64,000 nucleotides of DNA from Gammaproteobacteria bacterium (GCA_018813765.1 JAHJBC010000006.1:248001-312000); one strand, 5' to 3'; numbered from the stretch's first letter, positions 1 to 64,000 are shown. The notes: generated by a model from the letters alone, not told the origin. Translations and numbers: made by a program.

Positions 1-664
1 TGAAGCCGCCGAGCACCAGCACCAGCGTCAATATGCCCATGCTCTTCTGCGCGTCGTTGGCGCCGTGCGAGAACGCCAGCCCGGCCGAGGTGACGTACTG
101 CAGATGTCGCAGGTCGCGGTTGATCGAGGGCCGGGAGCCGCGCAGCAGCGCCAGCATGACGCGGTGCAGCACATAGCCGACCCAGAAGCCGATGATGGGC
201 GAGAGGATGAGCGCGGCGATCACCTTGGCCACGCCGTTGAGTTCGCCGTGCAGCAGGTCGCCGAAGCCCCAGGCCACATGGTCGTTGCCGGCGGCGACCA
301 TCACCACGCCGGCCAGCCCGCCGACCAGTGCATGCGACGACGACGACGGGATGCCGAACCACCAGGTGAGCAGGTTCCAGGCGATGGCGCCGGAAAGGCC
401 GCACAGCACGATGATGAGCGCGAGCGTGCGGTCGAGGTCGTCCAGCGTGATGAACTTGCCGATGGTGTTTGCCACGGCGGTGCCGCCCAGCAGCGGGCCG
501 AGGAACTCAAAGAAGGCCACCAGCAACACCGCCTGCACCGGCGTCATCGCGCGCGAGGCGATGACGGTGGCGATGATGTTGGCCGCGTCATGGAAACCGT
601 TGGTGTACTCGAAGATCAGCACGATGGCGATGGTCGCGATCGCGAGGATGAGCAGGGTGTCCAT
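1..664 (-). CDS. PiT family inorganic phosphate transporter (partial, runs off left edge)
   Basis: Reverse-strand translation from ATG at 664: MDTLLILAIATIAIVLIFEYTNGFHDAANIIATVIASRAMTPVQAVLL, the PiT N-terminal signature (NGFHDAAN). Confidence 0.88.
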   Translation of the reverse strand, partial: MDTLLILAIATIAIVLIFEYTNGFHDAANIIATVIASRAMTPVQAVLLVAFFEFLGPLLGGTAVANTIGKFITLDDLDRTLALIIVLCGLSGAIAWNLLTWWFGIPSSSSHALVGGLAGVVMVAAGNDHVAWGFGDLLHGELNGVAKVIAALILSPIIGFWVGYVLHRVMLALLRGSRPSINRDLRHLQYVTSAGLAFSHGANDAQKSMGILTLVLVLGGF

Positions 665-730
665 GGATTGTGTCAGCCTATGCGCATTGATTCAGCCACG
701 GATGAGGGCAACTTATTGTCGCCGTACTGC

Positions 731-830
731 GCCTTCCCCCTTGCAGGGGGAAGGTTGGGATGGGGGTAGAAGCGGCTGAGCGCACAGTCTCTACCCCCTC
801 CCTGGCCCTCCCCCTGCAAGGGGGAGGGAA
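731..830. repeat. intergenic palindromic repeat, CCCCCTTGCAGGGGGAAGG...CCCTCCCCCTGCAAGGGGGAGG type
   Basis: Two hairpin halves in opposite orientation between PiT and the IMPase gene. Confidence 0.7.
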
Positions 831-855
831 TCGCCGTCCAATTGTGGCTGGTTCA

Positions 856-1653
856 TCAGCTTTTCAGTCCCGGCGTCAGGTGCGGTGCGATGACCTGCAG
901 CATCTGTTCATGGATGAACGGGTTGCCCGCGCACAGGTTGCCGCTGGCGAGGTAGTTCTGGTTGCCTGCGAGGTCGGTGACGATGCCGCCCGCCTCGGAG
1001 ACCAGCAATGCGCCGGCGGCGATGTCCCAGGGCTTGAGCGCGGTCTCGAAGAAGCAGTCGAAGCGTCCGGCGGCGGTCCAGGCCAGGTCCAGCGAGGCGG
1101 CGCCGGGGCGGCGCAGGCCGGCGGTCTTCTCCATCACGTCGGTGAAGATCGCCATGTAGGCGTCCTTGTGTTCGAAGCGGGTGTAGGGAAAACCGGTGCC
1201 GATGAGGCTGTCGGCCAGTTCCTTGCGCTTGCTCACGCGCAGGCGCTTGTCGTTGAGGAATGCGCCGCGGCCGCGCGTGGCGGTGAACAGGTCGTTGCGG
1301 GTCGGGTCGTAGATCACGGCCTGGGTCAGCACGCCGTTGTGCTGCAGGCCGATGGAGACGGCGTACTGCGGCACACCGTGCAGGAAGTTGGTGGTGCCGT
1401 CGAGCGGGTCGATGATCCAGACATACTCCGACTCGCCTTGGGCGCCGCCCTCTTCTGCTAGAATCGCATGGCTGGGATAGGCTGCCAGCAAGGCTTCGAC
1501 GATGATGCGCTCGGCGGCGCGGTCCACTTCGCTGACGTAATCCGCATGGGATTTTTTGGTCACGGTGAGGTGATCGAGGTTGTCGGCGGCACGGTAGATC
1601 ATCTTGCCGGCGCGAATGGCGGCCTTCACCGCGATGTTGAGCATGGGGTGCAT
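856..1653 (-). CDS. suhB: inositol monophosphatase family protein (SuhB-like)
   Basis: 265 aa; EEGG and WIIDPLDGTTNFLHG motifs, C-terminal DIAAGALLVSEAGG. Confidence 0.92.
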   Translation of the reverse strand: MHPMLNIAVKAAIRAGKMIYRAADNLDHLTVTKKSHADYVSEVDRAAERIIVEALLAAYPSHAILAEEGGAQGESEYVWIIDPLDGTTNFLHGVPQYAVSIGLQHNGVLTQAVIYDPTRNDLFTATRGRGAFLNDKRLRVSKRKELADSLIGTGFPYTRFEHKDAYMAIFTDVMEKTAGLRRPGAASLDLAWTAAGRFDCFFETALKPWDIAAGALLVSEAGGIVTDLAGNQNYLASGNLCAGNPFIHEQMLQVIAPHLTPGLKS

Positions 1654-1705
1654 ATCAGTACGACCTTTTTAATGAGCTGGGGAAATCCGGCGCGCATTTT
1701 ACCAT

Positions 1706-1802
1706 TACAGTCGTTAGTCGCTAGACGTTAGTCGTTAGTTAAACCAAAACCCGCGTAGCGGACAACGCCAACTAGCGACTAACGACTAATGACTAACGAC
1801 TA
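1706..1802. repeat. keyword palindrome repeat copy A (TAGTCGTTAG words / GGCGTTGTCCGCTACGCGGGTT core)
   Basis: Runs of GTTAGTCGT invert to ACGACTAAC about core acccgcgtagcggacaacgcc; the reverse complement resembles 5107..5196. Confidence 0.8.
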
Positions 1803-1817
1803 AAAGACTGCTCCGCT

Positions 1818-2570
1818 ATGTTCGACAATATTCGTGTCGTTTTGAGCCACACCACCCATCCGGGCAACATCGGCGCGGCGGCGCGCGCGATGAAGACCAT
1901 GGGGTTGCGCCATCTGTACCTCATCAGTCCGCGTCATTTTCCCGACCCGCAGGCGACAGCGATGGCCGCCGGGGCGGACGATATCCTCGGCAGCGCCGTG
2001 GTGTGCGCCTCCATCGACGAAGCGCTGCAGGGTGTGGCCTTCACCGTGGCGATGACGGCACGTCTGCGCGACATCTCCATCCAGGTGCGGACGCCGCGCG
2101 AGGCGATGCCGCAGGTGGTGCAGGAAGCCGCATCGCATCCGGTCGCGCTGCTGTTCGGCACCGAGATGTCGGGGCTGACCAACGAGGAGATGGGGCGTGC
2201 CCAGCTTGGCGTGAACATCCCTGCGAACCCCGAGTTCTCCTCGCTCAACATCGCTGCAGCGGTGCAGGTGACGGCTTACGAACTGGTCGTGGCGGCGCAA
2301 AGCTACCAGCCGCAGGTGCGGGACATCGTTCCGGTCCCGCATGAACGCATGGAAGGCCTGTATGCACATCTGGAAAAGACGCTGTTCGAGATCGGTTTCT
2401 TCACCACCCAGAACCCGGCGCGGCTGATGCAGCGCCTGCGCCGCCTGTTCGCGCGGGCGCGGCCAGAGGAGGAGGAGATCAACATCTTGCGGGGTATCCT
2501 GACCGTCGCAACGGAGTACAATGCGCGGCTCAAAAAACGTTACTCGGAAGAGCATCCGGATGTTCGATAA
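1818..2570 (+). CDS. trmJ: tRNA (cytidine/uridine-2'-O-)-methyltransferase TrmJ (SPOUT)
   Basis: 250 aa; [55 protein letters not shown]. Confidence 0.92.
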
Positions 2571-3291
2571 CATCAGAGAAGACATTGGCAGCGTATTCGA
2601 CCGCGACCCGGCGGCCCGCACCACGTTCGAGGTGCTGACCTGCTATCCCGGCCTGCACGCGCGCATCTTCCATCGATTTTCCAACTGGTTGTGGCACGTC
2701 GAGCTGAAATGGCTGGCGCGCTTCGTCTCGCACATCGCGCGCTGGTTCACCGGCATCGAGATCCATCCGGGGGCAACCATCGGCCGGCGTTTCTTCATTG
2801 ACCACGGCATGGGTGTGGTGATCGGCGAGACCGCCGAGATTGGCGACGACGTGACGCTGTATCACGGCGTGACGCTGGGCGGTACCTCGTGGAAGGAAGG
2901 CAAGCGCCATCCGACGCTGGGCAACGGCGTGGTGGTCGGCGCGGGTGCCAAGGTGCTGGGCCCCATCCATATTGGCGACGGGGCCAAGATCGGTTCCAAC
3001 GCGGTGGTGGTGAAGGATGTCCCGGCAGGCGCCACGGCGGCAGGTATTCCCGCCCGCATCCTGGACGAGGAAAAGAAGAAGGCGGCCGGTTTCAATGCCT
3101 ACGGCATCGGCAACGACCAGAACGATCCGGTCAACAAGGCCTTGCACGGCCTGATCGGCCACAGCGTGACGGTGGATCAGCGCATCGACTTCATTCTGGA
3201 GCAACTGGAGAAGATGGGCGTACGTGTGGAAGAGGAGCGCGCGACAGCGGACAAGTTCGATCCGAATCATTTGAACAAGATTGTTGATTAA
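2560..3291 (+). CDS. cysE: serine O-acetyltransferase
   Basis: [34 protein letters not shown]; hexapeptide repeats; start chosen inside the ORF beginning at 2521. Confidence 0.93.
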
Positions 3292-3393
3292 AAGATTCAG
3301 GTATTCTATTATTCTCCCCAGTAACGACAGGTGTAAGTGTATGGCGACCCGCCATGCGGGTTGAATAATTGAATATATACGGAGGAAATTACA

Positions 3394-3870
3394 ATGAGAC
3401 TCACTACCAAGGGCAGGTTTGCAGTAACGGCGATGGTTGATCTGGCGATACGCGGCGGCAAAGGCCCCGTGACGCTGGCAGGCATCAGCGAGCGTCAGAA
3501 AATATCGTTGTCCTATCTGGAGCAACTGTTCGGCAAGCTGCGCCGCAACAATGTTGTCGCCAGCGTGCGCGGTCCGGGCGGCGGTTATTGCCTGGCGCGT
3601 CCGGCCAGCAAGATATCCATCGTCGACATCATCGTCGCCGTGGACGAGCCGCTGGATGTCACCAACTGCGAAGCCAGGGGCGATTGTCAGGAAGGCAAGC
3701 CCTGCATGACGCATGATCTGTGGTTCGGCCTGAACGAGGCGATTCACGAGTATCTGGGCAAGGTCAATCTGCAGCAACTGGTGGACGGACAGTTCAAGGC
3801 GGAAACGGGCGGCTCCAACTCCGTGGTCATGAAGGATGTAAGCAAGTCTTCCCAGCCGGCCACGGCCTGA
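3394..3870 (+). CDS. iscR: Fe-S cluster assembly transcriptional regulator IscR (Rrf2 family)
   Basis: [45 protein letters not shown]; three Cys ([14 protein letters not shown]). Confidence 0.95.
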
Positions 3871-3887
3871 TACGCGAGGTTTTTTTC

Positions 3888-5102
3888 ATGTCTTTGCATC
3901 TCCCCATCTATCTCGACTATTCGGCAACCACGCCGGTCGATCCGCGCGTGGCCGAAGTGATGATCCCCTACCTGACCGAGAAGTTTGGCAATCCGGCCTC
4001 GCGCTCGCATTCCTTTGGCTGGGTGGCGGATGAGGCGGTGGAAAATGCGCGTGCGCAGGTGGCTGCGCTGGTAAACGCCGATCCGAAAGAGATCGTGTGG
4101 ACCTCCGGCGCGACCGAGTCCAACAACCTTGCGCTCAAAGGCGCGGCGCATTTCTACGCCGACAAGGGCAAGCACATCATCACTGTGCAAACCGAGCACA
4201 AGGCGGTGCTGGATACCGTGCGCGAACTGGAGCGGCAGGGATTTGCGGCGACCTTCCTTGATCCGGAACCGGACGGCCTGATCGATCTGGAGAAACTCAA
4301 AGCGGCGTTGCGTCCCGATACCACCATCGTTTCGGTGATGCTGGTGAACAACGAGATCGGCGTGATCCAGGACATCGCCGCCATCGGCGAGATCTGCCGT
4401 GCCAAGGGCATCCTGTTCCATGTTGATGCGGCGCAGGCGACCGGCAAGGTCGCCATCGACCTGCAGAAGCTCAAGGTCGACCTGATGAGTTTCTCCGCGC
4501 ACAAGACCTACGGCCCCAAAGGCATTGGCGCGCTGTACGTGCGGCGCAAACCGCGCGTACGCCTGGAAGCGCAGATGCACGGCGGTGGCCACGAGCGCGG
4601 CTTCCGTTCCGGCACGCTGGCCACGCACCAGATCGTCGGCATGGGCGAAGCCTTTCGTATCGCCAAAGAAGAGATGGCGAGCGAGAACGAGCGCATCCGC
4701 ATGCTGCGCGATCGCCTGTGGCAAGGTCTCTCCAACATGGAAGAGGTTTACCTCAACGGCGACATGGACAGCCGAGTGCCGCACAATCTCAACGTGAGCT
4801 TCAACTTCGTCGAGGGCGAATCGCTGATCATGGCGGTGAAGGACATCGCCGTCTCCAGCGGCTCGGCCTGCACCTCGGCCAGCCTGGAACCTTCCTATGT
4901 GCTGCGCGCGCTCGGGCGCAACGACGAACTGGCGCACAGCTCGATCCGTTTCACCATCGGGCGTTTCACCACAGTGGAAGAGGTGGATTACACCGTGAAA
5001 CTGTTGCACGACAAGATTGCCAAACTGCGTGAACTCTCCCCGTTGTGGGAGATGTACAAGGATGGGGTGGATCTGAACTCCATCGAGTGGGCTGCACATT
5101 AG
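3888..5102 (+). CDS. iscS: cysteine desulfurase IscS
   Basis: [54 protein letters not shown]. Confidence 0.96.
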
Positions 5103-5106
5103 AAAG

Positions 5107-5196
5107 GCAGTCGTTAGACGTTAGTTGATAGTCGTTAGTTGGCGTTGTCCGCTACGCGGGTTATTAACTAGCGACTAATGTCTAACGACTAGCAGC
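5107..5196. repeat. keyword palindrome repeat copy B (inverted relative to copy A)
   Basis: gtcgttagacgttag...ggcgttgtccgctacgcgggtt...actagcgactaatgtctaacgact in the iscS-iscU spacer. Confidence 0.8.
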
Positions 5197-5217
5197 GACT
5201 GAAAGGAGCGAACTATT

Positions 5218-5634
5218 ATGGCTTACAGCGAAAAAGTACTGGATCACTACGAGAATCCGCGCAATGTCGGTTCCCTTGATAAAGACGACGCACTCGTCGG
5301 CACCGGCATGGTCGGCGCACCGGCCTGTGGCGACGTGATGAAGTTGCAGATCAAGGTTGGCAAGGACGGCATCATCGAGGATGCGAAGTTCAAGACCTAC
5401 GGTTGCGGTTCCGCCATTGCGTCGAGTTCGCTGGTGACCGAATGGGTGAAGGGCAAGACGGTGGATCAGGCGCTGGCGATCAAGAACACGCAGATCGCGG
5501 AGGAACTGGCGCTGCCGCCGGTGAAGATTCATTGCTCCATTCTGGCGGAAGACGCCATCAAGGCGGCAGTGGCGGATTACAAGGCCAAGAGCGGCGGGAT
5601 GGTCGAGGCTGCGGCCTGCAGTGGCAACAAGTAG
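5218..5634 (+). CDS. iscU: Fe-S cluster assembly scaffold IscU
   Basis: MAYSEKVLDHYENPRNVGSLD; CGDVMKLQ; YGCGSAIASSSLVTEW; KIHCSILAEDAI. Confidence 0.96.
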   Translation: MAYSEKVLDHYENPRNVGSLDKDDALVGTGMVGAPACGDVMKLQIKVGKDGIIEDAKFKTYGCGSAIASSSLVTEWVKGKTVDQALAIKNTQIAEELALPPVKIHCSILAEDAIKAAVADYKAKSGGMVEAAACSGNK

Positions 5635-5643
5635 GAGAGAGAG

Positions 5644-5967
5644 ATGGCGATCACGTTGACGGAAAACGCGGCTAAGCATGTGCAGAATTTCCTGACCAAA
5701 CGCGGCAAAGGCGTGGGTCTGCGTCTCGGTGTGCGCACCAGCGGCTGCTCCGGCATGGCCTACAAACTGGAGTTCGCCGATGCGGTGGATTCCGAGGACT
5801 TGCAGTTCGAAAGCCACGGCGTCACCGTGCTGGTCGATCAGCACAGCCTGCCGTACATCGACGGCATGGAGTTGGACTACACCCGCGAGGGCTTGAACGA
5901 AGGTTTCAAGTTCAACAATCCGAATGTGAAGGATTCCTGCGGTTGCGGCGAGAGCTTCAAGGTTTGA
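5644..5967 (+). CDS. iscA: iron-sulfur cluster assembly protein IscA
   Basis: [26 protein letters not shown]-terminal DSCGCGESF. Confidence 0.96.
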
Positions 5968-5978
5968 AAATCCTGTTG

Positions 5979-6045
5979 GCCACGGATGAAGACGGATACA
6001 TGCGGATAAATCATCCGTGGACATCCGTGTTCGTCCGTGGCTGAA
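5979..6045. repeat. CGGATG/CATCCG keyword palindrome in iscA-hscB spacer
   Basis: ccacggatgaagacggatacatgcggataaatcatccgtggacatccgtgttcgtccgtgg. Confidence 0.75.
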
Positions 6046-6057
6046 TAATTTCAAGGG

Positions 6058-6606
6058 ATGAAGAATCACATGATGCCCGCAAATTTTCAGCAGGATTTCT
6101 TTTCCCTCTTCAATCTTCCCCGTCGTTTCCAGATCGATGGCATCGCGCTCGAACAGGCTTACCGCGACCTGCAAGCGCAGGTGCACCCCGACAAGTTCGC
6201 CCATCTTCCCGAAGCGGATCGCCGTCTTTCCATGCAATGGACGACGCGGGTGAACGAGGCTTTCCAGACGCTGCGCAGCCCGCTCAATCGCGCGCGCTAT
6301 CTGCTGACCCTGCACGGCGTCGATACGCAGGAAGAGAGCAACACTTCGATGCCGGTCGAGTTCCTGATGCAGCAGATGGAATGGCGCGAGGCGCTGGAAG
6401 AGGCGCTGCAGGCGAAGGATATGGGCGCGCTGGAAACGCTGGAGCAGCGCATGCAGCACGAGACGCGAAATTTGCAGCAGCAACTCGCCGCCGACCTCGA
6501 CGACACGCTCGATTTCGCGGCTGCTTCCGGTATAGTTCGCAAGCTCAAATTCCTTGAAAAACTGGCGGAAGAAATTCACGCCGCTTATGATGAGATAGAC
6601 AACTAA
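6058..6606 (+). CDS. hscB: co-chaperone HscB
   Basis: J-domain with VHPDKF; position between iscA and hscA. Confidence 0.93.
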   Translation: MKNHMMPANFQQDFFSLFNLPRRFQIDGIALEQAYRDLQAQVHPDKFAHLPEADRRLSMQWTTRVNEAFQTLRSPLNRARYLLTLHGVDTQEESNTSMPVEFLMQQMEWREALEEALQAKDMGALETLEQRMQHETRNLQQQLAADLDDTLDFAAASGIVRKLKFLEKLAEEIHAAYDEIDN

Positions 6607-6682
6607 AGCCCGTAGCCAGTAGCTTGTAGCCGGTAGCCACCCCGGACTGCTACAAGCAACTGGCTACAAGCTACAAGCTCAA
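6607..6682. repeat. GTAGC/GCTAC keyword palindrome in hscB-hscA spacer
   Basis: cccgtagccagtagcttgtagccggtagcc...gctacaagcaactggctacaagctacaagct. Confidence 0.75.
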
Positions 6683-6683
6683 T

Positions 6684-8549
6684 ATGGCATTACTCCAGAT
6701 CTCCGAACCCGGCCTCAGCGCCGCACCGCACCAGCACCGCCTGGCAGTCGGCATCGACCTCGGCACCACCAATTCCCTCGTGGCGACGGTACGCAATGGT
6801 GTCAGCACCGTGCTGAACGACATCCATGGCGCTGCGTTGCTGCCTTCGGTGGTGCACTACGCGGCCGATGGCAGCGTGCAGGTAGGCGAGGAGGCGCAGG
6901 CCGTGCAGAGCCAGGATCCGCATAACACCATCGTTTCGGTGAAGCGCTTTATGGGGCGCGGACTCAAGGATGTGGGCGAGATCAGCAACCTGCCATATCG
7001 TCTGGTCGATGCGCCGGGCATGCTGCAACTGCGCACTGTTGCCGGCGTGAAGAGCCCGGTCGAAGTCTCGGCCGAGATACTCAAGGTGTTGCGCGAGCGC
7101 GCCGAACTTTCCCTGGGAGGCGAACTGGTCGGAGCGGTCATCACGGTGCCGGCCTATTTCGACGACGCCCAGCGCCAGGCGACCAAGGACGCGGCAAGGC
7201 TGGCGGGACTGAACGTGTTGCGCCTGCTCAACGAGCCCACGGCCGCCGCCATCGCTTACGGCCTGGATAACGCGTCCGAAGGTGTGTATGCGGTATACGA
7301 CCTCGGCGGCGGCACTTTCGACGTTTCCATCCTCAAACTTTCCAGGGGTGTATTCGAGGTTCTTTCCACCAACGGCGACTCGGCGCTGGGTGGCGACGAT
7401 TTCGACCATCGTGTCTATTGCTGGTTGCTGGAGAAGAACAAACTTTCCGCGCTGTCAGCGCAGGACACGCGCACTTTGCTGACCCACGCGCGCGCGGGCA
7501 AGGAGCAACTGAGCGAACACAGCGAGACCAAGATCACGGCCGTGTTGTCCGGCGGCGAACTGATCGACAACGTGCTGACCCGCGCCGAATTTCACGAGAT
7601 GTCCCAGAATCTGGTGCATCGCACCTTGCAGGCGTTGCGCCGCGCACTGCGCGATGCCCGGCTGACGGCGCAGGACATCAAGGGCGTGGTGATGGTGGGC
7701 GGCGCGACGCGCATGCCGCATATCCAGCAGGCGATCGGCGACTTCTTCGGACAGACTCCGCTGACCAACCTCGATCCGGACAAGGTGGTGGCGCTGGGCG
7801 CGGCCATCCAGGCCAACGTGCTGGCGGGCAACCGCAGCAGCGACGACTGGCTGCTGCTCGATGTCATTCCGCTGTCGCTTGGTATCGAGACCATGGGCGG
7901 CCTGGTGGAGAAGATCATCCCGCGCAACAGCACCATCCCCAGCGCGCGTGCACAGGAATTCACCACCTACAAGGACGGCCAGACCGCGATGAGCATCCAT
8001 GTGCTGCAGGGCGAACGCGAACTGGTGAGCGATTGCCGCTCGCTGGCCAAGTTCGAACTGCGCGGCATCCCGCCCATGGTGGCGGGTTCGGCGCGCATTC
8101 GCGTCACTTTCCAGGTGGATGCGGACGGTCTGCTCAGCGTGACCGCGCGCGAAATGAGCAAAGGTGTCGAATCCCACATCACGGTCAAACCTTCTTACGG
8201 ATTGAGCGACGAGGAGATCACGCGCATGTTGCAGGAATCGACGCAACACGCGCGCGACGATATGGTGGCGCGTGCATTGCGCGAGCAGCAGACCGAAGCG
8301 GCGCAGTTGCTGGAGGCGGTGGACAATGCCTTGCAGCAGGACGGCGATGACCTGCTTGATGCGGCGGCGCAGGCGCGCATCCGCACCAGCATGGACGCGC
8401 TGCGCACGGTGATCGCCGGCAGCGACCATCAGGCGATCAAGCGCGCCGTCGAGGCGCTGAACCAGTCGACTACCGAGTTCGCCCAGAAGCGCATGGACAA
8501 GAGCGTGAGAAGCGCATTGGCCGGCCATAAACTGTCGGAGCTGGAATGA
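6684..8549 (+). CDS. hscA: Fe-S protein assembly chaperone HscA (Hsp70)
   Basis: 621 aa; [35 protein letters not shown]. Confidence 0.96.
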
Positions 8550-8890
8550 CACAGATCATCGTACTGCCGCACGAAGAGCTGTGTCCCAAGGGGGCGCTGT
8601 TCGAAGCCGCACCCGGCACCTCCGTCTGCGACGCTTTGCTGGAGAACGGCATCGAGATCGAGCATGCCTGCGAGAAATCCTGCGCCTGCACCACCTGCCA
8701 TGTCATCGTGCGCGAGGGCTTCGACAGCCTGGAAGAAGCGACCGAACTGGAGGAGGATATGCTCGACAAGGCCTGGGGACTGGAAGCCAATTCGCGCCTG
8801 AGCTGCCAGGCCATCGTCGGCGAGCAGGAACTGGTGATCGAGATTCCCAAGTACACCATTAACATGGCGAAGGAAGGGCACAGCAAATGA
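8546..8890 (+). CDS. fdx: ISC system 2Fe-2S ferredoxin
   Basis: [20 protein letters not shown] ... RLSCQA; ATGA overlap with hscA. Confidence 0.95.
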
Positions 8891-8895
8891 ATGTG

Positions 8896-8983
8896 CCGTC
8901 ATTCCCGCGCAGGCGGGAATCCAGCGGGTTTAAACAAAATGCATTATTGAATTACTGGATTCCCGCCTGCGCGGGAATGACGG
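8896..8983. repeat. perfect 29-bp inverted repeat, CCGTCATTCCCGCGCAGGCGGGAATCCAG family
   Basis: Arms 8896-8924 and 8955-8983 are exact reverse complements with a 30-nt loop, between fdx and iscX. Confidence 0.92.
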
Positions 8984-8999
8984 ATTCGGAGGACAAAAA

Positions 9000-9194
9000 A
9001 TGAAATGGACCGACGTGCGCGACATCGCGATCGCGCTGACCGAGAAACATCCCGATATAGACCCGAAGACCGTGCGCTTCGTCGATCTGCACAACTTCGT
9101 GGTCGACCTGCCGGACTTTGACGACGATCATCATCGCGGCGGCGAAAAGGTGCTGGAAGCGATTCAGGCGGCGTGGATAGAAGAAGCGGACTGA
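9000..9194 (+). CDS. iscX: IscX (Fe-S assembly protein)
   Basis: 64 aa; MKWTDVRDIAIALTEKHPDIDPKTVRFVDLHNFVVDLPDF. Confidence 0.93.
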   Translation: MKWTDVRDIAIALTEKHPDIDPKTVRFVDLHNFVVDLPDFDDDHHRGGEKVLEAIQAAWIEEAD

Positions 9195-9247
9195 TGATTC
9201 CGGGTAATCCCGGGTAATGCTGCGGCGAGTTCGCGCGGCACTGAAAC

Positions 9248-9349
9248 CAGCCCCCCTTTAGCAAAGGGGGGTGTGGGGGGATTTGAAAATGGTGAATTTT
9301 CACCGACTCTAAAATCCCCCTTCCGTCCCCCTTTTTCAAAGGGGGAAAC
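9248..9349. repeat. CCCCCTTTA(G)CAAAGGGGG...CCCCCTTTTTCAAAGGGGG intergenic element
   Basis: Two inverted hairpin halves; same family as 16403..16494 and 17468..17490. Confidence 0.8.
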
Positions 9350-9364
9350 TGACGGAGTAGCGCC

Positions 9365-9877
9365 TTGAATAAACTGCTCACCCTTTGGAATACACTGTCC
9401 CCCCGCTGGCTGAACCTGGCGGGTGCGGTTGCGGTAGCCGGATTGTTTGGCTTCGGCCTGTATCTGCAATACGTGCTGCGCCTGGAACCGTGCCCGCTGT
9501 GCATGCTGCAGCGCGTGATCTTCATCGCCATCGGCGCGCTGTTCTTCATCGCCGCATTACACAATGCCGGCCGCTTCGGCAGCCGCATCTATGCCGTCCT
9601 GATTGCGGCGTTCGCGCTGGGTGGCGTGGCCGCTGCGGTGCGCCACATCTGGTTGCAACATCTGCCCAAGGACCAGGTTCCCGCCTGCGGTCCCGGGCTC
9701 GATTACATGCTGCAGAACTTTCCGCTGGCCGAGGTGTGGCAGGAACTGCTGCACGGCTCAGGCGAATGCGCGGAAAAGGGCTGGACCTTCCTTGCGCTCG
9801 GCATCCCCGAGTGGTCTCTCGTCTGGTATGTGCTGCTGGGCGTGTTTGCGGTGCTGGTCGGCTGGAAGAAAAACTGA
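9365..9877 (+). CDS. dsbB: disulfide bond formation protein DsbB
   Basis: 170 aa; LRLEPCPLCMLQR; second Cys pair in PACGPGLDYMLQN and GSGECAEKGW. Confidence 0.9.
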   Translation: MNKLLTLWNTLSPRWLNLAGAVAVAGLFGFGLYLQYVLRLEPCPLCMLQRVIFIAIGALFFIAALHNAGRFGSRIYAVLIAAFALGGVAAAVRHIWLQHLPKDQVPACGPGLDYMLQNFPLAEVWQELLHGSGECAEKGWTFLALGIPEWSLVWYVLLGVFAVLVGWKKN

Positions 9878-9882
9878 ATCGG

Positions 9883-10266
9883 TCAGCTCAGCCATGACAT
9901 GACGCTGTGCGTCATCGCCACTCCCACGATGTACAGGAACACGACTTGCGCCGCCAGCCAGGCGGCGAGGCGGATGGGCTTCGTCCTGCCGCGCTTCAAA
10001 GCCACCGAGCCGATGACGATGTAGAGCAGCAGCGCGCCGATCTTGGCGGCCAGCCATGAATGTTCCAGCGGCGAGATGCCGAGCTGCCAGGCCAGTGTGA
10101 TCGCACTTATGAGCAGCATGCTATCCACCGAGTCGCGCGCCAGCCGGGTCCAGCGCGCCTGCACCAGCGGAGAATCGCGCAGCATCCACACCCCGCGCAC
10201 GCAGAACAGCGAGTAGCTGAGCGCTACGCTGGTGACGTGGATGGTTTTGAGCAGTTCGGCGTTCAA
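9883..10266 (-). CDS. SirB family (SirB2-like) membrane protein
   Basis: 127 aa; LLKTIHVTSVALSYSLFCVRGVWML. Confidence 0.8.
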   Translation of the reverse strand: MNAELLKTIHVTSVALSYSLFCVRGVWMLRDSPLVQARWTRLARDSVDSMLLISAITLAWQLGISPLEHSWLAAKIGALLLYIVIGSVALKRGRTKPIRLAAWLAAQVVFLYIVGVAMTHSVMSWLS

Positions 10267-10312
10267 AGTGAAAAGGGCGGCGCTGAGGCCGCCCGTCGCG
10301 AAGCGTTGCGGC

Positions 10313-10831
10313 TCACTCGAAGCGCTTGATCATGATGCGGCGCAACAAGTTGTCCTTGACGACGAACTGGTGATACAGCGTGGCAACGACGTGGATCGCG
10401 ACCAGCAGCACCAGCACGCCGATGAACAGTTCGTGGAACTCCTTGGCGGCCACTTCATGGAAGTCCGGAACCAGGTCCGGGTCGTTGGTCTTGAACGCAT
10501 CGACCAGGCCGGAGGTCGCCACGGTAACGAAGCCGCTGATGGCGACGGCGATGAGGCTGAGGTTGAGCAGGACATGCGTCAGGGATGCGAGCTTGTTCAA
10601 GAGCGGGTTGGCGTTGGCGGGCGCGGGTTCGCCATCCATCTTGCGGAAGTAGATGCGCACCAGCACGAGCAGGAATACGAGGTTGCCGAGGATGAAGTGA
10701 TACGGATACATCGCCAGCTTCTGCGTGGTGTCCTGCATCTCTTCCACCTCATGACCGAGGAAGAAAGCGGCAACGACGAGCAGGAAGATCAGCCAGTGCA
10801 TGAAGGCGGTGCGTTTGCTGTATTGCTTCAT
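10313..10831 (-). CDS. cytochrome b561 family protein
   Basis: MKQYSKRTAFMHWLIFLLVVAAFFLGHEVE; heme-ligand His residues HWL, HFILG, HELFIGVLVLLVAIHVVATLYHQFV; start chosen inside the longer ORF. Confidence 0.85.
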   Translation of the reverse strand: MKQYSKRTAFMHWLIFLLVVAAFFLGHEVEEMQDTTQKLAMYPYHFILGNLVFLLVLVRIYFRKMDGEPAPANANPLLNKLASLTHVLLNLSLIAVAISGFVTVATSGLVDAFKTNDPDLVPDFHEVAAKEFHELFIGVLVLLVAIHVVATLYHQFVVKDNLLRRIMIKRFE

Positions 10832-10907
10832 TTTTCTGTCCTTTCGGGGGATGAAAAGTTGACCTGCATTGTAGCTTATGGATGCCTGTTGCCAAGCCTG
10901 CACTGCA

Positions 10908-12233
10908 TCACAAACCCTGTGCCTGTCGGGGTTGTCGCAGCCACTCAAGCACACCTTTGCCGGCGGCCTGTCCGCTGGCGAAACAGGCGGAGAGCAGGTA
11001 GCCGCCGGTGGGTGCTTCCCAGTCCAGCATCTCGCCCGCGCAGAACACGCCGGGCATCTGCCGCAGCATCAGATGTTCATCCAGCGCCTCGAACGGGATG
11101 CCGCCCGCCGTGCTGATCGCTTCGGCGAGCGGGCGCGTTGCGACCAGTTGCAACGGCAGTGCCTTGATGGTGCGCGCCAGCAGCGCGGTGTCGTGCATCT
11201 GCTCCGCGCTCAGCACTTCGCGCAGCAATGCAGTCTTGATTCCTTTCAGTCCGAGGCGGCTTTGCAGGTGGCTGGAGAGCGAACGCGAACCGCGCGGATG
11301 CGATACTTCTTTTTGCACACGCTCTGTGCTCCAGTTCGGCAGCAGATCAAGTTGCAAGGTGGCGCTGCCGTTGCGTTCGATCTCGTCGCGCAGCACGGCG
11401 GAGAACGAGTAGATCAACCCGCCCTCGATGCCGTGTGCGCTGATGATGCACTCGCCCTGTTTGCGCGTGTCACCGTAGCAGGCCGCGACCGACTTGAGCG
11501 GTTCGCCGGCAAAGCGTTCGCGCAGGTGCGTGCTCCATGCGACTTCGAATCCGCAATTGCTGGGGCGCAGCGGCGCGATGGCGATGCCGCGCTGTTCCAG
11601 CAGCGATACCCATGCACCGTCCGAGCCGAGTTGCGGCCAGCTCGCGCCGCCCAGCGCGAGTACAGTTGCGTCAAATCTCATGGTTTTTACGTTTGCGCCC
11701 TCTCCCGCAGGCGGGAGAGGGTTGGGGTGAGGGGCTATGCCTGGAATTTCGAAACGTAGCGCACCTTGCTCGTCCCAGCCCAGCCAGCGATGATGCATAT
11801 GGAAATGCACGCCGCGCTCGCGCAGGCGGTGCAGCCAGGCGCGCAGCAGCGGCGCGGCCTTCATGTCCTTGGGAAAGACGCGATTGGAGGTGCCGACGAA
11901 TGTTTCGATGCCGAGGCCGTGTATCCATTCGCGCAGCGCTTCTGGGGGAAAGGCGCGCAGCAGCGGCTCCAGTTTTTCGCGTCGGGTGCCGTAGCGCGCG
12001 AGAAAGGCATCGAAAGGTTCGGCGTGGGTGATGTTCATGCCGCCCTTGCCCGCCATCAGGAACTTGCGCCCCGTGCTGGGCATTGCGTCGTACACATCCA
12101 CACGCACACCCGCGGTCGACAGCACTTCGGCGGCCATCAGCCCGGCCGGTCCGGCGCCGATGACGGCGACGCAGTTATCCGTCAAGCCGGTGTGCTGACT
12201 GGAATTACCTGAATTTTTCAAATCAATTTGCAT
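10908..12233 (-). CDS. BaiN/HI0933-type NAD(P)/FAD-dependent oxidoreductase
   Basis: AVIGAGPAGLMAAEVL; RKFLMAGKGGMNITHAEP; VFCAGEMLDWEAPTGGYLLSACFASG; carries an in-frame repeat (11696-11737). Confidence 0.88.
   Translation of the reverse strand: MQIDLKNSGNSSQHTGLTDNCVAVIGAGPAGLMAAEVLSTAGVRVDVYDAMPSTGRKFLMAGKGGMNITHAEPFDAFLARYGTRREKLEPLLRAFPPEALREWIHGLGIETFVGTSNRVFPKDMKAAPLLRAWLHRLRERGVHFHMHHRWLGWDEQGALRFEIPGIAPHPNPLPPAGEGANVKTMRFDATVLALGGASWPQLGSDGAWVSLLEQRGIAIAPLRPSNCGFEVAWSTHLRERFAGEPLKSVAACYGDTRKQGECIISAHGIEGGLIYSFSAVLRDEIERNGSATLQLDLLPNWSTERVQKEVSHPRGSRSLSSHLQSRLGLKGIKTALLREVLSAEQMHDTALLARTIKALPLQLVATRPLAEAISTAGGIPFEALDEHLMLRQMPGVFCAGEMLDWEAPTGGYLLSACFASGQAAGKGVLEWLRQPRQAQGL
11696..11737. 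repeat. palindromic repeat (CCCTCTCCCGCAGGCGGGAGAGGG...) inside a CDS
   Basis: Sequence encodes APHPNPLPPAGEG in-frame on the minus strand. Confidence 0.85.
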
Positions 12234-12410
12234 GGTATGGGTACTAGGGGCGCCATCATAAACCGTATGAATCGCTGTGCTACACTGGTTTCGTCATGGC
12301 GACACGCATTTTTTTCGGACGAGCGATTTTTTCATCCGGCGCATGGCTGGCAAGTCGGCAGCATCGATTGCCATAGGGAGTTATTCGAGAATAATAAAGG
12401 GAGATGGGAA

Positions 12411-13034
12411 ATGAAAAATGCCAACATCGCAGTTGGATTGTTGTCTGCCACTGTTTTTTGCCTGACGTTTTCCGCCGCAGCAACCGCAGCGGACGTGAAC
12501 AAACTGATTGAGCCATGCACCGCCTGCCACGGCAAGGATGGCAACACCACCGAGGCTGATGTGCCCAACATCGCCGGTTATTCTGTGGAGTATTTCGCCA
12601 GCGCATTCAAGAAATACAACAAACAGGAACGTCCCTGTGTCGAGACCGAAGTGCGCTCCGGCAGCGGCAAGGGCACCAAGACCGACATGTGCAAGAGCAT
12701 CAAGGATCTGAGCGAGGGCGACCTCAATCAGATCGCCGAGTATTTCGCCGGCAAAACTTTCGTGCGCACCGCCCAGACCACCGATCCCGCACTGGTGAAG
12801 AAGGGCAAGTCGATACACGAAAAGAAATGCGAGAACTGCCACAGCGAAGCCGGATCTTTCCCGAGCGATAACGCGGGTATGCTGGGGGGGCAGAAGATGT
12901 CCTATCTCAAGTCCCAGCTCAAGCTGTTCCGCGAAGGCAAGCGCCCGATGACCAAGAAGATGAAGCCCAAGCTGGAATCGCTCGATGACGCCGAGATCGA
13001 GGCGGTCGTGCATTACTACGGCAGCATCCAGTAA
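12411..13034 (+). CDS. cytochrome c4-like diheme c-type cytochrome
   Basis: Signal peptide; CTACH and CENCH motifs in two tandem cyt c domains. Confidence 0.88.
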   Translation: MKNANIAVGLLSATVFCLTFSAAATAADVNKLIEPCTACHGKDGNTTEADVPNIAGYSVEYFASAFKKYNKQERPCVETEVRSGSGKGTKTDMCKSIKDLSEGDLNQIAEYFAGKTFVRTAQTTDPALVKKGKSIHEKKCENCHSEAGSFPSDNAGMLGGQKMSYLKSQLKLFREGKRPMTKKMKPKLESLDDAEIEAVVHYYGSIQ

Positions 13035-13181
13035 GGCGATTCACGTTCCAGGTCACCCGGGAAGATCATGTTCCCGGGTTCGTCATTGAGGGGCCTGTCG
13101 CGTGCAGCAGCCAGCCGCGCAGGGGGAGTCAGGGGCGATCGCATGCCGGTCGTCCTGTTCCCGTTTCAGGGAAAACGATAA

Positions 13182-13772
13182 ATGAATATCAAACAGACAT
13201 TGTCCGGCTGGTGGAAGGTATTGCGCCGTCCTTCGGCACGCTATTCCATGCTCGCGTTGCTGGTGGTGGGTTTCTTCTCCGGCATCATCTTCTGGGGCGG
13301 CTTCAACACCGGTATGGAAGCCACCAACAAACTGGAGTTCTGCATCTCCTGCCACGAGATGCGCGACACCGTCTATCAGGAATACAAGCAGACCATCCAT
13401 TATTCCAACCGCACCGGCGTGCGCGCGATCTGCTCCGACTGCCACGTGCCCAAGGACTGGGTGCACAAGATGAAGCGCAAGATTCAGGCGAGCGGTGAAT
13501 TGTGGGGCAAGCTGGTCGGCACCATCGACACCAAGGAGAAATTCGAGGCCAAGCGACTGGAGCTGGCAAAGCACGAATGGGCGCGCATGAAAGCGGCCGA
13601 CTCGCGCGAGTGCCGCAACTGCCACAGCTTCGAGGGCATGGATACCGAAGTGCAAGACCCGAGCGCAAAGGCCAAACACGCGCAGGCGGCCAAGCCGGGA
13701 TCCGGCAAGACCTGTATCGATTGCCACAAGGGCATCGCGCACGAACTGCCGGAAGAGCCGGAAGAGGAATAA
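13182..13772 (+). CDS. NapC/NirT family tetraheme cytochrome c
   Basis: 196 aa; N-terminal TM; four CxxCH (CISCH, CSDCH, CRNCH, CIDCH). Confidence 0.9.
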   Translation: MNIKQTLSGWWKVLRRPSARYSMLALLVVGFFSGIIFWGGFNTGMEATNKLEFCISCHEMRDTVYQEYKQTIHYSNRTGVRAICSDCHVPKDWVHKMKRKIQASGELWGKLVGTIDTKEKFEAKRLELAKHEWARMKAADSRECRNCHSFEGMDTEVQDPSAKAKHAQAAKPGSGKTCIDCHKGIAHELPEEPEEE

Positions 13773-13801
13773 GCCGGAAAAAGCGCTGATGCTGATTAAT
13801 C

Positions 13802-13829
13802 CGTCATTCCGGCTTACGCCGGAACGACG
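13802..13829. repeat. CGTCATTCCGGCTTACGCCGGAACGACG palindromic unit
   Basis: Palindromic unit related to the repeats at 8896-8983 and 63789-63858. Confidence 0.75.
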
Positions 13830-14094
13830 AAACCCGCTTGTTAAAGCCTTCCTGTATGTAACTTTCTGTAGTTGCATCGAAATCAGCGGTTCCGATTCGA
13901 AGAATTCGTTCGAATACTCCCCCAATCACCTCCTGTACTTTAGTGCACCCGTACTTCAGTACGATGTATCTCTCCGTTGATGTAGCTATATTGCATCCGC
14001 TTGCATGTTCCCGCATTTTTGAAACTATGCCTTGTTGTTTTGGACTGGTTCGATGCGGGTTATCTTCAGATTGACCACCCGGAAAGGGATGAAT

Positions 14095-14715
14095 ATGAAA
14101 CGGATTCTGCTCGGCTTGTTTATTTTCACGTCGCTAGGTATGGCTAATACGGGAGCGCTTGCGGCCGGAACGCTCGTAATTGACAACCCTTCGGCGATTT
14201 CCTTTTCCTATTATGACGGGCAGCCGCAAACAGTTACTGGAACACTGAGCCAAGGATTCTGGGGTTCGATATTTGCAACCGGATCTGGAATATTCACCGC
14301 GACCTATCTGGGTAATGAGAGTGGCTATGTGGACAAGTTTTCTCTTGGCTTCGGAGATGGCAGGCTTTTGGAATCAAATGTAGTGGGGACGTCAATATCC
14401 ATGGGTATCGATGCTGGAACAGTGGATTTTAGCTTTTCAGATACCGAGGGATTGGGGCATAAATTCAGGAACGGAGATGCACAATTTGACGCTTTTGGTT
14501 TTGCCATCATGGCAGGTCAAACTAACCAGTATGGCTCATTCGACTATATTCTTGGTTTTAACGACCTCTATGCTGGCGATACGGATTACGACGACTTTGT
14601 GGTCGGCATCAATTTCGCGCCGGTTCCCGAGCCCCAGACATACGCAATGATACTCGCCGGATTGGGCTTGCTTGGCGTGAGCTTCCGCCGCCGCAAGAGT
14701 GGCATGTTCGATTGA
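14095..14715 (+). CDS. PEP-CTERM sorting domain-containing protein
   Basis: Signal peptide; C-terminus FAPVPEPQTYAMILAGLGLLGVSFRRRKSGMFD (PEP motif, TM, Arg cluster). Confidence 0.92.
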   Translation: MKRILLGLFIFTSLGMANTGALAAGTLVIDNPSAISFSYYDGQPQTVTGTLSQGFWGSIFATGSGIFTATYLGNESGYVDKFSLGFGDGRLLESNVVGTSISMGIDAGTVDFSFSDTEGLGHKFRNGDAQFDAFGFAIMAGQTNQYGSFDYILGFNDLYAGDTDYDDFVVGINFAPVPEPQTYAMILAGLGLLGVSFRRRKSGMFD

Positions 14716-14739
14716 CCGGAGGAGAAGTGTGTTTTGCCA

Positions 14740-14762
14740 ACCCCGCCCATGTGGCGGGGTTT
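14740..14762 (+). terminator. possible hairpin terminator after PEP-CTERM gene
   Basis: aaccccgcccatgtggcggggtttcc: GC stem with short T run. Confidence 0.6.
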
Positions 14763-14991
14763 CCATTTAATCAACGCTTGCGGCCGGGGTAAAGCAGGCT
14801 GTCCACAATGCAAACCGGATGCTTAGGCTAGGTTGAGTGAGGCAATTGTCATGTCAGTAGTATGGCTTATGGTAAAGTGCGCGTCGTTGCCGCTGTGGCT
14901 GAGTCGGTCTGAATGAAAACTTCATCAAAATTTTTCCAACTTTATGTCATCCTTGGAAAGATGGCTCATATCTCCCGGGAATCTGTAACGC

Positions 14992-16371
14992 ATGTCCGCT
15001 AGCGATATTCCTGTTGTGTCTTTTTTCAAGCGCGTGCTTGATCCTTTCATCACTTGGGGGGTGTTGATCGTTGTCACTCTGGCTTACGATCAAAAGTTCA
15101 CCGGATATTATCTGGTCCTGATGATCACCACCTTCTTTGTCTCATCATACGTCTATGAGCAAACGTCCATCTATCAAAGGTGGCGCAACGGCAACCTGCT
15201 GGAATACATCCGCGACACCTTGGTGGGCTGGGCTATCATCGTTGCCGTTCTGCTATTGCTGAATTACGCGGCTGATTTTACGCATCACTATTCGGAGCAG
15301 GTCATCCTGACCTGGTTCATCGCAACGCCGATCACTTTGCTCGTCAGCCATATCGCCGTGCGCCTGATCGCCGACAAGATGCGCGAGAAGGGCGGTGTGC
15401 GGTCTGCAGTGGTGGTCGGTGCCAATGAGACCAGCCTGAAACTGGTCAATCGCATCGCCGAATTCCCTTATCTGCTCATCGATATTCAAGGCTACTTCGA
15501 TGAACGCAACGATGACCGGGCGCTGAAGGGGTTGGGGCAGCGGTTGGGCAGGACTACGGAGGTCGCCAGTTACGCGCGCAAACACAATATCCAGATGATC
15601 TTTATCAGCCTGCCCATGTCGGCACAGCCCCGCATCCGCGAGATCATTGACGATCTGCACGACAGCACGGCTTCGGTCTATTTCCTGCCCGATGTCTACG
15701 TGTTCGACCTGATGCAGGCGCGCTTCAACAGTGTGGGCGGAATACCGGTGGTAGCAGCGTGCGAGTCGCCATTTTCCGGAGTCGACAGCGTTGTAAAGGA
15801 TGTCAGCGATTTCGTGCTTGCCTTGATCATTCTGATATTACTGATGCCAATCATGATCATCATTGCATTGGCAGTAGTGCTAACCTCGCCCGGGCCGGCG
15901 ATCTTCAAGCAACGGCGTTACGGGCTCAACGGCGAAGAGATTATCGTCTATAAATTCCGCTCCATGACCGTGAGCGAGGATGGGCATAAGGTGGTCCAGG
16001 CGCAGAAGAACGATGCACGGGTCACCAGGATAGGCGCGTTTCTACGCCGTACCTCGCTGGACGAGTTGCCGCAGTTCATCAACGTGCTGCAGGGAAGGAT
16101 GAGCATCGTCGGACCGCGCCCGCATGCGGTGGCCCACAACGAGTTGTATCGCAAACTCATCAAAGGTTACATGCTGCGCCACAAGGTGAAGCCGGGAATC
16201 ACCGGCTGGGCGCAGATAAACGGCATGCGCGGGGAAACAGAGGTGCTGGAGAAGATGCAGGGGCGCATCGATCACGATCTGTATTATCTGCAGAACTGGT
16301 CGTTATGGCTGGACCTGTGGATCATCATGCGCACGATATGGGTGGTGCTGCGCCGGGATAATGCTTACTGA
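14992..16371 (+). CDS. EpsB-like undecaprenyl-phosphate sugar phosphotransferase (WcaJ/polyprenyl glycosylphosphotransferase)
   Basis: 459 aa; FKQRRYGLNGEEIIVYKFRSM; TSLDELPQFINVLQGRMSIVGPRPHAVAHN. Confidence 0.93.
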   Translation: MSASDIPVVSFFKRVLDPFITWGVLIVVTLAYDQKFTGYYLVLMITTFFVSSYVYEQTSIYQRWRNGNLLEYIRDTLVGWAIIVAVLLLLNYAADFTHHYSEQVILTWFIATPITLLVSHIAVRLIADKMREKGGVRSAVVVGANETSLKLVNRIAEFPYLLIDIQGYFDERNDDRALKGLGQRLGRTTEVASYARKHNIQMIFISLPMSAQPRIREIIDDLHDSTASVYFLPDVYVFDLMQARFNSVGGIPVVAACESPFSGVDSVVKDVSDFVLALIILILLMPIMIIIALAVVLTSPGPAIFKQRRYGLNGEEIIVYKFRSMTVSEDGHKVVQAQKNDARVTRIGAFLRRTSLDELPQFINVLQGRMSIVGPRPHAVAHNELYRKLIKGYMLRHKVKPGITGWAQINGMRGETEVLEKMQGRIDHDLYYLQNWSLWLDLWIIMRTIWVVLRRDNAY

Positions 16372-16402
16372 TGGTGTCACGGCGGACAGATTATTGAAAA
16401 AA

Positions 16403-16494
16403 CAGCCCCCTATAAAAAAGGGGGGGGGATTTGAGGCCGAATGATGTGCCTCGATCTTAATTCCCCCTCAGTCCCCCTTTAATAAAGGGGGAAG
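16403..16494. repeat. CCCCC(A/T)n...GGGGG intergenic element (family of 9248-9349)
   Basis: cagccccctataaaaaaggggggggg ... tcccccttta-ataaagggggaag. Confidence 0.75.
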
Positions 16495-16576
16495 CATACG
16501 ATGTGTTGCTTCGGGCGGAATGATGGATGAGGACACTAGACTGTTGGATTATTGCAAACATTGAAGGGGAAATATC

Positions 16577-17455
16577 TTGAACGAGACTAATGGCGTGATT
16601 GAAATTGGATCGAAACTTTCTGCAACGATCAAGCGAGCACTGTGCATGGCGCTGCTGGCGGGCACTGTTCTCGGAGTGACCGCTTGCGGCAACAAGGAAA
16701 AGTCAGCCGGGCAGGCATTGGTCAGGGTGAACGGGGCCGAGATTACCGTGCTCCAGTTCAACGATGAACTCAAGCGTGCCGGCATCAGGCCGGAACAGAT
16801 GGAGGTTGCGTCCAAGCAATTGCTGGAGGCGCTGATCGACCGCCAATTGGTGCTGGCTGAGGCATACCGCAACGAGATGGATAGAACCGTCGATGTGGTC
16901 CAGGCGATCGAGCGCGCAAAGGCGCAAATAACTTCACAGGCATATTTGAAGAGCATAAGCAGCAATATCGCCAGGCCGTCCGCTGTTGAGGTTGACGACT
17001 ACTACCAGAAGCACCCCGAATACTTCTCCCAGCGCAAGCAATTCGACGTGCAGCAATTGGTGATCGCCACCAAGGATTTCAGCAGCGACCTCAGGTCGGT
17101 TGTGGATTCCGCCAAGTCCCTTGATGCCATCGCGGACTGGATGGACGCGCATGACATCCGCTATGTGCGCGGGCAGCTGACGCGCAGCGCTACAGACTTG
17201 CCGGAGCACATGGTGGCCAAGCTCAAGGAGATGAAGCAGGGGCAGCTATTCATCGTCAATGAGGGAGAGAGCAGCATGATCAATCTCATTGCGAACATCC
17301 GGGTTAGCCCGATCTCGAGCAAGGCAGCAGCGCCGCAGATCGAGCAATACCTGTTCAATGAAAAGGTAAAAGAAATGACCAATGCCGAGGTCAAGCACCT
17401 GCGCGCGGCGGCGAAGATCGAGTATCTCAATTCACCGGCGCCGGCGGCAAAATAA
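16577..17455 (+). CDS. EpsD-like peptidyl-prolyl cis-trans isomerase (SurA/parvulin-type lipoprotein)
   Basis: Lipobox GVTACGN; LLEALIDRQLVLAEA; position before exosortase. Confidence 0.82.
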   Translation: MNETNGVIEIGSKLSATIKRALCMALLAGTVLGVTACGNKEKSAGQALVRVNGAEITVLQFNDELKRAGIRPEQMEVASKQLLEALIDRQLVLAEAYRNEMDRTVDVVQAIERAKAQITSQAYLKSISSNIARPSAVEVDDYYQKHPEYFSQRKQFDVQQLVIATKDFSSDLRSVVDSAKSLDAIADWMDAHDIRYVRGQLTRSATDLPEHMVAKLKEMKQGQLFIVNEGESSMINLIANIRVSPISSKAAAPQIEQYLFNEKVKEMTNAEVKHLRAAAKIEYLNSPAPAAK

Positions 17456-17467
17456 GCGATGTAACAG

Positions 17468-17490
17468 TCCCCCTTTGATAAAGGGGGACG
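17468..17490. repeat. half-copy of CCCCCTTTGATAAAGGGGG element
   Basis: gtccccctttgataaagggggac. Confidence 0.7.
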
Positions 17491-17567
17491 CTTATGATGC
17501 GTACTTCCTCGAGTGATGAATGGTTTGATAGCGGGACGCAGATGAAAATGCGGAACGGCATCAGTTA

Positions 17568-18476
17568 ATGAAAAGCGTATCGAAAATGTCCAATGCGACA
17601 GCGGGTTTGAATATTCTGAAAGCCGTCCTGCCGGAATGGTGGCCTGTCCTGCTGGGGCTGCTGGTCATGTACGCTCCGACTTTGCATGATCTGTTCGTTG
17701 GGTTGTGGTCCACCGAGGGGCAGGCGCATGGCCCCATCATCCTCGCGCTTGCCTTGTGGCTGATCTATCGCCAGTGGCCGGGCGAGTTGAACAATAGCGG
17801 GGGAAGGCTTTCGGCGGTCGCGGGCTGGTCTGTGCTGGTTTTGTCATTGTTCAGCTATATTCTCGGGCGGTCCCAGCAGATCATGCTGTTCGAGTTGGGC
17901 TCCCTGATCGGCGTGATTGCTGCGATATTCCTGATCAAGGGTGGCAGCAACCTGATCAGGATCATGTGGTTTCCGCTGTTCTTCCTGCTCTTCATGATTC
18001 CCTTGCCGGGCACGGTCGTGATAACGCTCACCATGCCGATGAAAATGGCGGTCTCCTATGTGACCGAAGTGATCCTGCATTGGGCTGACTATCCGATTGC
18101 ACGTAGCGGAGTCATATTGCAAATCGGGCAATACCAGTTGTTGGTTGCGGATGCCTGCGCCGGACTGCAAACCCTGCTGACTCTGGAATCGTTGGGCCTG
18201 TTCTACCTGAATGTCGTACGGCATACCTCCATATTGCGGAATGTAACGCTGGCCATCCTGATCATCCCGATTTCATTTGCTGCCAACGTGATACGCGTTA
18301 TCACGCTCACCCTCATCACTTACTATTTCGGTGACGAGGCTGGGCAGGGTTTTCTGCATGGGTTTGCCGGCATGGTCTTGTTCCTGAGCGCCTTGATATT
18401 GATCTTGGGCATGGATTCGATGCTGCGGACTGTCGTGAAGATGTGGGCGAACAGATCGCCTCAGGCCGCGAAATGA
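17568..18476 (+). CDS. xrtB: exosortase B (EpsH family)
   Basis: 302 aa polytopic; LVADACAGLQTLLTLESLGLFYL (Cys) and later IPISFAANVIRVI (Arg) and HGFAGM (His) catalytic motifs. Confidence 0.92.
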   Translation: MKSVSKMSNATAGLNILKAVLPEWWPVLLGLLVMYAPTLHDLFVGLWSTEGQAHGPIILALALWLIYRQWPGELNNSGGRLSAVAGWSVLVLSLFSYILGRSQQIMLFELGSLIGVIAAIFLIKGGSNLIRIMWFPLFFLLFMIPLPGTVVITLTMPMKMAVSYVTEVILHWADYPIARSGVILQIGQYQLLVADACAGLQTLLTLESLGLFYLNVVRHTSILRNVTLAILIIPISFAANVIRVITLTLITYYFGDEAGQGFLHGFAGMVLFLSALILILGMDSMLRTVVKMWANRSPQAAK

Positions 18477-18481
18477 TATCC

Positions 18482-19168
18482 ATGAACAAATCGAAAATTG
18501 CCAGTCTGGCCTTGGGAGTGCTCATGGTGTCGTCCGGCTTCCTGGCGGTAGTCTTGACGCCGACTGAGATTCCTGCTGACCAGCAAGCCAGGATCGATCT
18601 GGATACTCTGGTCCCCAAAGAATTCGGGGACTGGAAACTGGAACCGTTCAACGCCGGGGGCATCGTCAATCCAGAAGTGAAGGGCAGTCTTGAAAAGATC
18701 TACAGTCAGACGCTCGCGAGAACCTATGTCAATAAGCAAGGCGACCGCATCATGCTTTCAATCGCGTATGGGGGAAGGCAAAAGGCCGATTTGCAAGCCC
18801 ACAGGCCGGAGATATGTTATGCGTCAGGCGGTTTTGCCATCGACAAAAAGACCAAGACGTATGTCGATACGACAGTCGGACGCTTGCCGGTGATGCAACT
18901 GGTCGCAAAGCAGGGCGTGCGCAATGAGCCGATAACCTATTGGGTCAGGGTGGGGGACTCCCTTACGCGCGGCTGGATAGAACAGAAGATCACGGCCATC
19001 GGCTATGGACTGACTGGAAAAGTACCGGATGGCGTGTTGGTTCGCATCTCATCGATATCGAACGACGAACAGGGATCCTACCTGGTTCAGCAAAGTTTCC
19101 TGAGGACCATGTTGCAGGCGGTGCGCAGCGAGGACCGGGTCTGGCTGGTGGGAAGGCTGGATTCGTGA
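18482..19168 (+). CDS. EpsI family protein (exosortase B-associated)
   Basis: MNKSKIASLALGVLMVSSGFLAVVLTPTE; HRPEICYASGGF; directly after the exosortase. Confidence 0.88.
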   Translation: MNKSKIASLALGVLMVSSGFLAVVLTPTEIPADQQARIDLDTLVPKEFGDWKLEPFNAGGIVNPEVKGSLEKIYSQTLARTYVNKQGDRIMLSIAYGGRQKADLQAHRPEICYASGGFAIDKKTKTYVDTTVGRLPVMQLVAKQGVRNEPITYWVRVGDSLTRGWIEQKITAIGYGLTGKVPDGVLVRISSISNDEQGSYLVQQSFLRTMLQAVRSEDRVWLVGRLDS

Positions 19169-19313
19169 CGGAGGGGGCAGATACATTCAGCTCTATCTGT
19201 GCGGCATCCCAAACAAGTTGCTTCAATGAGGGGATCACGGAATAAATCCATCTCCTTTTTGGAAGAGGAATAAAACATCGTTTTCTAAGGTCTCAACGCC
19301 CCGGTTTTCCATG

Positions 19314-19811
19314 CTATTGAACCTCAGCTAAACAACAGCTTCTCGCAGTCTTTCCGGCAGGCACATCCTTGAGCACCACGGCATTTGCTCCAATGAGCGC
19401 ATCATCCCCTATGCGCACGTCGCCCAGGATTTTAGCACCTGAGCCAATATCGACGTGCCCGCCAATGACAGGCGGTGCTTGACCGACCTTTGTTACGCCA
19501 ATAGTTACTTGCTGAAAGATCAAGCAGTTTGGCCCAATCCGGGCCAAGGGATGAATGACGATTCCATTTGGATGCGGTAGCAGCAACCCGCCCTCAATTT
19601 TGCAGTTAAGTGGGATATCCGCGCCCGTCACCACACTCCAAAATAGATGGCGCAATACGGCCCATCTCTTTGCAAACATTCTAAAAGGATTGCGCGATCC
19701 CGCATTGCGCTGATAAGACCGAATACTGGCCAGCAGTGACCGGGAAGGGTCCCAAGTGAAAACACTTTTTTTTTCACGCGACCAATCTGGCACGGCAGTG
19801 GAAATATTCAA
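19314..19811 (-). CDS. LbH serine acetyltransferase family, atypical C-terminus
   Basis: GANAVVLKDVPAGKTA then RSCCLAEVQ in place of the usual VGxPA. Confidence 0.75.
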   Translation of the reverse strand: MNISTAVPDWSREKKSVFTWDPSRSLLASIRSYQRNAGSRNPFRMFAKRWAVLRHLFWSVVTGADIPLNCKIEGGLLLPHPNGIVIHPLARIGPNCLIFQQVTIGVTKVGQAPPVIGGHVDIGSGAKILGDVRIGDDALIGANAVVLKDVPAGKTARSCCLAEVQ

Positions 19812-19841
19812 AATCGATACCCATTATTCATTTGTGGTTCA

Positions 19842-20168
19842 TCAGACTTTCCCATGGGCAACCTGAGACGGATACAGATCAAGGCCGCCGCAGTGGAAAT
19901 AGATGGCGATCTTGAAATGGTCACGGTTCCTGAATCCACAGGCACGTTTTTGTACAGTAGCAATCTTTGAGTTCAACCCTTCAGCCACAGCATTGGTGAT
20001 GCGATGTTTGAAATAGGTCAATACATTCGGCAAATGCCGCGCAATCAACTTGGCCGCTTTCTCGTCTACGCCAATCTGACTCAAGGAGCGATGAAGGACC
20101 GAAGCAACGAAGAATCCGTGCAAGCGAGGACGTATCCGAAATTTTGTGTGTGAGGTCGGTTTAGTCAC
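19842..20168 (-). pseudogene. ISL3-type transposase C-terminal remnant
   Basis: YFKHRITNAVAEGLNSKIATVQKRACGFRNRDHFKIAIYFHCGGLDLYP matches the ISL3 C-terminus; N-terminus absent. Confidence 0.8.
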
Positions 20169-20177
20169 GGCATAAAT

Positions 20178-21336
20178 TTAAAGCATCTGTGAATCTTGCG
20201 TAGATGCATGTGCAGGCTCTCGATGGCGTCTTCGGTACATTTCATTGGGAGGCGCACCCTTTCTCCCACCTGTAATCCTTTGATAAAACCGTGGGGTATG
20301 CAACTTGAGAACACCCCCCAACATCAATAGCAAAAGAATGACGATGATTGGCACACTGAAATACAACGCAAACGCAACTCCCCCCCCCCTGATCGTACAA
20401 CAACTTTCCAGCCACCTTGGCAGCAATGCCAAGCAACGGCTCATGTGCAGCAAAAACAAAAAATGAGAACACTGAAAGCTTCTTGGCATATTCTCCTAAT
20501 ACCCCCTCCCTGAATATCAGGTCAGATGCATACCATATTGCGGCCACTCCAGCCAAAGTAACCAGCTTGCTCAATATCGGGAAAAACTGAACCCCTGAAA
20601 CGAATAGAAATGTCGTTGAAATAGCCAGAACAACATACACAGCAAGCAACCAAAGCTGGTTCACTCGCTGCATTTGCACATCCAATTTGCCTTGTGCAAC
20701 AAGGCAACCCAAGCTAAAAAAGAACCATGATTCATTGCGAATGTTCGCAAGACGCCCCTGATCAATCATCCAGATGACCATAAAACAAATCACTGGAAGC
20801 CATGAAAACCTCCTGATGGCCCACCATATGGCAGGCGCAAATAGAACCATAACGATCAAATCCCTGATAAACCAAAACTGATAGGAAATAGGGAAATTCG
20901 ATATTCCGGTCAATGCATCAAAGTAATCAGTAAACTGATAGTCGACGATCCGTTTTGAAGTCCCCCCGGTCATGCTGGCGAGCCATAGATTTGTTTGAAC
21001 AACAAACTTGAATGCCAGATATGTCAGGTTCCAGATCAGATAGGGGGCCAAGAGGCTTGTCATTCTCGACCGGAGCTTGCCAAGATAGGAATCGAATGTT
21101 GGTGTAAACCTTACAAATAGTAAATACGAGGAAATTACAAAGAACAGCGGAACTACGCTAGACAGAACGACAAGCGAAATGAGATGGATGACAAATTTGT
21201 ATGCAAACAGAGATGATTCAGGACTATCCAATATCACATCAGAATAGTTGGCCCCCATATGGATAAATACAACACCCACAATGAGAGGAAATCTAAGTGC
21301 TTCAATTTGATGAGAAGTCCGTTGATCAATGCTCAT
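20178..21336 (-). pseudogene. acyltransferase 3 family membrane protein, frameshifted (or phase variable) at a G10 tract
   Basis: MSIDQRTSHQIEALRFPLIVGVVFIHMG... reads through LLYDQGGG then goes out of frame; natural continuation VAFALYFSVPIIVILLLLMLGG is in the adjacent frame (20178..20489 ORF). Confidence 0.78.
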
Positions 21337-22792
21337 CTGCAAGGTGGTGCCCCAGTCGTTCCGACAACATGACAACAGTCAGGGTGGGATTGGTTCCACC
21401 TCCCGTCGGAAAAACGCTGCTTCCGGCTACGAAGATATTTTTGAAACCATGTATCCGCAAGTTTTTATCTACGACACCATATTTGGGATCCTCAGACATT
21501 CTGGTCGTGCCCATTTGATGAGCATGCAAACCATACTCACGAATATCTATTGATTCATCAAGAATAAAATCAGCAAGCTGTACTCGCGATAGTCCGATTC
21601 GAGCCATTTCCTTTGCTGCTTCAATTCCCAACGTGCGTATGGTTTTGTTATCTGCGGCATTGATCTTCCAATCAAGCTTGACGCGACGCAAACCGAACAT
21701 ATCTTTCTCTGCCCCAAGGAAAACACGACTATCTGGATTCGGGGTTTGTTCAATTAAGCTGGAAATAATCCCATCTCCTGGACAGTCGAAATCAACAAAA
21801 TTCCTGGATATGTCAGTAAGAGAATCTGATTTACATATACTCTCTCGAATGGTCTGCTTAAGCACCCTTAATCGCCCATAACTGGCGGGTGTTGAGTTGA
21901 TGTCAAAACTCAGGACCGCATTTCCAATTTGCATTTTTCTGATCAAATCCTCACTTGGATTTAGCTGTATTCCACCATGCTGCCAAATCGGTGAGTCGTC
22001 CGAAATGAATCTACCAAAATTAACGTTGAAATGCTCCATGAAGCAGCGACCAACCATATCATTTTGGTTGCCTATGCCAGTATTGACCTGTTTATCGCAA
22101 TTCAGCAACAAGCGGGCATTCTCGATGGAGCCCAAGGCAATTACATATTTCCTTGCTTGGAAAAAAAACTTTTGATTTGAATAATTTCTGACCTCAAATG
22201 AGGTTGCGGCATCATGATTGTCATTCAAACTGATATTTGTCAGATTGGCGTTGATGTAGACATCAATTTTTGAGGATTCTTTAAATTCAGAATAGTACTT
22301 GGTTCCAAAGCGAGTTGGAGGACTGAGCGTGCTCTCTGAAAACCTGAAGTTATTGCCCTTCCATTTTGATTTATGGGATGCCTGGAATGCATCCTTTGAA
22401 ATATCCAGAATGGAACATGCGGCATCAAAATGCTGGAATACGTCTGCTCTCGTTATTGGCCATCCTGGTAAGCCGAAATAGTGCCGTTGCTCAAAATCAA
22501 CCTCATCAAAATAGGCACAACGTCCAGCCCAGTGATTTGACGTGCCGCCAAAAAATCTTAATCTGGCTGTGCGAACCGCATCCCAATATTGCACTCCGAT
22601 GCTTTCGCCGTCATAACAACTTTGAGAAATTTCGGAATACTCCAGATCGCCCCCTTCAAACAAGGCCACTTTTTTGCCTTGCTTTGCCAATACCCTTGCA
22701 ACTGTGATACCTGCCGGGCCTGTCCCGCAAATACATACATCATATTGTTTGCGTACTGAAGAATTCTGGGCTGAATTAAGGTCAATGATCAT
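21326..22792 (-). CDS. GMC family oxidoreductase (FAD)
   Basis: CICGTGPAGITVARVLAKQGKKVALFEGG; HQMGTTRMSEDPKYGVVDKNLRIHGFKNIFVAGSSVFPTGGGTNPTLT. Confidence 0.9.
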   Translation of the reverse strand: MIIDLNSAQNSSVRKQYDVCICGTGPAGITVARVLAKQGKKVALFEGGDLEYSEISQSCYDGESIGVQYWDAVRTARLRFFGGTSNHWAGRCAYFDEVDFEQRHYFGLPGWPITRADVFQHFDAACSILDISKDAFQASHKSKWKGNNFRFSESTLSPPTRFGTKYYSEFKESSKIDVYINANLTNISLNDNHDAATSFEVRNYSNQKFFFQARKYVIALGSIENARLLLNCDKQVNTGIGNQNDMVGRCFMEHFNVNFGRFISDDSPIWQHGGIQLNPSEDLIRKMQIGNAVLSFDINSTPASYGRLRVLKQTIRESICKSDSLTDISRNFVDFDCPGDGIISSLIEQTPNPDSRVFLGAEKDMFGLRRVKLDWKINAADNKTIRTLGIEAAKEMARIGLSRVQLADFILDESIDIREYGLHAHQMGTTRMSEDPKYGVVDKNLRIHGFKNIFVAGSSVFPTGGGTNPTLTVVMLSERLGHHLADEH

Positions 22793-22796
22793 TTGG

Positions 22797-23006
22797 CTAG
22801 CTCAAACTTTCGAACACGTCGTCTTTGCGTAATACCCAGCCGCCCAAGATTAAAAATTCAGAATCTGCTTCCTTATTGTGTGTCCCGCTCTCAGTTTGGA
22901 GGGGGGCAATTACACTTTTTCTATCAATAAAGAGATACATAAGCGACGCTAAGATAAAATTCCGTCTGCTCAATAAGATATTATCTACTTGGTATGGAAG
23001 CATCAT
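22797..23006 (-). CDS. small protein with twin-arginine (SRRNFILASLM) leader
   Basis: 69 aa ORF ending 4 nt before the GMC start; SRRNFIL followed by hydrophobic stretch. Confidence 0.55.
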   Translation of the reverse strand: MMLPYQVDNILLSRRNFILASLMYLFIDRKSVIAPLQTESGTHNKEADSEFLILGGWVLRKDDVFESLS

Positions 23007-23080
23007 TAACCTTCTCTAAATTGCGGTAAAATTAAACATTGATTTAAAAATAAAATATGCAGTTTTCCCGGCAAACAATG

Positions 23081-23105
23081 GATATGCGTTACTGTATCGC
23101 ATATC
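23081..23105. promoter_or_regulatory. inverted repeat GATATGCG-N9-CGCATATC, candidate operator
   Basis: Perfect 8-bp arms between the divergent GMC block and epsE-like gene. Confidence 0.4.
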
Positions 23106-23163
23106 TATAAACACTTTGGATACTATGGGAATTTGCTCTGATATGCAAAAGGATCATAAAAAA

Positions 23164-23727
23164 ATGAACAGATTATTTGGCTTCATGTTATTCCTTCTGG
23201 TTGCATTTATGAACGAGGGCAGGGCTGTCGCAGCTGAAAATCAGGAAATTTACCAATTACACCAAGGCGACAGGGTGTTGATTTCCGTCTGGAGAGAAGC
23301 GACATTGCAGCAAGAAGTAGTCGTTCTTCCTGATGGAAGCGTCACATTTCCCCTTATTGGTCGGGTTGAGGTTGCGGGCCTCAGTACTCCCGAGGTGGAG
23401 CAGCGCATTTCCGCCATGCTGAAGAAATATATACCTGACCCTATCGTCACGGTTGTGATTGTCGGCATCGAGGGTAGCCGCGCGTATGTTACAGGCAAGG
23501 TTCTGCATCCGGGCTCGCTCATTATCAATGGGCCAATTACTGTGCTTCAGGCTATCAGTCTTGTGGGGGGGTTGGACCGGTTCGCGGATGAAAGTGGCAT
23601 CAAGGTTATTCGGGCAACACTGACCGGGCAAGAAATATTGCCCGTGAGTTATAAAGATATTGTGTCGGGCAAGAACGTTTCGACAAATATCAAGCTCAAA
23701 CCAGGCGACACGCTTGTAGTACCTTAA
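23164..23727 (+). CDS. EpsE-like polysaccharide export protein (Wza/SLBB)
   Basis: YQLHQGDRVLISVWREATLQQEVVVLPDGSVTFPLIGRVEVAGLS. Confidence 0.92.
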   Translation: MNRLFGFMLFLLVAFMNEGRAVAAENQEIYQLHQGDRVLISVWREATLQQEVVVLPDGSVTFPLIGRVEVAGLSTPEVEQRISAMLKKYIPDPIVTVVIVGIEGSRAYVTGKVLHPGSLIINGPITVLQAISLVGGLDRFADESGIKVIRATLTGQEILPVSYKDIVSGKNVSTNIKLKPGDTLVVP

Positions 23728-23792
23728 GCCAATTGCTTTCAAAACGCATAAGCAAGATGCTCCAAGATTGATGTAAGGCGAAGATTCATAAC

Positions 23793-24932
23793 TTGTATTT
23801 CATGGAATGGGGAAAAGAGTTGGATGCACGACATTTTGCCGGGACGGTAATCCTGCTCGCGGGGCAATTGCTGTATATAGGGGAATGCGTGGCTGACTCC
23901 CTGCAGCATACCTTTGGAGCCCGCATTTCGACAGAGTACGATTCCAACCCGGCCATGACCCAGTCTCATTCCGAGGGAGTTTGGAGGGCGATGTTCGACC
24001 CGAGCTATTCACTCATGGGGACAATTGGTGAAAGCGAATTGACAGCTGGCATAGCGTTGCTGCTTGTTCGTTCCTCGAATAAATTTCTAAGTCCAAACCG
24101 TGATAATCCAAGTGCGTTTATAAATTGGCTACGTCCAATCGAGTCGGGGGAATTCGGACTTTCCTCCAGATATTCCGAAGTTGCGACCCGTGACGCGGGC
24201 GGCGTAGATGCAACTGGCCAGGTTCCCGTAACCAGTACCAACGCTACTCGCACCTTGTCCGGGAATTGGAAAAATGAACTGAGTGAACGCAGCACGCTGT
24301 CGGCAGATGTGGCATATGAGGCAGTTGCCTACAAGGGCGGCACTTATACTGACTATTCCTCTCGCTCCGGCGGCCTGAATTTCGGTTATCGCTTGAGTGA
24401 GCAGACGTCCTCATTTTTTCAAGTGACCGGCAACAAGCTCCTGCCTTCGGAGGGGGGCTCGTCCAGCACTCTTTATGTAGCAACAGTTGGTGCAAATTGG
24501 CAAGTCGAATTCATCGATTGGCTCGTTCAAGCGGGCAAGACCAAGGTCGGCGCTAATTCTGATACGCAAGGGTCGATTGAGATGCGATACACAGGGCAAC
24601 GTTCGCAATTGACATTGAATGCGGGCCGCTCTGTTTCGCCCAGTGGGCTGGGCGGTTTTGTCAAGGCAGACCATGCAAGAGGGGGATGGAGCTATACATT
24701 GAGTGAGTACAGCAATGCAGGCATTGATCTGGATCGCCAAAAGAATCTTTCTACAAGCACCAGCCCAACTGCAATCACAGACAACTCCAGAGTCTGGATA
24801 GATCACGACTTCACTTCCCAATGGAGCCTGCAAACGTTTTACCAGCGCAGAACAACCCGGGAAGGGAGTGCCAAAAGTATATCTTCGAACATGCTTGGCC
24901 TTTCGATTGTATATTCCCACCCCGATCTCTGA
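23793..24932 (+). CDS. EpsL-like outer membrane beta-barrel protein
   Basis: 379 aa, signal peptide, alternating beta-strand pattern, position between epsE and epsF. Confidence 0.72.
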   Translation: MYFMEWGKELDARHFAGTVILLAGQLLYIGECVADSLQHTFGARISTEYDSNPAMTQSHSEGVWRAMFDPSYSLMGTIGESELTAGIALLLVRSSNKFLSPNRDNPSAFINWLRPIESGEFGLSSRYSEVATRDAGGVDATGQVPVTSTNATRTLSGNWKNELSERSTLSADVAYEAVAYKGGTYTDYSSRSGGLNFGYRLSEQTSSFFQVTGNKLLPSEGGSSSTLYVATVGANWQVEFIDWLVQAGKTKVGANSDTQGSIEMRYTGQRSQLTLNAGRSVSPSGLGGFVKADHARGGWSYTLSEYSNAGIDLDRQKNLSTSTSPTAITDNSRVWIDHDFTSQWSLQTFYQRRTTREGSAKSISSNMLGLSIVYSHPDL

Positions 24933-24952
24933 TTTTCAAGAACCGAAATCTT

Positions 24953-26425
24953 ATGGACACCGAATACGAACTTACACTTTCAGATTATCTGTCGATCTTG
25001 CGTCGTCGTGCCCCCTATATGATCGGCATTTTTCTGGTGGCATTGTTGGTTGCCATTGTGGTCGCCTTTGCTCTTCCGCCATCGTACCGATCTACCGGAA
25101 CCATCATGGTTGAAACTCCGCAGGTACTTGAGGCAAATGACCCCAGAAGGGTGCGGAGCGATCTGGATGAGCGGATCAATGTCATCAGGCAGCGCGTAAT
25201 GACACGCGAGAGCCTGTTGCAGATCATCAATAAATACGGGTTATTCAATGAAAAAGGAAGCTCTCTGACTACAACTGAACTGATAGACAAGATGCGGGCG
25301 AAAATTATCGTTGAGACCATCAGTTCCAATTCGCAGCGACAACAGGCAACGGCATTTACTATTTCATTCGAGGATCAACACCCGGAAGTCGCTCTTCAAG
25401 TGACAAATGATCTGGTCACTCTTTTCCTGGATTGGAACATCAAACTGCGAACAGAGGGAGCGACAGAGACAACTGAATTCCTCAGCCAGGAATCGAGTAA
25501 GCTCAAGGCCGAGGTGGACAGGTTGGAAGAAAAGATCAGTGCATACAAGAGGCAGAACAGCAATAACCTGCCAGAGCAACTGAACTTGCGCACAACCATG
25601 ATGGCTCGCGCCGAGAATGACCTGTATGCAGTTGAACGCGATATCAGAGGTAGCAACGAGGAGCTTCGCGCGCTGGAGGCCGAGTTATCAGTCGCCAAAC
25701 ATGGGATGAGCGATGACCCATCCCAGACTTTGCCCGCCCTCAAGGCAGAATACACCAAGTTATCGGCTGTCTATACGGAGTCCCATCCGGATCTCAGGGC
25801 GCTAAAGCGGAAGATCGATGCCTTGGAACAGGGTTTGACTGCTCCAGAGCCCGCCACAACCGCTGGCAAGGTCACCAACCTTGCTGTATTCACAGTACAG
25901 GCGAGGATAGATGCCGTAAAGGCCAGAATGGAGTCGCTTCAACAGCAAAAAGCAATGCTCCAAGATAAAATCAGCCAGAACGAGCATGCGATGGAGCTGA
26001 CACCCCGTGTGGCGCAAGGTCTGGAGATTCTCATTCGAGATCGCGACAGCGCCCAGAGAAAATTTGATGAATTGCGCAATAAGAAAATGAATGCGCAGAT
26101 TGCGCAAAGTCTGGAAAGCGAGAATATGTCGGAGCGTTTTTCACTGCTTGAACCTCCGGTATTGCCAGAAAAACCATTCAAGCCTGACCGCAAGAAGATT
26201 CTGGCTCTGGGTTTTTTCCTTGCTTTGGCCTCAGCGGTGGGTGTTGTTATGTTGCTGGAGTCAATGGATAAACGGATACGGGGAGCAGAAGCACTAGCAC
26301 ATGTGTTGGGGACTCGTCCGCTTGCAGTGATTCCCTTTCTGAAAACCGAGCAGGAAATGAATATCAAAAATGGGATGTATTTCTGGGCGAGTTTTGTTGG
26401 GATGTGGCGCAGGGCTAAGACATAG
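24953..26425 (+). CDS. EpsF-like chain length determinant (Wzz)
   Basis: LTLSDYLSILRRRAPYMIGIFLVALLVAIVVAFALPPSYRSTGTIMVE; coiled-coil; C-terminal PxxPxxP (PPVLPEKPFKP) before TM2. Confidence 0.9.
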   Translation: MDTEYELTLSDYLSILRRRAPYMIGIFLVALLVAIVVAFALPPSYRSTGTIMVETPQVLEANDPRRVRSDLDERINVIRQRVMTRESLLQIINKYGLFNEKGSSLTTTELIDKMRAKIIVETISSNSQRQQATAFTISFEDQHPEVALQVTNDLVTLFLDWNIKLRTEGATETTEFLSQESSKLKAEVDRLEEKISAYKRQNSNNLPEQLNLRTTMMARAENDLYAVERDIRGSNEELRALEAELSVAKHGMSDDPSQTLPALKAEYTKLSAVYTESHPDLRALKRKIDALEQGLTAPEPATTAGKVTNLAVFTVQARIDAVKARMESLQQQKAMLQDKISQNEHAMELTPRVAQGLEILIRDRDSAQRKFDELRNKKMNAQIAQSLESENMSERFSLLEPPVLPEKPFKPDRKKILALGFFLALASAVGVVMLLESMDKRIRGAEALAHVLGTRPLAVIPFLKTEQEMNIKNGMYFWASFVGMWRRAKT

Positions 26426-26490
26426 TTTGAGTGCATTCGGTACTTTTGTGGGACTGAGTATTTTTTGGATAGAGCAGCGTAGGGGAGTTT

Positions 26491-27327
26491 ATGGAGCGCA
26501 TCAAGCAAGCCATAGAGAAGGTAAAAAACCAACGTTCGAGCGAAGCTCAACGGGGAGATTTGCGTCCTGAAGCTGCTGTCGCTTTACCCAAGTCGCGTCC
26601 AGCGCGGGATAGCGAAGAGCTTGAGGACATCCGATATATATATACGCGCGTGGCGAAGCCGCCCCTCGGGCATTTGGAAAAAAACCGCATAGTGGCTTTT
26701 GATAAAAATGCCCCCAAGGGCATGGCGTTCGATCTCCTGCGGACTCAGGTTTTGAAAAAGATGGAAGAGAATGGCTGGCGAACTCTTGCAATAACTTCGC
26801 CAACACCGGAGGCTGGCAAAACAGTGGTCGCCATTAACCTTGCGATGAGCATTGCACAGCTGACCAACAAAACAGCCGTGCTGGTGGACTTCGACTTGCG
26901 GCGCCCAAAAATTGGTCCTTATCTTGGAATACCCATGGATAAGTCTTTGAATGATCTGCTGGAAGAAACAGCGGAACTGCAGGAGGTGCTGGTCAATCCC
27001 GGTATGCCCAGGTTGGTGGTGCTACCGACCAAGACTCCGATGAAGAATTCATCCGAAACCCTTTCTTCCGGAAAAATCGCCGATTTGATCAAGGATCTGC
27101 GTGAGCGCTATAAGTCTCGCATAGTCATTTTCGACCTTCCGCCTCTTTTGGTTACAGATGATGCCATTGCCCTGTTGCCGCAGATTGATTGCATTCTCAT
27201 GGTGGTGGCTAATGGAATGTGTACCAAGCGGGAAATTGAGGACAGCTTGCAATTATTGCCGGCGGAAAACCTGATAGGCACTATTCTGAATAAAGCTGAC
27301 ATAGAGCCGGTTGGCTACTATTACTAA
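26491..27327 (+). CDS. EpsG-like tyrosine autokinase (BY-kinase)
   Basis: ITSPTPEAGKTVVAINLAMS (Walker A), AVLVDFDLRRPKIG, VIFDLPPLLVTDDA; C-terminal YYY. Confidence 0.88.
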   Translation: MERIKQAIEKVKNQRSSEAQRGDLRPEAAVALPKSRPARDSEELEDIRYIYTRVAKPPLGHLEKNRIVAFDKNAPKGMAFDLLRTQVLKKMEENGWRTLAITSPTPEAGKTVVAINLAMSIAQLTNKTAVLVDFDLRRPKIGPYLGIPMDKSLNDLLEETAELQEVLVNPGMPRLVVLPTKTPMKNSSETLSSGKIADLIKDLRERYKSRIVIFDLPPLLVTDDAIALLPQIDCILMVVANGMCTKREIEDSLQLLPAENLIGTILNKADIEPVGYYY

Positions 27328-27339
27328 GTGCTACGACAA

Positions 27340-28863
27340 TCAGTTTTCTGGTAAGCCTCCCTGAGGATTGATTCGCGAAGTTGCACTATCCCTCTGTACC
27401 ATCTGTGTATAGGCTAAGCCCAGTGCAGCAACGGACCAATAAATGATTGGAATAAATGTAATGCTGCTCACCGTGAAGATAATGACCAGAATGGCAATTA
27501 GTGTGGAAAGCAATACTCGTCCAAGCAAATATTCTTCGCTATGCTTGTCCGGAATATTACGTAGGGTCCGAATAATATTTAACAGTATCAGAACAAAAAA
27601 ACCTACGAACAATCCCAGCCCGACTAAACCCAATTCCAGCGCCACCCGGATATAGCTGTTGACAATATCTATGATGCCTTGCCCCTGTCGCATAGACTGC
27701 ATCTCGGGTGTCTCAAGGAAGTCAACCGAACCGAACCAGGGATTGCGCTCAATCACAATCATCGAATTTGTGATCAGCCTTTCCCGGTAATCGACGTTTT
27801 GTGTTTCTGTAGCGCCAATAAAGGGCAGCAAATTGATAATTTTTTCGCCTCCGGGAAGTATGGATAGCAGTGGCAAGACAATGATCGTTGCCAGAACTAG
27901 ACTTATCAAGCGGCGAATCGCGTAGCGACCTGTCAGGATAAACACAACGACCAGTACGGCCGCTCCTACCCATGGGCCGCGCGACAATGGGGCAATTAAA
28001 CCGATGACGAGCAATGCAGCTCCGATCCGGCGGAAGAGTTTCTGCTGAATGGAACCATGAATGAACAAGTATAGGCCGATTCCCACAACCATCAGGTATC
28101 CCAAAGCAATGGGTTGGCCCGCCGTGGCGAGCGCCCTGAGTATTCCGTCTCTGGCAAGGTAGTTTGTGAAATCTCCTTCTAGTTCCGGGATGCCGGTCCA
28201 GGATGAATAAAGCAACCAGCGTTTGACTGATTCGAAAGCTGCGATTGGTGCCAAAACCATGATTGCCAGTACCAGGCTCAGCAGAGCCTCTCGAAAAGAT
28301 TGCGTATTCTTCAGCGAGCGGCTGATGACGAAATAAGGGAGAAAGACATCAATGAAAAGATAAAATGTTTCTCGCAAAGAATTGGTCAGGCTGGTCTCGC
28401 GCAGGAAGAGCGCCGCTGTGAGCAGGAGATAAGCTGCCAATGCCTTGTCAGGTGCGGTGCGCCCAAATGGGGTGGTGTCTCCCTGTCGTTTAAGGGCAAC
28501 AAATGCGGGAAACAGGATGAACAGTTCCAGCAGCCTGACATGGGAGAGGTTGAATAGCACGTTTGACAAGCCCATCCCGGGAATCGGGAAAGATGTCATC
28601 GGAAGTGCAAGCAGGGTAAAAAAAAATAGCGCCGAAAGATTCGATTCGTGGCGGCGGGCACTGACCAGAAGCGGTATGGCGATAGCCGTGTAAATCCAGA
28701 AGTTTTGCGTTAGAAATGCCGCAAGTGTCAAAGCAAACCATAGGTTTCTTCTACGTGTAAAATTTCCTTCAGTCGAGAGGGAGTTGGCTGATTGATGAGC
28801 AAACGCAAAGAAAGTCGTAGCCAAAACAAGAATGACGATTAGTGCTCGGATATGTTCTGGCAT
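27340..28863 (-). CDS. O-antigen ligase/polymerase-like (Wzy/WaaL) membrane protein
   Basis: 507 aa polytopic; APLSRGPWVGAAVLV. Confidence 0.75.
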   Translation of the reverse strand: MPEHIRALIVILVLATTFFAFAHQSANSLSTEGNFTRRRNLWFALTLAAFLTQNFWIYTAIAIPLLVSARRHESNLSALFFFTLLALPMTSFPIPGMGLSNVLFNLSHVRLLELFILFPAFVALKRQGDTTPFGRTAPDKALAAYLLLTAALFLRETSLTNSLRETFYLFIDVFLPYFVISRSLKNTQSFREALLSLVLAIMVLAPIAAFESVKRWLLYSSWTGIPELEGDFTNYLARDGILRALATAGQPIALGYLMVVGIGLYLFIHGSIQQKLFRRIGAALLVIGLIAPLSRGPWVGAAVLVVVFILTGRYAIRRLISLVLATIIVLPLLSILPGGEKIINLLPFIGATETQNVDYRERLITNSMIVIERNPWFGSVDFLETPEMQSMRQGQGIIDIVNSYIRVALELGLVGLGLFVGFFVLILLNIIRTLRNIPDKHSEEYLLGRVLLSTLIAILVIIFTVSSITFIPIIYWSVAALGLAYTQMVQRDSATSRINPQGGLPEN

Positions 28864-29209
28864 GGCGGGTTTGTTAAGCTGTTGGGGGTGTTAGCTATTA
28901 GGTAATAATGCACACTTCATGGTCATTGTCTGTCGCTTGAGCTTCCTTCCGGACAGGTCGCTATTGGGCACCATAATGATTCAGGCTATTGGTTCGGTTT
29001 GTCAATTGGCCATTTGTGCTATTGCGCGCATACGGCTACTTCAATAGTCTGCTTTCCACCTGAGACTATCTTCAGGCAATGCAGCATTGGAATCGAATGC
29101 GAGTGTCCAGTTAGTTCTGTGCGAATTTCTCCTCTAGAAGGACAGGCCGGTATCGTCGATATCAACGGGGTATGTTATGCCAACATGAACAACTATACAT
29201 TATCAATTC

Positions 29210-30700
29210 ATGAGTAATACACAATACATGTCACGCTCACAGTCAGAAGATAAACCTGCACTGGCAGCAGAGGTGCCGCTTTGTGTCGATCTTGATGGCA
29301 CCCTGATTCTTTCCGATGTGCTGTGGGAGTCGATTATTCAGCTGTGGAGCAAGCCGGCTGCGGCTATTCGCGCTGCATGGGCGCTGCTCCATGGCAAGGC
29401 GGCATTGAAGGGCGTATTGGCGAACGAAGTAGCAATTGATCCTGCCTCTCTGCCGTACCGGGAGGATTTGCTGGCGTTCTTGCGTACAGAAAAGGAGGCC
29501 GGAAGACAATTAATCCTGGTCACTGCTACTCATCGCATGATTGCTGAAAGGGTGGCCGAGCATTTGGGTATTTTTAGCGGCGTAATGGCCACAGAGGAAA
29601 AGCTCAACCTGGGTGGCGAACACAAAAAAGAAGCGCTTGTGGCCGCTTACGGTGTTGGCGGGTTCGACTACATTGGCGATCACCTAAAGGATATGGCCAT
29701 TTTTTCTGTCGCGAGACATTCGTTTCTGGCCGATCCATCCGATAGGCTGAGGAAAATGGCGGACAAGGTTGGCAATGTAGGCAGGGTCTTTTCGCGCAGC
29801 CGAAGCTGGAGCAAGGTCATTCTCAGGACAATGCGAGTTCATCAATATGCCAAGAATGCATTGCTCGGCGTGCCTCTGCTTACTGCACATCTGGTATTGG
29901 ATGCCGGGGCATGGCTGAATCTGATTCTTGCCTTTTTTAGCTTCAGCATGCTGGCGTCAGCAACCTATATTGTTAATGATTTGCATGACTTATCGCTGGA
30001 TCGGAAGCATCAGAAGAAACGATTCAGACCATTAGCCAGCGGCGACATCTCCATCCCGGCTGGAATTGGTTTGGCGTTCATCCTGATATGTGCGAGTTTT
30101 GCCCTTACGCTGGCATTTTTACCCCGCCTTTTTTTTGTTTTCCTGCTGATATATACAGTTCTAACGCTAGCCTATTCTTTTGATCTCAAGCGTCGGCTGA
30201 TCGTGGATGCCTTGGCCTTGGCTATGTTATACACCCTGCGTATCATCGCTGGCGCGGCGGCAATCAGTGTGGTGCTTTCGGAGTGGTTGCTGATGTTCTC
30301 GCTGTTTTTCTTTGTTAGCCTGGCGCTTTTGAAACGGGCTATCGAGCTGGAGGGAATTACTGACGGCAAGCGCATTCCAGGCAGGGGATACGTTCCATCC
30401 GATGCCGACATCATCCGCTCTATTGGTCCATCTTCCGGCTTGCTGGCTGTGTTGGTGTTCGCCCTCTATATCAACAGCCCCGGGGTGACTAAACTTTATA
30501 GCACGCCGCAAATGCTGTGGTTGCTTTGCCCACTGCTCATATACTGGATTACCCGAATCTGGTTTCTGGCCAACCGGGGACAGGTAAATCACGATCCGGT
30601 TGTGTTTGCTCTAATGGATATCCGTAGCTATATTGTCGCGGCGTTTGCGGGCATTATTTTGATGCTCGCCAGTTTCGACCTGTCGAAGAATATTCTATGA
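29210..30700 (+). CDS. HAD-UbiA fusion, DPPR-synthase-like prenyltransferase
   Basis: HAD motif VDLDGTLILSD; UbiA motif VNDLHDLSLDRKHQKKRFRPLASGDIS. Confidence 0.9.
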   Translation: MSNTQYMSRSQSEDKPALAAEVPLCVDLDGTLILSDVLWESIIQLWSKPAAAIRAAWALLHGKAALKGVLANEVAIDPASLPYREDLLAFLRTEKEAGRQLILVTATHRMIAERVAEHLGIFSGVMATEEKLNLGGEHKKEALVAAYGVGGFDYIGDHLKDMAIFSVARHSFLADPSDRLRKMADKVGNVGRVFSRSRSWSKVILRTMRVHQYAKNALLGVPLLTAHLVLDAGAWLNLILAFFSFSMLASATYIVNDLHDLSLDRKHQKKRFRPLASGDISIPAGIGLAFILICASFALTLAFLPRLFFVFLLIYTVLTLAYSFDLKRRLIVDALALAMLYTLRIIAGAAAISVVLSEWLLMFSLFFFVSLALLKRAIELEGITDGKRIPGRGYVPSDADIIRSIGPSSGLLAVLVFALYINSPGVTKLYSTPQMLWLLCPLLIYWITRIWFLANRGQVNHDPVVFALMDIRSYIVAAFAGIILMLASFDLSKNIL

Positions 30701-31059
30701 CTCATTGGCTGTTATTACTGCTGACTGTCATTCTGACTGCAGTGGCGAATCTTCTTCTCAAATATGCAGCAGTCAACCGAGATGAATTGGCAGGGGCAAA
30801 AGGGATTGTTGACAGTCTCTGGGAGCTTTTCACCACACCATCGCTAATTCTGGGGATATTTTGTCTGGGCGTGGCGATGGTCGCATATGCAATAGCGTTG
30901 CGCTATATCAATCTGAGCGTGGCCTATCCCGTCATGACTACATCAGTGGTGGTTCTGGTGGCTATATTTTCGGCGATATATTTTGGAGAGCCGTTCACAC
31001 TGGTAAAAGTGGCCGGGACCGTTATGGTGATCTCTGGCGTTATTTTGTTATCGCAGTAA
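30697..31059 (+). CDS. SMR/EamA-like small membrane transporter (possible lipid-sugar flippase)
   Basis: 120 aa, 4 TM, GEPFTLVKVAGTVMVISGVILLS; ATGA overlap with upstream gene. Confidence 0.82.
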   Translation: MTHWLLLLLTVILTAVANLLLKYAAVNRDELAGAKGIVDSLWELFTTPSLILGIFCLGVAMVAYAIALRYINLSVAYPVMTTSVVVLVAIFSAIYFGEPFTLVKVAGTVMVISGVILLSQ

Positions 31060-31069
31060 CGGGAAGCCC

Positions 31070-32377
31070 ATGCACGCATTCAACGCTTTCCTGCCTTTTC
31101 GGCATTCATTGCAGCGCATTACGGAAGGTTTCAGGGATCCGGCATGGTTGCATAAAGCCGGGTGGTGGGCATTGATAATCGCTCTTCTCTTGCGCGTAGG
31201 TTGGGGCATATCTGTGCCGGTTATTCCGGTTTCTGACAGCAATGCCTACGATGTGTTTGCTCAGAATATCGCTGCAGGTCAGGGTTTCAGCTGGAAGTCA
31301 GGGGAGTTGACGGCATATTGGGCCGTAGGCACTCCTGCAGTATATGCGTTGATATACAGCATATTTGGACATACCTATGTACCCATAGTCGTATTGAACA
31401 TTATTGTGGGACTGGGCACTGTAGCGTTGGCCATGTCCTTGGCACGACGTTGGCTGGGGCCGGTTCCCGCAGTGCTGACCGGCTGGATTCTCGCAATTTG
31501 GCCGCTAATGATTCAATTCACAACGATCCTGGCCAGCGAGATGCTGTTCAATTTTTGTGTTTTGGCAGCGTTCTGGGTGGCGACCATGCCTGGGTGGAAG
31601 TGGCTTCCAAGGGCAGTGGCCGCAGGCGTTATATTGGCTGCTGCTGTGTATATACGGCCAATCGCCCTTTTGCTGGCGCCAGTGATCTATTTTCAGGAGG
31701 CAGTGATTCAGCGACGGTTGATCAGGGCTGGCGCTGCTTGCGCAGTCTCTTGTGTGGTCATGATTGCTTTGATCCTGCCGTGGTCATTACGCAACCTGGA
31801 AGTGTTTGACCGCTTCGTGCTTGTGTCCACGAATGCAGGCACAAATTTCTGGATGGGCAACAATCCAGAGACTACGGGGAGTTATATGCCTGAGCCTGAA
31901 ACGGGCATCGTCAACGAGGCTGAGCGTGACATCTATTTAAAACATAAAGCGTGGGAATACATCGGTCAGGAGCCACTGGCATTTGTGTCCAGGACATTGA
32001 AAAAAGCTGTTTTGCTCCATGACCGGGAATCCATTGGTGTCGTCTGGAATGAAAAAGGCCTGGAACAGAGTTTTGGGCGCTTAGTTCTGCTTCCTCTTAA
32101 GCTCATCAGTAACATCTATTGGTGGCTGATGCTGGCTTGCGCCGGCTACGCTCTGATATTGTTGCTGCGACAACGAACCTGGCTGGAGTTGCTGACCTTG
32201 CCTCCGTTGATTGTATGGGCTTATTACGCTGCGGTGCATAGCATTACTGTGGTCGGAGATCGGTATCACATTCCTTCTGATCCGTTTATCGCAATGCTGG
32301 GGGCTTACGCGATTTTTATTGCGGCGGGAAGAATGGTGGCCGTCGGCAAGGATGAATCGACGCCAAACAGAAATTGA
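31070..32377 (+). CDS. GT39/ArnT-like GT-C glycosyltransferase
   Basis: 435 aa polytopic; DSNAYDVFAQNIAAGQGFSW; periplasmic-loop layout. Confidence 0.8.
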   Translation: MHAFNAFLPFRHSLQRITEGFRDPAWLHKAGWWALIIALLLRVGWGISVPVIPVSDSNAYDVFAQNIAAGQGFSWKSGELTAYWAVGTPAVYALIYSIFGHTYVPIVVLNIIVGLGTVALAMSLARRWLGPVPAVLTGWILAIWPLMIQFTTILASEMLFNFCVLAAFWVATMPGWKWLPRAVAAGVILAAAVYIRPIALLLAPVIYFQEAVIQRRLIRAGAACAVSCVVMIALILPWSLRNLEVFDRFVLVSTNAGTNFWMGNNPETTGSYMPEPETGIVNEAERDIYLKHKAWEYIGQEPLAFVSRTLKKAVLLHDRESIGVVWNEKGLEQSFGRLVLLPLKLISNIYWWLMLACAGYALILLLRQRTWLELLTLPPLIVWAYYAAVHSITVVGDRYHIPSDPFIAMLGAYAIFIAAGRMVAVGKDESTPNRN

Positions 32378-32621
32378 TTTATAGAGTTGCACAGGCAGCT
32401 TGGGAATGCTGCAGCGTTGCGCTGAATATGTGGTGCAAATTTTTTGTGATTCTCGAGGGTGCTCACTATTCGTAAGGTGATAACCACAGGGTTGAAGCTG
32501 TTGTGGCCGCGAGATTGTCTGTCGCAATTGCTGTTGTAATGTTGGTGCAAGATCCACAAGTGGATTTTGCTTTCGTCTGTCAAACCTGATTTCCAATTCC
32601 GGGATTGGGTGTACAAATATA

Positions 32622-33956
32622 ATGCCAATGTCATCAAATACCACGTCCACTCTCAGGCAGCGCGTTTTTAAATCCGGGTCGTGGACCATGCTAGGGTACG
32701 CATTGAATCAAGCTTTGCGTTTCGGAGGCAACCTCATTCTTACGCGCTTATTGTTTCCTGAGGCATTTGGAATGATGGCGATCATTCAGGCCGTGGCTTT
32801 CGGGGCGCACATGCTTACCGATGTCGGAGTGGGACCTTCAATTGTCCAGAATGAGCGCGGAAACAATCCGGTATTCTTGAATACGGTCTGGACAGTCCAA
32901 ATCGTTCGAAGTGTCCTAGTGTGGGTTGGATTATGTGCTTTGGGGTGGCCGCTGGCAGAATTCTATGGTGAGCCCGACTTCGTCAGGATGTTTCCGGTTG
33001 TCGGGTTGGCTGCAATAATCGTAGGCTTTAATTCCACCAAATTGTATACGGCGCAAAGAAATCTTGAGGCAGTGCGAGTGACTCAAATTGAGATTGGCTC
33101 ATATGCGCTTGGATTGTTTTTCACAATATTCCTTGCATGGCTGATGCAATCGGTCTGGGCTCTAGTGTGGGGAGGCGTGTTTTCCGCTGGCCTGAAGATG
33201 GTTGCCAGTCACATTGCGCTTCATGGCATAAAGAATGGATTCGCATGGGACCGGGATACGATCAGCCACATGCGGGGGTTCGGGCGCTGGATACTGCTAA
33301 GTTCGTCACTTACCTTTTTGTCGATAGAAGGCGCGCGCCTACTGATCGGCGCACTGCTTGATATGCGCCAACTGGCTTTGTTTACATTGGCAAGTACGCT
33401 AAGCATGATGTTCTGGCAAGCCATGCAGCAACTTGCCGGTAGTGTGTTTTTCCCAGCCTATTCGGAAGTTAATCGCACCAACCCCAGGAATCTCAAATCG
33501 GTGCTGTTTAAGGCACGGTTGACACTTATCCTGCCCAGTTGGAGCTTGGCAGTCGCATTTACATTTTTTGGATCGCAAATCATGGAGATACTCTACGATG
33601 TGCGATATCACCAATCGGGCATTATGCTTGAGCAGCTTGCAGCCGGTTCGCTCGTGGCTTGTGTATGGGGATCATATTCGGGTGTATTGCTGGCCCTTGC
33701 CAAGGTCGCTCCCATGACGGCGTTGACCGCAATCCAGATCGTATGTCAGTTTGCTATGATGTTCATTGGCTACCAGTATGGAGGAAGTGCTGGTTTGGTT
33801 ATGGGGGTGGCTGCGGCAAACTGGATTGTCTATCCCGCATACGCGTTCGTGATGCACCAGAATGGATTGTGGCAACCCAAGCTGGATCTGATCGTTATTG
33901 CAGCATCGGTTCTGATTGTGGTGTTGGCATGGCCAAGTTTGAATGCTGTTGGCTAA
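32622..33956 (+). CDS. oligosaccharide flippase (Wzx family)
   Basis: MSSNTTSTLRQRVFKSGSWTMLGYALNQALRFGGNLILTRLLFPEAFGMMAIIQA. Confidence 0.9.
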   Translation: MPMSSNTTSTLRQRVFKSGSWTMLGYALNQALRFGGNLILTRLLFPEAFGMMAIIQAVAFGAHMLTDVGVGPSIVQNERGNNPVFLNTVWTVQIVRSVLVWVGLCALGWPLAEFYGEPDFVRMFPVVGLAAIIVGFNSTKLYTAQRNLEAVRVTQIEIGSYALGLFFTIFLAWLMQSVWALVWGGVFSAGLKMVASHIALHGIKNGFAWDRDTISHMRGFGRWILLSSSLTFLSIEGARLLIGALLDMRQLALFTLASTLSMMFWQAMQQLAGSVFFPAYSEVNRTNPRNLKSVLFKARLTLILPSWSLAVAFTFFGSQIMEILYDVRYHQSGIMLEQLAAGSLVACVWGSYSGVLLALAKVAPMTALTAIQIVCQFAMMFIGYQYGGSAGLVMGVAAANWIVYPAYAFVMHQNGLWQPKLDLIVIAASVLIVVLAWPSLNAVG

Positions 33957-34019
33957 CGGCAGGCTGGTCAAAGTGAAGCAATTAAGTCCCGGGGAACCAA
34001 CTAGAGTCTTGGATAACTT

Positions 34020-34970
34020 ATGGTAGATGTTTCGGTAATATTAGTTAGCTACAACACGATTGAGATGACCAAAACGGCACTTAATCATCTTGAGTCTTCC
34101 TCCCACAATCTGGAGACTGAAGTATTCGTTATTGACAACGATTCCAAGGATCATTCTGTTGAAGTTCTTCGAAATGAGTACCCGAATATTAATTTAATCG
34201 AAAACAAATCAAATGTCGGTTTCGGGCGCGCCAATAATCAAGCATTGCCAAATATAAAAGGTCGCTATGTTCTTTTACTGAATACCGACGCCTTTGTGGA
34301 GACGGATACTGTTGCCAAAACCGTTCAATACATGGATGCCAACCCTTGTTGTGGAATTCTCGGTGTCAGGCTAATTGGCCGTGATGGCGAACTGCAACCT
34401 TCATGCCGGTATTTCCCAACCCCCTGGAATCTCTTTCTTGGGCGCTCCGGTCTTAAACGTTTTATCAGGGGCGCAAAATTAGTTGATGACATGTCCTGGG
34501 ATCATGCTTCAGTTCGAGATTGCGACTGGGTTCCCGGCTGCTATTTGCTGATCCGAAAAGAGGTAATTGATGAGGTCGGACTTTTTGATCCTCGATATTT
34601 TCTGTATTACGAAGAAGTGGACCTTTGCTTTGCCGCAAAAAGTGCCGGCTGGGGAGTCACATATTTTCCATACACTTCTGTAATCCACCTCGGAGGGGAG
34701 AGTGCCAAACATCAAGGGGAAATTTCCACAAAGAGCCAGCAGATTGAGTCACTAAAAATTGAAAGTGAACTGTTGTACTTCCGCAAGAACCACGGCTTGA
34801 TGGGTGTATTGGAGCATTTGCTGCTTGATAGTCTCGCTGACTTCATCCAATTTGCCAAAGATATTGTCAAAGCGAGGTCACCGAAGAAAATCATATTTAA
34901 TCTTCGGCGAGCCATGTTTGTATGGAAGATGTTTTTTCGCACGGAACTGGCTACAGTAGCCACGCGCTAG
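34020..34970 (+). CDS. glycosyltransferase family 2 (rhamnosyltransferase-like)
   Basis: SVILVSYNTIEMT; NVGFGRANNQAL; LLLNTDAFV; DPRYFLYYEEVDLCFAAK. Confidence 0.9.
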   Translation: MVDVSVILVSYNTIEMTKTALNHLESSSHNLETEVFVIDNDSKDHSVEVLRNEYPNINLIENKSNVGFGRANNQALPNIKGRYVLLLNTDAFVETDTVAKTVQYMDANPCCGILGVRLIGRDGELQPSCRYFPTPWNLFLGRSGLKRFIRGAKLVDDMSWDHASVRDCDWVPGCYLLIRKEVIDEVGLFDPRYFLYYEEVDLCFAAKSAGWGVTYFPYTSVIHLGGESAKHQGEISTKSQQIESLKIESELLYFRKNHGLMGVLEHLLLDSLADFIQFAKDIVKARSPKKIIFNLRRAMFVWKMFFRTELATVATR

Positions 34971-34979
34971 AGGTCGAAT

Positions 34980-35501
34980 ATGTTTCAGAACATCAAGGCG
35001 GATTTCAGGACATACCGGGGGAATTTCGGAGCGCAAGGCTTTTGGGTAATGCTTGTTTATCGTTTTGGGCGTTGGCGCTATGGTGTTCGCCCAGCAATTT
35101 TGAGAAAATTTTTTTCATTGACTTATAAGCTACTCTATAAATTCATTCAAATTATCACTGGCATCGAATTGCCATGCGAAGCCGAAGTTGGCAAAGGATT
35201 CATCATTGACCACTTCGGAGGAATTGTCGTGAGCGGTTATGCCAAATTTGGAGATAACTGCCGAATTCGGAATGGAGTCGTCGTTGGGCTAAAAAATGTG
35301 GAGGATCCGGTGGGGCCGATTATTGGAAATAATGTGGATATCGGTACAGGTGCCAAGGTGCTGGGCAAGATCAGGGTGGGCAACAACGTGCTGATCGGAG
35401 CCAATGCGGTTGTTCTCTCTGATGTTCCGGATAATTCAATTGCAGTGGGCGTTCCGGCTGTCGTTAAGGCCAGGAATCAATCTGAATCGAGTGCTGTTTG
35501 A
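34980..35501 (+). CDS. LbH serine acetyltransferase family
   Basis: IIDHFGGIVVSGYAKFGDNCRIRNGVVVG; VGVPAVVKARN. Confidence 0.85.
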   Translation: MFQNIKADFRTYRGNFGAQGFWVMLVYRFGRWRYGVRPAILRKFFSLTYKLLYKFIQIITGIELPCEAEVGKGFIIDHFGGIVVSGYAKFGDNCRIRNGVVVGLKNVEDPVGPIIGNNVDIGTGAKVLGKIRVGNNVLIGANAVVLSDVPDNSIAVGVPAVVKARNQSESSAV

Positions 35502-36481
35502 TGAGCATGCTGCGCGTGGGAGTTGTGATAATTGGCCGCAATGAAGGTGATCGTCTCGTGCGGTGTCTGACTTCCCTGAAGTCTCAACTTGTGCAGCTCG
35601 TCTATGTGGATTCGGGCTCGACGGATGAGTCGGTGAAGGTGGCCATCGGCATGGGGGCGGATGTCGTAAATCTGGACATGACTCGGCCATTTACCGCTGC
35701 ACGCGCCAGAAATGAAGGGTTTGAGCGGATGAGGAAGCTTTTTCCGCAAACCGAGTATGTTCAATTTGTGGATGGGGATTGCGAAGTATCACCACTCTGG
35801 CTGGAAAGCGCAGTAAATTTTGCTGATACCCACCTGGACATTGCGGCAGTCTGTGGCCGCCGACGCGAACGATTCCCTGAAAAAACCATATACAACCTTC
35901 TGTGCGATATGGAATGGGATACGCCGATAGGTGAGGCAAAGTCATGCGGCGGCGATGTGCTGATGCGCGTAGACGCTTTTGAGAGTGTGCATGGATTTCG
36001 CCCGGATTTAATTGCTGGTGAGGAGCCTGAGCTATGTGTTCGTCTGAGGGCATCAGGCTGGAGAATCTGGCGGTTGGATCAGGAAATGACGCTGCATGAT
36101 GCTGCGATCACACGCTTTGGGCAGTGGTGGAAGCGGATACGCCGGAGCGGATACGCTTTTGCTGAAGGAGCTCATCTGCATGGCGAGCCTCCCGAACGGC
36201 ATCGCGTGAAAGAGTCTCGGCGTGCCTGGATATGGGGTTTGGGGATTCCTGTTGTTTCAGTCTGTCTGGCAATCTGGTTGGGGGCGTGTGGTTTCGCAAT
36301 GCTGATAATTTATCCTGTACAGGTTGTTCGCCTTGCATTGCAGGGCACACGTTCCGTTGAGGAAAACTGGTGGCGAGCCCTGTTTCTTGTGTTGGGCAAG
36401 TTTCCGGAGGCAATCGGGCAGATGAATTTCATATATAACAGGCTTGCAGGGAAGACAGCGCGCCTGATTGAATACAAGTGA
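35501..36481 (+). CDS. glycosyltransferase family 2
   Basis: MLRVGVVIIGRNEGDRLVRCLTSL; YVDSGSTDESV; FVDGDCEV. Confidence 0.88.
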   Translation: MSMLRVGVVIIGRNEGDRLVRCLTSLKSQLVQLVYVDSGSTDESVKVAIGMGADVVNLDMTRPFTAARARNEGFERMRKLFPQTEYVQFVDGDCEVSPLWLESAVNFADTHLDIAAVCGRRRERFPEKTIYNLLCDMEWDTPIGEAKSCGGDVLMRVDAFESVHGFRPDLIAGEEPELCVRLRASGWRIWRLDQEMTLHDAAITRFGQWWKRIRRSGYAFAEGAHLHGEPPERHRVKESRRAWIWGLGIPVVSVCLAIWLGACGFAMLIIYPVQVVRLALQGTRSVEENWWRALFLVLGKFPEAIGQMNFIYNRLAGKTARLIEYK

Positions 36482-36607
36482 GTGGTCAAATTCTGGAATT
36501 CTTTGCCGTCAATTGAATAATTCAGCGTTTCCCCAAGCTGAAATATCTGTAGAGTTGGATTGGGAGAAATTACTGGCCGTCACAGTAATCAGAAGAAGGT
36601 AATAATA

Positions 36608-37525
36608 ATGAGGGTCGGTGTCGTCGAGACTTTAGGTCATGTCCATCGCTTGGGTAGAGCGATGCATCCTTCTATTACCTTGAACAGTTTCAAGCATCAG
36701 GTCATTTTGATCTTGTTGACCCTGAAATCCCTTCCGGAAATTCGGAAGTGGTATGAGAATTCTGACAACCCATTGCTTGCCCGGGCATTGAAGCGTTTTC
36801 CGCTGATAAGCGGAGCGATCTACTGGCCTTATATAAATCACGCCTGGTCGATGAAACAGCGTCTGGCAACTATCGATCAGCATTACTACATGCTTGGCGG
36901 ACCTGCGGCGATCATCGCTCACGCTACCTTTGAGAAGGTGGAACTGGCACGATTGGACGATAGTTATGCCGGGCTGCATCTGGCGCTGGACAAAGCCGAG
37001 TGGTTTCTGCGTGAGGGTGAGATAGTCCTCAATCTGTTCGTCAATGACCAGCGTATCTATTCCATCGCGTTCACTCTTGGCATAGAAGCTGGCCAACCTT
37101 TGATTTTTGTGGGCGCACTGCAAGGGGTAAAATCTGAGGCCGCGCGGGGGCTATATCGCGATATTACCCACGCCCTTCACGGCATGAGGCCGCGTGACTT
37201 TCTGATGGGTGCACTCAAGCTGACGTGCGCTGAGCTTGATATTCGCAGAATATGGGCAGTTTCCGGCGAGTACCGCCAGCATAACAGCAGTTATTTCGGT
37301 GATTCACATAAGGAGAAGGTGTTAGTTGCTTACGACGAGGTGTGGCTTGAACAAGGCGGATTGGAGCTCGACAACGGCTTTTTCGAAATTCCCACCATCA
37401 TCAGCCGCAAAGACACGGAAGAGATCCCCGCTCGCAAACGTGCCACCTACAAGCGAAGATTCCAGATGCTGGACAAACTGGCTCTGGACATCAAGACCAC
37501 TTTAGCTCAGCATGCGGCGCTGTAA
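36608..37525 (+). CDS. VirK/YbjX (DUF535) family protein
   Basis: IIAHATFEKVELARLDDSYAGLHLALD; FVGALQGVKSEAARGLYRDITHALHGMRPRDFLMGAL. Confidence 0.8.
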   Translation: MRVGVVETLGHVHRLGRAMHPSITLNSFKHQVILILLTLKSLPEIRKWYENSDNPLLARALKRFPLISGAIYWPYINHAWSMKQRLATIDQHYYMLGGPAAIIAHATFEKVELARLDDSYAGLHLALDKAEWFLREGEIVLNLFVNDQRIYSIAFTLGIEAGQPLIFVGALQGVKSEAARGLYRDITHALHGMRPRDFLMGALKLTCAELDIRRIWAVSGEYRQHNSSYFGDSHKEKVLVAYDEVWLEQGGLELDNGFFEIPTIISRKDTEEIPARKRATYKRRFQMLDKLALDIKTTLAQHAAL

Positions 37526-37601
37526 TCATCGAAGGTCGCTACAATTCAAAATATACAGACATTTTTAAAGGTGGGATTTCTTTACAGGATATCAAAACAG
37601 C

Positions 37602-38426
37602 ATGTACCAAGCTTTCTACGGTTTGAAGGAAAATCCATTCTCGATTCAACCCGACCCGGATTACCTGTATTTCGGTCGCCGCCATACTTATGCGTACGCG
37701 ACAATGGAGTTCGGAATAAAGAACCGGGCAGGATTTATGGTGGTCAGTGGCGAGATTGGATGCGGAAAGACCACTCTGATTCGGCATCTGTTGAACAACC
37801 TGGCGTCAGATCATACGGTGGGATTGGTTTACAACACTCATCGCGAGATATCCAACCTGTTGGAGTGGATCATGCTTTCTCTGGGGCTACCATATGACGG
37901 TAAATCCAACGTTGCGCTCTTTGATGCATTTCAGCGGTTTTTGATTGAGCAATATGGTTTGGGGAAGAGCGTGCTGCTGATCATAGATGAGGCACAGAAT
38001 CTCAGCCCGGATGCACTTGAGTCTTTGCGGATGCTTTCAAACATTAATGCAGACAAGGATCAATTGCTGCAAATCATGTTGGTTGGACAGCCGCAGTTGA
38101 AAGATATGCTTATGCGGCCGGAACTACTGCAGTTCTCGCAGCGAGTTGAAGTCGACTTTCATATCAAGCCATTTGCTGCTCCTGACGTACAAGGATATAT
38201 AGAGCATCGGCTGGCAGTTGCGGGCCGAAATTCTCCCCTTTTTACTCCTGATGCTTGCGACAAGATTGCTGAGGCTACTCAAGGTATTCCCAGGCGAATT
38301 AATATTCTTTGCAATACAGCACTGGTATATGGCTTTTCAGCCGAGGCTGAGCTTATCGATAGAACTTTGGTTGAAGAAGTGTTAAGTGACAAGGCGGAAT
38401 TTGGAGCTTTGTCAAATTCGGAATGA
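37602..38426 (+). CDS. ExeA-like AAA ATPase (exosortase system-associated ATPase type)
   Basis: MYQAFYGLKENPFSIQPDPDYLYFGRRH; VVSGEIGCGKTTLIRHLL; LLIIDEAQNLSPDALE. Confidence 0.88.
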   Translation: MYQAFYGLKENPFSIQPDPDYLYFGRRHTYAYATMEFGIKNRAGFMVVSGEIGCGKTTLIRHLLNNLASDHTVGLVYNTHREISNLLEWIMLSLGLPYDGKSNVALFDAFQRFLIEQYGLGKSVLLIIDEAQNLSPDALESLRMLSNINADKDQLLQIMLVGQPQLKDMLMRPELLQFSQRVEVDFHIKPFAAPDVQGYIEHRLAVAGRNSPLFTPDACDKIAEATQGIPRRINILCNTALVYGFSAEAELIDRTLVEEVLSDKAEFGALSNSE

Positions 38427-38604
38427 GTGGGAGTCATCAGGCTTTGTGATGGACGAACTGCATTGTGGTGATTTCGAAACGCGATGGTTGTGCGCCTATT
38501 CATCCATCTGAACCGGCTGATTGGGCGTGTAATAATTTCCTGAATAAGTTCCACGAGTAACTGTGGGCCGACAGGATCAGCTGTTTACATAGTGACAATG
38601 TTGC

Positions 38605-39852
38605 ATGCCAAATATTCGAAATAATATGATTACAGGGGAAGCGCCAGCTGTGAATCAGTTTCGTATCGCATATCTCATCAATCAGTATCCCAAGGTTAGT
38701 CATACCTTTATCCGGCGCGAAATTCTGGCACTCGAACGCCAGGGTTTCGACATACAGCGTATCGCGCTGCGCGGCTGGGATGCTGAGCTTGCGGATGAAG
38801 AGGACAGACGGGAACGAACCCGGACGCAATATGTGCTGCAAGAAGGTATCTTTGCCCTGCTGTGGGCTGTATTGCGGACGCTACTGACGAGGCCCCGACG
38901 ATTTGCGTCAGCACTTATGCTGGCATTTCGCATGGGACGCGGAGGTGAGCGCCCATGGCCATATCATCTGGTTTATCTTGCCGAGGCATGCCACATATTG
39001 CCGTGGTTGAAATCCTTCGGCGCAAACCACGTGCATGCCCATTTCAGCACCAATTCGACAGAAGTTGTGATGCTGGCAAATGCCATGGGTGGCCCCCCCT
39101 TTAGCTTTACGGTTCACGGACAGGTAGAGTTGTATTATGGTGGGCTAGCGGAAAAGGTACGCCGGGCAGCTTTTGTGGTGGCGATCAGTTCTTTCGGACG
39201 AAGCCAGCTATATCATTGGATTGATCATGCTCTCTGGCACAAGGTAAAAGTGGTTCATTGCGGGCTGGAGGAAGCATTCCATTCTATGGAGACATCTCCG
39301 CCTGCCGCCGCACCGCGGTTGGTCTGTGTAGGTCGACTGTCCAAGGAAAAAGGGCAGTTGTTGCTGGTCGAGGCCGCGCACAGGATGGCCGAGAAGGGCA
39401 TCAGGTTCGAATTGGTATTGGCGGGTGATGGTGAGATGCGCTCGGAAGTGGAGAATCTGATCGCTCACTATGGCTTGGCTGGACAAATCCGGATTACCGG
39501 CTGGATAAGCAGCAACCAGGTTCGAGATGAAATCCTGGCAGCACGCGGATTGGTTCTCCCCAGTTTCTCCGAGGGGCTTCCAGTAGTGATCATGGAGGCC
39601 ATGGTACTGCGCAGACCAGTGCTGGCAACCTATGTGGGAGGGATTCCAGAACTGGTGCGACAGGGAATAGACGGGTGGCTTTTCCCGGCTGGGTCAATCG
39701 AAGACTTAACGGCAGCCATGGAGGATTGTTTATTTAAGTCTCCCGGTGAGTTAAGGAGAATGGGCGAAGCCTGTTTCGACCGTGCTGTAGAGCGGCACTC
39801 GATCGACACCGAGTCGGCGAAGCTTGCTAAACTGTTTCTGGAAACCACCTAG
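38605..39852 (+). CDS. glycosyltransferase family 4
   Basis: RLVCVGRLSKEKGQLLLVEAA; PSFSEGLPVVIMEAM. Confidence 0.92.
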   Translation: MPNIRNNMITGEAPAVNQFRIAYLINQYPKVSHTFIRREILALERQGFDIQRIALRGWDAELADEEDRRERTRTQYVLQEGIFALLWAVLRTLLTRPRRFASALMLAFRMGRGGERPWPYHLVYLAEACHILPWLKSFGANHVHAHFSTNSTEVVMLANAMGGPPFSFTVHGQVELYYGGLAEKVRRAAFVVAISSFGRSQLYHWIDHALWHKVKVVHCGLEEAFHSMETSPPAAAPRLVCVGRLSKEKGQLLLVEAAHRMAEKGIRFELVLAGDGEMRSEVENLIAHYGLAGQIRITGWISSNQVRDEILAARGLVLPSFSEGLPVVIMEAMVLRRPVLATYVGGIPELVRQGIDGWLFPAGSIEDLTAAMEDCLFKSPGELRRMGEACFDRAVERHSIDTESAKLAKLFLETT

Positions 39853-39879
39853 CGTGTCGATAATTGGGGCGACAATGCA

Positions 39880-40626
39880 TTGTTGATGATTGAGAACCGA
39901 CAAATTATTGGGCTGGACGTTGTTGCATTGTCACGCAAAGATGCTTTGGCGCTGCTTGAAAAGCGAATCAGCGACAAGGTTCCGACTCGACTGGCTTTTG
40001 TGAACGCAAATTTGGCGAATACTGCATATGAGGATGAAGGCATTCAAAATATGCTTCGCAGTTTTTTGCTGCTAAACGACGGGGCTGGAGTCAATCTAGC
40101 CAGTAAATTGCTGTACCGGCAACCTTTTCCTGACAACCTGAACGGTACTGATTTCACCCCGTGTTTTCTCGACCACTGTGGCGTTCCTTTGCGCATATTT
40201 TTGCTTGGCGCTAGCCCATCCGTAGTCGCCCGTACTGCGGAATTTTTTACTCGGCGCTGGCCTCAACACAATGTGGTTGGCTACCAGCACGGATTTTTCC
40301 CCAAGTCCGAAGAGGGACAATTGATTGAAAGGATCAGGGCCGCAAATCCGAGTCTTGTCCTTGTGGCAATGGGGAATGGTCTGCAGGAACGCTGGGTTGA
40401 AAAGTTGGTACCCGAGTCAGCATTATCCGCATGGGGGGTCGGAGCGCTTTTCGATTTTCTTTGCGGGGAGGTACATCGCGCACCTCTATGGATGCGCTGG
40501 CTTGGCATCGAGTGGTTTTTCCGCTTGCTACAGGAACCCGGAAGAATGTGGCGTCGTTATTTGATTGGCAACCCGAAATTTGTATTTCGCGTGCTGTGCG
40601 AACTTGGATCGAAGACCTTTAAATGA
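39880..40626 (+). CDS. WecG/TagA/CpsF family glycosyltransferase
   Basis: FVNANLANTAYED; LLLNDGAGVNLASKLL; LLGASPSVVARTAEFF; VALGNGLQERW-type motif VAMGNGLQERWVE. Confidence 0.9.
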   Translation: MLMIENRQIIGLDVVALSRKDALALLEKRISDKVPTRLAFVNANLANTAYEDEGIQNMLRSFLLLNDGAGVNLASKLLYRQPFPDNLNGTDFTPCFLDHCGVPLRIFLLGASPSVVARTAEFFTRRWPQHNVVGYQHGFFPKSEEGQLIERIRAANPSLVLVAMGNGLQERWVEKLVPESALSAWGVGALFDFLCGEVHRAPLWMRWLGIEWFFRLLQEPGRMWRRYLIGNPKFVFRVLCELGSKTFK

Positions 40627-41576
40627 TTAATGTCGCTGTAATTATCATTACATACCGCCGCCCGCTTGGCTTGATTCGGGTGTTGGAGGGGCTGGATAAG
40701 CAGCAGTGCAGCGATCAGTCTCGCTGCTTTCGGGTGAGTGCAATCGTTGTGGATAACGATAAGGAACATTCGGCTGCCGCCAGCGTCGAGCAGTTCAGGC
40801 TGAATAGCCCGATGTCTGTCCGCTACATTATGGAAGAGCAACAAGGCATTCCTATCGCCAGAAATGCCGGGATTGCAGCCGTGCCGGATGATGCTGAATT
40901 TTTTTGTTTCATCGACGACGATGAGTGGCCAGGGGAAACCTGGATCGATGAGTTATTGAAAACACAGCGTGCCACAGGGGCGGATTGCGTACTTGGCGCC
41001 GTAATACCTGTCTACCCGGAATCGGCACCGCGCTGGCTGGTTAGCAGTCATGTTTTCGACAGCTGGCAGTTTCCAGATAATGCCCAGTTAACAGAAGCAG
41101 CCTCCAACAATGTACTGATCTCGCATGAATTCATCAGGCGGACAAAGCTCCGTTTTGAGGAAAGAATGCGAATGACCGGGGGGTCCGATTTCCTGTTTTT
41201 TCGCCAGGCTGTTGGGCTGGGGATGCGCATTGTTTGGTCGGCAGGAGCTCCTGTATATGAAGAGGTTCCAATGAGCCGCTTGAAGTTGCGCTGGATTATT
41301 CAGCGACAATACCGTTTGGGAAATACCTTTTCAGTAAGTGAACGACTTACGGGAACGCGAGTGGGCTTGGCTAAATTGGTAGTGAAGGGCTTCATTCGGA
41401 TAGGCTTTGGAGTTGTCATGTTGCCTGCGCTACTTTTCTCTCCGTATTACGGAATGCGCGCAATTGTTCACATCTTGCGCGGTGCCGGAACGATTGCTGG
41501 TGCGTTCGGGCATGCTCATCAGGAATATTCACTCACTGGTCTGGCACTGGATAGGTCGGAACGACCTTCTAAATAG
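40623..41576 (+). CDS. glycosyltransferase family 2
   Basis: VAVIIITYRRPLGLIRVLEGL; GIPIARNAGI; CFIDDDEWP. Confidence 0.88.
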   Translation: MINVAVIIITYRRPLGLIRVLEGLDKQQCSDQSRCFRVSAIVVDNDKEHSAAASVEQFRLNSPMSVRYIMEEQQGIPIARNAGIAAVPDDAEFFCFIDDDEWPGETWIDELLKTQRATGADCVLGAVIPVYPESAPRWLVSSHVFDSWQFPDNAQLTEAASNNVLISHEFIRRTKLRFEERMRMTGGSDFLFFRQAVGLGMRIVWSAGAPVYEEVPMSRLKLRWIIQRQYRLGNTFSVSERLTGTRVGLAKLVVKGFIRIGFGVVMLPALLFSPYYGMRAIVHILRGAGTIAGAFGHAHQEYSLTGLALDRSERPSK

Positions 41577-41594
41577 CTGGCGCGGAGGCTACAA

Positions 41595-42626
41595 CTAGCC
41601 TAGACCGGGATAGTAACCGCTCATTCTGAAAGCAAGCTGGGCCGGCACAAATTCCCCTCTCGAACCCTGCACGTGTTTTGCAACCATGTCGTAACGGCTT
41701 AGCTGAAACCGGTCTGCATCCGGTCCATTGTTGCCCCATGTGGTGGTCACCGCCCTGCGATAACCTGCTTGAGCGACAGCTTGGGCAGTGCGGGCATCAG
41801 AGTTGCCATTTGGATAGCAAAAAGTATCTATTGGGATTCCGAGTCGCTCTTGCAGCAAACGGCGCGACTCAGCAACTTCATAGGCAAGCGCGCGGTCATC
41901 ACATTCCGGCATCAGGCAATGTGACATGCTATGTGAACCGATTTCATGCCCATCAGCCGCCAGCTCCGCAATCTCATCGAATGTCATAAGTCTGGCGAAC
42001 TCGGGTGCCGGGGCTGAGCCAGAAGCTGTTTCTAGTTCCTTGACCAGATGCAGACGCGCATCCAGCTTTAGCTTTTTTGAGGCCGCTACCACGGTGCTCG
42101 CCAAGTTATTCGGGCCGCTTGCGGATATTCCGGCTGTGGCCAATATTTGCATTAGTCGTTCCTGTCCGCCGTCTGTTTGCTTGAGTAGGTTGAGTATCGC
42201 AAAACCAAGTCGATCATGCCAAAGAAGCTCCTGCCGTGTTATGGCGGATACCGGTGCAAAAAAAGAGGCCTTGATGTTATGCCTGGCGAGTATCGGACGG
42301 GCATATTTCAAATTGTCATGCTGAGCATCGTCGAAGGTGATGGCGAGCAGAGGGCGCGATGTTTTTTCACCATTCAGATAGCGCTCATGCTGTGTTGCAA
42401 GCGTGCCGCAATCAAAATGCTTTGTGAAATAGGTCAAAAATGCATCGAGCTCTGCGGGCGTTACGACGAGACCTGGAAAAGGATAAGATTGACGTTCAAC
42501 TTCAGGAAGCACACGGTGGAAGGTTGCAATCGATAGTCGATCACGACCGCGCCTTCCAGGTGCTGTGAGTCCTGCCAGATATAAGAGACGCCCGATGTTG
42601 TTGCGAAGAATCCTTTTGGTACTCAT
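41595..42626 (-). CDS. polysaccharide deacetylase family protein (NodB homology)
   Basis: LAITFDDAQHDNLKYARPIL; IGSHSMSHCLMPECDDRALAYEVAESRRLLQERLGIPIDTFCYPNG. Confidence 0.9.
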   Translation of the reverse strand: MSTKRILRNNIGRLLYLAGLTAPGRRGRDRLSIATFHRVLPEVERQSYPFPGLVVTPAELDAFLTYFTKHFDCGTLATQHERYLNGEKTSRPLLAITFDDAQHDNLKYARPILARHNIKASFFAPVSAITRQELLWHDRLGFAILNLLKQTDGGQERLMQILATAGISASGPNNLASTVVAASKKLKLDARLHLVKELETASGSAPAPEFARLMTFDEIAELAADGHEIGSHSMSHCLMPECDDRALAYEVAESRRLLQERLGIPIDTFCYPNGNSDARTAQAVAQAGYRRAVTTTWGNNGPDADRFQLSRYDMVAKHVQGSRGEFVPAQLAFRMSGYYPGLG

Positions 42627-42646
42627 AGGCAGGAGCGGCTCCGCTC

Positions 42647-44422
42647 TTACGGCTCAAAGGCGCCGATGGCAGGAGGAGATGGCCGTGTCGCGCCGGTAAT
42701 ATCCAGGGTTGATTTGTTCACGTTGCTGCCGGCGCCAATGAGTGGCGAGCCGGCTGCAGGCGTGAAATCGGTGCCGACCGCGGTAAACATCGGGTCATCC
42801 CCCTCAATGGATGCGGAATCGAATCCGCGAGCCGTAGCATAGGCCTGCCACGATGCAAGCGAGCCCCTGCCGTTTACCCATTCATACGAGGCGGCGGCCG
42901 AGTAACAATGGTTGTTGTTGATGAAGGCATATGCACTTAGTGCAAGCGGGTAATCAAAACAATTCATACCACCACTGCTCTCTGCTGAAGAAACAGAATT
43001 GTTGGAGAGAATGTAACCTGTCCCCTCAATATCAACGATTATTCCAGTCCCTCCACCACTTGAATTAGGGCCGAACCATATTGTGTTATTCATGATTCTG
43101 CTTCGAGTATTTACATCCTCCCCAGCCTTCGCCACCCGTATCGGAACCGATATTCCGATGCTTCCGTTGTAGGGCCAATCCTGAATGATGAGATTGTTCT
43201 CAATTAAACAATCAGGGCAATTTGTAACAGAGAGAGCTGTATTCCCTCCATTTATTATTGTGTTGCCCGAAAACCTGGCATTTCGGTGATACACAGGCTC
43301 GGGGGCACCAGTAATGTTGTTAAACGCAATTCCCCAGCAGCCACCTGTTGCTGCTGTCGCATCTATTTCAACAACGTTATTTGCCACAATCAAACCATCA
43401 ACCCCGATGTGAGCAACAATTGGAGCGCCTAGGCATGTAGATCCGTACTGGCCTCGAACATAGTTCCCAATAACAGTCACGTTTTCCGCTGCGACAGCCG
43501 AGATGTAGAGAGTATGGTCAAATACGGTGGAGCTGCCATTTCCATCCCAATAGTTATAGGAAATATCGGCATTATTGCCGCCCCCTAAGAATCCGAAAGT
43601 CCTGCTGTTGGTAATTCTGTTGCCGGTAAACTTAATATTGGTTGATGGTCTAAGTCCTAAGTTGCCTCCGGCATTGTAAATCGCTACGTCGAAGTTGTTC
43701 ATTTCAAGGTTGCCCATGCTCACATCATGAGCGCCATCGTAAAAGAAGAAGCCATTGTTTCGATTTCCAAGTGCTCCATTATCGCCATTTAGTTTGAAGT
43801 TTAGGAAGCGGACACCTCCACGATCTCCATTAACAGTGAATAGATTCCCTGTTCCTGCCACAGTATTAATGATTGGTTTGGCCGTGCCAGTAAAAGTGGT
43901 CGGAGTATATTCGCGCAAATCCACACAGGTCGTATCGACCGGACAGGCCGATCTCGTGATATTGAATAAATTTAGTGAATTGAAAGCCCCGCCTTTGCAT
44001 AGTGCAACCGTTTCGCCGCTCGCTGCAGCATTCAGCGTTGCGATTGCCGAGGCAATCGTCTGTTTCGGGGATGCTGCTGTACCGGGGTTTCCATCAGCAC
44101 CCGGTTGGCAATCGATTTCCGCACCTGTTCCACAATCGCAATAGTGAGTAATTGTGCCTGTTCGATAGGGGGTGGCTTCCCATGCCGCTACAACGTCAGC
44201 AATGGCCGAGGGGGGGGGCAGGGGTGGGTCGGTTGGGTCGGTTGGATCGTCGGGGTCGGCAGAATAGGGGGATACATTGCTGCCACCGCACGAGGCGAGT
44301 CCGGCTGCAAGGAACATTATTGCGAATAGAAAACCCTGTAATGGCCTTGAAACGTTAGCTTTGATATTCGACATTTGTTTTCCCTTCGAATTAAAGCGAC
44401 TAGGTATTTGATTGATATGCAC
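42647..44422 (-). CDS. right-handed parallel beta-helix repeat lipoprotein
   Basis: Lipobox AAGLASCGGSN; low-complexity DPDDPTDPTDPPLPPPS linker; repeated NN/GN strand pattern (GNLEMNNFDVAIYNAGGN, FSGNTIINGGNTALSV). Confidence 0.82.
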   Translation of the reverse strand: MHINQIPSRFNSKGKQMSNIKANVSRPLQGFLFAIMFLAAGLASCGGSNVSPYSADPDDPTDPTDPPLPPPSAIADVVAAWEATPYRTGTITHYCDCGTGAEIDCQPGADGNPGTAASPKQTIASAIATLNAAASGETVALCKGGAFNSLNLFNITRSACPVDTTCVDLREYTPTTFTGTAKPIINTVAGTGNLFTVNGDRGGVRFLNFKLNGDNGALGNRNNGFFFYDGAHDVSMGNLEMNNFDVAIYNAGGNLGLRPSTNIKFTGNRITNSRTFGFLGGGNNADISYNYWDGNGSSTVFDHTLYISAVAAENVTVIGNYVRGQYGSTCLGAPIVAHIGVDGLIVANNVVEIDATAATGGCWGIAFNNITGAPEPVYHRNARFSGNTIINGGNTALSVTNCPDCLIENNLIIQDWPYNGSIGISVPIRVAKAGEDVNTRSRIMNNTIWFGPNSSGGGTGIIVDIEGTGYILSNNSVSSAESSGGMNCFDYPLALSAYAFINNNHCYSAAASYEWVNGRGSLASWQAYATARGFDSASIEGDDPMFTAVGTDFTPAAGSPLIGAGSNVNKSTLDITGATRPSPPAIGAFEP

Positions 44423-44573
44423 AGGGATCGAAGCGATGTAATCCCGGCATGCAGGCCAAATGCGTATTTCAAATCAGCCCATAAAGCATGCGGTCGGAGC
44501 AATATAGACTGCATCAGTCCTATTCGCAAGCCTTAGGATCTCATGCCTTTATGACAGCAGGCACTGCGCTTTG

Positions 44574-45149
44574 TCATTTCGGCGGAAATGCCTCAACGGC
44601 TGTGGCGGCGCCGATATCTGCACCCCGTGCAACCGGTGAGAGAGATCGCGGGATCACTCGGCCTGGCGGTGTGAGAATGATAGAGTCCGGTGGCACATCC
44701 CTTGTGACGACGCAATTCGCGCCGACCATCGAATGGTCGCCGATTTTGATTCCGCCGAGAACACGTGCGCCTGGGTAAATGTCAACGTTATTCCCGATTT
44801 TCGGTGTTCCGGGAATTTGTCCCGTACCTAGCGTGACATCGTGAAAGATCAAACAATCTTCACCGATTTCAACCCCTCTTCCAATCATGATGTTGGTGGG
44901 GTGGATGAGTTTCAAGCCGGGGCCGATGCGTGCTCCGCAACGGCCAGCCCAGAGGTGGATGTTGTATCGGCCTAAGGGTAACCGGAAAATGCGATATAGC
45001 ATCCACATCGGCATTCTCAGAAATCTGCTGGGCAAAGAATCAGCCCACATCCCAAACCGGAAGATCGCCACAATCCAGAATCCCGGATTGGTAAACCACC
45101 GACCATGATCTTCATATTTGGGGATGTCGCGTCGCAAGTTTTCGAACAT
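44574..45149 (-). CDS. LbH serine acetyltransferase family
   Basis: IHPTNIMIGRGVEIGEDCLIFHDVTLGTG; VGANCVVTRDVPPDSI. Confidence 0.85.
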   Translation of the reverse strand: MFENLRRDIPKYEDHGRWFTNPGFWIVAIFRFGMWADSLPSRFLRMPMWMLYRIFRLPLGRYNIHLWAGRCGARIGPGLKLIHPTNIMIGRGVEIGEDCLIFHDVTLGTGQIPGTPKIGNNVDIYPGARVLGGIKIGDHSMVGANCVVTRDVPPDSIILTPPGRVIPRSLSPVARGADIGAATAVEAFPPK

Positions 45150-45179
45150 GGTTTTTCTACAAAAGAAGTATAGGTAATC

Positions 45180-46061
45180 TTAACGTGACTGTGTGCCAGT
45201 TGAACGCCTACCCGGTATTCTGGCCAGTACGGAGATAAGCTCGCGAGCGGCGCGGAGCTTTCCGGTTGAGTTCAAATGTCCGCCGTCGTCAGTATAGGCT
45301 GGAGCCATCGCGGGAGCTTCAATACCTTGCCACTCACTTGTTACAGTATTTCCATTTTGATCGGTAGATTCGATTCGGGCCAGATCGAATATTGGTTCTC
45401 GCCCCAAGTAAGCTTGGCGCAAGCGAGCATTGTATTCTTCCCGACGAACATTCTCTTTAAAACCATAGGGCGCTTTGCCAAGCAAGCGTTTAATGGTTCC
45501 CTTGAATCCTCCCTGTATTACTGTGAGTGGTGCAGTTACATGCACGAAGATCGTACTTGGATTCTTGGCTTGAAGAGTATTGATGGTAGTGCGGTAACTT
45601 TCAAAAAGCGCTTTTGTGTCCACGTTGGGCGTGAAATCCACGTAACAAAACTTTACCAGCGCGATGTCAGGTCCGGTGGCCTGTTGCCCTAATGCTTGCT
45701 CAAAGCTTTTTAGCTTCTGGAATGGGTCCCCATTTTTGGCGACGGCTGTATGTCCAATTCCCGCTTGACCCAAACTTCCAGCAGTTGGAACTTCGATCAC
45801 TCGGACTGATACCCCGGCCTTGGCGGAGAGCTGTTCGATTCCTTCAAGAAGATTTCTTCCAACAGATTGATGCCCAAAAAAAATTTTCTGTTGCGCAATT
45901 CGCTGTAAATCCGCTTGGAGTGTTAAATCCATTTCATCAGCCCGAGCTGTCGTACTCATATGTGCAGTTGCGAAAACTAACATAACGCCCGTTATGAACC
46001 AGTAACCAAATTGGAATACCCAACGTTTGGGATATTGAACACACAAAAATATATAAGTCAT
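45180..46061 (-). CDS. SGNH/GDSL-hydrolase-like exported protein
   Basis: KIFFGHQSVGRNLLEGI; DIALVKFCYVDF; DDGGHLNSTGKLRAARELI. Confidence 0.7.
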   Translation of the reverse strand: MTYIFLCVQYPKRWVFQFGYWFITGVMLVFATAHMSTTARADEMDLTLQADLQRIAQQKIFFGHQSVGRNLLEGIEQLSAKAGVSVRVIEVPTAGSLGQAGIGHTAVAKNGDPFQKLKSFEQALGQQATGPDIALVKFCYVDFTPNVDTKALFESYRTTINTLQAKNPSTIFVHVTAPLTVIQGGFKGTIKRLLGKAPYGFKENVRREEYNARLRQAYLGREPIFDLARIESTDQNGNTVTSEWQGIEAPAMAPAYTDDGGHLNSTGKLRAARELISVLARIPGRRSTGTQSR

Positions 46062-46117
46062 TGAAAATTTATTAACTCAATCATTCTGGAATGTCCCCAA
46101 TTTGTGAGTTTCAAAAG

Positions 46118-47317
46118 TTATTGATCTGCAAGTTGAATACATTGAGAAATACGACGTTGAAATGTCGCTTCAAAAGTATGATCTTGGGCAAAAAGTACAG
46201 CATTAAGTGATTTGGATTTAATTTCATCCCGCTGTAAGTTTAGTCTTTCAATCAAGTCTACAAATCTATTGACATCGTTCATCGCGATTCCCCAGCCAAC
46301 ATCGTGTCTAGCCAGAATACCCATGTGCGCCTTGTTATTGTATCCAATTATTGGAACTCCGCAGGCATAGGTTTCCAAGTAGGTGCATGAAGGGTCGCTC
46401 TGGCGGTGGCAGCAGACAAACAAATCCAAGTTCGACTTAATAAATGGCACAAGTTCACTGGCGTAGTCAACAGCTCCATGGAGGCGTACACAGGAATCTA
46501 AGCCATAGATATTAATATTTTGCTGCATTTGAGGCAGAAGCTCACCGGTTCCGAAAATATCTAAGGAGAATGGGATTTGGCGATTATGTAATTGGTGCGC
46601 AATTTCAATTAGGTGATCGGCACCTTTCATGCTGATCAGGCGACCTGAAAACCCAAGGCGTAATGGTGCTTGTGATTCTAAATGTGAAAGCCGAGTTGAG
46701 AGTTCTGTATCGGTAATACCCATTGACGCACTATTGCGTGTATCAAAATACAACAAGGCATTGGGAACAAGATGCGCATAAGAGTCATACGCGGGCACTC
46801 CATTTGCTTGCAGTCCGTCAGCATGGCGAAAGGCTTGTATTCGCTTTCTTTCCTTGAGGAGGAGCCAAACAATGGATTTAAACTTGCGCCAGAGATTTAA
46901 GTTGCTGATTGACGCAATTTGCAGTCTTGTCTCAAGCGTATATTCAATTATATATATGCACTTAATTTTCAGCGTATGACAAAGATCAACTATATGAAAA
47001 CCATCAAATGAATCGCCAGATGCTAATACGATATCTGCACCATTTAAGTGACTTGAATCTATCGTAACGTTTGGCTCAATCACATTTACCTTGGCAGGGA
47101 AGCTTTTAGCGACGTATTGAATTAATCCAAATGTTGGAGGGGGAGTTGTTGCCAGACGTATGGTGAGGCAAAAATTGCCTGGCCAGAGCTTGGTGTAGGT
47201 CAGTACGCCATCATAAAATTTCCTGTCGAAATACAACTCCTCCCCAATTTTCCAGATTCCAACAGAAGGCAGGAGCATTAGGGTGGGTGCTCGACTTGCA
47301 GAAGTCATAATAGACAT
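46118..47317 (-). CDS. glycosyltransferase (GT4-like)
   Basis: LRLGFSGRLISMKGADHLIEIA; CTYLETYACGVPIIGYN. Confidence 0.85.
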   Translation of the reverse strand: MSIMTSASRAPTLMLLPSVGIWKIGEELYFDRKFYDGVLTYTKLWPGNFCLTIRLATTPPPTFGLIQYVAKSFPAKVNVIEPNVTIDSSHLNGADIVLASGDSFDGFHIVDLCHTLKIKCIYIIEYTLETRLQIASISNLNLWRKFKSIVWLLLKERKRIQAFRHADGLQANGVPAYDSYAHLVPNALLYFDTRNSASMGITDTELSTRLSHLESQAPLRLGFSGRLISMKGADHLIEIAHQLHNRQIPFSLDIFGTGELLPQMQQNINIYGLDSCVRLHGAVDYASELVPFIKSNLDLFVCCHRQSDPSCTYLETYACGVPIIGYNNKAHMGILARHDVGWGIAMNDVNRFVDLIERLNLQRDEIKSKSLNAVLFAQDHTFEATFQRRISQCIQLADQ

Positions 47318-47382
47318 TAGAAATCCTAGCGAATTTGAATCAAAATGAGCATCGAGTCATAGCCTACAATTTACCAGCAACT

Positions 47383-48516
47383 TTACGAAGATGGCAGAAT
47401 CACTAAATCTGGCGGAGATTTCTGGCGCGAATATTGACTGCGCAAGGATTCAAGAAGGCCCTCGCTTGGAGAGCCGGCGCAATGCAGATAAACCTTAAAA
47501 AGACCGCCGAAGCTCATTAGTCGATATCGGATCATCACCTCGTCGTCGTTCGGACCGCTCGGTAAGCCGAGATGTAGTGATATTTTCTGATGCTCAATGG
47601 CAAAAAGCGGGGCATCCCATAGAAATTGCGCAGTGCCCGTTTTGGGGAGCCGTACATAGAAATAGCCATGAATCCCCATCTTGTCGAGTGCGCCACCCCA
47701 ACGCTTTTTCCACTGAAGCAGATTGTCTTCAGGGCGCCCCAGGGAAACTCCCATGTCATAGTAGTCGAAGCCATTATCTATCGCCCACTCGAGAGCCAGG
47801 TAGAAGTTGATTGAGTTGGTCTCGTTCAGTCTTTTTGGGTCGGAATATATCGATTCTGGATAGCCGAAGCGGATCGAACTCCAGTAGCGCTTTCCTGCAC
47901 GGGTGATCACACATCCTGTTTGGCAGGCCACCACCTCGTCCTCCAATAGTACCAACTCAAGCCGCCCGAACTTCTGGGCAATCCTGCGTACCTCGTCTGG
48001 ATCAACTTGTGAGGCTCCCATTCCGTGTCTTGCGCTTGCGTAGGGCTGGAGCATCTCCCGATCAGCGCGATCAATCTCGGCGTCGTCCAGAATCTGCTGC
48101 ATTCTATAGCGTCCCCAGCATTTTCGAAGCCTGCGTCGCAACTCGCTTTCGAAGCCGGCCGTGATTTCCTCTATCGGCCTGCCGAGAGGCATGGTAAAGC
48201 GCAAAGTCTGCGGAACTCGTAAAGCTCCCGGAAACGGAAGGTCGCATACCAATGCTGACTGGCTTGAAATATTCAGGTTTTTCTGGCTGGAACATACTTC
48301 GCCATCCGCTCCCAACAGAGCCTTGGCCCATTCTCTATGCGTTTTTCGGCCGGTATAAATTATGTTGTAGGGACTGCCATTTTGGACGGGGAGATTTGCG
48401 ATCTCCCAGCGCCAAAAGCAGGCGCGGGAAAGTAGTTCCCTCAGCGATGCAGCATATTCTCTAAGCGAGAATTTCAGGGAAGATAGTAATAGAGTTTTAT
48501 TCACGAGTGCGGCCAC
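47383..48516 (-). CDS. GNAT/FemAB-like acyltransferase
   Basis: LPFPGALRVPQTLRFTMPLGRPIEEITAGFESELRRRLRKCW; ALEWAIDNGFDYYDMGVSLGRPEDNLLQWKKRWGG. Confidence 0.7.
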   Translation of the reverse strand: MAALVNKTLLLSSLKFSLREYAASLRELLSRACFWRWEIANLPVQNGSPYNIIYTGRKTHREWAKALLGADGEVCSSQKNLNISSQSALVCDLPFPGALRVPQTLRFTMPLGRPIEEITAGFESELRRRLRKCWGRYRMQQILDDAEIDRADREMLQPYASARHGMGASQVDPDEVRRIAQKFGRLELVLLEDEVVACQTGCVITRAGKRYWSSIRFGYPESIYSDPKRLNETNSINFYLALEWAIDNGFDYYDMGVSLGRPEDNLLQWKKRWGGALDKMGIHGYFYVRLPKTGTAQFLWDAPLFAIEHQKISLHLGLPSGPNDDEVMIRYRLMSFGGLFKVYLHCAGSPSEGLLESLRSQYSRQKSPPDLVILPSS

Positions 48517-48576
48517 TTGAACTTTTCATGTCTCGGCTGGTGCAACATGAGGGCTGCATGAAGTATTTTGGATGCC

Positions 48577-49641
48577 TCATTCTGGGAAGAGATCCAAGGT
48601 TCGTTCAACCTCTATTGGGTCGATTCTGAATCCCGTTCCCTCCGGGGTGCCGACCACGAAACCAAAATGCTGTTTATCTCGATCCGTAAGATGTTTGTAC
48701 GAATCTGCGAAGCGATTGGGCGGTTGCAGGGTTAAAACCGAACCGCCAGATTGCAGTGCTGCGATGCCGTGGCTGAGTTGGCTACCTTCGACTCCCACCA
48801 CGGTTCTGGCTCCGGCACAGGCTGCAACTATGGTTGGAACGTCAGCTTTCATTGGATCGAGAATGCGAAATCCTCTTTGAGCGCGCAAGTGTTCGGCCAG
48901 TTCTAGTTCATTTTGCAACAGGCGTAGCTCTCCCTTATCGCCACGAAGAATAAATACGCCAGGATGAGCAGCAGGCTTTACGTGGGATAGCAATTGGTCG
49001 CTCATGGCGCGAAAACGCAAATGTCTGTTTCGATTCTGGCCCAGGTCTTCAAAGATTACGAGCTCATTAATAAATGCATTGAGCAGACGAGTTGGCTTCA
49101 TATTGAGCCAGGTTTCGTAGCCCAGAGTGTGCAGTCCGACGGGGTGTGCCGTAGTAATTGGAGTTCCTTCTGCACTTGCCAAGGGGTAGGCTAGACAATC
49201 GTCTATCAACCATGATCCAAAATATTTGTTGCCTCCTGCAGTGCAATACACCGCCCCGCGATCAATTTCCGTGTCTATTCTGACCGTTGGCAGCAGGCGC
49301 GAACGTGGCGCTAGCCAAGAATGGGCATCAGCTTTGTAGAGAGAGCCATCAATTAACCAGACATCCTTTAGCAAGAAGCCGCGTGTGGCAGCATGAGTGG
49401 TGACGAAGCCACCTTGCATTGTGTGGCGGGGGTGCTCTGCAGCAAAAGCCCAGTCTGTCACGCGGTCAAGCTGATTGGGGAGGAAATATGCGGGCGGGGT
49501 GATTGAAGATTCGCATGGGGCGATCACCCATGATTTATCCGCGACACTTTCCAGTGGGCGCGGTGGGTTGCGGAATAGCCATTTATTAAGGAAGTGCCGA
49601 GCCGAGGCAAGCGTGAATTTTGACTGGACTATTCTTTCCAC
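48577..49641 (-). CDS. glycosyltransferase 61-like protein
   Basis: IYPGAR-like layout; ARTVVGVEGSQLSHGIAALQSGGSVLTLQPPNRFADSYKHL. Confidence 0.65.
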   Translation of the reverse strand: MERIVQSKFTLASARHFLNKWLFRNPPRPLESVADKSWVIAPCESSITPPAYFLPNQLDRVTDWAFAAEHPRHTMQGGFVTTHAATRGFLLKDVWLIDGSLYKADAHSWLAPRSRLLPTVRIDTEIDRGAVYCTAGGNKYFGSWLIDDCLAYPLASAEGTPITTAHPVGLHTLGYETWLNMKPTRLLNAFINELVIFEDLGQNRNRHLRFRAMSDQLLSHVKPAAHPGVFILRGDKGELRLLQNELELAEHLRAQRGFRILDPMKADVPTIVAACAGARTVVGVEGSQLSHGIAALQSGGSVLTLQPPNRFADSYKHLTDRDKQHFGFVVGTPEGTGFRIDPIEVERTLDLFPE

Positions 49642-49655
49642 AGCTTGGTATGGCT

Positions 49656-49898
49656 TCAGGCCAACTTGCGGGTGATGAAGTTTGAGATTCGGTCAATCGA
49701 GTCGAGGTTGTCCGGCAGCATTTCACTGTCTTCCACTTTGATGCCAAAGGTTTCCTCAATGAAGAATATGACCTCCAATACCCCAGTCGAGTCAATGATT
49801 CCGCGATCAAGCAGGGAAACATCGTCACTCAAAGTTGCGGGGTCAGCCACGTAGAAATTTGAAGTAATAAAAGCGCGAACCTGATCCTTGATTTCCAT
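49656..49898 (-). CDS. acyl carrier protein
   Basis: 80 aa; SLLDRGIIDSTGVLEVIFFIEETFGIKVEDSEM with DST phosphopantetheine serine. Confidence 0.88.
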   Translation of the reverse strand: MEIKDQVRAFITSNFYVADPATLSDDVSLLDRGIIDSTGVLEVIFFIEETFGIKVEDSEMLPDNLDSIDRISNFITRKLA

Positions 49899-50236
49899 GA
49901 AGTAAATCTCCTTTTCTTGATTCTACTTGGGCTGTATTGTGAATGCCACCCCCCCTAAGGTACTAGAAAGTCCGGCAGCGATGAGCCTGTATCATTAATT
50001 TCCAGTGGTTGGGAATGAGTTTGTCGAACATTGAGCGATGGGTGAAATGGACAAGCTCATAAATTTCAGGGTATGGTGCGCCACTTGAAAATCCGCCCCC
50101 ATACTTCTGCTTTGGCTACTGCAGAGACATGCGTAGTGGGTCTGTAGGATGTCAAGCGCTACCGGATTTATGACTGACCCGATGAAGGAGCATTGACGGG
50201 ATATCTTGGTGTTACCTAACTTGATGTAAGGCAATC

Positions 50237-51241
50237 ATGATTCTAGTTACCGGAGGAACGGGCTATATTGGCTCGCATACTGTTGTCGAATTGATGCAGG
50301 CCGGATTTGAGGTGTTGGTCCTTGATAATTTCTGCAACAGCAAGGCCTCGGTACTTGACCGTATCGAACGCATCGTTGGGCGTCGCCCGCACTTTGTCGA
50401 AGCAGATGTGCGTAACCGGGATGCAATGCGTGCATTGTTTGCAGACTATCATTTCAATGCCGTGATTCACTTCGCCGGACTGAAGGCAGTGGGTGAGTCG
50501 GTGGAGCAGCCTTTGCGCTATTACGATAACAACATATCCGGTAGCCTGGTCTTGTTCGAAACCATGGCTGAGGCTGGCGTGAAAACGCTGGTATTTTCAT
50601 CCTCGGCTACGGTGTATGGCGATCCTCACACGGTACCTATCCGTGAGGATTTCCCGCTTTCGGCAACCAATCCGTACGGGCGCTCCAAATTGATCGTAGA
50701 GGAAATGTTGAGGGATGTTGCGCATGCGGATGCTTCTTGGAGCATAGCGTTGCTGCGATATTTCAATCCAGTGGGCGCTCATGAATCTGGCTTGATCGGA
50801 GAAGATCCCCATGGGATACCCAATAACTTGATGCCTTACATTACGAAAGTGGCGGTGGGAGCGCTGCCCGAACTGTCTGTTTTTGGTGGTGATTATCCAA
50901 CCCATGATGGAACAGGAGTGCGCGATTACATTCATGTGGTGGATCTGGCACGCGGGCATCTGGCGGCTCTAAATGCATTGGCCCAATCTTCAGGGGTGAT
51001 GACAACCAACCTTGGGACCGGGAAGGGTTACAGCGTTCTTGACATGATCAAGGCATTCGAAGCGGCGAGCGGGAATAAAGTCCCCTATCGAATTGTCGGT
51101 CGTCGACCTGGCGACATTGCTGCCTGCTATGCCGACCCCTCTTTTGCAAAGGCAGTGCTGGGTTGGCAAGCGCAATATGGAATCGATGAAATGTGTCGCG
51201 ATGCATGGCGGTGGCAATCCATGTCGTTTGCAACAACTTGA
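50237..51241 (+). CDS. galE: UDP-glucose 4-epimerase
   Basis: [53 protein letters not shown]. Confidence 0.94.
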
Positions 51242-51564
51242 ATAAAAACACAAGTTGCAGTGATGCCGGGGTGATCCCCTTCCTCTAACCGGGGGCTTAT
51301 GAAGCCCCACGCCTGATTCCAGTCGAGAATTAGTCACGCCATCGTCAGTCAGCGTCAAATTACCGTCAATATTTTGCTATGATCCCGCCTCGCTTTCCTG
51401 TCGTGGGGAATGCAGATCAAACTTATATATATTAATTATGTGGTTACGGCGCAATTATACAATCGGTCCGATTCTTGCTTAACCTTTGTTGATTCAGGGA
51501 AAACGAATTTTTATTCTTCGGTTCAATAACTCGACAAAGGTAAGAAATTACCTATCAAAACACC

Positions 51565-52293
51565 ATGATGAATAACTTGATAATTGCTAGTGCGCATAGG
51601 GATCGAATCACTAAATGGCGTCAGGGATTGGACGGCTTGGTCACGGCCACTCTGTTGAATGACCGACTGGCTTCTCTGGGGAGCGAGGTTGCCAAGCTTG
51701 ATCCGGAGGTGTTGTTGCTGGATTTCGATCTGCTGGGTTCAAATGGTATGGTGACTTTGCACAGCATCTGTGCCGAAACCAGGACGGTAGTCATCGGTGG
51801 CGACATCCCTGAAAGCGTGGAATGGGAACTGGTAAAGGCTGGGGTTAGGGGCTATTGTCGAGGCGATTCTGGCCCGGTAATGTTGAAACAAGTTGTCGAA
51901 TCTGTGCATCGGGGCGAACTGTGGATACGACGCAAGCTTACTTGCAGGCTGATAGACGAGTTGGGTAAATCAACCGCAAAGAACAAGGCTTACCAGACCT
52001 CTTTGGGGTTGCTGAACAAGCTGACCATGCGCGAATTCGATATTGCAGTACGAGTCGGCAATGGCGAAAGCAACAAGCAGATCGCCAATTCCTGCGGTAT
52101 TACCGAGCGTACAGTGAAAGCGCACCTGACTGAAGTCTTCATTAAGTTGGGGGTAACGGACCGGCTCAATCTGGCTCTGGTTCTGGCGGCGGATGGGAGG
52201 AATCCCGAGTTGGAGAATTCGGACAATCTGCTTGTTTCCAAAGCAAGGCGGGAGCTGAATCAGCCCTTGATCATGGGGCAGTTGAACCAATAA
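51565..52293 (+). CDS. LuxR/NarL-type response regulator
   Basis: Receiver with VLLLDFDLLGSNG; HTH LTMREFDIAVRVGNGESNKQIANSCGITERTVKAHLTEVFIKLGVTDR. Confidence 0.88.
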   Translation: MMNNLIIASAHRDRITKWRQGLDGLVTATLLNDRLASLGSEVAKLDPEVLLLDFDLLGSNGMVTLHSICAETRTVVIGGDIPESVEWELVKAGVRGYCRGDSGPVMLKQVVESVHRGELWIRRKLTCRLIDELGKSTAKNKAYQTSLGLLNKLTMREFDIAVRVGNGESNKQIANSCGITERTVKAHLTEVFIKLGVTDRLNLALVLAADGRNPELENSDNLLVSKARRELNQPLIMGQLNQ

Positions 52294-52472
52294 GGCGAAT
52301 TAAAGAATCGCCAAGCCGTATCGAGCCCTTAAGGTTGGGCTTCGTTGTTGTGATGTACTTAGGTACAGTAGCTCTTGTTGTTGATTTGAATACAATCCAT
52401 AAGCATGCACGGGCAATAACTCCAGACATGCGAATTAAATATATATAAGCAGTTCCTTAGGAGGAGCTATAA

Positions 52473-52997
52473 ATGCAGTCAATAACCGTCGCGATCGCAG
52501 ACGTAGATTGTGGTCGCCGTGCAAAATATGAGAGATTGTTGTTGGGGGAAGATGGCATCAAGTTACTTTCGAATGTGGAAGTAAATGATGGTGGCAAGGA
52601 GGGACTTGAGTCCGGAATTGCACGATCCAGACAAAACCTTGGCGGATTGAAGTATGAAATCGAGGTCGACAGAATAAAACGCCTCAATCCGGTGGTAACA
52701 CTGGTCAAGGTGGATATGGACGTTGACGAGGATCAGGCTTTGTTTTTATCCTTGCGTAGCGAGTGTCCGGAAGCCAGAATCGTACTGTTGGCTGATGATG
52801 CAATTCAGGAAAGCAGAATTATTCAGGCATTGGAAATTGGCGCACGTGGATACCTGAAGAACGAAGCTGTAGAGCATAATCTGACAAGGGCTGTCCATGC
52901 TGTTGGTCGCGGCGAAGCTTGGGTTCCACGCAAGATGCTTGGCCGTATTCTGGATCGCATGTTGAACAAGCGGGAAGCATACCGTCTGGCAAATTAG
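52473..52997 (+). CDS. receiver-domain-like protein lacking HTH
   Basis: VAIADVDCGRRAKYERLLLGEDGIKLL ... ARIVLLADDAIQESRIIQALEIGARGYLKNEAVEHNLTRAVHAVGRGEAWVPRKMLGRIL. Confidence 0.72.
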   Translation: MQSITVAIADVDCGRRAKYERLLLGEDGIKLLSNVEVNDGGKEGLESGIARSRQNLGGLKYEIEVDRIKRLNPVVTLVKVDMDVDEDQALFLSLRSECPEARIVLLADDAIQESRIIQALEIGARGYLKNEAVEHNLTRAVHAVGRGEAWVPRKMLGRILDRMLNKREAYRLAN

Positions 52998-53050
52998 CGG
53001 CAAAGAAGTACCTTCTGCCGGAACTGGTACGTTTGAACTGATTATGCGAT

Positions 53051-53077
53051 ATGTGCCCAATAGGGGCACATTTTTTT
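53051..53077 (+). terminator. rho-independent terminator
   Basis: atgtgcccaataggggcacattttttt: TGTGCCC/GGGCACA stem plus T7. Confidence 0.85.
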
Positions 53078-53155
53078 ATTTTCAAGAGTGACGTTGCTGG
53101 TGCCGGACGCTCAACATGAGCAGCTTGTTCGGCGTTATGCGCGTGAAAGGGCCTC

Positions 53156-54130
53156 ATGTTCAATAATGATGTACTCAAACTGGATGCCGCTGCAGAAGTG
53201 GATCGTATTGCGGCAGCGCTTCGCGAGCAGGTTCTCGGTCAACTGCGCCGCCGCGGAGCCGTTGTGGGCATCTCGGGAGGAATCGACAGTTCGGTTGTTG
53301 CTGCACTCTGTGTGCGAGCGTTTGGCAAGGAGAAGGTGCTGGGCCTGTTCATGCCTGAGCACCATTCCTCGGACGATGCCCTCATGCTTGGACAGATGCT
53401 TACCGGACATTTTGGAATCGAGGCAATTATCGAAGATATTGCACCGGCTCTCGAAGGGGTTGGTTGCTACCGTCGCCAGATCGAAGCTATCCGTACTATC
53501 GTTCCCGAGTACGATGACAATTGGAAGTGCAAGCTGGTGTTGCCGTCTATCCTGGAGGGGGAGCGACTGAATGTCACGCGGCTCACTGTGCAGAGTCCTG
53601 CCGGTGAAGTGAATACTGTAAGGCTCTCGTTGAGCGCGTATCTGCAAATTGTGGCGGCGACGAACTACAAACAGCGCGTGCGCAAGATGACGGAGTATTA
53701 CCATGCCGACCGTCTGAACTTTGCCGTTGCGGGCACGCCCAACCGGCTTGAGTATGACCAGGGATTTTTTGTGAAGCAGGGCGATGGCGCCGCCGATTTC
53801 AAGCCCATTGCGCATCTCTACAAGACGCAGGTCTATCAACTGGCGGAATATCTGGGCGTCCCGGAAGAGATTCGCCGCCGTCCCCCGACCACCGATACCT
53901 TCTCCATGCCGCAGACGCAGGAAGAGTTCTACTTTGCGTTGCCCTACGACCGCATGGACCTTTGCCTCTATGCGGTAAACAACGGGGTTTCTGCTGAAGA
54001 GGCTGCGCCAGTGGTTGGGCTGACCCCTGCACAAGTGGAACGAGTATTCAAGGATATCGAAGCAAAACGTCGCGCCACCCGCTATCTGCATATGCGTCCT
54101 TTGCTTGTTGATCCAGTTCCGGAAGTCTGA
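53156..54130 (+). CDS. NH3-dependent NAD(+) synthase-like (NadE family)
   Basis: VVGISGGIDSSVVAALCVRAFG; AGTPNRLEYDQGFFVKQGDGAADFKPIAHLYKTQVYQLAEYLGVP; no glutaminase domain. Confidence 0.9.
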   Translation: MFNNDVLKLDAAAEVDRIAAALREQVLGQLRRRGAVVGISGGIDSSVVAALCVRAFGKEKVLGLFMPEHHSSDDALMLGQMLTGHFGIEAIIEDIAPALEGVGCYRRQIEAIRTIVPEYDDNWKCKLVLPSILEGERLNVTRLTVQSPAGEVNTVRLSLSAYLQIVAATNYKQRVRKMTEYYHADRLNFAVAGTPNRLEYDQGFFVKQGDGAADFKPIAHLYKTQVYQLAEYLGVPEEIRRRPPTTDTFSMPQTQEEFYFALPYDRMDLCLYAVNNGVSAEEAAPVVGLTPAQVERVFKDIEAKRRATRYLHMRPLLVDPVPEV

Positions 54131-54136
54131 CGACAC

Positions 54137-56152
54137 ATGTGCGGTATTGCCGGAATCGTCAGCCTCAGTTCCAAGGCAGCCCCCCCCAATCGCGAAGCCT
54201 TGGTTCGCATGGCCAGCACGCTTTCTCATCGCGGTCCGGATGAGTTTGGTGTGTACCGTGATGATCATGCGGGGTTGGCACATTCGCGTTTATCCATCAT
54301 CGATCTTTCTACCGGTCAGCAGCCCATGGCTGATGAAAACGGGACGTCATGGATCGTTTTCAACGGTGAGGTATTTAATTATGTAGAACTGCGCGAGGAA
54401 CTTGTCGCACTCGGTCACCGATTCCGCACCAGTAGCGATACCGAGGTCATCCTGCATGCCTACCGTGCCTGGGGTGACGCCGCCTTCGAGCGCATGAACG
54501 GGCAGTGGGCCGTGGCGATCTGGGATTCCGTAGCGCAGCGCCTCGTTCTTTCCCGGGACAGGGTGGGCATATGCCCGCTGCATATTTGCGAGTATGCGGG
54601 CCACCTGTATTTCGCCAGCGAAGTCAAAGCCATCTTCGCGGCAAATGCAGACATTCCAAGAGCCTTTGATCCGGTTGGACTCTCCCAGACCTTCACCTTC
54701 TGGACCATCGTTCCGCCGCAAGGCGTATTTCAAGGCGTGACCGAAATTGAACCGGGGCACGTCCGTACTTATGAAAACGGTACCGTCCGCGACCGCGCCT
54801 ATTGGACTCCAGCCTATCCTGTCGCAGGTAACAGGCACAGCAAGTTCCAGGGATCGCTTGAGGATGCGGTCGTCGAAGTGCGCAAAGCACTGGAGAATGC
54901 GACTTCGCTGCGCATGCTTCGCGCCGATGTGCCGGTCGGCAGTTATCTTTCCGGTGGACTGGACAGTTCGCTGGTTGCCGCGATGGGGCGGCGCTTTGCG
55001 GGCAACCGTTTTCAGACATTTTCGCTGAGATTCGAAGATGCAGAATACGATGAAACCGAGTACCAGCGCCTGATGGTGAACGGGCTGGGGAGCGAGCATC
55101 ACGAAGTTGTCGTTTCGCGCAGCGACATTGCGAATGTGTTTCCCGAAGTGATCTACCATACCGAGAGGCCGATCCTGCGAACCGCACCGGCTCCGCTATT
55201 CCTGCTTTCAAAGCTGGTCCGCAACCACGGTGTCAAGGTCGTGCTGACGGGAGAGGGGGCGGATGAGATGTTTGCAGGTTACGACATCTTCAGGGAAGGC
55301 AAAGTGCGCCGATTCTGGGGACGCCAGCCCGCATCCGAGTGGCGCCCGCGGCTTCTGGAGCGGCTTTACCCCTATCTCGCGCGCTCTCCGGTTTCGCAAC
55401 AGGCGATGGCGAGACAATTTTTCGGGCGCAATATTGCGGCTCATCGCTCGCCGGGTTTTGCACACGACACGCGCTGGCATACCACGAGCGCGCTCAAACG
55501 GCTTTTATCTAGGGATATGCAAGCGTCTATTGCCGGTCGCGATGTCATCGGCGACCTGCTTGGAAACCTCCATCCCGATTTTGCTCAATGGACCTCGCTG
55601 GCGCAGGATCAGCATCTGGAGATACGCACTTTGTTATCAGGATACTTGCTTTCCTCGCAAGGAGACCGGATGCTGCTGGGCAATTCAGTCGAAGGGAGGT
55701 TTCCCTTCCTCGACAAGGATGTCATCGCCCTGGCGGATTCGCTCCCGGCGTCATATAAACTGCGGGCGCTGGACGAAAAGCACGTGGTGAAACGTGCAGC
55801 TGCCGATGTCGTCCCGCACGAAATCATATCGCGAAAAAAACAACCCTATCGCGCGCCCGATGCGCTTTCATTTGTGACGGATGATGCGCCGGAATATATC
55901 GACGAGGTGCTTTCCGAATCAGCACTGAGCGAAGCCAATGTTTTTGACCCACAAGCCGTGGTTCAACTGCTGCGCAAATGCCGCGCCCGTGGCAAGGATG
56001 GGCAATTCTCGAACACGGACAACATGGCGCTGGTGGGAGTTCTTTCCACGCAACTTCTGCACCGGCAGTTCATCGCAAGCCGTCCGCAAGGAAGTGATTC
56101 CATAGAAGTTCTTACCGATATAGACCGCTCATCTACCGCAAGGAAAACCTGA
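54137..56152 (+). CDS. asnB: asparagine synthase (glutamine-hydrolysing) family amidotransferase
   Basis: MCGIAGIVSL (Ntn Cys2); PVGSYLSGGLDSSLVAAM; VLTGEGADEMFAGYDIFREGKVRRFW. Confidence 0.93.
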   Translation: MCGIAGIVSLSSKAAPPNREALVRMASTLSHRGPDEFGVYRDDHAGLAHSRLSIIDLSTGQQPMADENGTSWIVFNGEVFNYVELREELVALGHRFRTSSDTEVILHAYRAWGDAAFERMNGQWAVAIWDSVAQRLVLSRDRVGICPLHICEYAGHLYFASEVKAIFAANADIPRAFDPVGLSQTFTFWTIVPPQGVFQGVTEIEPGHVRTYENGTVRDRAYWTPAYPVAGNRHSKFQGSLEDAVVEVRKALENATSLRMLRADVPVGSYLSGGLDSSLVAAMGRRFAGNRFQTFSLRFEDAEYDETEYQRLMVNGLGSEHHEVVVSRSDIANVFPEVIYHTERPILRTAPAPLFLLSKLVRNHGVKVVLTGEGADEMFAGYDIFREGKVRRFWGRQPASEWRPRLLERLYPYLARSPVSQQAMARQFFGRNIAAHRSPGFAHDTRWHTTSALKRLLSRDMQASIAGRDVIGDLLGNLHPDFAQWTSLAQDQHLEIRTLLSGYLLSSQGDRMLLGNSVEGRFPFLDKDVIALADSLPASYKLRALDEKHVVKRAAADVVPHEIISRKKQPYRAPDALSFVTDDAPEYIDEVLSESALSEANVFDPQAVVQLLRKCRARGKDGQFSNTDNMALVGVLSTQLLHRQFIASRPQGSDSIEVLTDIDRSSTARKT

Positions 56153-56153
56153 G

Positions 56154-57719
56154 ATGCAGATAACACACGGACCTGTGCCGCTATTGCACGACTATCTTAT
56201 CCAGGCCGCCCGCGAACTGAGCGACAAGATCGCCCTTGTTTGCATGAAACAACGTATATCTTATGGCGAACTTGATGCCCGCTCGAATGCGCTTGCGAAC
56301 AGCTTGGTGTCGGGCGGTGTAAAGCGCGGTGACAGGGTGGTGATCTTTGCCGACAATACCGTTGAAACGGTCGTTTCCTTCTGGGCCGTGCTTAAAGCGA
56401 ATGCAGTCGTGTCCATCGTCAACCCCCTGACCAAGAGTGACAAGCTCAGCTATCTGTTGGGAGACTGTCGCCCGACGGCGTTTATCACGGATGCGCATAT
56501 ACATTCCGTGTTTGCCGAGCCCACGCAGGCCTGTTCACATCTGCGCTGTATGATCGTTTCCGGAATTATTGATGATGCAATACTGGCCGCGCTTCCGCAT
56601 GCCATTCGCTGGGATGACGCCCTTGCCTCGGGTGATCGGTCAGCTCCGCCAGCACGTAGCTGCATTGATATTGATTTGGCTGCGATCGTCTACACATCGG
56701 GCTCGACCGGCGATCCCAAAGGCGTGATGCTTACACATCGCAACATGCTCACCGCATGCACCTCGATCTCCTCGTATCTCGAGTTGCAGGAAGACGAAGT
56801 AATTCTTGGGGTGCTGCCGCTGGCGTTCGACTACGGGCTGTACCAAATGATTATGGCGTTCCGTACCGGGGCACGCCTGGTTCTGGAACGTTCGTTCACA
56901 TTCCCCGCCCAGATACTGAACCTGATGGTGGCGGAAGGTGTAACCGGGTTTCCCGGAGTGCCGACCATCTTTTCGATTCTGGCGGAACTCAAATCGCTCA
57001 AGGATTATGACCTCTCGAAGATCCGTTATGTGACCAATACTGCCGCGGCATTGCCGGTCAAGCACATACTTATGCTCAAGGATATCTTCCCGGGGGCGCG
57101 GATCTATTCGATGTACGGACTTACCGAATGCAAGCGCTGTACCTACCTTCCGCCCAAGGATATCGAGCGCAAGCCTTCCAGCGTAGGTATCGCCATTCCG
57201 AATACCGAGATGTGGATCGTGGACGAGGAAGGCAACAAGCTTGGCCCTGACACAGTCGGCCAACTCGTTATTCGCGGAGCCACAGTCATGAAGGGTTATT
57301 GGGAAAAGCCGGAGTCCACGGCCAAAAAACTCAAACCGGGACCGCTACCGGGTGAGCAGGTGTTGTACACGGGCGATTATTGCAAGATGGATGAAGAGGG
57401 ATACCTCTATTTTGTTGGTCGCATGGACGACATCATCAAGTCGCGCGGCGAAAAAGTGGCACCGAAAGAGGTGGAAAACATGCTCATGAATATCCCGGGG
57501 GTAAAGGAAGCTGCCGTTATTGGCGTGCCGGACGACATCCTGGGGCAGGCGGTCAAAGCATTCATCGTATTTGAAGAGGGAGTGACAATGCCTGAGAAAC
57601 AATTGCAGAAGGAGTGTCAGGGGCGGCTCGAAAACTTCATGGTTCCGAAATATATCGTGTCAGTGCCAAGTTTGCCCAAGACAGATACCGGCAAGATCAA
57701 GAAAACGGGGTTGTCATGA
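56154..57719 (+). CDS. AMP-binding acyl-CoA/acyl-ACP ligase
   Basis: AIVYTSGSTGDPKGVMLTHRNM; YSMYGLTECKRCTYLPP; GRMDDIIKSRGEKVAPKEVE; PKTDTGKIKK. Confidence 0.93.
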   Translation: MQITHGPVPLLHDYLIQAARELSDKIALVCMKQRISYGELDARSNALANSLVSGGVKRGDRVVIFADNTVETVVSFWAVLKANAVVSIVNPLTKSDKLSYLLGDCRPTAFITDAHIHSVFAEPTQACSHLRCMIVSGIIDDAILAALPHAIRWDDALASGDRSAPPARSCIDIDLAAIVYTSGSTGDPKGVMLTHRNMLTACTSISSYLELQEDEVILGVLPLAFDYGLYQMIMAFRTGARLVLERSFTFPAQILNLMVAEGVTGFPGVPTIFSILAELKSLKDYDLSKIRYVTNTAAALPVKHILMLKDIFPGARIYSMYGLTECKRCTYLPPKDIERKPSSVGIAIPNTEMWIVDEEGNKLGPDTVGQLVIRGATVMKGYWEKPESTAKKLKPGPLPGEQVLYTGDYCKMDEEGYLYFVGRMDDIIKSRGEKVAPKEVENMLMNIPGVKEAAVIGVPDDILGQAVKAFIVFEEGVTMPEKQLQKECQGRLENFMVPKYIVSVPSLPKTDTGKIKKTGLS

Positions 57720-58555
57720 ATGCGCTTCTGGATGAAGTCGCCGATATTCTCGGGCGCGGCGGTATCGCCGTTGCAGCCAATGAGGCAGCGCTTATCGTGC
57801 AATCTGCGTATGCGACAGCGTCATCTGACTACAAGGAAACTGCACGAGATATGGCGGTACGCCGAGCCACTGGTGTGCCACTGGCCTATGTGACCGGACA
57901 TATAGTATTCATGGGGGTCGACCTCATTGCCGCCGAAGGCGCTCTCGTCCCTCGGGTGGAGACCGAGCTTCTCGGTTACGTTGCACTCGATGTGTTGCGC
58001 TCTTCCGACTTGGCTACACCGCTGGTAATCGATATGTGTTGCGGATCCGGAAATCTTGCCTGTGCCATTGCTCACTATCATCCGGATGCGCGAGTGTGGG
58101 CGAGCGATCTAACCGATAACTGTGTCGAGATTGCACAGCGAAACGTAGCTCATGTGGGCGTTTCTGACCGTGTCGTTGTTGTCCAAGGCGATCTGTTCGC
58201 CGGTCTTGAGGGACTCGGTCTTGAGGGGGCAATCGATATCATCGTCTGCGGTCCTCCATTCATCTCACAGACAAAACTGGCAACCGATAGTGCGTGGTTG
58301 CTCGAACATGAACCAAGGGAAGCCTTTGATGGAGGGCCTTACGGACTCAGCATTCAACAGCGCATAGTCAAGGAGGCACTCCCATTTCTGAAGCCGGGGG
58401 GCATGCTGCTTTTCGAGACCGGACTTGGGCAGGAACGTCCGGCCAAGATGATCTTTGAACGGGCAAAGGCATACGAAGATATCAGGCAGATTGCGGATGC
58501 CATCGGCGAAGTGCGAGTCATAACAGCACGCAAGCGCCATGAAAGTTCACTGTAA
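57716..58555 (+). CDS. PrmC/HemK-like methyltransferase paralogue with GPPF motif
   Basis: [33 protein letters not shown] overlap with ligase stop. Confidence 0.85.
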   Translation: MNALLDEVADILGRGGIAVAANEAALIVQSAYATASSDYKETARDMAVRRATGVPLAYVTGHIVFMGVDLIAAEGALVPRVETELLGYVALDVLRSSDLATPLVIDMCCGSGNLACAIAHYHPDARVWASDLTDNCVEIAQRNVAHVGVSDRVVVVQGDLFAGLEGLGLEGAIDIIVCGPPFISQTKLATDSAWLLEHEPREAFDGGPYGLSIQQRIVKEALPFLKPGGMLLFETGLGQERPAKMIFERAKAYEDIRQIADAIGEVRVITARKRHESSL

Positions 58556-58614
58556 GAATGGTTACGTCAAGGGTATGGAACGTAAGCGGCGAAACAGAAT
58601 AGGGCGGGATTATT

Positions 58615-59445
58615 ATGAATTCATTGTTGATTGAAATATCTACCACTCTGGATGGCGCTGGCATTTCTCAAGCGTCGCGCGAAGCAGACCGTATCGTACA
58701 GGCTGCAAAAGTTGCAGCTCCTGCCGATCATGAAGATGTTGCACGTGCCATGGCGCAGCGCCGTGTTGCAGGGGTGCCGCTTGCATACGTGATTGGACAT
58801 GAAACGTTCATGGGGGTCGATCTGGTTGTCGGGGAAGGCGCACTCGCACCCAGGGAAGAAACCGAGCTTCTCGGATATACCGCACTCGAAGCGATTCGGG
58901 CGTCAGGCGCCGATTCGCCGAAAATCATCGACATGTGCTGCGGCTCGGGCAATCTTGCTTGTGCCATTGCTCACCATTTTCCAACAGCCAAGGTGTGGGC
59001 GAGCGATCTGACTGATGGTTGTGTCAGTGTCGCTCGGCGCAATGTAATGCATGTGGGCGTTTCTGATCGTGTTGTTGTCGCACAAGGCGATCTATTTGCG
59101 GGGCTGGCCGACTTCGGCCTTGAAGGGGCTGTCGATGTCGTTGTATGCAACCCCCCCTACATTTCGCAAGGCAAACTCGCGACTGATCGCGCTGTGCTGC
59201 TGGAGCATGAACCGCGCGAAGCCTTTGATGGCGGCCCTTATGGACTCAGTATCCAGCAGCGCGTAGTCAAGGAGGCACTGCCGTTTCTACGTCCCGGTGG
59301 TACGTTGCTCTTTGAGATCGGCCTTGGGCAGGAGCGCCAGGTCAAGATGCTCTTTGATCGAGTGAAAGAGTATGAAGATATCCGGCTGATTGCAAACGCC
59401 GCTGGCGAAGTGCGTGTCGTGTCGGGACGCAAGCGGGGGAATTAA
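58615..59445 (+). CDS. PrmC/HemK-like methyltransferase paralogue with canonical NPPY motif
   Basis: [32 protein letters not shown]; strongly similar to 57716..58555. Confidence 0.88.
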
Positions 59446-62400
59446 CCGCACGCCCCGATCGCACCGCAACTGGTGCAAAACTCGCAGCCGTCCTTCTTGA
59501 TCAGCGTGGCGTTGCCGCATTCCTTGCACTGCTTGCCGACGATGGGCTTGAGAACTGAAGTCGGCTTGATATGACCTTCCGGGATCTCCAGCACACCCAT
59601 CTGCTGCACCGGGTAGCCGTGCTCGTCGAGGACGCCGAGCATGGCGTAGCGGTGGATGATGAGTTGCGCCACGTAGGAGACGGTGGAAGGATAGCTTTCC
59701 ATCTTGTTGCCGCCGGGCACGCGCGCCATGAAGTCGCCCAGCGGTTCGCCGAAATTCAGCAGCTTGCGCAGTTTCATGCCGATCCAGGCCGGGTCGATCA
59801 CTCGCATGTCGAGACTCAGCACCTTGCACAGGCCGTCGAGCGCGCGCGGATACACGCCGGATAGCCACATCGAATAAGGGCGGCGCTGTCCGTCCGGCAG
59901 CATCAGTTCCTTCAGGCCCAGCACGAAGTCGTCGCCGGTGCCCGCGTTGGAGATGTCCACCGTCCAGCTCATGGTGCCGTCGACGCCGGTCTTGGGTTCC
60001 TTCTTCGCGAACAGCGCGTCCATCATCGGCGTGGTCTCGCCGTCGCAGATCTCCAGCGCGCCCAGTTGTTCGATGCGGAATTTGAGCAAATGCGCGAACG
60101 CTGCGACCAGGCTCGGCATGCGCTTCACCTCGCCGTCCGGGGGCATCGGCATGTCGAAAGCGTCGTCGCCCGCCGACTTCATCAGCATCTCCAACTTCAT
60201 GCGTATCCACACCGGGTCGCGCGTGCGCATGTCCATCGACAGCGATTTTGCCAGCGCGCCGAGTCCGCGCGGTTGTTCTGAACCGTTCACCCACACTTCG
60301 AACGGATGGTTGCAACCGTTCTTAGTGTGTGACACGAAGGCGACGAAACTGCCGAGCGGATGTTTGACGACCGGCGAGGTCCAGCCTTCGCTGCCGGCGG
60401 GCAGAGAAGGGCGGCCGGGCCAGCGCAGCGAAGCGAGCGCGGGCTTGGGCGCGGTCTCCAGCACGATGCGCCTGTCCTGGTCGAACACGAAGTCCTGCGG
60501 CTGATCTTCCGCCTTCTTCTCCGGGGTGACCGACAGCACCGAGCCCAGCACGCTGTTGGGTCGATAGGTGGCAAGGCCTTTCAGTCCCGCCTTCCATGCT
60601 TCGGTGTAGAGGTCCTTGAAATCCTCATACGGGTAGTCGGCCGGCACGTTCACCGTCTTGCTGATCGAGGTGTCGATGAACGGCGCCACGGCGGCGACCA
60701 TCTTCATGTGGTCGATGGCGCTGATCTCCAGTGCCGTCACGAACGACTCCGGCAGTTTGTCGATGTCGCCGCCTTGCTGCTTGAATACGCGCCAGGCATG
60801 GTCTTCCACCGGGTAATCCTTGGTCGTCCCGTCCATCATGCGTTTCTTGCGCGTGTAGAACCAGGAGAACGCGGGCTCGATGCCGTTGGAAGCGTTGTCG
60901 GCGAAGGCCAGCGAGATGGTGCCGGTCGGTGCGATGGAAAGCAGGTGGCTGTTGCGGATGCCGTGCTTGCGTATCTTGTCCTTGATCTCGTCCGGCAGGC
61001 GCGAGGCGAAGCGTGGAGCAGCCAGATATTTTTCCGCCTCCAGCAGCGGGAAGGCGCCGCGTTCCTGCGCCAGATCGACCGAGGCCAGATATGCCTCGTC
61101 GCGCATGATGCGCGTGATGTCGGCGGCGAAAGTGCGCGCCGCGTCGGTGTCGTAACGCAAGCCCAGCATCACCAGCGCATCGCCCAAGCCGGTGAAACCC
61201 AGCCCGACGCGGCGCTTGTTCTGCGCTTCCTGCTGTTGTTCCGGCAGCGGCCAGGCGGTCACGTCGAGCACGTTGTCCAGCATGCGCACCGAGACGCGCA
61301 CCAATTGCTTGAAGGGTTCGTAGTCGAAGCCTGCATGTTTGGAGAACGGGTTCTTCACCATGCGAGAAAGGTCGATGGAGCCGAGACAGCAGCAACCGTA
61401 GGGCGGCAGCGGCTGTTCCGCACAGTTGTGGACATACAAACCATTGGCATCGAAGGCATGCACATCGGCCACCGTCACGTCGTACACATCTTCAACACCA
61501 TCGTCTTCCAGCGACAGCACGGTGGCAACGAAACGTTCGGCGTTCGGCTTGCGCTGATAGCTGGCCAGCAAGCCATTCAGTCTGTCCATCTTGTCGCTGT
61601 CGGCAAAACCGATCAGTTCGGCATAACGTCCGATGTTCTCGCCGCTGATGATGAGTTCGTGCAGGGGCTGGCACTCGTATTGTTTCGCGCCGCCCTTGCC
61701 GTCCGGCAATTCCTTCATGCCACCGGGACGGCGATTCTGGTAGATGGTGGAAACGATACCGAGGCGTTGCAGCATGCGCTGTACCGCTTGCAGATTGCCG
61801 AGGTCGATCTGGGTCAGGCGAACGCTGATCCCTTTATCCTGCGAGCCTTGCACCGAGCCGTCGGCATCGAACATGCCGCGCAGCGCGCCGCGATAGAAAT
61901 CGGACGAGCAGGTTTCCATGGCGGAAGTGAATCGCTTGTTGCCGGGCGTCAGGCCCAGCTCCAGTGCCAGGGTGCGCAATGCGCCTGTCGCCAGACGGTA
62001 TTCGCCGCGCCCATCGACCGGCTTCTGCCAGCCGTTGAAATCGGAACGATGCGGCAGCGCGCGCGCCGCCTGCTCGGCAGTACGCATGACCCCGGCAACC
62101 CCGGCGGAGATCGGCATGTCCGCGCCATTGGCGACCTTCAGTACGGCGGCATCCCAGACGCTCAGCACCGCCTTGTCGTTCTTGAGTGTGCCGTCGCCGA
62201 TCAGCAGGCCGATCAGGTAACCCTCGTCTTCATTGTGTGCGCCGCTCCAGGCTTGCATGGCGCGATGATCGTGCAGCACGATCCGGTCGTCGGCACGCAA
62301 CTCGCCCGCGTTGACCCATTCCGTTTCGCGTATGTAGCGCGTCATGCGCGAAACGCGCAGCACCGGATGGTCGGCGGTCAGACGCAAGGTATGTCCTTCG

Positions 62401-63602
62401 GCAGTCTTCAGGCGCAGCACCGGCTTGGTGCCGGTAAAGAAGAAGCCTTGCGACTCGGTCGGGTAGGACTTGCCGTCGACGATCGCGGCGAACGGCTTAC
62501 CGATCAATTCGCGCACCTGACGCGCGCCTAGCCCGGTCATCACCCAGGTGTCGGCGGTAACGCAGGGGTTGGTCGCCTCGATGACCTCGCAATACGACAG
62601 GTTGTTGTCGCGGTTCATCAGGTCGATGAATAGCACGCCCGGTTCGGCATGGTCGTAGGTGCTGGCGATGATCTGCTTCCACAGGTCGGTGGCGCGCACC
62701 TTGCGGTACACCCACTTGCCGTCGGCGCGCTGCGTTGCCCCCGCGGCCTTGATCGCATCGGAGGGCGCGGCGCTGTGCACCAGTTCGAATTCGCCGTCCG
62801 CTTCCACGGCCTGCATCAGCGCATCGGTCACGCCGACCGAGATGTTGAAGTTGCGCAGGTCGCCCTGGTCCTTGGCACTGATGAATTTCTCGATGTCGGG
62901 GTGGTCGCAGCGCAGCACGCCCATCTGCGCGCCGCGGCGCGCACCGGCCGATTCCACCGTCTCGCAGGAGCGGTCGAACACGCGCATGTAGGAGATGGGG
63001 CCGCTGGCGCGCGAGTTGGTGCCTTTGACGTGGGCGCCCTCGGGGCGGATGCTGGAAAAGTCGTAACCCACGCCGCCGCCGCGGCGCATGGTCTCGGCCG
63101 CCTGCTGCAGCGCGTCGTAGATGCCGGGCTTGCCGTCGCTGAGGCCGGAGATGGCATCGCCCACCGGCTGCACGAAGCAGTTGATGAGTGTGGCCTGAAT
63201 CTTCAATCCGGCGGCGGAGTTGATGCGGCCCGCGGGCACGAAGCCGTTCTCCTGCGCGTCGAAGAAGGCCTGCTCCCATTTGGCGCGGTCTTCCGGTTTC
63301 TCGGCCTGCGCCAGTCCGCGCGCGACGCGGCGGCGCACGTCCTGTACGCTCTTCTCGTCGGCTTCGGCGTATTTTTCCAGCAGCACTTCGGTGCTGATCT
63401 CTTGTGTGGTCACTGCGCTTTCATTGCTCATGTTCTGTACCAGTTCGCTCAGTAACTGCTCTCCGCTGTTCTGACTTTTATCGGGGTGTTTTGACTGACT
63501 CTTTCGGTGGGGTACCGGGTGTCGACCGGAGGGATTCTTCTGCGTGGCGGTGGATTCGGAATCGCTTTGGGCGGATGAAGATATGCTCTCGGAATCGAAC
63601 AC
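59442..63602 (-). CDS. nrdJ: class II (adenosylcobalamin-dependent) ribonucleoside-diphosphate reductase, intein-containing
   Basis: 1386 aa; [40 protein letters not shown]-[intein][20 protein letters not shown]; APTGTISL; C-terminal CKECG/CTSCG; start may be at 63431. Confidence 0.92.
61425..62564 (-). mobile_element. 380-aa intein with LAGLIDADG homing endonuclease motifs
   Basis: Begins [48 protein letters not shown]; ends [24 protein letters not shown] followed by Cys+1. Confidence 0.93.
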
Positions 63603-63651
63603 GATGCTACCCCCTTGATTGCATGGAATACTTGTGCCGGAAAACGAAAAA

Positions 63652-63698
63652 CCACTATATCTAGTGGTCTATCGTCTGGATTCGACTAATTGTAGGGG
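63652..63698 (-). promoter_or_regulatory. putative tandem NrdR boxes upstream of the class II RNR gene
   Basis: Box1 ccaCTATATCTAGtgg (63652-63667) and box2 cgaCTAATTGTAGggg (63683-63698); cores offset by exactly 31 bp. Confidence 0.78.
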
Positions 63699-63788
63699 GG
63701 TGAAAAGTTTTTTCAAGCGATAAATTTTATTGTGAACATTGACGGCCGGGGGGTGAAGCGTTAAGACGAATCTGATTAAGTCCTCATT

Positions 63789-63858
63789 CGTCATTCCGGC
63801 GAAGGCCGGAATCCAGTGCTTTCAATGAACTGGACACCGGCCTTCGCCGGTGTGACGG
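63789..63858. repeat. CGTCATTCCGGCGAAGGCCGGAATCCAG...CTGGACACCGGCCTTCGCCGGTGTGACGG inverted repeat
   Basis: Two inverted hairpin arms; family of 8896-8983. Confidence 0.85.
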
Positions 63859-63902
63859 ACTTAATCAGACCTTCCCTTAGGAAATCTTGCGGCTCGAATC
63901 GA

Positions 63903-64000
63903 TCACTGACCCGCGCAGCTCAGTTTCAGCCTGTCGTCCTTGCCGCTGAGAACGGGCAGGGTGGCAGAAAGGACCGCGCTGCCGTCTCCGCATCTCCATT
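63903..64000 (-). CDS. C-terminal fragment of unknown protein (runs off right edge)
   Basis: Reverse translation ...WRCGDGSAVLSATLPVLSGKDDRLKLSCAGQ*. Confidence 0.4.
   Translation of the reverse strand, partial: WRCGDGSAVLSATLPVLSGKDDRLKLSCAGQ

Follow-up and report, generated by a model that had tools for sequence, protein, structure and literature searches.

A predicted ribofuranosylation module between wzy and wzx in an exosortase-B exopolysaccharide locus of a gammaproteobacterium

The closest described systems are those of C. youngae O1 and O2, in which the HAD-UbiA fusion ORF15 makes farnesyl-P-ribose from PRPP and farnesyl-P, its HAD part being the phosphatase that removes the 5-phosphate (Kelly et al. 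2024, PMC11127046). Mutagenesis of ORF15 has shown that D18, N247, D248, D251 and D255 matter, and the GT-C enzyme ORF12 (GT136), whose carbohydrate-binding module (residues 503-652) was dispensable under the conditions tested, transfers the sugar from polyprenyl-P-ribofuranose (PMC11127046). A four-helix protein similar to EmrE and ArnE, ORF14, was proposed as the flippase and called a MATE protein, in C. youngae O2 one GalE-like SDR is responsible for the xylofuranose, and candidate systems were reported across many species (PMC11127046).

We analysed a stretch of 64,000 nucleotides from a Gammaproteobacteria bacterium (GCA_018813765.1, JAHJBC010000006.1:248001-312000; the window), which carries an exopolysaccharide locus with genes for glycosyltransferases, Wza, Wzz, a kinase, Wzx, Wzy and the exosortase XrtB. 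Three genes of this locus (Table 1) had been read in a preliminary description as an ArnEFT-like module for the synthesis, flipping and transfer of a lipid-linked pentose. The ORF coordinates confirmed that they lie on one strand and overlap or abut, with a 4-bp ATGA overlap between the HAD-UbiA and SMR ORFs and a gap of 10 bp between the SMR and GT-C ORFs, and the motifs VDLDGTLILSD and NDLHDLSLDRKHQKKRFRPLASGD were both found as quoted there. A promoter scan gave nothing above chance. The proposal of such a module is supported by the sequence, fold and neighbourhood evidence, which fits the C. youngae O1 route (PMC11127046), and we consider it likely that the three genes form an extracytoplasmic ribofuranosylation module of the Kelly et al. 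2024 type that acts on the exosortase-B exopolysaccharide. In the predicted pathway, the UbiA domain would move 5-phosphoribose from PRPP onto polyprenyl phosphate, probably the undecaprenyl form, and the HAD fused to it would remove the 5-phosphate to give polyprenyl-P-ribofuranose, as shown for ORF15 and suggested here by the conserved residues. The ArnF-like SMR would then flip this lipid, a step whose flippase is a proposal in the prototype as well, and the GT-C would put ribofuranose as a side chain onto the exopolysaccharide, after or during Wzx/Wzy assembly, the acceptor being suggested by the location of the genes.

The pathway chemistry is already published and is left unchanged by the window module, which is not a new kind of system. 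EmrE and ArnE are SMR proteins by the usual classification, so ORF14, with its four helices and its similarity to both, has the same anatomy as the window SMR. In common with C. youngae O1/O2 (ORF15, ORF14 and ORF12; PMC11127046), the window module has the HAD(PRP)-UbiA(PPPRS) fusion, its catalytic residues unchanged, a four-helix ArnE/EmrE-like protein as predicted flippase and a GT-C, and like that of O1 it contains no epimerase. The C. youngae genes belong to an ABC-transporter O-antigen locus, whereas those of the window lie in a Wzx/Wzy exosortase-B exopolysaccharide locus; moreover, ORF12 has a C-terminal carbohydrate-binding module, whereas the window GT-C is an all-helical PMT_2 protein without one.

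Table 1. Module genes, functional motifs and neighbouring genes (positions in the window), and GT-C relatives in other stretches (last row)
Feature	Position	Strand	Basis or remark
HAD-UbiA fusion, predicted polyprenyl-phosphate phosphoribosyltransferase with fused 5'-phosphatase (PRP-PPPRS)	29210..30700	+	496 aa; PRK08238, 8j8j profile match, ORF15-equivalent residues
HAD (predicted phosphoribose phosphatase) domain, aa 27-163	29288..29698	+	Pfam PF12710; nucleophile D27 = ORF15 D18, invariant in alignment
First Asp-rich motif, N256-D257-x-x-D260-x-x-x-D264	29975..30001	+	Invariant in alignment; = ORF15 N247/D248/D251/D255
K375-R376-x-x-E379, where aromatic UbiA enzymes have their second Asp-rich motif	30332..30346	+	R376/E379 = ORF15 R366/E369; alignments with DPPRS and the genome's own UbiA
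SMR/ArnF-like four-helix protein, predicted polyprenyl-P-pentose flippase	30697..31059	+	120 aa; Pfam EamA and Multi_Drug_Res
GT-C glycosyltransferase (PMT_2 type), predicted periplasmic pentofuranosyltransferase	31070..32377	+	435 aa; PMT_2, AlphaFold2, Foldseek
O-antigen ligase/Wzy_C-type polymerase, left border of insertion site	27340..28863	-	Pfam Wzy_C 47.8 bits; next to wzx, with no triad between them, in genomes of the same genus
Wzx-type flippase, right border of insertion site	32622..33956	+	Pfam Polysacc_synt_3 161.6 bits; synteny
Exosortase B (XrtB)	17568..18476	+	TIGR03113 401.3 bits, cut-off 275
GT-C relatives beside GT2	L098 13465-14902, L099 2291-4465 (both with GtrA); L100 10565-11623 (GT2 only)		Stretches without HAD-UbiA

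Mycobacterial arabinosylation (DPPR synthase, DprE1-DprE2, Emb-Aft) relies on the same UbiA-type phosphoribosyl transfer to polyprenyl-P and on the same flippase and GT-C logic, but its phosphatase is a separate, unrelated enzyme, whereas the window synthase carries a fused HAD and DprE1 is missing. The D-arabinofuranosylation of pilin in the Gram-negative Pseudomonas PA7/Pa5196 (ubiA, TfpW) combines the same UbiA-type donor synthase with a GT-C but differs in its sugar, arabinose, and in its acceptor (PMC12369383); unlike the window synthase, that of P. aeruginosa has no fused HAD (PMC11127046). Gtr-type O-antigen glucosylation (GtrA-GtrB-Gtr) is built from the same three components of donor synthase, flippase and GT-C, with a GT2 donor enzyme and GtrA where the window has a UbiA-type PRPP enzyme and an SMR, and genes of these Gtr types adjoin relatives of the window GT-C. 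ArnC/ArnE-ArnF/ArnT shares with the module an SMR-type flippase related to ArnF and the ArnT-like GT-C fold, but has an unrelated donor enzyme, and aminoarabinose genes are missing from the window module.

The window synthase matched Pfam HAD (41.6 bits), Pfam UbiA (72.2 bits) and the NCBIfam model PRK08238 (590.7 bits, cut-off 351). In line with the likeness to DPPR synthase claimed earlier, its UbiA part belongs with the phosphoribosyltransferases, scoring 141.7 bits against the decaprenyl-phosphate phosphoribosyltransferase model (below the cut-off of 234) versus 34 bits against the 4-hydroxybenzoate octaprenyltransferase model TIGR01474 (below the equivalog cut-off of 275). Among solved structures, a profile of 12 HAD-UbiA relatives matched M. 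tuberculosis DPPRS (8j8j) best, with an E-value of 5e-46, compared with 0.0024 for a solved 4-hydroxybenzoate octaprenyltransferase. The catalytic positions of ORF15 are all kept in the window protein (the equivalents of the PPPRS N/D/D/D and of PRP D18), as are R376 and E379 in the HAD-UbiA alignment, and the conservation of D27 is consistent with the suggestion that the fused HAD acts as the 5-phosphate phosphatase, as in the ORF15 route. Membership of the UbiA superfamily and an NDxxDxxxD motif held in common with aromatic prenyltransferases would also accord with a UbiA domain that serves as an aromatic or other prenyltransferase, the three genes then not being one pathway. We regard this as extremely unlikely given the two family scores, the repeated co-occurrence of HAD-UbiA with SMR and GT-C or with DprE1/DprE2, and the absence of a second Asp-rich motif from the window UbiA part when aligned with the genome's own aromatic UbiA, which is encoded elsewhere, scores 342.4 bits against TIGR01474 and has that motif; an aromatic function is rejected on the family scores, the solved-structure matches and the missing motif. 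The SMR gene encodes a 120-aa protein predicted to be a dedicated four-helix ArnE/EmrE-like flippase. Its best NCBIfam match was ArnF (49.1 bits, below the cut-off of 99), above EmrE, and its only matches among solved structures were EmrE and other drug SMRs. Drug-exporting SMRs require an acidic residue in helix 1 (EmrE E14). No acidic residue was found in helix 1 of the 12 aligned SMR neighbours of HAD-UbiA (the window protein and 11 others), in which A17, K22 and an S-x-AYP motif are invariant. A role of the SMR in drug export, or as ArnF in the aminoarabinose modification of lipid A, with its position here being accidental, would suit its SMR/EamA family and its structural matches but is very improbable in view of the ArnF score, the composition of helix 1 and the recurring adjacency to HAD-UbiA. 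Moreover, an arn-like cluster (aminotransferase, GT2 and formyltransferase, gene names being read from sequence) was observed away from the window, on contig C8 of the same genome (254000-264000), and its own ArnF-like SMR gene scored 65.7 bits, more than the window SMR, making it unlikely that the latter is the ArnF of the genome's aminoarabinose pathway.

The third protein had been labelled GT39, of which the GT-C part held, GT39 being a loose term for a PMT_2-type protein with a weak match (29.2 bits, cut-off 26.1). Its identity to its relatives is 22-27%, and phmmer against the PDB returned nothing useful. An AlphaFold2 model built from an 8-row alignment was all-helical, with a pLDDT of 80 and a pTM of 0.84 (pLDDT 46 from the single sequence). 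Foldseek placed AglB, ArnT, Pmt4 and PglB at E-values of 5e-5 to 8e-4, and the ten matches at or below an E-value of 0.001 were all GT-C enzymes or GT-C-containing complexes (AglB, ArnT, OST, Pmt4, PglB), indicating that a GT-C lies beside the synthase. We are confident in this assignment as far as the modelled fold is concerned; because TM-scores were about 0.5 or below, the predicted fold is fixed but not the substrate. In the alignment D56 and Y60 are invariant and R398-Y399 almost so, and these candidate catalytic residues recall D31/Y35 and R349/Y350 of ORF12. A C-terminal beta-rich carbohydrate-binding module is absent from the 435-aa model; by analogy with ORF12, where it was dispensable, the presence of this module may vary. 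Relatives of the window GT-C without HAD-UbiA nearby were found beside GT2 in three genomes, in two of them with GtrA as well, so that this type of GT-C is retained with a different donor machinery. Because of this adjacency to GT2 or GtrA genes, the class appears to work with polyprenyl-P-sugars generally; compared with ORF12 by its published description, it would be a class not shown before with a ribofuranose donor.

HAD-UbiA is patchily distributed, being found in 16 of 150 relatives, 41 of 398 genomes of the order and 52 of 369 genomes of the class, the last count taking in unfused forms at a laxer E-value; within the genus as sampled, the window's own genome gave the only match. A neighbourhood search showed that the triad is conserved, with HAD-UbiA, SMR and GT-C in this order on one strand in 12 loci of 7 genera, and the grouping of the three genes is therefore not due to chance. 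Home-built profiles sorted the GT-Cs in the triad slot into four groups, and in two of these groups there is no Pfam match at all. Many other HAD-UbiA loci, including those on plasmids of Paracoccus, Burkholderia stagnalis and Rhizobium etli, contain DprE1- and DprE2-like genes, some with GtrA and usually without SMR. Among the 81 HAD-UbiA loci that no contig end truncates, home-built profiles detected SMR together with DprE1 in 2, SMR only in 18, DprE1 only in 36 and neither in 25, an avoidance (Fisher 1.8e-4; 0.003 with one genus thinned) that is based on counts not independent of phylogeny. GtrA accompanies DprE1 (14/15). On the HAD-UbiA tree, 11 changes are required to account for the SMR label, and supported branches force no fewer than 5 of them, the pairing thus extending across several lineages; the DprE1 label is clustered. 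The window protein falls outside the main SMR-associated clade, which argues for an independent association in which the SMR would be a partner by prediction and not by inheritance. The nearest relatives of the window HAD-UbiA (three loci of family f83, one of them, L116, with 46% identity) stand alone, with no SMR, GT-C or DprE nearby. In one genome the HAD-UbiA gene is interrupted by an in-frame TAA (L065, 8537-9994), and in some genomes of the class (G705, G590) HAD and UbiA were separate matches. In viral collections, an IMG/VR contig (L060) matched the HAD half only and the phage record MT837543.1 (5261-5743) matched a UbiA fragment only.

In two genomes of the same genus (G003 and G013) homologous wzy and wzx are adjacent, 0.24-0.38 kb apart, and the triad is missing, and in two others (G005 and G030) different genes occupy the space between them. 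The triad is therefore a variable cassette at the wzy-wzx site, a pattern of side-chain modification. Of the two acceptors put forward earlier, the exopolysaccharide is thus favoured by the position of the module at this variable site and a PEP-CTERM protein is less likely; judged from its location, the module most likely serves to add side chains to the exopolysaccharide. The same machinery could act on a protein (PEP-CTERM or pilin-type) or on LPS, given that the locus contains an exosortase and a PEP-CTERM protein (14032-14715, sorting signal 14620-14694, 3 kb upstream of the exosortase), that pilin is arabinofuranosylated by a related donor route in Pseudomonas PA7/Pa5196 (PMC12369383) and that PMT-type and oligosaccharyltransferase folds act on proteins. 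We consider this unlikely, since the position of the triad between wzy and wzx, together with its absence from that site in same-genus genomes, follows the pattern of a variable polysaccharide decoration and just 6 PEP-CTERM matches were found in the genome, one of them in the exopolysaccharide locus. As to the sugar that would decorate the exopolysaccharide, ribose or arabinose had been suggested; the missing DprE1 favours ribose (or xylose) over arabinose. No DprE1 was detected in the 99.76%-complete genome (best match 36 bits, cut-off 500, with 319 and 401 bits for two DprE1-like partners of other HAD-UbiA loci), so ribofuranose is the default prediction and arabinose via DprE1/DprE2 is ruled out as first choice. 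Xylofuranose made by a GalE-like epimerase is possible because the C. youngae O2 epimerase resembles GalE, and the window encodes a GalE at 50237-51241, 18 kb downstream of the module. More broadly, the frequent position of HAD-UbiA beside DprE1/DprE2 homologues, also on the plasmids named above, and the GalE gene would fit a donor epimerised to arabino- or xylofuranose by enzymes encoded outside the module. We judge such epimerisation to be distinctly improbable, as the genome has no DprE1 and the GalE gene is distant; at 455.8 bits this GalE clears the equivalog threshold for UDP-glucose 4-epimerase (262.3), and hexose metabolism accounts for it.

New here are the placement in an exosortase locus, an apparently different class of GT-C and the rule by which SMR and DprE1 are sorted. 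We tentatively suggest, at somewhat less than an even chance, that the PMT_2-type GT-C is a ribofuranosyltransferase outside GT136 that would add alpha-ribofuranose side chains to exosortase-B-associated exopolysaccharide, in a modular scheme where HAD-UbiA works with SMR for ribose and with DprE1/DprE2 (often plus GtrA) for arabinose and where GT-Cs are freely exchanged, even with hexose (GT2/GtrA) systems. This would widen the known range of the pentofuranose side-chain pathway to exopolysaccharide loci of the exosortase type and to GT-Cs of a class untied to it before. The added sugar could be predicted from the genome, according to whether SMR is present in the absence of DprE1 or whether DprE1/DprE2 are present, often together with GtrA. 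Several neighbours of the exosortase match XrtA-system models, yet the exosortase itself is XrtB, not XrtA. The exopolysaccharide locus also contains, on the minus strand, an acyltransferase-3 gene overlapping a gene for a GMC oxidoreductase with weak pyranose-oxidase similarity (20242-22792), a GMC-like gene being likewise present in a homologous locus (L156), and a DUF535 protein (36560-37525, 201 bits) that is conserved among same-genus loci.
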